Shown here piece by piece: positions 1 through 24,242 of a stretch of 24,242 nucleotides of DNA. Made by a program: the position numbers and the translations under genes. The stretch's first letter is position 1. Each line of letters begins with the position of its first letter. Where the stretch lies: IMG/VR virus record IMGVR_UViG_3300037010_000670, positions 1 to 24,242 of that record; one strand, 5' to 3'. The DNA is from a virus. A model generated the notes under the pieces. That model saw nothing but the letters and a program-made list of their open reading frames with translations, did not search any database and had not been told where the DNA came from.

Positions 1-2
1 AG

Positions 3-101
3 AAACAATGGTCAGTCTGTGCCGAAAGGCGTCCCTTCCGGGAACAATACATGGGAACCCTGTCAGATATGAGCGAAGCGGACTCTTTATTCATCGTTTA
101 A
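3..101 (+). CDS. possible 3' end of an early phage gene (frame uncertain)
   Basis: The left edge is open in all three plus frames for 70-110 bases. The frame ending with TAA at 99-101 gives a plausible charged C terminus (about 32 residues, ending ADSLFIV); the other frames stop at 70-72 and 110-112. The next gene starts at 162, so some upstream gene must end near here. Frame choice is a guess and no function can be assigned. Confidence 0.25.
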   Translation, partial: KQWSVCAERRPFREQYMGTLSDMSEADSLFIV

Positions 102-161
102 ATCATCAATAAATAAAAATCAAAATGTCGATTCCCGCCCTCTCCACAAAAAACAAATATC

Positions 162-386
162 ATGACAAATTTTGAAGTCCTCGATACGATAGAAGATAGA
201 ACAATTCGCAATCGTGCATTGATAAATGCAATAAAGCAAAACCCTAGGTCTCTTTTGTTGGGGTGTATCAATAGAAAGGCCTCGGCTATTCTTCAGATTT
301 CCTTTGTGTGGGATGAGACGCCGGAAGGAGAGGATTATTGGTCAAATGTAAAGCAAGACCTTATTAAAAAAGAATCACAAGCCTAA
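162..386 (+). CDS. small phage early-region protein, unknown function
   Basis: A 74-residue protein, not firmly recognised. The C-terminal half contains FVWDETPEGEDYWSNV, matching a pattern (hydrophobic-x-W-x-x-TPEG-x-x-YW) seen in many small phage and plasmid proteins of unknown function. It is mostly charged, with no signal peptide or membrane segment. The start follows an A-rich leader (ACAAAAAACAAATATC) of the kind used by most genes here. It is the first complete gene of an early/middle run of small plus-strand genes and is separated by only 3 bases from the next one. Probably cytoplasmic. Confidence 0.6.
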   Translation: MTNFEVLDTIEDRTIRNRALINAIKQNPRSLLLGCINRKASAILQISFVWDETPEGEDYWSNVKQDLIKKESQA

Positions 387-389
387 ATC

Positions 390-554
390 ATGTCACCAAA
401 ACTCAAAAAACAGATCATCACTGAGCTGATGCACCCGCTGCTCATTCGCCTCTCGCTATTCTGCGTCGTGATATACTTCGTACTCGGTGTATCCCTCGTC
501 AGCGAGCACATCGGACATTTACTTCACCCCAAAACCGTCGCACATGTCAGATAG
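390..554 (+). CDS. 54-residue single-pass membrane protein
   Basis: A short ORF reading MSPKLKKQIITELMHP then a hydrophobic segment (about residues 18-36, LLIRLSLFCVVIYFVLGVS) and a short tail ending KTVAHVR. The basic N terminus followed by one membrane helix suggests an inner-membrane protein with a cytoplasmic N terminus. It starts 3 bases after the upstream stop and its 3' end overlaps the GemA-like gene by 11 bases in another frame, which is typical translational coupling and supports it as real despite its size. Function unknown; a small phage membrane protein could act in superinfection exclusion, but nothing in the sequence shows this. Confidence 0.55.
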   Translation: MSPKLKKQIITELMHPLLIRLSLFCVVIYFVLGVSLVSEHIGHLLHPKTVAHVR

Positions 555-987
555 ACAGCAGTACACCATAATTCACACCCTGATCAAGATGCTCAGATGG
601 AGTACCGATTCCAAGGAGGAGGTCGTCATCTCCTACACCGGAGATCAGACCAAAACCTCCCTCAAGGATATGACCTCCGCGCAGCGCGACGACCTGATCA
701 GCTTCCTCAAGGCTCAGGCCACCGAGCAGGATGCCACGAAGTCCGCCTGTCAGAACATCCGCCGCGGCATCATAGCCGTCGCGCATAGTCTCGGATGGTA
801 TCAGTACAAGGACGACGTACTCGTTCTCAAGGAAGGTAAGAAGCAGATAGACTACAGCCGTCTCAATGGCTACCTCACCACGCGTACAGCTGCAAAGAAA
901 GCCCTGAACGATATGGACAAAACAGAACTGCAAGCCGCATACGCCCAGCTCAACAAATACTACCTCACCACACTAAAAGGAAAATAA
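544..987 (+). CDS. GemA/Mu gp16-like (DUF1018-like) regulatory protein
   Basis: A 147-residue protein. The start at 544 (MSDRQQYTIIHTLIKML) is preferred over an ATG 57 bases upstream because the upstream extension lies inside the small membrane-protein gene and reads as low-quality sequence. The pattern of an N-terminal helix, a central SLKDMTSAQRDDLISFLKA segment and a C-terminal helical part resembles GemA/gp16 of Mu-like phages, whose L-x-x-MT-x-x-Q-x-x-x-LI-x-x-L core is typical. In Mu, GemA/Mor-region proteins affect host gene expression and the switch to middle transcription. Its position in the early run agrees. The family call rests on pattern resemblance only. Confidence 0.55.
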   Translation: MSDRQQYTIIHTLIKMLRWSTDSKEEVVISYTGDQTKTSLKDMTSAQRDDLISFLKAQATEQDATKSACQNIRRGIIAVAHSLGWYQYKDDVLVLKEGKKQIDYSRLNGYLTTRTAAKKALNDMDKTELQAAYAQLNKYYLTTLKGK

Positions 988-988
988 A

Positions 989-1354
989 ATGGCAGTTAAA
1001 CTCAAATTAAACAACGCAGAAGTACCGGAGCTGTGCAAGTACATCTCACAGGCTAAATTGTTTCATGCGCAGTATGACGGCGATAATAAATATATCGCGC
1101 AGTATCTGCATCTATATGACGGCGATAATAAATCTATCGCGGCGATGGTGCAGCACCTCGTATTCGAGGTCTACCGCAGCCTCGGCAATCGCTACATGCA
1201 TGATGATAAAAAACCCAGCTACACCCTGACCCTCACCAGAGCAGATGCCGCAGCCTTCATGATGTACTACTCCGCCTGTCCGCTCCCTGACAACAAATAC
1301 AGCAAAGCCATCGTGCAGGGAATTTTCAATAACATAGACAAGCAACTGCAATGA
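989..1354 (+). CDS. early-region protein with internal 14-residue duplication
   Basis: A 121-residue protein starting one base after the preceding stop and overlapping the next start by 4 bases (ATGA), so it is translated as part of a coupled run. It is not recognised. Its main visible feature is a tandem repeat: YDGDNKYIA and YDGDNKSIA occur 14 residues apart (about residues 29-51), backed by an 18-base identical DNA repeat. The rest is mixed alpha/beta with aromatic residues and no membrane segment or signal peptide. Cytoplasmic early phage protein of unknown role. Confidence 0.65.
   Translation: MAVKLKLNNAEVPELCKYISQAKLFHAQYDGDNKYIAQYLHLYDGDNKSIAAMVQHLVFEVYRSLGNRYMHDDKKPSYTLTLTRADAAAFMMYYSACPLPDNKYSKAIVQGIFNNIDKQLQ
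1073..1141 (+). repeat. 42-bp-period partial tandem duplication inside a gene
   Basis: TATGACGGCGATAATAAA occurs at 1073-1090 and again at 1115-1132, followed in both copies by a near-identical T(A/C)TATCGCG. The 42-base offset keeps the reading frame, adding 14 residues to the encoded protein. Confidence 0.85.
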
Positions 1355-1761
1355 CCACACACACTCTCACATCACCACAGTTCAAGGGCGAGATCGTATT
1401 CGTGTTCAACGCTGCGATGAAGCTCATCTATTTTGATATCCGGGCCATGCTGGACGACGAGCAGCATGAGTACATCACGCGAAACACGCCCACGACCATC
1501 GCCGACCTCAAGAAGTTCAGATCAGCGACGACGACGATCACCGTCACGCCGACCGATCTCGGCTTCGAGACCTTCTGGGACATGTACGCATTCAAGGAGG
1601 GCACCAAGAAGCGAGCCGCCTCCACATGGTCACGCATGAGCAAAGAAAACCGCATCAAGGCCCTGGAGTACATCCGCATCTACGAAGGCACCCGCCCGAA
1701 GTGGCAAAACAAGCAGCTCCCCGAAACATATTTATCATCTGAACGCTGGAATAATGGTTAA
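1351..1761 (+). CDS. early-region protein with phage replication-type C-terminal motif
   Basis: A 136-residue protein with an ATGA overlap with the previous gene. The C-terminal half (about residues 73-134) has the spaced pattern FWDMYAFKEG..KRAASTWSRMSKENRIKALEYI then Y, W and ETYLSSERW. This resembles the short C-terminal segment (FW..YP.K..K..A...W..L....R..A...I..Y......TYL..ERW) often found at the ends of phage replication initiators and helicase-loader proteins. The N-terminal part (VFVFNAAMKLIYFDI) is beta-like and not recognised. A role in phage replication is possible but there is no catalytic motif, and the protein is too short to be an initiator. Confidence 0.6.
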   Translation: MTTHTLTSPQFKGEIVFVFNAAMKLIYFDIRAMLDDEQHEYITRNTPTTIADLKKFRSATTTITVTPTDLGFETFWDMYAFKEGTKKRAASTWSRMSKENRIKALEYIRIYEGTRPKWQNKQLPETYLSSERWNNG

Positions 1762-1972
1762 GATAGCTAAAAAAGAATACGCCTTCACTGATCTGGAGGA
1801 TGGCGACCGATTCTACTTTGCAGGAGACAAAAAGAAGGTCGTCCACGAGGTTACCCGCGATAAAGACGGCTACAAAGTACGCGACCGCGATCATCATCAC
1901 TGGCAGCGCCCCACAATGAAGCAGGTGACCTCACGAATCATATTTCTACGTAAAACAGAGACTAACCCATGA
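1754..1972 (+). CDS. small basic early-region protein
   Basis: A 72-residue protein overlapping its upstream neighbour by 8 bases and its downstream one by 4 (ATGA). It is rich in Lys, Asp and Arg with alternating beta-like segments (DRFYFAGDKKKVVHEV, YKVRDRDHHHW). No domain is recognised; it resembles a small beta-rich fold but this is only an impression. The tight coupling on both sides supports it as a gene. Confidence 0.6.
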   Translation: MVKIAKKEYAFTDLEDGDRFYFAGDKKKVVHEVTRDKDGYKVRDRDHHHWQRPTMKQVTSRIIFLRKTETNP

Positions 1973-2295
1973 GAGGAACAAACACACTATTCGGACTCTT
2001 CGTCGAGAAGGATAAGGCACCAAAGCCCGACGACTACCGCGCTCGCAATCACTACAAGCCGGAGCGTGACCTGTGTCTCGCCTACAGGTTCTTCTACTAT
2101 GCCAATATCCAGCGGATGCGCTACGACGACGCCCTCAAGCAGCTGGAGCGCGAGTTCTTTCTGACAGAGCATCGCCTCGTGGTAGTCATGGCAGAGAATC
2201 AGAAGAAACTCGCCGAGATCATCGAGCATAATCCCACACCCGCACAGCTCGCCAAGCTCTACCCACACCTCGTCTGGAATCCCAAAAAGAATTAA
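1969..2295 (+). CDS. Bacteroidota phage early protein, helical, possibly DNA-binding
   Basis: A 108-residue protein, last of the coupled run. The core RDLCLAYRFFYYANIQRMRYDDALKQ, then LEREFFLTEHRLVVVMAEN, resembles a type of protein I associate with Bacteroidota Mu-like phages: a Tyr/Phe-rich helix, a LE-x-EFF segment, a probable helix-turn-helix-like stretch and a short C-terminal segment (AQLAKLYPHLVW). It may bind DNA in the replication or regulation module, but no defined motif proves this. It has no membrane segment. The following 30 bases are the leader of the lipoprotein gene. Confidence 0.6.
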   Translation: MRGTNTLFGLFVEKDKAPKPDDYRARNHYKPERDLCLAYRFFYYANIQRMRYDDALKQLEREFFLTEHRLVVVMAENQKKLAEIIEHNPTPAQLAKLYPHLVWNPKKN

Positions 2296-2325
2296 TATTT
2301 ATATTCACAAAACCAAATCAACAAA

Positions 2326-2730
2326 ATGAAAAGTTTATTTCTCCTCCTTGCATTCTCCCTCTGCCTCAGCTCCTGTACCAACTCGCTCGACGAGTTCAAG
2401 GCAAAGCAGAAAGCATTTGACGCCATGCCGCAGAGGTATAAGGACAGCATCGCTATCACCCGCAGCGATTTCAGTGGCGAAAATAATGAGCCTGTCATAC
2501 TGGAGCATGATGTCAAAACATGGTTAAAGCATCCCGCCTCATTCAGGTATATCTCCTCCGGCTTTCACATGGAGCAGGATACCGCCTACGTCATCCACAT
2601 GGATTTCAGCTGCCGAAATACTCATGACTCTGTGATCAATGCAGCAGTCGACATGCGCTGCATGGTAGGCTCCTCAAATGGTCAATTCATTCACAGTACA
2701 AAGGGTATCGGATTCCCGAATGATCACTAA
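2326..2730 (+). CDS. phage-encoded lipoprotein, candidate moron
   Basis: A 134-residue protein with a clear lipoprotein signal: MKSLFLLLAFSLCLSSC, where the lipobox LSSC places the lipidated Cys at residue 17. The mature part starts TNSLDEFKAKQKAFDAMPQR, then a beta-rich region with Cys residues (FSCRN, MRCMVGS). It should be exported and anchored in the outer or inner membrane facing the periplasm. It follows an A-rich leader (CCAAATCAACAAA) and is the last early-strand gene before the shared terminator. Surface lipoproteins on prophages often block superinfection, but here that is only inference. The family is not recognised. Confidence 0.75.
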   Translation: MKSLFLLLAFSLCLSSCTNSLDEFKAKQKAFDAMPQRYKDSIAITRSDFSGENNEPVILEHDVKTWLKHPASFRYISSGFHMEQDTAYVIHMDFSCRNTHDSVINAAVDMRCMVGSSNGQFIHSTKGIGFPNDH

Positions 2731-2780
2731 AGATTTTCGTTTTGTTTTATTTTTTGAGAGGGTTGCAGCCCGAACAAAAA

Positions 2781-2806
2781 GAAAGCCCCTCCATCGAGGG
2801 GCTTTC
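2781..2806. terminator. bidirectional intrinsic terminator between converging operons
   Basis: Perfect 10-bp stem GAAAGCCCCT / AGGGGCTTTC with the 6-base loop CCATCG, sitting between the lipoprotein stop (2730) and the stop of the minus-strand operon (2811-2813). A T-rich tract lies upstream on the plus strand and A-rich sequence on the left gives Us for the minus-strand transcript (CTTTTTGTTCGG after the stem). It can end both transcripts, though the U-tract is better for the minus strand. Confidence 0.85.
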
Positions 2807-2810
2807 TCAT

Positions 2811-3308
2811 TTATCTGATCTGTGGCTCCGGTCTCGGCATCGTGCCATACTCCGGCTCCGTATCTCCATCCTCAAAGGCAAGGCTGTACCGCAGTGTCCG
2901 CAGCCTCACACCCATCGGCAGGTTCTCGGTGATGACTGATGTACGGATCAGATGGCCGACGGTATCCATCGGACTCCATCCGTGCAGCGCCTTATTCAGT
3001 GCCCACTCTATATCGTAGTAGCTGAGCGCCTCGCGCCTCCAGTCCTCCGGCGTCATGCTGTCGCTTTTGCCGAACTGCGCAAATGCGAGCTTGATCACGA
3101 CATCGCCCACAGCTGTCTGGGTATTATCGCCCAGCTCACCGAATGTCCATCCGTCAAAGTCAGCCAATACACCGGGGAAAGCCATCGCGGGACGACTGGC
3201 ATACCCTTCGAGCTGACCGAGGTCATGTTCTATGTAGACGATCTCCGGCACCTGATCCTGTATCCGTGCCATGAGGGCGAGAAAGATATTTGCAAAACGT
3301 GAGTTCAT
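2811..3308 (-). CDS. tail completion/terminator-like phage protein (uncertain)
   Basis: A 165-residue protein, last gene of the minus-strand head/baseplate operon, 11 bases after the gpG-like gene. It has an N-terminal helix (MNSRFANIFLALMARIQDQV), then RPAMAFPGVLADFDGWTFGEL and a beta segment TAVGDVVIKLAFAQF, and ends in a Pro-rich tail. The layout (helix, then beta-strands carrying a conserved FP..L.DF) recalls small tail terminator or joining proteins such as Mu gp37 or lambda gpU, and the position next to gpG, itself a head-tail joining type protein, agrees. Family assignment is not firm. Confidence 0.5.
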   Translation of the reverse strand: MNSRFANIFLALMARIQDQVPEIVYIEHDLGQLEGYASRPAMAFPGVLADFDGWTFGELGDNTQTAVGDVVIKLAFAQFGKSDSMTPEDWRREALSYYDIEWALNKALHGWSPMDTVGHLIRTSVITENLPMGVRLRTLRYSLAFEDGDTEPEYGTMPRPEPQIR

Positions 3309-3319
3309 AAAATGGCGAT

Positions 3320-3781
3320 TTAAAGAGTAAATAATGTGGTCAGCTGGTCAGTGATCAGCTGGGTGGTCTTTCTATCCAGTTTCGGGCTCGTATGGCCTCC
3401 GTAGGGCATGAATTGACGGCGTGGCATGTATCCGCGCCTCGTGAATGGCCTCACGGCTCCCTTTCGCGTCGTGAATCCCCTCACATTCTGAGTGCCCCGG
3501 TATCCTTCATTCATCGCACGGGCATATTTCGCAGTGCTGCTGACCTTGATCTCTGTGTCAGTGGTCTTGTTTTGGATGCTTTTTAGCAGGTCATCGGTCT
3601 TGACGGGCTTGCCTTCCTTCGTTTTGGCCCACGACATGCCCTCCCAGCTGCGCGATTTGAGGTTGTCGTCGATCAGGATCACGCTGTACTTCGCTATTTT
3701 CTGCGTCAGCGGCTTGCCGATCGTGCCTTTTGCCTTCGCAGACATGTCCTGTATCCTGTTGTTAAACTCTTTGAAGTCCAT
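3320..3781 (-). CDS. phage virion morphogenesis protein, Mu gpG-like
   Basis: A 153-residue basic protein. The pattern DDLLKSIQNKT, then TAKYARAMNEGYRGTQNVRG and TRRGYMPRRQFMPYG, matches the phage virion morphogenesis / HK97 gp10-like group: first strands, then a Y-A-x-x-x-(N)EG motif and a P-x-R-x-F(M/L)-x loop near the C terminus. Mu gpG and P2 gpS of this group act in tail completion or head-tail joining. It lies one base from the upstream spike-like gene. N-terminal helix and Lys-rich linker are as expected; length is typical (about 150). Confidence 0.8.
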   Translation of the reverse strand: MDFKEFNNRIQDMSAKAKGTIGKPLTQKIAKYSVILIDDNLKSRSWEGMSWAKTKEGKPVKTDDLLKSIQNKTTDTEIKVSSTAKYARAMNEGYRGTQNVRGFTTRKGAVRPFTRRGYMPRRQFMPYGGHTSPKLDRKTTQLITDQLTTLFTL

Positions 3782-3782
3782 A

Positions 3783-4346
3783 TCACTGCTTTACCTTGTC
3801 ATTTTTGACGTCTGTGTCGAGGGTTTTCACGAGCTGAGCACCAAACCACGGAGCCGCAGCCGCTTTCAGGGCCGCTCCGCCATCCTGCGCGACAGGAGTC
3901 CAGGCGGATAAGATCCGTTTCAGCTGATTGACATCATCCTCCAGCTTATTCCATCGCTCGACGGCCTTGTCAGTGAGTACCATGCCCTTATTATTGCCGC
4001 CGTTGAATACCACGCCATCCTTTGTCATCTCAAAGCTCATATCACCGATCTTGACATACAGTTTGTCGATCTCCGAGCACTGGATCAGGCAGTAGTCCGT
4101 CCCGCCGTCCATCTTGGCGATGGCGCAGTAGCTTCCTTTCTTTGGCAGTATCCACATACCGACATCGCCCTCGGTAGCCATGCGGAGGCGCACGTCAGGC
4201 TGTATCAGATCGTCATTGATCAGCACTTTGCATGTCTTGGTGTCAGCATCCACGCTGTCTACATTGCCTGTGTAGATTTCGTAGGCATCGGATTTGCCCA
4301 GCTCGGCGATGCCCTCGCGTATCTGCTTTATTTTCTTCTGATCCAT
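3783..4346 (-). CDS. baseplate spike/assembly protein, gpV/Mu gp45-like
   Basis: A 187-residue protein. Residues about 20-100 form an OB-fold-like beta region (YTGNVDSVDADTKTCKVLIN, GDVGMWILPKKGSYCAIAKM) typical of gpV/gp45 baseplate spike proteins. It is followed by short beta repeats (IGDMSFEMTKDGVVFNGG) that look like the start of a triple-stranded beta-helix, then a helical C-terminal part (LEDDVNQLKRILSAWTPV..DGGAALKAA). The spike pierces the outer membrane when the tail contracts. It overlaps the hub gene by one base, fitting the usual hub-spike pairing. No metal-binding His tip is visible, which is unusual for a complete spike, so the tip may be another protein. Confidence 0.7.
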   Translation of the reverse strand: MDQKKIKQIREGIAELGKSDAYEIYTGNVDSVDADTKTCKVLINDDLIQPDVRLRMATEGDVGMWILPKKGSYCAIAKMDGGTDYCLIQCSEIDKLYVKIGDMSFEMTKDGVVFNGGNNKGMVLTDKAVERWNKLEDDVNQLKRILSAWTPVAQDGGAALKAAAAPWFGAQLVKTLDTDVKNDKVKQ

Positions 4347-5332
4347 CAGCTGAGTTTTAATCCTATACCTACTTTACGCCTCGCACCTCCCATGCCGTAG
4401 GTCGTCTCGGTACTTTCTATATAATAATTGCCCGACCGCTCCGGGTATCGTTTGTCTGTCAGCTCGCAGCGGTATCCCGCCTGACAGTAGGGCACGAGAA
4501 ACGCCGTGAACGTCCCCTCGTATCCGTCGAAGCTCTCCTGTAGCAGCTTGGCCTTGGCGATCTTGGTGAGCTGCTCACTGCTCGACACGACACTGATCGT
4601 ATCCGTGCGCACGGCTCCGCCCTTCTTGCCCTGATTGGTCGTGATGAGCTGCCCGGTATTGTCGCGGTATTTCATCTCTATATTGATCACGGTGTCCGCT
4701 GCCCGTTTGAACTTGAGATCATTCGCGTCGATGGTATTCCATCCGAGCTGATATTTGGTAGTGACATGAGCAGTGTCGTAGTAGCTCAGTCCCATATACA
4801 GCGTATCATCGATGAAAAACGCCGTCAGAGCGCCTTTCAGCAGGCTTTTGATATAGTCCAGCACCTGCGTACCTGATCCGTTGTTTATGACGATGTTTTT
4901 GAGCGGCATATCGGGGATGTCGGGATGCAGTTTGATATCCGTGCCCGATACGACCTCCTGCAGCACCTCCTGCAGCGTGGTGCTCGCCCAGCTCTTCTTG
5001 ATATTGGTCTTGCGGCGCAGCTGCCATGAGTAGCCCTCGCATTCGATCTCTACGGGCGTGATGAAATTGATATTGGAAATGAAGCCGACGAACTCCTGCT
5101 TTAAATCGCCATTATATCCCAGTTGAATGCTGACTTTGTCACCGACATTGAAGGTCTTTGCAGTCTGCACACTCTCTGTCTGCTTCTCATCGCATTTCAG
5201 CACGGCAGAGGTCGGCAGCTTGATGACGGCCTTCTGCACATAGTCGTGTATGGTCTTGGTGATCTTGAGATCATTGCATCCTTTGAACTTGTACGCGCCG
5301 ATATTGAACTGACTGCCGAGTGTGAATGCCAT
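4346..5332 (-). CDS. baseplate hub protein, gpD/Mu gpP (gp27)-like
   Basis: A 328-residue protein of the late-control D / gp27-type hub family, judged from layout: an N-terminal beta domain (SQFNIGAYKFKGCNDLKITK, then a GDKVSIQLGYNG and EFVGFISNI strand pair), the central segment VEIECEGYSWQLRRK, a helical SWASTTLQEVLQEVVSG (matching the usual 'T..ev...ia...g' helix), a second beta domain, and the late QAGYRCELTDKRYPERSGNYYI segment typical of hub C termini. The hub forms the central trimer through which the tube attaches to the spike. It lies between a DUF6046-like gene and the spike gene with one-base gaps or overlaps. Its place in an operon with terminase and portal is unusual compared with Mu. 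Confidence 0.7.
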   Translation of the reverse strand: MAFTLGSQFNIGAYKFKGCNDLKITKTIHDYVQKAVIKLPTSAVLKCDEKQTESVQTAKTFNVGDKVSIQLGYNGDLKQEFVGFISNINFITPVEIECEGYSWQLRRKTNIKKSWASTTLQEVLQEVVSGTDIKLHPDIPDMPLKNIVINNGSGTQVLDYIKSLLKGALTAFFIDDTLYMGLSYYDTAHVTTKYQLGWNTIDANDLKFKRAADTVINIEMKYRDNTGQLITTNQGKKGGAVRTDTISVVSSSEQLTKIAKAKLLQESFDGYEGTFTAFLVPYCQAGYRCELTDKRYPERSGNYYIESTETTYGMGGARRKVGIGLKLS

Positions 5333-5935
5333 TTATGCTATTTCGAGTGTGAAAATCTGATCCGTCTTGAGTTCCATCGCGAAGGCCCTCACATGCTCCA
5401 CACCGGGCATCTCCGGCATGTCAAAGGTCTTGATGATCACCTTGTCCTGACCGCCGTGCTCTGTGCTCAGCAGAAATATATCCGAGAGGATGCAGTCCAG
5501 CTCCACAGACTGCTGTTTTTCAAACAGCGTCTTGAGGTCTTCGATGTCCGCCTCAGGGAAGTTTCCATTCTGACCGATCACGAAGCCTTTCAGGCTGATC
5601 TTATAGTCCTCGGCGCTGATGATCTCATTGACCTCACCACGGCGCTCGGTCATCGGTGTCTCTACTATCTTCTTGCTGCCGCTGATGCTGATCCACGAGT
5701 AGGGCAGAAACAATCCGCCCAGGGTGACAGGCATGAAGACCATGCGGCCCATCAGATCGGCTTTGTAGTAGTCGCCATACTTGCCCTTCTTGGACTTCTG
5801 GTTTACGTCTTTAAACTTAAAATCTCCGCCATCCGTGACACGGAAATTTTTCGAGCCATCGGGATCGGTCAGCTGTATGGCCTGCGGCCTGTAGCCCCAC
5901 GTAGCCTGAAATAAATCTACAAATGAGAATGTCAT
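5333..5935 (-). CDS. DUF6046-like phage tail/baseplate protein
   Basis: A 200-residue protein ending one base from the hub start and overlapping the portal stop by 4 bases. The C-terminal half (VETPMTERRGEVNEIISAED, then YKISLKGFVIG, a PEADIEDLKTLFE helix, VIIKTFDMPEMPGVEHVRAF and the end ALELKTDQ-type strand EIA) fits the DUF6046 pattern that I associate with Bacteroidota phages: an 'RG.VNE.I...DY.I.I.G' strand, a 'P..d...L' helix and a final strand pair. Function not established; the position before hub and spike suggests a baseplate or tail-tip structural role, comparable to the LysM-type protein found there in other myoviruses. Confidence 0.6.
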   Translation of the reverse strand: MTFSFVDLFQATWGYRPQAIQLTDPDGSKNFRVTDGGDFKFKDVNQKSKKGKYGDYYKADLMGRMVFMPVTLGGLFLPYSWISISGSKKIVETPMTERRGEVNEIISAEDYKISLKGFVIGQNGNFPEADIEDLKTLFEKQQSVELDCILSDIFLLSTEHGGQDKVIIKTFDMPEMPGVEHVRAFAMELKTDQIFTLEIA

Positions 5936-7245
5936 GCTTCTGGTTTAGGAGGTGATGCAGGAGCCGGAGGCGTGTCAGGATCTGTTTTCGGCGGATCAGT
6001 GGTGGTAGCGTCCTCACCTGCGCCCTTGCCTTTCAGCTCCTCATAGTTGTCGGGCTTTTTGACACCGTATGTTTCGTAGAAATAGTCGTCACTCATCGGC
6101 AGTCCGATATCATTTTTCAGTTGTGCGTCTATCGCGATCCGGTCTTTCTCGTTGACCTTTTCATTGACCTTGATACTGAATCTGCCGCCCTTGGTGTCGA
6201 TGCCGTTTGCTTCGAATATCCTGACGAGGCGCTTATTGAGGATGCGGCGCACGAAGTTGCGGTCAGCTTTGTTGATATCATTCTCCACGTCTGCGTGTAC
6301 ACTCGCCTGAGCATAGCCGCTCGTGTCGCTGCTCTGTGTGGTCTCCGTCTGTCCGAGTATCAGTTTGCTGATCTCATCATTGCACAGGTCGACCATCGCG
6401 GTGAATAGCTGTCCTGTAGGATTGTTACTACCACCTTCGATGAATTTCACCTCAGTACCCGCAGGGCGTATGATCCTGCCACTATTGCCGAGCTTTTCAA
6501 ACATCTGCTCCAGCAGGATGCGCTGATTTTCATCTGCACCGTCCCACATGGCATCTATCAGAGGTGATCCGAATACCTCGATGAACTCCGCGAAGTCCGC
6601 AAAGGTGTCACGCTTATAGATCACGTAGGGCGCAGCGATCAGCAGGAGTCCGAGGTCAGGTTCACCGCCGCATTCGAGCACCGTATCGGCGTAGACACCC
6701 TCACGGATGCTAAAGCCAAAGTTTGCCGTCTGCTGCGTCGATACCATACCCTGCTCAGGGCGCATATGTTTGCGCGGGATCAGATAGACGCCGAGTCCCT
6801 CGTCTGTAAACTGAAACTCCAGCATCGTGTAGCCCCACATCTTCGAGTTCAGTATCTCCGTGATCACCGTCTCGAATGCCGGAGTGTCTATCCACTTCAT
6901 GATGGTGTCTACCTCCTGTCCGTCCTTGTCTGTGAATACCCAGTCGACGTTTGTCACTGCCATGATGCGTTTATTGACCACGGCTGCGAGGTGAGCGTCG
7001 AGCAGGATGTCGAGGTACAGATCATAGAGCTGCACCCGGCGCGGGATCAGTGCATCAGCGCTCTTGTGATCGCTGCGCCACTGACCTATGCTGAGCGGTA
7101 TCCTATTGGCAGGGCGTACGGTCAGCTGCTGTATGATCACGGGGCGGGGCTTGCCGTCTGCATCTACGTCAGCCTTCTGGAGGCCGTTAAATGCCTTGTT
7201 TGCATCGGTCATCACCGGGTTTAATAGTGGGGTCTCTTCTGCCAT
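5932..7245 (-). CDS. portal protein, Mu gp29/DUF935 family
   Basis: A 437-residue portal. Diagnostic stretches: LYDLYLDILLDAHLAAVVNKR near residue 75, VDWVFTDKDGQEVDTIMKWI, NSKMWGYTMLEFQF (a helix-strand of the DUF935 core), LIPRKHMRPEQG, and the C-terminal LGQTETTQSSDTSGYAQASVH, all of which match the Mu gp29 layout. The portal forms the dodecameric ring at the capsid vertex through which DNA is packed and ejected. It is somewhat shorter than Mu gp29 (about 510 residues) and ends in a Pro/Thr/Lys-rich low-complexity tail (from about residue 405). Neighbours are the DUF1320-like connector upstream and the DUF6046-like protein downstream. Confidence 0.9.
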   Translation of the reverse strand: MAEETPLLNPVMTDANKAFNGLQKADVDADGKPRPVIIQQLTVRPANRIPLSIGQWRSDHKSADALIPRRVQLYDLYLDILLDAHLAAVVNKRIMAVTNVDWVFTDKDGQEVDTIMKWIDTPAFETVITEILNSKMWGYTMLEFQFTDEGLGVYLIPRKHMRPEQGMVSTQQTANFGFSIREGVYADTVLECGGEPDLGLLLIAAPYVIYKRDTFADFAEFIEVFGSPLIDAMWDGADENQRILLEQMFEKLGNSGRIIRPAGTEVKFIEGGSNNPTGQLFTAMVDLCNDEISKLILGQTETTQSSDTSGYAQASVHADVENDINKADRNFVRRILNKRLVRIFEANGIDTKGGRFSIKVNEKVNEKDRIAIDAQLKNDIGLPMSDDYFYETYGVKKPDNYEELKGKGAGEDATTTDPPKTDPDTPPAPASPPKPEA

Positions 7246-7248
7246 CGC

Positions 7249-7674
7249 TTAAAATCTGTTTAGGCGCTTCGGAGCGCTGCTCGTGTGAAAAAATGTCGCC
7301 TTCTCTGCTACCACAGCCGGGGGCCAGCCATCCGGCACGAACTTGCCCGACTGCACGTCTTTCAGCCACTGTATCGCCTCTGCGAATCGCGTCTTGGCAT
7401 CCTCATAGTCGATGCTCGGATTCGCCAGTACGATGAAATGCCACTTGACGAGGTTCTTGACATACATGAGGAGTATCGGGTCTTTCACGTAGCCGGGCAG
7501 GGCGTTTACATTGTCGAGAATCTGCGCGTAGTCGTAGCGGCTCATGTAGCCCTTGACCTGTGCTATCGACGTATCGACAGCCGCCTGTAGCAGGTCGGCA
7601 TCTGTGCGCGATATGGTCGTCACTACGCCGCCGTAGATATGTGTCTTGAGGTCATCCGGTGTCAGAAATGGCAT
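7249..7674 (-). CDS. head-tail connector, Mu gp36/DUF1320-like
   Basis: A 141-residue helical protein between TerL and portal. It has a helix LLQAAVDTSIAQVKGYMSRYDY (A...A...V.GY...RYD), a segment with KDPILLMYVKNLVKWHF and the end RFAEAIQWLKDVQSGKFVPDGWP. This order matches the DUF1320/gp36 family: Ala-rich helix, RYD, a membrane-surface-like helix and 'A...L..v..Gk...'. gp36 is a head-tail connector component attached below the portal. Three bases separate it from each neighbour, so all are one operon. Confidence 0.8.
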   Translation of the reverse strand: MPFLTPDDLKTHIYGGVVTTISRTDADLLQAAVDTSIAQVKGYMSRYDYAQILDNVNALPGYVKDPILLMYVKNLVKWHFIVLANPSIDYEDAKTRFAEAIQWLKDVQSGKFVPDGWPPAVVAEKATFFHTSSAPKRLNRF

Positions 7675-7677
7675 ATC

Positions 7678-9237
7678 TTATATTCTTTTTGATGAATGAT
7701 TTTTATTTGGCCTGATCACGGTCATTTTGGTGCTCGTGAGTGCTGCGGCCTTGCTGTTGATGATCCATACTGCGCCCTCGACTGCATCGGGGCCGTCCAT
7801 CGTCTTGCTGTTTGGCCCTGCTGCCTTAAACTGTGCCTCCAGTCGCTTCATGTGAGGGTCATTTCGCTCCTCCTCGTTCAGAATCAGATTTCCCATGCGG
7901 TTGATCGGCTCCAGTGTGGCTTCGATACGGGTGTACTTGTCTCCCTTGTCACGGGCATCGGGCGTGATGGCGAGCGCATTGCCGATCTCGCGTCCTTTGC
8001 GTGATATGGCAGGTCTCAGCACCTGCTCGTAGAATGGATTTTGCAGCGAGTTATTCTCTATGAAGGTAAAGAGCGATTTCGCACCTGTAGCGTACGTCCG
8101 CGCCGCGAAAAGATAGTCGACGAAGTGGCTCTGATTCATATTGTCCACATACGCCTTATACACGTATCTGAATGGCCCTTTGAAGCCTATTACAACCACA
8201 GATTTGCAGGAGTTCAGCGCCTTTGATTTGACGGTCGGCTTGTCTCTGTTGCTCGTCGCGGGATCGGCGTATACTACTATGAAGGGGCACTCCTTGATAG
8301 GCGGACATTTGCCATACTTCATTTCGGGAAATGCTTTGCCCTGGACGACGGGATTATTAAACAGCTCCGACTGCGATGCCTCCCAGCTCACCTTTGATAT
8401 CTGGTAGTCTATGTCCTCCTCGCTGTTTTTCTCAGGCCACACGGAGACGCCATACTCATCTCGTATATTGATGATCTCGCTGTAGTCAGCCATCTTTGAG
8501 GCACGGACTATGCAGCAGTCCTCGGCGATGATATTGCCGAGCCACAGGATCAGGTAGGGCTTTGATACGTCGACGGTGAAAAACAGGGCCTTTTCAAACC
8601 ACTTCCATTTCTTGTCTATGATCTCCGTATTCAGGCACTCCTCATCGGTGTCGAAATCGTCCATGATCAGGCATCCGGGCCGCAGCTCCTCGCTGCTTGA
8701 TCCGCGCGGAGCCTGTCCTGCACCCATACCGATGAAACGCACACCCTTCGTCGTGGTGAAGTCTCCTGTAGCCCACGATCCGGGCTGCTCCTGTACGCCG
8801 TAGTCTGATATCAGTCGCTGATTGCTATCCAGCTGACACTGATATTTGGTGAGGAAGGCATCCGCCACGCTGAATGTGCTGCTCGTGTAGATGATCGGCG
8901 CTGTCATTTGCCCGGTCATGACCAGATAGAGCACGTCAAACATCGCCGTCGTGGTCTTCGACAGTCCACGCGCCCAGTGCCTCACCTCATACCAGTGCCT
9001 GTTTGTTTTCAGGTTATCATGCAGCCGCTCACTCGCTTCGAGATGAAAGTCGGGTGATGGCGAGCTGAAAAATTTCGGGAAATAGTATTCTTTCCACGCC
9101 TGTGGATCGGCTTCGAGCGCAGCGATACGGCGCAGCTTGTCAGCGTGTTTCTCCTCCTCATCGACGGGCGTACTTTCCCTGATCGACTTGCGAAACTCCT
9201 CCCAGGAGGCGAGCGCCTGTTTGTCTTCTGCTTTCAT
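7678..9237 (-). CDS. terL: terminase large subunit, ATPase/nuclease
   Basis: A 519-residue packaging motor. ATPase domain: a Walker A-like WARGLSKTTTAMFD (about residues 88-101), Walker B CLIMDDFDTDEE (about 189-200) and a later hydrophobic/coupling-type segment LILWLGNI (about 229-236). Nuclease domain: FIVVYADPATSN (about 319-330) provides the first acidic residue (D325) of the RNase-H-like site, and FTFIENNS is a likely second acidic position. TerL cuts and translocates DNA into the prohead. It overlaps the small terminase gene by 4 bases. The Walker A lacks the classic GxxxxGK[ST] (RGLSKTT instead), as in many phage terminases. Length is in the normal range. Confidence 0.9.
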   Translation of the reverse strand: MKAEDKQALASWEEFRKSIRESTPVDEEEKHADKLRRIAALEADPQAWKEYYFPKFFSSPSPDFHLEASERLHDNLKTNRHWYEVRHWARGLSKTTTAMFDVLYLVMTGQMTAPIIYTSSTFSVADAFLTKYQCQLDSNQRLISDYGVQEQPGSWATGDFTTTKGVRFIGMGAGQAPRGSSSEELRPGCLIMDDFDTDEECLNTEIIDKKWKWFEKALFFTVDVSKPYLILWLGNIIAEDCCIVRASKMADYSEIINIRDEYGVSVWPEKNSEEDIDYQISKVSWEASQSELFNNPVVQGKAFPEMKYGKCPPIKECPFIVVYADPATSNRDKPTVKSKALNSCKSVVVIGFKGPFRYVYKAYVDNMNQSHFVDYLFAARTYATGAKSLFTFIENNSLQNPFYEQVLRPAISRKGREIGNALAITPDARDKGDKYTRIEATLEPINRMGNLILNEEERNDPHMKRLEAQFKAAGPNSKTMDGPDAVEGAVWIINSKAAALTSTKMTVIRPNKNHSSKRI

Positions 9238-9680
9238 CTCAGGTTATCCTTTATGAAGTCATCAAATAGCGCTGATATCTTCTTTGCCAGCTCCATGTCG
9301 AATAGCTTGATCCATGTGATGAACTTCTTAGCCGTCTCGATGATCTCCGCGATGGAGGCTTTCGTTTCGAGGTCTTTTATGTCTCTGATCAGCTTGCGGC
9401 GCGTGTCTGCCTCCTTGCTGTCTGCGAAGCGGAATCCTTTGTCCTTCGTCTTGATATACTCATTCAGCTCCTGTAGCTCCATGTAGAGATTGCGCAGCTG
9501 CTCCTCGCGGGTCATGAGCATACTCATACGCAGCTTATCCCACTCGCCCTCCTGCACCCATCGGCCTATCGTGTTAGGATTGACGCTCACACGCGAGGCG
9601 ATCTCCTTTTGGGTCAGATTCTCCTTTGTGTAGAGCGTTTTCGCCCAGTCTTTTTTCTGTTGGTTAGTGAGTTCAGCCAT
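9234..9680 (-). CDS. probable small terminase, HTH protein
   Basis: A 148-residue protein at the start of the minus-strand operon, overlapping TerL by 4 bases. The N terminus MAELTNQQKKDWAKTLYTKENL is followed by a helix-turn-helix (LTQKEIASRVSVNPNTIGRW, about residues 22-41) and then long helices with coiled-coil character (about residues 55-140), the standard layout of small terminases: DNA-binding head plus oligomerisation stalk. It recognises phage DNA and recruits TerL. The ATG at 9680 is the only candidate start supported by the HTH position. The gene sits right at the divergent control region. Confidence 0.8.
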   Translation of the reverse strand: MAELTNQQKKDWAKTLYTKENLTQKEIASRVSVNPNTIGRWVQEGEWDKLRMSMLMTREEQLRNLYMELQELNEYIKTKDKGFRFADSKEADTRRKLIRDIKDLETKASIAEIIETAKKFITWIKLFDMELAKKISALFDDFIKDNLR

Positions 9681-9700
9681 GTATGATTTTTATAGAGAAA

Positions 9701-9767
9701 GGGAGGGCGCTACGGTAGCTCTGACGTGGTTTTCGTGTGTGTCCGCAGACGCTCATCACGCCCTCCC
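9701..9767 (-). promoter_or_regulatory. 9-bp inverted repeat enclosing 49 bp, minus operon leader
   Basis: GGGAGGGCG at 9701-9709 is the exact reverse complement of CGCCCTCCC at 9759-9767. In the minus-strand transcript it would form a stem closing about 50 nt just before the small terminase start, followed by TTTCTC. It could be a leader RNA structure, an attenuator, or a spaced operator. Within it GCTACGGTAGC (9709-9719) is a further small palindrome. Confidence 0.6.
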
Positions 9768-9782
9768 ATGATGCAAATATGA

Positions 9783-9797
9783 CCTAGCGTAGCTAGG
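9783..9797. promoter_or_regulatory. palindrome CCTAGC-GTA-GCTAGG, operator candidate
   Basis: A perfect 6-bp inverted repeat with a 3-base spacer in the divergent intergenic region, about 100-130 bases from either start codon. Symmetry and position suggest a regulator binding site. It shares GTAGCT with 9715-9720. No regulator is identified in the window. Confidence 0.45.
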
Positions 9798-9928
9798 CTA
9801 TCACAGGAAGTATTTGAATCGGTACGCGGCGCGAAACTTAATGGTACAATTAGGCGATTAATGCAAATTGTTCGTTTTTCTGCGCCAAAAATAGATATGA
9901 TGTTTGCCCTGTCAAACGACATTAAAAC

Positions 9929-11101
9929 ATGCCAAAAAGCAGCAAACGTTTCATCATCTCTACCAGCGGTCTCAACTCGCAGGGCTTCCGAATGCTCACC
10001 TCCGGCGTGGTGCTGGATGACTTCAATGAGAACCCTCTGATGCTGTTCAATCACATCAGGCCAAAGGGCAACAGCACAGATCAGCTGCTCCCTATCGGCA
10101 ACTGGGTCGACCTCGCTGTCGAGGGTGACAACATCTGGGCTACTCCGTTCTTTGACGATGGCGATGAGTTCGCCATGAAGATTTACAATAAGGTAGAGGC
10201 GGGTTTTCTCAAGATGTGCAGCGCAGGTGCCGAGCCGATAGAGGTCTCCATCGAGGAGGCCGATCTGCTGCCCGGACAGGAGCGCCCCACAGTCACCAAG
10301 TGGAAACTCAAAGAGGCAAGCATCTGCGACATCGGATCAAATCCCGACTCGCTCGGCGTAGCGCTCTACGATCATGACTTCAATACGATCCATCTCTCCG
10401 AGGAGACATACGATAAACTTTTTCCAATAATTCAAAAATCAAAAATGAAGACAAAACCCACAACAGCACAGATAGCAGCTGCGAAAAAAACGGTCGAACT
10501 CGCTGACAAAAGCAAGTCCACGTTTATAGCGTCCAAAGCGCCGAAGGCAGCTGATCTCGCTGCTGCGAAAGCTCTTTTGAAACTGGCAGATGATCCGGCA
10601 GCGGATGACGAGCCGGATGCAGACGTCGATCTGAATGCCGACCCCGCTGATCTCGACGACGATCAGAAGGTAGCGCTCATCCTCGCCCTCCAGAAGGCAC
10701 TCGCCGACAGCACTCAGAAGCTCGCCGATATGGATGAGCAGCAGCAGCTCGCCGACGAGCAGGCACAGGAGGAGAAATGTGTATCTCTCGCCGACACAGC
10801 CGTCAAGATGCGTAAGATCACGCTCTCGCAAAAGGACATGTACATCCGCCTCGCAAAGGCTGATTTCGAAGGCACCAAGCAGGTACTGGACGCGATGAAG
10901 GCTCCGGCTACCATCAAGTCTCAACTGGAGCAGGGCGGCGGAGGCGGCGCAGTAGCAGACGAAAAACTCGTCAAGCTCGCAGCCAAGTCATACGATGAGC
11001 TCTTCAGATCGGGTGAACTGCCATATCTCCTGAAGAACGATACCGAGACTTACAAACTCAAGCTCAGGGAAAAATTTGGCAAAGACCCTAAGAACGTCTA
11101 A
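9929..11101 (+). CDS. prohead protease fused to scaffold (Mu I/Z-like)
   Basis: A 390-residue two-part protein. Residues 1-160 look like a caudovirus prohead serine protease: NPLMLFNHIRP (candidate catalytic H42), LPIGNWVDL, then FLKMCSAGAEPIEVS (candidate S98) and KLKEASICDIGSNPDS (candidate E129), with the final strand and helix in usual order. Residues 173-390 are a highly charged, helical Ala/Asp-rich scaffold with an acidic stretch (about 221-246) and the C-terminal YDELFRSGELPYLLKND. The protease frees the scaffold during capsid maturation. An in-frame ATG with a leader-like upstream sequence at 10445 probably also produces the scaffold alone. It is the first gene of the plus-strand late operon, directly before the capsid gene. 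Confidence 0.85.
   Translation: MPKSSKRFIISTSGLNSQGFRMLTSGVVLDDFNENPLMLFNHIRPKGNSTDQLLPIGNWVDLAVEGDNIWATPFFDDGDEFAMKIYNKVEAGFLKMCSAGAEPIEVSIEEADLLPGQERPTVTKWKLKEASICDIGSNPDSLGVALYDHDFNTIHLSEETYDKLFPIIQKSKMKTKPTTAQIAAAKKTVELADKSKSTFIASKAPKAADLAAAKALLKLADDPAADDEPDADVDLNADPADLDDDQKVALILALQKALADSTQKLADMDEQQQLADEQAQEEKCVSLADTAVKMRKITLSQKDMYIRLAKADFEGTKQVLDAMKAPATIKSQLEQGGGGGAVADEKLVKLAAKSYDELFRSGELPYLLKNDTETYKLKLREKFGKDPKNV
10445..11101 (+). CDS. scaffold protein from internal in-frame start
   Basis: An ATG at residue 173 of the protease gene (MKTKPTTAQI) is in the same frame and follows AATAATTCAAAAATCAAAA, an A-rich, G-free stretch standing out from the GC-richer coding sequence and matching the leaders of real starts in this window (for example at 2326 and 12372). 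It would give a 218-residue scaffold without the protease domain, with the same C terminus. Mu gene I/Z works in this way (Z from an internal start of I). The same upstream stretch encodes the linker, so the signal is not proof of use. Confidence 0.65.
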   Translation: MKTKPTTAQIAAAKKTVELADKSKSTFIASKAPKAADLAAAKALLKLADDPAADDEPDADVDLNADPADLDDDQKVALILALQKALADSTQKLADMDEQQQLADEQAQEEKCVSLADTAVKMRKITLSQKDMYIRLAKADFEGTKQVLDAMKAPATIKSQLEQGGGGGAVADEKLVKLAAKSYDELFRSGELPYLLKNDTETYKLKLREKFGKDPKNV

Positions 11102-11156
11102 GCCGATCACGCATAAAATCACCATTTAATTTTCATTTAAAACCACAATCAATATC

Positions 11157-12272
11157 ATGAAAAATTTCATTTTCAAATTCTTTATACCCTTTCTGGCATT
11201 CCTGCTGATAGCATCTCCGATGATATCGAAGCTGTCAGCATTCGGGATCAACTCCGCAGTGCTGATGCTCGCGCTCATCGTTACAATGGTCTTCTCTGTG
11301 GCCTATTTCCGACAGCCCCACTTTACCAGAACCTCAGTAAGGAACGGTGTCGAGGTCGAAATGTGGGCGAACTATATCTTAGAGCGTCTGTGGAAACTAA
11401 ATCAGTTCATGCAATCTTGTTTCAGCGATGACGACAAGGTACTCGGAGGTAAGATCGTCCATATACCACAGCCGGGTGCACTGCCCACGGTAGTTAAAAA
11501 CCGAACGGTATTTCCAGCTGTCGCAGTCAGACGTGCGGATACTGATGTACTCTATGCACTGGATGTCTACTCTACTGATCCTACTCATATCACCGATGCG
11601 GAAAAGGTCGAGCCGAGCTATGACAAGATCAATAGCGTCTATGGTGATCACTCAGGTGCCCTCGCGACAGTAGCAGCAGATAACCTCATCCTGTCATGGC
11701 TTGCAGCCCTGCCGCAGACAGCCTACTACTACACTACAGGTGCAGCAGTACCAGCTATCGAAGGTGCAGTAGGCAATAGGAAAGCCTTTACCTATAAGGA
11801 TGTCAAGAAGATCATGACTAAGCTGAATAAGCAAAATGTCCCTACTACTGATCGCTTCTGCCTCCTCTCGTCTGACATGATGCAGCAGTTCACCGACTCT
11901 CTCACTGATTCACAGCAGAATGCTTTCAATCAGTTCTACAATGAAGAGACCGGAGTGATAGGAAAGTATGCAGGTTTCACATTCTACGAGCGCAGCTCCG
12001 TAGCCTATGCCGAGACTACCGCTCCCGGAGGAGTGACCACTACCACTATCAGCGCCTACGGTGCAGCGATAGACGACACGACCAATGATGTCGCGATCTT
12101 CTGGCACAGGGATGCGGTCACTCGCGCCCTGGGTGAAGTCAAGTTCTTTGAAAATCAGGATCGTGCCGAATATCAGGGTGATATCTACTCTGCTCTGCTC
12201 CGTCTCGGTGGCCGTCGCCGCCGTGCTGACAACAGCGGTATCATCGTCGCCGTACAGGCAGCATCAGCTTAA
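11157..12272 (+). CDS. major capsid protein with N-terminal membrane-like extension
   Basis: A 371-residue capsid protein, by position after the scaffold and by sequence: EVEMWANYILERLWKLNQF (about residues 66-84), DDDKVLGGKIVHIPQPG, then KNRTVFPAVAVRRADTD, which fit Bacteroidota Mu-like capsid proteins. The C-terminal part has SAYGAAIDDTTNDVAIFWH and EVKFFENQDRAEYQGDI. Odd: residues 1-51 contain two hydrophobic segments (about 5-23 and 31-50), absent from textbook HK97-fold capsid proteins. They might be a membrane-targeting or cleavable delta-like extension. The ATG at 11157 follows an A-rich leader; an alternative start at M69 would remove both segments but lacks a leader. Confidence 0.85.
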   Translation: MKNFIFKFFIPFLAFLLIASPMISKLSAFGINSAVLMLALIVTMVFSVAYFRQPHFTRTSVRNGVEVEMWANYILERLWKLNQFMQSCFSDDDKVLGGKIVHIPQPGALPTVVKNRTVFPAVAVRRADTDVLYALDVYSTDPTHITDAEKVEPSYDKINSVYGDHSGALATVAADNLILSWLAALPQTAYYYTTGAAVPAIEGAVGNRKAFTYKDVKKIMTKLNKQNVPTTDRFCLLSSDMMQQFTDSLTDSQQNAFNQFYNEETGVIGKYAGFTFYERSSVAYAETTAPGGVTTTTISAYGAAIDDTTNDVAIFWHRDAVTRALGEVKFFENQDRAEYQGDIYSALLRLGGRRRRADNSGIIVAVQAASA

Positions 12273-12298
12273 CCACTGTTTGTTTTTGTTCGAAGGAG

Positions 12299-12324
12299 CC
12301 CCGCCACCACAAGTGAGCGGGGTT
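12299..12324 (+). terminator. hairpin with short U-run after the capsid gene
   Basis: CCCCGC at 12299-12304 pairs with GCGGGG at 12317-12322; flanking AG and TT extend the stem to 8 bp with one wobble. TTT follows. The U-run is too short for a strong terminator, so it may be a partial terminator or an mRNA-stabilising 3' end for the abundant capsid transcript. Confidence 0.5.
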
Positions 12325-12371
12325 TCCGGGTGCAAAACGTTAATAAAAAAAATCAAAATCAAAAAATCAAT

Positions 12372-12758
12372 ATGGAAAAAGCTAAAAGGATTTTCGCTAA
12401 GAACGCCGAGAAAGGCGAGGACGGAAACTATATCCGCAATGAGGTACACGTCACCACTGACGGACAGCATTTCTTTGAGAAAAAGTATGCTGATGCTCAC
12501 GCAGCTCACCTCGGCACTGATGTCACCACCATCACCCGCGCAGAGGCCGAAGCCTGGACAGGCGAGGAGTCTATAGAAGCAGAGATCAAGACACCATCAG
12601 AAAAGCCACTGACAAAGGCACAACAAGCCGCTGCTGACAAGAAAGCTGCTGCTGACAAAGCTGCCGCCGATAAGGAGGCCGCTGACAAGGCCGCTGCTGA
12701 TAAAGCTCTCGCCGACAAGGAAGCTGCTGGCAAAGCCGCCGCTGCAGAAAACAAATAA
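12372..12758 (+). CDS. small phage structural-region protein with Ala/Lys/Asp repeats
   Basis: A 128-residue protein between capsid and sheath. The start at MEKAKRIFAKNAEKGEDGNY is preferred over an ATG 42 bases upstream because it follows AATCAAAAAATCAAT, an A-rich leader. The N-terminal 65 residues (VHVTTDGQHFFEKKYADAHA, TTITRAEAEAW) recall the small protein after the capsid gene in other Mu-like phages (Mu gp35 / FluMu HI1506 type), whose role is unclear. The rest is a low-complexity repeat of AADK, AADKE and ADKA units (about residues 85-125). It might be a capsid decoration or joining protein. The repeats suggest a helix or slippage-prone DNA. Confidence 0.6.
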   Translation: MEKAKRIFAKNAEKGEDGNYIRNEVHVTTDGQHFFEKKYADAHAAHLGTDVTTITRAEAEAWTGEESIEAEIKTPSEKPLTKAQQAAADKKAAADKAAADKEAADKAAADKALADKEAAGKAAAAENK

Positions 12759-12770
12759 TTCATTCATCAG

Positions 12771-12801
12771 TCAGGCTGCGGGGAGGATGCTCGCAGCCTG
12801 A
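12771..12801 (+). terminator. strong intrinsic hairpin between capsid and tail genes
   Basis: Perfect 10-bp stem TCAGGCTGCG / CGCAGCCTGA with an 11-base loop (12781-12791), followed by TTTAATC. It sits 13 bases after the Ala-rich gene and 18 bases before the sheath start. The tail genes on the same strand would need read-through or their own promoter, so this may act as an attenuator or processing signal. Confidence 0.75.
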
Positions 12802-12818
12802 TTTAATCATCACAAAAA

Positions 12819-13991
12819 ATGGGTTTACCAAACGTAAGGATAAATTTACTGAACGGACAGCTAGGAGGCTTGATCCAGTTCGCCGAGGGTGTAGCAGGTA
12901 TCATCGGAACCGGAGTCGCAGTGAGCGGCAAGATCGGTATCAATGATCCGCGCCTCATCACCTCTCTACAGGATGCTGTCAATATCGGCATCACCCCGGT
13001 AGACAACCCTGCCGCATACCGTCAGGTTCGTGAGTTCTACGCAGAGGCTGGAGACGGCGCCGAGCTATACATCATGCTCGTGCCGGACACCATGACGCAG
13101 GCCGACATGTGGGATCGTACTAATACCAATAGCATCACCCAGCTGCTCAACTATGCGCAGGGCCGCATCAGGATCGCGGGTTCATACTTCGCGGCTCCGG
13201 GAGGCTACACGCTCGACGTGACTGCGGGTATCGACGCTGACGTATTTGATGCCATACCGAATGCACAGGCGCTCGCTGCGGACTTCGCACACAATCAGAC
13301 ACCGCTCAGGGCACTGATCGAGGGCCGCGCCTTCTCAGGTGTAGAGGCTGACCTCACCGATCTCACTACCATGACCGACAATCGTGTCGGCATCGTGACC
13401 GGAGGATCGCTGGACGATGGCTCATGCGGTGTCGGTGAGTATCTGGGACGCCTCGCAGCGATCCCCGTACAGCGCAAGGCGAGCCGCGTCAAGGACGGGC
13501 CGCTCAAGCCTGTGACCATGTATGTCGGCTCCGCTCAGGTAGACACATTCAGCGGACTCGGCGTGATGCATGACAAGGGCTATAATGTACCGCGTAAATT
13601 CCCGAATAAAGTAGGCTACTACTGGAGCGGTGACCATACCTGCGCAGCAGACACGGACGACTATCATTTCATATCCCGCGGACGGGTGATAGACAAGGCG
13701 CAGGTACTGGCTTATGTCACCTTCGTCGAGGAGCTGGACGACGAGATCACGGTCAATGCTGACGGCACCCTCTCTCAGGGACTGATCAAGACCCTGGAGG
13801 CCAAGATCGAAGGACAGATCAACGGCTCCATGACTGCAGGCGGAGAGATCAGCGCTGTCAAGTGCTTCATCAGCCCGACGCAGAATGTACTCTCTACCAA
13901 TCAGACGATGGTATCCCTGACGATCACTCCGGTGGGCTATAATGGCAACATCGTGGTCAACCTCGGATTTGACAATCCGGCATTGGCTTAA
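12819..13991 (+). CDS. tail sheath protein, DUF2586-like
   Basis: A 390-residue sheath protein of the DUF2586-type group. It starts MGLPNVRINLLNGQLGGL, with a GIIGTGVAVSGKIG strand pair, DPRLITSLQDA, RQVREFYAEAGDGAELYIML (a sheath-type beta-alpha unit), VQRKASRVKDGPLKP and a C-terminal sheath domain ending in NVLSTNQTMVSLTITPVG and GNIVVNLGFDNPALA, a final strand pair that in sheaths links subunits by handshake. It sits before the tube gene as in other myoviruses and marks the tail as contractile. Normal length; start follows ATCACAAAAA. Confidence 0.85.
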   Translation: MGLPNVRINLLNGQLGGLIQFAEGVAGIIGTGVAVSGKIGINDPRLITSLQDAVNIGITPVDNPAAYRQVREFYAEAGDGAELYIMLVPDTMTQADMWDRTNTNSITQLLNYAQGRIRIAGSYFAAPGGYTLDVTAGIDADVFDAIPNAQALAADFAHNQTPLRALIEGRAFSGVEADLTDLTTMTDNRVGIVTGGSLDDGSCGVGEYLGRLAAIPVQRKASRVKDGPLKPVTMYVGSAQVDTFSGLGVMHDKGYNVPRKFPNKVGYYWSGDHTCAADTDDYHFISRGRVIDKAQVLAYVTFVEELDDEITVNADGTLSQGLIKTLEAKIEGQINGSMTAGGEISAVKCFISPTQNVLSTNQTMVSLTITPVGYNGNIVVNLGFDNPALA

Positions 13992-14023
13992 ACCGTATTT
14001 AAAAACCAATTAAAACATAAATA

Positions 14024-14440
14024 ATGTTTGATAGCAAAGAATGTGAATGGAATGACCTCGAAATCTTCATCGACGGTGTCAAGCTCGGCAAGGTGCAGGG
14101 CCTCAAGTACAGCCGTACACAGGAGAAGGAGGTCATCCACGCCGCTGGCAATGAGCCACTGAGCGTCCAGCGTGGCAATGTATCCTACGAGGGTGAGATC
14201 ACCATCCTGAAAGGACTGCTCGACGATCTGAACAAAGCAGCTCGCGCATCAGGTGGTAGCGACATCCTCGACATCTCCGTCGTGGTGATCGCAAACTACC
14301 GCGCGAAAGGTGCCCGTCTGATACAGACGGACTCGCTGCTCGGCGTAGAGTTTACGAAGTATGAAAAGGGGATGGAGCAAGGTGCCAAGAGTATGCCCAT
14401 CACACTCCCTATTATCTTTCTTGGCTTAACATCCATCTAA
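14024..14440 (+). CDS. tail tube protein
   Basis: A 138-residue protein directly after the sheath gene, with the usual tube size. Beta-strands: DLEIFIDGVKLGKVQGLKYSR, SVQRGNVSYEGEITI, DILDISVVVIANYRAKGARL and PITLPIIFLG, as in P2 gpFII/Mu gpM-type tubes. It polymerises as hexameric rings inside the sheath. It ends with a TAATGA overlap: the TAA stop's last A is the first base of the chaperone start. Confidence 0.8.
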   Translation: MFDSKECEWNDLEIFIDGVKLGKVQGLKYSRTQEKEVIHAAGNEPLSVQRGNVSYEGEITILKGLLDDLNKAARASGGSDILDISVVVIANYRAKGARLIQTDSLLGVEFTKYEKGMEQGAKSMPITLPIIFLGLTSI

Positions 14441-14823
14441 TGAAAAGACACGAACAAACAACAACGGTACAGCCCACGAATGAGGATCTCGAAACAGCGA
14501 AGGCGCTCGAAGCGAAGATCGAAAAACTAAAGAAGACCCACGCTCGCCCGGATGCTACAGGCAAGAAGATACCACTCACGGAAATCTTCGTACTGAAGGT
14601 CGGTGATAAGACAGCATTCCTGCGCAAGCCTGACCGCCATGTCGCATCCCTCGCCCGTACGGTCGGACAGGGAGACTATATCAAGATACAGGAGGCAATC
14701 CTGGACGCGGTATGGCTCGAAGGTGACGAGGAGATCAGAAACGATGACGACTACTTCCTGAATGCCATTCCGTTTCTCGAAAACCTCATTCAGGTAAAAA
14801 CCGTCGAGCTAAAAAAAAGCTAG
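14440..14823 (+). CDS. tail assembly chaperone, short (G-like) form
   Basis: A 127-residue helical, charged protein between tube and tape measure, the normal position of tail assembly chaperones (lambda G, P2 E, Mu gp41). It has an N-terminal coiled-coil-like helix (AKALEAKIEKLKKTHA), a central LTEIFVLKVGDKTAFLRKPD strand and helical rest ending VKTVELKKS. It overlaps the tube stop by one base. Translation normally ends at the TAG at 14821; a predicted -1 frameshift at the A-run just before it (14811-14818) extends a fraction of the protein. Confidence 0.75.
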   Translation: MKRHEQTTTVQPTNEDLETAKALEAKIEKLKKTHARPDATGKKIPLTEIFVLKVGDKTAFLRKPDRHVASLARTVGQGDYIKIQEAILDAVWLEGDEEIRNDDDYFLNAIPFLENLIQVKTVELKKS

Positions 14824-14990
14824 ATGAATACACAGTAGCGGAGGATGACCTGCTCCGGCAGGTAGACACCATGCTCCGCTACTATTTTCACATAGACCCG
14901 GACACACTCACGGACGATCAGTATGCCATGCGATTCAACGAACTCGTATGGATACGCAAAGAGGAGGCTAAACACAACAAAGGAAACTAA
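14440..14990 (+). CDS. tail assembly chaperone, frameshifted (GT-like) form
   Basis: Predicted joined product: 126 codons in frame to 14817, a -1 slip, then 57 codons from 14817 to the TAA at 14988-14990, total 183 residues. The extension reads KLDEYTVAEDDLLRQVDTML, then RYYFHIDPDTLTDDQ and a helical end ELVWIRKEEAKHNKGN. This frame is open across the whole gap up to the tape measure start at 14994, so it otherwise would leave 170 bases unexplained. In lambda, P2 and Mu the same two-form arrangement controls tail assembly; the long form recruits the tape measure. An internal ATG at 14871 could instead start a 39-residue peptide, which is less likely. Confidence 0.8.
14811..14883 (+). promoter_or_regulatory. 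programmed -1 frameshift signal with nested hairpin
   Basis: Slippery run of eight A (14811-14818) read as A-AAA-AAA-AGC in frame. A stem follows: AGTAGCGGAG (14834-14843) is the exact reverse complement of CTCCGCTACT (14874-14883). Inside its 30-base loop ACCTGC (14848-14853) and GCAGGT (14858-14863) form a 6-bp hairpin with the UNCG-type tetraloop TCCG. The first stem starts 16 bases after the A-heptamer, somewhat further than the usual 5-9. Confidence 0.75.
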
Positions 14991-14993
14991 GCA

Positions 14994-16859
14994 ATGGGCG
15001 CAGCAGTAGAGTATTTAGTGAAAATGAAGGATGGCCTCTCCGGGCCACTCTCCAAGATCGCAGGAGGCTCTGAGGGTGCCAAAGGCGCACTGGAGAAACT
15101 GACAGGCGCTGCTGAGTCCGCTACTGATGCTACCAAGAAACTAGGCAGCAGCCTCTCCTCCCTCGACGGCCTCAAGGATGCTATGCCTGACGCCGTCAAA
15201 GGTGGTTTCGACGCGATCAAATCTGCCATACCCGAAGGAGTCGAAAGTGCCTTCGGTGGTATCGGCAAGCTGATCAAAAATCCATTCGTCATCGCAGGAG
15301 CTGGCATCATGGCATCTATCGCTATGGGCATGAAGGACTCCAAAGCCAAGATCGACTATACCGACCTCCTCGGCCTCAATACCGGGGCCAAAGTCTACGA
15401 GGACATCAAGAAGCTTCGCGTAGAACTCGGCGGCAGTGTCGTATCTGCTGCTAAGAATCTCCTCACCGCAGGAGCTGACAAGGACACCATCAGCCCGATG
15501 CTCAAGAACATCGGCGAGGTAGCCGGAGGCGGTGGCGAGAAGTTTGACGCACTCACGGAGGCATTCACCACCGTGCAGAAAGAAGGCAAGCTCACCACTG
15601 AGACGCTCAAGACCATGACGGATAATGGGTTCAAACCGCTCGCACTCATGCAGACGCTCGCAGGTTCATCGGATGAGTACTGGCAGAAGCAGCTTGCAGA
15701 TGGCGCGATCAGTATGGATGTGCTTAATAAGGCACTGGATGAGGGCGTTAAAGCAGGAGGGATATTTAACGGGACTTTGGCTAAAGCAGCGCAGACACCT
15801 ACACAGAAGTGGGTAACCATGAAGGCAGAAGTCGAAGACCTCGCCGTCACCATCGGCGCGAAGTTCATGCCGATCGTAGACGGCAGCGTCAAGGTGCTCA
15901 CCATGAGCATGGACTATTTCAATAAGGGACTGGACTACACGGTCTCTGTTTTCACCGTGCTATGCGGCTGGGCCGAAAAGAACGCCGACATACTGGAGGA
16001 GCTGACAGGCTTCGTGCTCGGTGCTGCTGCTGCCTACAAGGCATATCAGATATGGCAGGTGCTCAGCTACACATGGATGATGCGCGAGACCATCGCCACC
16101 ACGATACTGGCAGGTGCCAAGACGGTGCTCGGAGTCGTGACAGGTGCCCTCACCGTGGCTCAGTGGTCACTGAATGCAGCCTTCTACGCCTCACCTGTCG
16201 GCTGGGTCGTACTGGCTATCGGCGCACTCGTGGCAGGTGTGATCTATGCATGGAAAAACTTCGAGGGATTCCGCAAAGTGATCTACGGACTGTGGGAGAC
16301 ATTTAAAGTCGTTTTCACTGCCATTGGATCGCTGTTTAAATCCATCTTCTCGCCTATCGGTGACGCGATCGCCGCGATCAAGGAGGGCCGCTGGGCCGAT
16401 GCTGCCAAGGCAGCAGGTCAGCTCGCCCTCAATCTGAGTCCCGTGGGCATGGTAGTCCAGGGCGTGAAGGCATTCAAAGGCGCTGACATCGGCGGTGCAT
16501 ACAAGAAGGGCGAAGCCGAAGGCACTAAGAGCTGGAATAAGGATCATGAGATCAAAGTCACCAATGATACCAAGAAAGAAAAGACTCCTGAGGAGCTGCT
16601 GAAGGATAACTACAAAAACAGTAAGGTAGACTCGGCAGCTGATGACAAAAAAGACGACAAGGAAGCCGGAGCCAAAACAGAAGCAGGACTGAACGCCGTG
16701 AGCGGTGGCGGTGTCAAAAATATAACCGTGACAGTCGGCAAGATGATAGAGACTCTGGAGATCAAAATATATGGCGGCGTAGCCGAAATGCAAACGCAGA
16801 TAGAACGCGCCGTCGAGGAGGGAATGACAAGGGCTATCGCAAGCGCTACAGCTAAATAA
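14994..16859 (+). CDS. tape measure protein
   Basis: A 621-residue tape measure. The N-terminal third is Ala/Lys/Gly-rich helix (KIAGGSEGAKGALEKLTGAAES), with a tape-measure-type domain around residues 120-290 (LRVELGGSVVSAAKNLLTAG, TEAFTTVQKEGKLTTETLKTM, LMQTLAGSSDEYW). Residues about 335-440 have several membrane-like helices (LGAAAAYKAYQIWQVL, ASPVGWVVLAIGALVAGVIYAW), thought to help DNA cross the inner membrane. The Lys/Asp-rich tail ends with a short conserved module (KNITVTVGKMIETLEIKIYG). At about 1.5 angstroms per residue it predicts a tail near 90 nm. It starts 3 bases after the frameshift-frame stop. Confidence 0.85.
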   Translation: MGAAVEYLVKMKDGLSGPLSKIAGGSEGAKGALEKLTGAAESATDATKKLGSSLSSLDGLKDAMPDAVKGGFDAIKSAIPEGVESAFGGIGKLIKNPFVIAGAGIMASIAMGMKDSKAKIDYTDLLGLNTGAKVYEDIKKLRVELGGSVVSAAKNLLTAGADKDTISPMLKNIGEVAGGGGEKFDALTEAFTTVQKEGKLTTETLKTMTDNGFKPLALMQTLAGSSDEYWQKQLADGAISMDVLNKALDEGVKAGGIFNGTLAKAAQTPTQKWVTMKAEVEDLAVTIGAKFMPIVDGSVKVLTMSMDYFNKGLDYTVSVFTVLCGWAEKNADILEELTGFVLGAAAAYKAYQIWQVLSYTWMMRETIATTILAGAKTVLGVVTGALTVAQWSLNAAFYASPVGWVVLAIGALVAGVIYAWKNFEGFRKVIYGLWETFKVVFTAIGSLFKSIFSPIGDAIAAIKEGRWADAAKAAGQLALNLSPVGMVVQGVKAFKGADIGGAYKKGEAEGTKSWNKDHEIKVTNDTKKEKTPEELLKDNYKNSKVDSAADDKKDDKEAGAKTEAGLNAVSGGGVKNITVTVGKMIETLEIKIYGGVAEMQTQIERAVEEGMTRAIASATAK

Positions 16860-16871
16860 AAAACAAACAAT

Positions 16872-17033
16872 ATGAAAAAAGGACGCAAACAACCAACGAG
16901 AATCATACGCAGTAAGCGCGGACAGCAGATCAATATCAAGACTCTGGTCGAGAAAATAGAAATACATGGAGCTCCGACTAAAGAGATGATCGAGAAAGCG
17001 ATAACTGATTCATTGATAAGTGCCATAGGGTAA
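16872..17033 (+). CDS. 53-residue mini-protein resembling the tape-measure C terminus
   Basis: A short basic gene starting after the A-rich leader AAAAAACAAACAAT, 12 bases after the tape measure stop, and sharing its last base with the next start (TAATG). The sequence MKKGRKQPTRIIRSKRG is followed by QINIKTLVEKIEIHG, TKEMIEKAITDSLISAIG. The second half aligns by eye with the tape-measure end (ITVTVGKMIETLEIKIYG ... IERAVEEGMTRAIAS): beta-hairpin-like I-x-I-x-x-LVEK-I-E-I-x-G then an amphipathic helix. It may be a duplicated C-terminal module expressed as a separate tail-tip or tape-measure-capping protein. Not recognised as a named family. Confidence 0.65.
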   Translation: MKKGRKQPTRIIRSKRGQQINIKTLVEKIEIHGAPTKEMIEKAITDSLISAIG

Positions 17034-17320
17034 TGAAAGTAACAGATATACTACTCGGTGACGACAATGACCTGATCATACGTGACGGGGATTTTGCCGT
17101 AGGCGATAGTACGCAGCAGCATCAGAAGCATCTGCTAATGGCTGAGCCCGGAGACTACAAGCAGAATCCGCTGATCGGCATAGGTGCCCAGAGCTATCTG
17201 GATGACGAAGGCCCCGGCGATCTGCTCAGGGCGATGAGAAAAGAATTAGTCCGCGACGGCATGATCGTGCAAAACCTCAGTGTCGGATCGGATGGTATAA
17301 ACATAGACGCAAACTATTAA
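17033..17320 (+). CDS. baseplate wedge protein, gp25/GPW-like
   Basis: A 95-residue protein. The pattern DLIIRDGDFAVGDSTQQHQK, HLLMAEPGDYKQNPLIGIGA, then a helix LLRAMRKELVRDGM and the end IDANY matches small baseplate proteins of the gp25/GPW group in Bacteroidota phages: 'DF..GDST.QHQ..LL...G..K..P..G.G' followed by 'i..E...DG'. These form the core of the baseplate wedge near the sheath. It overlaps the preceding mini-gene by one base. Normal length for the family. Confidence 0.7.
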   Translation: MKVTDILLGDDNDLIIRDGDFAVGDSTQQHQKHLLMAEPGDYKQNPLIGIGAQSYLDDEGPGDLLRAMRKELVRDGMIVQNLSVGSDGINIDANY

Positions 17321-17321
17321 G

Positions 17322-17555
17322 ATGGCAGCAGCAGACAATACACCTAAAAACCTCATTCACACCGCCATGCTCACGCTGACGGTCATGTTTAGCGGAGGCT
17401 CATTCGGGCTGCTGTGGAAGGATCACGAGAAGATATGGGATCACGAGGTACGCCTCACGGTGATCGAAAAGGATACTAAGAAATCTACGCCTCCGGCTAC
17501 GGCCCTGTACGAAGGCATACTGGAGAGCGAAACCAAAATAGAAAAGAAAAAATGA
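17322..17555 (+). CDS. holin-like small membrane protein
   Basis: A 77-residue protein with one membrane segment (about residues 12-33, IHTAMLTLTVMFSGGSFGLLW) after a polar N terminus, followed by a charged cytoplasmic or periplasmic tail rich in Lys and Glu (DHEVRLTVIEKDTKKST). One base after the gp25-like stop and overlapping the endolysin start by 4 bases. Position directly before an endolysin and the presence of one helix with a charged tail suggest a holin or holin-like lysis protein, though many holins have two or more helices. Function is inferred from context. Confidence 0.55.
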   Translation: MAAADNTPKNLIHTAMLTLTVMFSGGSFGLLWKDHEKIWDHEVRLTVIEKDTKKSTPPATALYEGILESETKIEKKK

Positions 17556-18142
17556 GAGCACTCATCATCCTACTACTCTGTTTGTCTACAGTCTGCCACA
17601 GTGCGGACTGTCACCGTATCGTCCCGTTCATACTGAAGTGGGAGGGCGGCTGGGTAAACAATCCTAAAGACCCCGGAGGCGAAACCAACAAGGGCATCAC
17701 CTACAGGACGTGGAAACACTACTACGGGGGCAATACGCACCCTGAGTTTATGATCATGCCCACAGACAAGTGGGAGCATATCTACAAAGACGGCTACTGG
17801 GATGTCGTACACGGTGACCAGATCAAGAACCAGAACATCGCCGAGGTGCTCGCAGAGTGGTGCTGGGGTAGCGGTGCAGCCATCCCGATCCGGGATGTGC
17901 AGCGGGCACTCGGCATACAGGTAGACGGCGTATTCGGAGTGGGTACGCTTTTGGCGATCAACAGAGCCAATCAGCAGGAGCTGTATCAGACGCTGATCAC
18001 TGACCGCTTTAAGTTTCTGAGCCACCTGCCGCAGCATACTACGAGCCTCTGGACTTTCACCGATGGATGGTTTAACCGCATGACCGACTTTGTATTCTTT
18101 CAGAACAATCAAATAGCGATGGTAGCTACCAGCAAGCCATGA
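17552..18142 (+). CDS. endolysin, GH108 lysozyme with Sec signal
   Basis: A 196-residue endolysin. N-terminal signal peptide-like segment MRALIILLLCLSTVCHSA (residues 1-18), then FILKWEGGWVNNPKDPGGET followed by NKGIT, the GH108 (N-acetylmuramidase) hallmark; the Glu in EGG (E31) is the likely catalytic residue. It continues with KWEHIYKDGYWDVVHGDQ and a C-terminal peptidoglycan-binding-type domain (IRDVQRALGIQVDGVFGVGT, residues about 118-137). It cleaves the cell wall at lysis. The hydrophobic N terminus suggests Sec export, so its release may not need a holin pore, as in signal-anchor or secreted endolysins. Ends with a 4-base overlap with the spanin-like gene. Confidence 0.85.
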   Translation: MRALIILLLCLSTVCHSADCHRIVPFILKWEGGWVNNPKDPGGETNKGITYRTWKHYYGGNTHPEFMIMPTDKWEHIYKDGYWDVVHGDQIKNQNIAEVLAEWCWGSGAAIPIRDVQRALGIQVDGVFGVGTLLAINRANQQELYQTLITDRFKFLSHLPQHTTSLWTFTDGWFNRMTDFVFFQNNQIAMVATSKP

Positions 18143-18768
18143 ACAAACCTTTTATCATATCAGCTGCTTTGAACGTGGTGCTGCTCGTGCTACTCTGCAC
18201 GAGTATTGCCGTAGGCATCAAAGTGCACCGTGCAGACTGTCCGCCTGTCACGGAGTCGACGGTCATCACGTACCGCGACTCCGTGATCGCAGTGAGGGAC
18301 ACGGCGATGAAGCCCGTTTTCAATAAGGCATCTGTCAGGATCCGTCACACAGAGGATCACAGCGCGAAGGCGATGGAGCTGGGCAGCTGCGAGACCCTGA
18401 GCGGCGCTAACTGTGCGGATACAAACTTCTACTGCGTCGACACGCTCGTCCCGAATCACTACAGGGCCGAAGCTCACGCCACCGTGACAGGCAATGAGGT
18501 CGTAGACTGGAAAGTAAACTACGTCAACCTCACACCTGAGACTATCCGCATGGAGACCGTGACCACTACCGTCGTAGAGCATCCGCGCTCGGCTATGTTT
18601 CAGGTATATGCCGGAGCCTTCGGTCTCGGCAAAGAGAACTACTGGGGCCTCGGCCTCAAGGCTGATGTCGTGATCGCTGACAGGTTTATGATCGGATATG
18701 GATTTGACGCTAAGAACCTGACGCATCAGGGCGAGCTGCTGATGAAGATCAATTTTAAAAAGAAATGA
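18139..18768 (+). CDS. membrane-anchored lysis-cassette protein, spanin-like
   Basis: A 209-residue protein: one N-terminal membrane helix (about residues 6-27, IISAALNVVLLVLLCTSIAVGI), then a Cys-containing periplasmic region (CETLSGANCADTNFYCVDTL, with at least four Cys that could form disulphides) and a C-terminal beta-rich region (FQVYAGAFGLGKENYWGLG, MIGYGFDAKN, LLMKINFKKK) with alternating hydrophobic residues as in outer-membrane strands. It overlaps endolysin and the LysM gene by ATGA. Position after endolysin suggests a spanin-type role that links inner and outer membranes. The beta-rich end is unlike classical coiled-coil i-spanins. Family not recognised. Confidence 0.55.
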   Translation: MNKPFIISAALNVVLLVLLCTSIAVGIKVHRADCPPVTESTVITYRDSVIAVRDTAMKPVFNKASVRIRHTEDHSAKAMELGSCETLSGANCADTNFYCVDTLVPNHYRAEAHATVTGNEVVDWKVNYVNLTPETIRMETVTTTVVEHPRSAMFQVYAGAFGLGKENYWGLGLKADVVIADRFMIGYGFDAKNLTHQGELLMKINFKKK

Positions 18769-19631
18769 GACAGATCACTGTAGAGAATGGACAAAACATC
18801 TTCGACATCGCCGTGCAGGAGTACGGTAGTGTCGAGGGTGCAGCTGCGCTGATCGCTGACAATGCGCTTGCTGATGGCTACGCGACCATCCTCACCGGAG
18901 GCCAGATACTGCTGATCAAAAGCGCTCCGACAGATGCTAAGATGCTGGCCGATATCAAAGCCGCAGGGATCAAGCCGAAAGGCGGCACTGTACTGACGCA
19001 TGTCTCCGGCTTTGCATTCGGACTGGAGCCCGTCACTGTAGCCAATGGCGGCGGTGACAACTGGACATTCAGTGTGCCATTTAGCTCGCTGACGCTGAGC
19101 GGCACAGATACTATGAGTCCTGCATCTGTGACAGGAGACTTCTGGACTGGCATGACACCGACCTCCATCGTATCTGATACGATATCCGCAGCTACAGATT
19201 ATACATTCAGCGCTCGTGGTGCAGGTACCTATATTTTCAGGGTACAATATCATACTGCTGATGGATTCACAGTAGCTACACAGCTATTTCTGATGGTAGA
19301 CGGAGCGGGGACGATCATCCGAATGGCTTCGTTTGCGGGGATCTACGGAGTCACTATCTCAGGTCTCAGCATCAGTGCGACTGCTGAGTATAGCGTGACT
19401 AACTGTACATTCCCCAGTGGCAGAAACTTCATCGCATTTAATGGTGATTTCTCCAGCTATCATCCAATGGGTAGCTCGGATTCGCTCGTCAGTGAGCCGC
19501 TGCCGCTGTACGATCACATTTACTTATTCTTTATGGCGCCGCTCAGCCCTGCCGAGTGGACAGATGTCGGAGCTGATATCAATGGAGATGTGACAGGCAG
19601 CGCAATGACTTTAACAATAAACATATCCTAA
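18765..19631 (+). CDS. LysM-containing tail protein with beta-rich C terminus
   Basis: A 288-residue protein. Residues 1-50 form a LysM-type unit (VENGQNIFDIAVQEYGSVEG, then ALIADN and ILTGGQILLI), similar to gpX/gp53-type tail proteins that bind peptidoglycan or help baseplate assembly. A linker is followed by about 200 residues of Ser/Thr/Gly-rich beta sequence (FSARGAGTYIFRVQYHTADG, GISGLSISATAEY-like strands) resembling immunoglobulin-like or BACON-like domains. It overlaps the spanin-like gene by 4 bases and stands directly before the baseplate J-like gene. The C-terminal half may bind host surface polymers. Confidence 0.65.
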   Translation: MRQITVENGQNIFDIAVQEYGSVEGAAALIADNALADGYATILTGGQILLIKSAPTDAKMLADIKAAGIKPKGGTVLTHVSGFAFGLEPVTVANGGGDNWTFSVPFSSLTLSGTDTMSPASVTGDFWTGMTPTSIVSDTISAATDYTFSARGAGTYIFRVQYHTADGFTVATQLFLMVDGAGTIIRMASFAGIYGVTISGLSISATAEYSVTNCTFPSGRNFIAFNGDFSSYHPMGSSDSLVSEPLPLYDHIYLFFMAPLSPAEWTDVGADINGDVTGSAMTLTINIS

Positions 19632-19632
19632 A

Positions 19633-20484
19633 ATGGCAAGATCAGTATCAACAATATATCAGAGCATCGTCAATGAGAAAAACACGATGACATCACTGTC
19701 CGGGCTGCTGCCTACAGTGGAGAACCTCCCGCAGCTTCTGACCGATCTCGGCAACAGTCCGAGCCGCGTGGCAGTCTGGAGACTCATGTGCTACATCGTC
19801 GCAGTGTCTATGAATACGCTGGAGACGCTGTGGGATAGCTTTCTGAATGTGGTCAATACCACGATAGCCAATAAGATACCTGGCACACTGCTCTGGTATC
19901 AGCAGCAGGCTTTCATTTTCCAATACGGAGACCCGCTGACGCTGATAAATAACAAATGGCAGTATGCCACCGTGACCCCTGCCAATCGCATCGTAAACAG
20001 ATGCGCCGCCATCGAGCGCGGAGCCACAGGGATACTGATCAAGGCGGCGATCTTTGACGGTACGTCTATCGCTCCGCTGTCTGCGCCGCAGCTCGTAGCC
20101 TTCAATGCCTACTATCAGAAGATCAAGTATGCAGGCCCCGCGATCACCTGTGTGAGTTATACTGCGGATTTGCTGCGCCTGTCCTACACCATCTACTATG
20201 ATCCGCTCGTCGATCTGGCGGTATTGCAGCCAGCTGTCGAGGCCGCGATCAATAACTTCATCGGCAATCTGACATTTAATGGTGTCTACAATCTCACCGC
20301 TCAGACGGATGCGATACAGCGTGTACCCGGTGTCGTAGACCCTCGCCTCACTGATGCACAGGCCACCTATGGACTGCTCCCATATGCTCCGATCATTGGT
20401 CAGTACGCTTCGAATGCCGGATACCTGAGCATCGACCCTGCCTATCCTTTGTCCACTACGATAACCTACGTACCATATGTTTAG
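19633..20484 (+). CDS. baseplate J-like protein
   Basis: A 283-residue protein in the baseplate region. Sequence: N-terminal helices (ARSVSTIYQSIVNEKNTMTS, WRLMCYIVAVSMNTLETLWD), GTLLWYQQQAFIFQYGDP, a GATGILIKAAIFDGTSIAPL strand region, and LRLSYTIYYDPLVDLAVLQP, AAINNFIGNLTFNGVYNLT, RVPGVVDPRLTDA. This is the order found in gpJ/Mu gp47 type baseplate proteins ('v..v...i..fI..l.f.g....s.l...i..v.GV'). It joins the wedge components. It overlaps the downstream gene by 8 bases. It is shorter than Mu gp47 (about 350-400), which may be normal for this phage group. Confidence 0.7.
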   Translation: MARSVSTIYQSIVNEKNTMTSLSGLLPTVENLPQLLTDLGNSPSRVAVWRLMCYIVAVSMNTLETLWDSFLNVVNTTIANKIPGTLLWYQQQAFIFQYGDPLTLINNKWQYATVTPANRIVNRCAAIERGATGILIKAAIFDGTSIAPLSAPQLVAFNAYYQKIKYAGPAITCVSYTADLLRLSYTIYYDPLVDLAVLQPAVEAAINNFIGNLTFNGVYNLTAQTDAIQRVPGVVDPRLTDAQATYGLLPYAPIIGQYASNAGYLSIDPAYPLSTTITYVPYV

Positions 20485-21031
20485 TGTGATATGGTCATAT
20501 CTCGTGAGCTGGCTGCTGCCATGGTTTCTGAATAAGACAAAGATGAACGACTGGCTGAATGCGCTTCTGAAACCGCTGTCAGAATTGTACCAGACATTCA
20601 TTGCTTTCAAAAATGAAACGCTCTATGAACTGTCCATCACAGGTCAGGTGATCTCCCTGGAGCAGCTGCTGAACGATAAATTTAACGGGGGGCTCAATGC
20701 ATGGAACTGGAACTCCACAGACGGCACCTATGTGCCCAACACGCCCAACGCGATCTATATCATTGACTTTCCCAATGCGCTGCCCGTGACCTATGTTTGG
20801 AATAATGCCGAGGCACGTCCGCCGCTCTATCTGTACAATGCGAGTGAGGCGCACACACCGCCGCTCTATCTGTACAATATGGGAGAGTTTGACGATGAGG
20901 CAGATTTCCTCATCAATGTGCCCACGGCGCTCGCAGATGTGACGACCGATCTGCTATTCGTAGCCAAGATGAAAGCATGGGTCAATAAATACAGACAGGC
21001 AGGTACGAGATATTCGATTGTAAACTATTAA
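20477..21031 (+). CDS. baseplate protein, tail I/gp48-like
   Basis: A 184-residue protein between baseplate J and the fibre, where gpI/gp48-type proteins usually sit. The N terminus is helical (FSVIWSYLVSWLLPWFLNKT, then NALLKPLSELYQTFIAFKNE), followed by SLEQLLNDKFNGGLNAWNWN and beta-rich rest. It contains a short internal repeat, PPLYLYN occurring twice 13 residues apart (DNA 20819-20839 and 20858-20878, identical over 21 bases). It would anchor the fibre to the baseplate. Assignment rests mainly on position. Confidence 0.6.
   Translation: MFSVIWSYLVSWLLPWFLNKTKMNDWLNALLKPLSELYQTFIAFKNETLYELSITGQVISLEQLLNDKFNGGLNAWNWNSTDGTYVPNTPNAIYIIDFPNALPVTYVWNNAEARPPLYLYNASEAHTPPLYLYNMGEFDDEADFLINVPTALADVTTDLLFVAKMKAWVNKYRQAGTRYSIVNY
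20819..20878 (+). repeat. 21-bp direct repeat with 39-bp offset
   Basis: CCGCCGCTCTATCTGTACAA plus T occurs identically at 20819-20839 and 20858-20878, encoding two PPLYLYN motifs in the same frame. A local duplication in the baseplate gene. Confidence 0.85.
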
Positions 21032-21041
21032 ACAAAAATAA

Positions 21042-22166
21042 ATGAGAAGATTTGACACAGGCACGAGTGCCACCAACGGCGGAATGCCGATAGTACAGGA
21101 TGATTTTGAACTAATGCAGGATGCAGCGGCAGAAGCCATCGGCGGCGCTGCCACGCTGAACGGTCAGGATAGCTATATCATCACAGGCTGTAATATCGTG
21201 CCGCGTGGAGGCTCTAATCAGGGCACCACAGCGGGTATCCTGATGCTTAATGGTGAGGTTTGCTTTGTAGATGCTGATCTCGTCGGTATAGATGAGACGG
21301 TGAATCCACTACTCACATGGTACTGGACTACTGATGTGACATACGATCCGGCAGGGCTGAAAATATTCGCTATCGGAGGTGCAGGGATTGACACCTACAA
21401 GATCACAAAGGCCGTGATCGGATATGCAGGTACGCCTCCGGCAGGAGCTGTGAGCATCCTCGCTATGAAGCGTCAGGAGAATCTGATCGCCGATATGGTG
21501 GCTACGCAAGGCATACAGTTCACGAAGTCTATCGGCTTCGCCAAAGGTACCGCGACGCTCGTCAGCGCAGGACAGTATTCGCTCGCTGCCGATGGCAATA
21601 GCTTCGACCTGCCCTTTGTGAATGGCACCACACTCGTGCAGATCAACGGTGGCATCGGCGGTGTCGAGGTAGGGACTAATATCGTAGTGCGATTCGTCGG
21701 CGCTGTCGACTCTGACGAGATCACGCTGACATCAGGAGCCAATATCCTCACACCACAGGGCCGCGACTATACCTACAGGCACGGAGACTGGGCGACCCTG
21801 AGCTATCAGGGCGCGAACGTATGGTCACTCGTCGATCAGTGGCAGTCCGGCAGCTGGCAGGTAGTGACGACCTTCGGCACAGGCTGGAGCGCAGGAAGCC
21901 CCACACCGAGATTTATGAAAGACAGATGTGGGAGGGTGCAGCTGAGTGGGTTTTGTGGTAGTTCGACATCAGGTGCACACTTAAACCCAGTATTCACATT
22001 GCCATCAGGATACAGGCCTAGTCAGGATGAGACTTTTTCTATGAATTATGATTCAGGAGGTAGTACAACGCCTTTTACGGTAACTGTACATACTGACGGT
22101 ACCGTTACAACAGGAATATCGCCAATAGGAATATGGTTATCAAGTATCTCATTTATTGCGCTGTAA
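21042..22166 (+). CDS. tail fibre / receptor-binding protein
   Basis: A 374-residue fibre. The N terminus MRRFDTGTSATNGGMPIVQD is a baseplate-attachment segment; the middle is beta-rich (ITLTSGANILTPQGRDYTYR, TLVQINGGIGGVEVG); residues about 280-374 form a receptor-binding tip-like unit: PTPRFMKDRCGRVQLSGFCG, VFTLPSGYRPSQDETFSMNY, FTVTVHTDGTVTT, matching the 'G.V.L.G ... LP.GYRP' tip pattern. It binds the host receptor. GC drops from about 57% (counted over 21721-21780) to about 40% (22021-22140) near the tip, a sign of domain exchange. The gene overlaps the minus-strand moron by 14 bases at the 3' ends. Confidence 0.8.
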   Translation: MRRFDTGTSATNGGMPIVQDDFELMQDAAAEAIGGAATLNGQDSYIITGCNIVPRGGSNQGTTAGILMLNGEVCFVDADLVGIDETVNPLLTWYWTTDVTYDPAGLKIFAIGGAGIDTYKITKAVIGYAGTPPAGAVSILAMKRQENLIADMVATQGIQFTKSIGFAKGTATLVSAGQYSLAADGNSFDLPFVNGTTLVQINGGIGGVEVGTNIVVRFVGAVDSDEITLTSGANILTPQGRDYTYRHGDWATLSYQGANVWSLVDQWQSGSWQVVTTFGTGWSAGSPTPRFMKDRCGRVQLSGFCGSSTSGAHLNPVFTLPSGYRPSQDETFSMNYDSGGSTTPFTVTVHTDGTVTTGISPIGIWLSSISFIAL

Positions 22167-22728
22167 TGTACTTTTTGCTTCTGGTCACCATACCATTAGC
22201 GTAGGTAAGCTCCTCAATTACGAGGCCCGAAAGGGATTCGGTGAGCTGACCATCAAAATTGAAATATCGACGGCTTGCTACTGGCATATTGGGAGTTATT
22301 TCTGATATGCCAGTAGTTGGGACGTAGAAAAGGCCCCTCACAAACGATCCTCCCTGTCCCCAACTATTAGCACCAAGAGTAAAAGGAATGGTATCAGCAC
22401 AATCCCATGTTGCTGGCATTGTAAAGCCAATATGCCTTGTAGTGTGATCTGCATTCAGCGCCATCGCATGAAAGCTCACAGTGGAAACCTTGAATAAGAT
22501 TAAATCTCCAGTATATTGACATGACTGATTATGGCCGATGTAAAGATCAATAAATAGGGTGTCTGGCGCTGAATAGGTAGTATCGACGCTAATATCTACC
22601 CACTGCTGAGACCCTAAGCTTATAGTTGTAGAGTCATTAAATGAGCTTTTAACTATCTTATAATATGGCAGCTGAGCAGATGCAGCGAGTCCTAAAAACA
22701 GCGTGAGGATAAGGAGTAAATATCTCAT
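22153..22728 (-). CDS. secreted moron-like protein, unknown function
   Basis: A 191-residue protein with a Sec signal peptide (MRYLLLILTLFLGLAASAQ, cleavage near residue 18) and beta-rich mature sequence (TISLGSQQWVDISVDTTYSA, DTLFIDLYIGHNQSCQYTGD). The C terminus RYFNFDGQLTESLSGLVIEE, then LTYANGMVTRSKKYI, recalls the end of type IX secretion C-terminal domains (Y-x-x-x-G-x-x ... G-(I/V)-Y-I-x-x-x-x-Y-x-x-G-x-x-x-x-x-K), which would send it to the surface. It is opposite in strand to all neighbours, lower in GC (about 33-48% in counted 60-base blocks), and sits at the phage end, the usual place for morons. The surface and T9SS role is inferred. Confidence 0.65.
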   Translation of the reverse strand: MRYLLLILTLFLGLAASAQLPYYKIVKSSFNDSTTISLGSQQWVDISVDTTYSAPDTLFIDLYIGHNQSCQYTGDLILFKVSTVSFHAMALNADHTTRHIGFTMPATWDCADTIPFTLGANSWGQGGSFVRGLFYVPTTGISEITPNMPVASRRYFNFDGQLTESLSGLVIEELTYANGMVTRSKKYITAQ

Positions 22729-22747
22729 GTTTGGTTTGTTTAGGCTG

Positions 22748-22755
22748 CTAAGATA
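22748..22755 (-). promoter_or_regulatory. candidate promoter -7 element for the moron gene
   Basis: On the minus strand TATCTTAG lies 20 bases before the moron ATG and matches the Bacteroidota -7 consensus TAnnTTTG except for one base. No good -33 TTTG is found at the expected distance. Weak evidence. Confidence 0.25.
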
Positions 22756-23016
22756 TAGCTTTGACCCTTACATATTGTTAAAAAACATGTATTTTATTTG
22801 TGTGTGGGCCTCAACTCATACATTTCATTTTTCAGGGGTGTTACAAGTGGTTTTTCGAAATATAAATGTTAAGAAACCACACTTTGTTTTCCCCGATAAA
22901 AAAAAGGAAAACCCATAATCACAAAGAGCAAAAAGTCAGATATTTACACATATTATTTTTTATTTTTCGATTATGGCTTGTATTAAGTTTTTCGCGCGAT
23001 TTACGTCAGAGGAAAG

Positions 23017-23044
23017 TTCGTAGTCGCCCCCTTCGGACTACGAA
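23017..23044. repeat. 9-bp hairpin, possible host repetitive element
   Basis: TTCGTAGTC (23017-23025) pairs with GACTACGAA (23036-23044) around the loop GCCCCCTTCG. It lies in the AT-rich gap near the host gene. Composition differs from the surrounding DNA, so it may be a REP-like host element; recurrence elsewhere in the genome cannot be seen here. Confidence 0.55.
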
Positions 23045-23154
23045 TAGCGCGTCAACAACCTTCATTGCCTAGCGCAAAAAATGACAATACTCCGACAATT
23101 GATAAAATTTGAAAATGTACTTTGCATTAATGCATTTCCCAAACTGATCCATTT

Positions 23155-24242
23155 ATGAAAAGATCATTTCTCTTAGGCTTCATAGTTCTGTCCACCATTG
23201 CATCCGTTTGCGCACAAGCAAACAGGCTTGATCCTTCATTCGCAAACAACGGTATTTTCTTAAACCGCGACTCGATCTATGCACCATGTATGCTGGTGCA
23301 GCCGGATCAGAAAATCATTTTGGCGGGTAATACAAATTTTGATTATTCACTCTTACGGCTCAATCCGGACGGGTTCATTGACAGTAGCTTTGGAGTTAAT
23401 GGCTATGTATTCGACCCCAAAGAAATTTATCCAAGGCGTACATATTGGATCCAGGCATATTCCTTAGCTCAACAATCAGATGGCCGGGTTTTGCTGGCTG
23501 GTACAGCCGGAGGTGAGGATGCTTTCGGGGGGCTTGTTCCGCTCGTGACTTGGCTTTCACGATATAACAACAACGGTACCAAAGACAGTAGTTTTGGTAC
23601 AAATGGAATTATAATAAATACTTTTGATAGCCTTTGGCCTACGAGCACCCCCAATATTCTGGTCGGACCCGGAGGTGAAATTTTCCTGACCGCCTTAGGT
23701 TCTAATTATTCATATTATTACCCATCTTGGCTTGGATCGAACAGAGTGATTTGCTATGATAGCCTAGGGCACATAGATAGTACATATGGCGTTTCGGGCA
23801 GGATATACCTATCCAAAAATCAACAGGGTAATTTACTTTCCTCCACGTTACAACCTGATCAAAAAATATTGCTGGGAGGTGCTGACACTACTGGGACAAT
23901 ATTTTCTATCTCACGATATACATCATCAGGGATTATCGACTCCTCATTCGGAAATAACGGCATAGCGCAGATCGTCTGTGATTCGGATCTAGGTGGTTTT
24001 AATTATCTATATGTACAACATGATGGCAGTATACTCGCTACGAAATATGAGCAAGCTATACCTGCATCAGATCATGCGACATTCAAACTTTCACGGTTTA
24101 CACCCTCGGGTTCGATAGACCAAAATTTTGGTCTATCAGGATGCGCCCAAACGATTATTCCTTATGGCATTCCCGAGATCGTACTGCCTATAGGAAGTGC
24201 CAGTTTCGTCGCTGAATATCCTGATGGAAAAATCTTAGTTGG
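23155..24242 (+). CDS. secreted delta-60-repeat protein, 3' end outside window
   Basis: Open without stop from ATG at 23155 to the window end (362 full codons). The first 21 residues are a Sec signal peptide (MKRSFLLGFIVLSTIASVCAQ). The mature part has repeated units of about 55-65 residues, each starting D-x-x-(F/Y)-G/A: LDPSFANNG, IDSSFGVNG, KDSSFGTNG, IDSTYGVSG, IDSSFGNNG, IDQNFGLSG, with intervening QPDQKIILAG, QSDGRVLLAG, QPDQKILLGG and PDGKILV segments. This is the delta-60 repeat (beta-propeller-like) family of secreted proteins. Such proteins in Bacteroidota often end in a type IX sorting domain, which would be beyond the window. It is probably host chromosome, since GC and layout differ from the phage. 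No function is known for this one. Confidence 0.85.
   Translation, partial: MKRSFLLGFIVLSTIASVCAQANRLDPSFANNGIFLNRDSIYAPCMLVQPDQKIILAGNTNFDYSLLRLNPDGFIDSSFGVNGYVFDPKEIYPRRTYWIQAYSLAQQSDGRVLLAGTAGGEDAFGGLVPLVTWLSRYNNNGTKDSSFGTNGIIINTFDSLWPTSTPNILVGPGGEIFLTALGSNYSYYYPSWLGSNRVICYDSLGHIDSTYGVSGRIYLSKNQQGNLLSSTLQPDQKILLGGADTTGTIFSISRYTSSGIIDSSFGNNGIAQIVCDSDLGGFNYLYVQHDGSILATKYEQAIPASDHATFKLSRFTPSGSIDQNFGLSGCAQTIIPYGIPEIVLPIGSASFVAEYPDGKILV

Follow-up and report, generated by a model that had tools for sequence, protein, structure and literature searches.

The window analysed here, a stretch of 24,242 nucleotides from an IMG/VR virus record (IMGVR_UViG_3300037010_000670), belongs to a contractile-tailed Bacteroidota phage whose tail-assembly chaperone gene very probably undergoes programmed -1 ribosomal frameshifting with the help of an RNA hairpin. 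This reading comes from the sequences of the window and of its relatives. Comparison with the relatives shows that the frame arrangement and the slip site are conserved in the family, and that the family is under selection for RNA structure just past the slip site.

Slip site and reading frames

All features of the window are given on its + strand. Gene G (14440..14823) encodes the putative 0-frame tail chaperone, 127 residues long, and ends in CTA AAA AAA AGC TAG. Because the 0 frame reads in this way, the slippery heptamer A_AAA_AAA (14811..14817), part of an A8 run (14811-14818), is phased correctly for tandem -1 slippage. The stop TAG (14821..14823) follows one codon past the slip site, with a spacing that is alike in nearly all relatives; the slip codons lie two codons upstream of the 0-frame stop in almost all loci. 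The site is of the tandem-lysine A_AAA_AAG type, represented in the window by its A_AAA_AAA form, which in E. coli is the less shifty of the two (PMC5009743).

The open stretch of the -1 frame in the window covers 14748 to 14987; its TAA at 14988-14990 leaves three bases before the start of the tape measure gene at 14994. The T extension in this frame (14817..14990, 57 codons and the TAA) is matched in the -1 frames of relatives at 45-53% identity, and translation through a -1 shift would join it to G as a 183-residue fusion. The +1 frame is closed within about one codon. The original prediction had named the A8 run with the TAG at 14821, the 57 open -1 codons before the tape measure gene and the 183-residue product, and all were confirmed in the sequence.

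Genomic context and protein identity

Matches of the neighbouring genes to PHROG and Pfam models establish the gene order as sheath, tube, G and tape measure. The tail sheath protein (12819..13991) is a DUF2586 member (PF10758, E 4.2e-56; PHROG 907, tail sheath), the tail-tube-like protein just upstream of G (14024..14440) matches PHROG 4579, a tail protein, and PHROG 9206, and the tape measure protein (14994..16859) matches PHROG 991 and others, with E values down to 1.5e-21. Lying between tail tube and tape measure, G occupies the G/GT position of tailed phages.

The only match of G itself is to PHROG 19076 (E 9.7e-22), a family whose function is not known. Searches of Pfam and of solved structures gave no confident match to G or T. 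The model Phage_TAC_16 matched two of 22 family members weakly (E 0.08), and several BFVD entries labelled "tail assembly chaperone" were matched, also weakly, at E of about 0.1. When the fold of G was searched against the PDB, the best match, 3fgx, had a probability of 0.94 yet an E value of 0.31, and the HK97 chaperone 2ob9 was matched at E 4.5. From analogy of position, we infer that the G/T family probably functions as a tail-assembly chaperone.

Conservation of the -1 shift

Relatives were sought by the G protein, by the -1-frame extension alone and by whole-genome searches. The extension was matched in the -1 frame at 212 loci prior to duplicate removal; the 165 unique loci that remain, the window and 164 others, come mostly from Bacteroidota phages and prophages. 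In 165 of 165 the extension lies in the -1 frame relative to G and in none in the +1 frame, which supports the programmed -1 frameshift proposed for the tail chaperone gene by the original prediction. The absence of +1 cases held also when only the extension served as query. Thirty-six loci were initially without a score, of which 25 are on the reverse strand and have the -1 arrangement. The -1 frame is open for no more than 22 nt upstream of the stop at 67 loci, which confines the shift to the last few codons.

The motif A_AAN occurs at the same codons as the window slip site in 152 of 165 unique loci. By class, the slip site is A_AAA_AAR in 74 loci, N_GAA_AAR in 33, A_AAA_AAY in eight and another, non-tandem N_NNA_AAN, mostly GUA_AAG, GUA_AAC or GUA_AAU, in 37; 13 loci fall outside these classes. 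At N_GUA_AAN sites, which include L057, L058, L062, L066, L070, L098, L102, L106, L114, L142, L155 and L160 among others, the P-site Val tRNA scarcely re-pairs in the -1 frame, implying slippage of one tRNA on A_AAN. Near the site, no A-run exceeds five in 82 of 165 loci (or four in 81 of these), and eight loci have a run of at least eight. Conservation in relatives had been proposed as a check on the original prediction. The -1 frame, together with the immediate 0-frame stop, proved to be kept throughout; as for the A-run, its slip position is conserved but its length is not.

A further five loci (L220-L224) have one uninterrupted reading frame for both G and T, which supports a real fusion product. 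Their genomes also carry a separate G-only gene (L213-L217) some kilobases away. Such pairs are a natural substitute for frameshifting and belong perhaps to a different contractile element.

In annotated relatives the T domain has been overlooked or given a wrong start. Annotation omits the -1-frame extension in Flavobacterium phage FPSV-S1 (L046) and in the Aureibacter plasmids pAT5 and pAT6 (L047 and L048), and in pAT5 the next annotated gene begins inside the extension. Another entry, Dulem virus 31 (L018, PP511318.1), is a 35.8-kb circular sequence with tail sheath and tape measure genes whose Microviridae taxonomy line is apparently misfiled; its gene upstream of the tape measure ends ATA AAA AAG CCA TAG, and beyond this end lies a perfect hairpin, with the -1 frame open.

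An SD-like element upstream of the heptamer in some relatives

In relatives with Lys-Glu at codons -8 and -7, the pair is written AAG GAG in 41 of 79 cases, versus 182 of 1066 for Lys-Glu in other parts of these loci (Fisher p 2e-11, without correction for relatedness). With the next codon, for Ala, it forms AAGGAGG about 7 nt upstream of the heptamer (codons -8 to -6, for example in L019-L044), positioned where a Shine-Dalgarno (SD)-type stimulator would lie. Many relatives have such an element; none is present upstream of the window heptamer, where the sequence reads GTAAAAACCGTCGAG. Ribosomes of Bacteroidia occlude the anti-SD for initiation, yet these bacteria commonly use an SD-like element in the frameshifting of prfB (PMC8710568).

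The RNA hairpin of the window

The main stem of the window (within 14834..14883) pairs 14834-14843 with 14874-14883 over 10 bp, with arms AGTAGCGGAG and CTCCGCTACT. It is apparent in the sequence, in the predicted fold, against the synonymous null and in the list of inverted repeats, where it ranks first of all those spanning up to 70 nt across the 24 kb. Past a G-G mismatch it continues as 14845-14847/14870-14872; counted as 14834-14847/14870-14883, 13 of 14 positions are complementary. Enclosed in it, by sequence and predicted fold, is a 6-bp hairpin (14848..14863, ACCTGC-TCCG-GCAGGT) with a cUCCGg tetraloop. Both elements were predicted originally, and both were found where expected. A possible weak lower helix, UGAA (14825-14828) with UUCA (14887-14890), appears in the minimum-free-energy and centroid folds and would extend the structure to 14825..14890.

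The region folds at -35.3 kcal/mol, with z -6.9 against dinucleotide shuffles. When the peptide is kept and its codons are recoded synonymously, z is -4.7 and none of 100 recodings is as stable, so that coding fails to account for the stem. Stimulatory stem-loops usually begin 5-9 nt from the slip site (PMC7618472). The distance of 16 bases from heptamer to stem, noted originally as longer than usual, holds for the strong stem but becomes 7 nt in the predicted fold if UGAA and UUCA pair. The structure may thus be one long interrupted hairpin with a cUCCGg cap, starting 7 nt after the heptamer, and the 16-nt spacer may not be real.

Searches of viral contigs, genomes, phages and plasmids for close relatives of the window stem returned only one essentially identical contig, and the folded relatives from other clades use different stem arms. 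Comparison with Rfam gave no match at a curated threshold. A terminator reading of the hairpin was rejected, there being no terminator-like site here on the + strand. Further perfect inverted repeats of 10-12 nt occur in the window at 2780-2807, 12771-12801 (directly upstream of the sheath gene), 18248-18286, 22278-22316 and 24114-24137.

RNA structure in relatives

Fold energy in the family dips just past the stop, with a mean z of -0.92 at +10 and 26% of loci below -2, versus mostly 3-12% away from the site. Compared with synonymous recoding, 22-29% of loci are below -2 in the fold windows nearest the stop and 3-10% in control regions. The outer stem, being long-range, escaped detection when just 60-85 nt past the stop were folded; in the folding of longer stretches, the bases after the stop pair with stretches mostly 30-110 nt downstream. 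The outer-stem arms of relatives include AGGCUG/CAGCCU, GAGGAGACC/GGUCUCCUC, AGUCAUCAG/CUGAUGACU, CGUUAGCG/CGCUAACG and CAGCGUAUCGGG/CCCGAUACGCUG. When the 24 nt past the stop were tested at each locus for pairing with downstream sequence, the mean z was -1.70 and 48% of loci reached p<=0.05, leaving about half without a significant stem; the corresponding figures were 7% for two control regions inside G and 12% for a test placed 24 nt further downstream. The stem of relatives starts about 5-8 nt past the slip site, in a search that began at 5.

Among 54 aligned sequences of the LRYY type, nine of 13 stem pairs show changes on both sides. Compensatory cells number 43, versus 17.1 +/- 3.3 in shuffles that take no account of relatedness, and the named stem register scores the highest covariation of all slides. 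RNAalifold returned no consensus structure on the same alignment; the LRYY-type stem is detected solely when it is named and counted, or tested per locus. Synonymous sites of this type are unusually conserved in two stretches that correspond to the two outer-stem arms, GAGGCTGCCGAGGT close behind the stop and GACCCCGACAGCCT some 95 nt further on (A6 columns 13-26 and 108-122).

Many relatives have a second hairpin inside the stem, formed by the codons for LRYYMH. Between clades the 3' arm changes register, which points to a single theme with several solutions rather than one frozen structure. The original prediction had described a two-level stimulator capped by UNCG. Nesting of this kind is frequent in the relatives and counts as a theme of the family; the cap, in contrast, looks idiosyncratic to the window, as inspection of the folded relatives by eye revealed no conserved UNCG cap.

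Alternative explanations

Polymerase stutter on the A8 run, adding one A or losing two, could produce mRNAs with G and T in one frame and would make the hairpin incidental. Some of this may take place in the window, and seven relatives likewise have runs of 8 or 9. The same gene arrangement is nevertheless kept in the 82 loci with A-runs of 5 or fewer; we regard such runs as too short for productive polymerase slippage, which makes a ribosomal mechanism the most likely one for the family. Selection for a downstream stem, which polymerase slippage would not need, also argues against stutter, and we consider it highly improbable as the explanation. That the gene is truly in one frame, with A9 misread as A8 during sequencing or assembly, is almost certainly wrong: A8 runs are error-prone, but the 551 bp are identical in another contig (L002), although it may not be independent of the window assembly, and the split arrangement is kept in the other 164 loci, of which many have short A-runs.

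The -1 frame might instead be a separate small gene, translated by reinitiation past the TAG or from an ATG at 14871, which does open a 39-codon reading frame. Yet the conserved extension begins upstream of that ATG and is continuous with the slip codons; most relatives lack an ATG at its position and have QLRYY or LIRA there. The conservation of the slip-site tetramer and the five loci in which G and T share a single frame likewise make an independent gene exceedingly improbable. A different alternative accepts the frameshift, and for that reason the probabilities we attach to these readings overlap with that of the main one. In it the slip site alone drives the shift, and the window hairpin serves RNA stability or pausing, or has no role. 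The long 16-nt spacer and the absence of the exact stem from other clades speak for it, as does the UNCG cap, since stems capped in this way are generally stabilising. We judge it unlikely: relatives hold a covarying stem directly past the stop and not at control positions, the window stem exceeds the synonymous null, and a terminator-like site is lacking on this strand.

Proposed mechanism

In the hairpin-aided ribosomal frameshift that we favour, the majority of ribosomes would halt at the TAG at 14821 and release the 127-residue G protein. A minority would slip back one base on A_AAA_AAA, with tRNA-Lys able to re-pair on AAA in the P site as well as in the A site, and continue to the 183-residue GT fusion. 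The hairpin, spanning from 14825 or 14834 to 14890, would meet the mRNA entrance of the ribosome as the slip codons are being decoded, and so increase slippage. By analogy with lambda, G would coat the tape measure protein and the T domain would recruit tube subunits. That slippage occurs, at what rate, with what help from the hairpin and in the service of which chaperone function, is what we infer from these arrangements.

Comparison with known systems

The lambda gpG/gpGT frameshift is a -1 shift at G_GGA_AAG (Xu, Hendrix and Duda 2004, reviewed in PMC5009743). The window resembles lambda G/GT in the placement of the gene between tail tube and tape measure, in a -1 shift near the end of G with the stop close after the slip site, and in a C-terminal T domain. 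It differs in its A_AAA_AAA site with a strong 3' stem, and in its distinct protein family, PHROG 19076, which has no confident sequence match to named chaperones. An A-rich tandem lysine slip site with a downstream stem-loop is shared with dnaX and IS911 (PMC5009743, PMC7618472). The IS911 structure is composite. Some relatives described here also share with these cassettes an upstream SD-like element. Unlike these two systems, the window has A_AAA_AAA rather than A_AAA_AAG and no SD element, and its product and gene are unrelated to theirs.

The two-stem stimulator of HIV-1 gag-pol (PMC7618472) is alike in layout only, with a weak lower helix formed from the spacer, an internal loop, a stable upper stem and a tetraloop; the shape of the window structure is a prediction. 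HIV-1 uses U_UUU_UUA and 80S ribosomes, and there is no shared descent. The prfB gene of Bacteroidia (PMC8710568) parallels relatives of the window, not the window itself, in recoding with an internal SD-like element under an occluded anti-SD. The prfB shift, unlike that of the window family, is +1, at a UGA stop, in a cellular gene, and serves autoregulation.

Discussion

Frameshifting in tail chaperones is textbook knowledge for lambda-like phages, but PHROG 19076 is a family to which no function has been assigned. Taken singly, -1 frameshifting in tail chaperones, stimulation by stems and by SD elements, and single-tRNA sites of the A_AAG kind are all already known (PMC5009743, PMC7618472). 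What appears new is in the detail, namely the stem stimulator of the family, the non-tandem N_GUA_AAN sites and the SD-like element of relatives, the last absent from the window. The combined signal was not found for Bacteroidota phages in the open-access papers searched, an absence that is weak evidence. The chances are about even that Bacteroidota phages have a distinct class of tail-chaperone frameshift signal, with a covarying stem after the stop whose 3' arm shifts between clades, non-tandem slip sites and, in some clades, AAGGAGG. The window would then be a variant in which a strong hairpin replaces other stimulators.

The comparative set offers a test bed of natural variants, from a strong stem with A_AAA_AAA, through single-tRNA A_AAN sites, to SD-like elements in hosts whose anti-SD is occluded. 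It bears on how spacer and stem trade off against the strength of the slip site, on whether one re-pairing tRNA is sufficient, and on whether the ribosomes of Bacteroidota use pairing between mRNA and rRNA in elongation.
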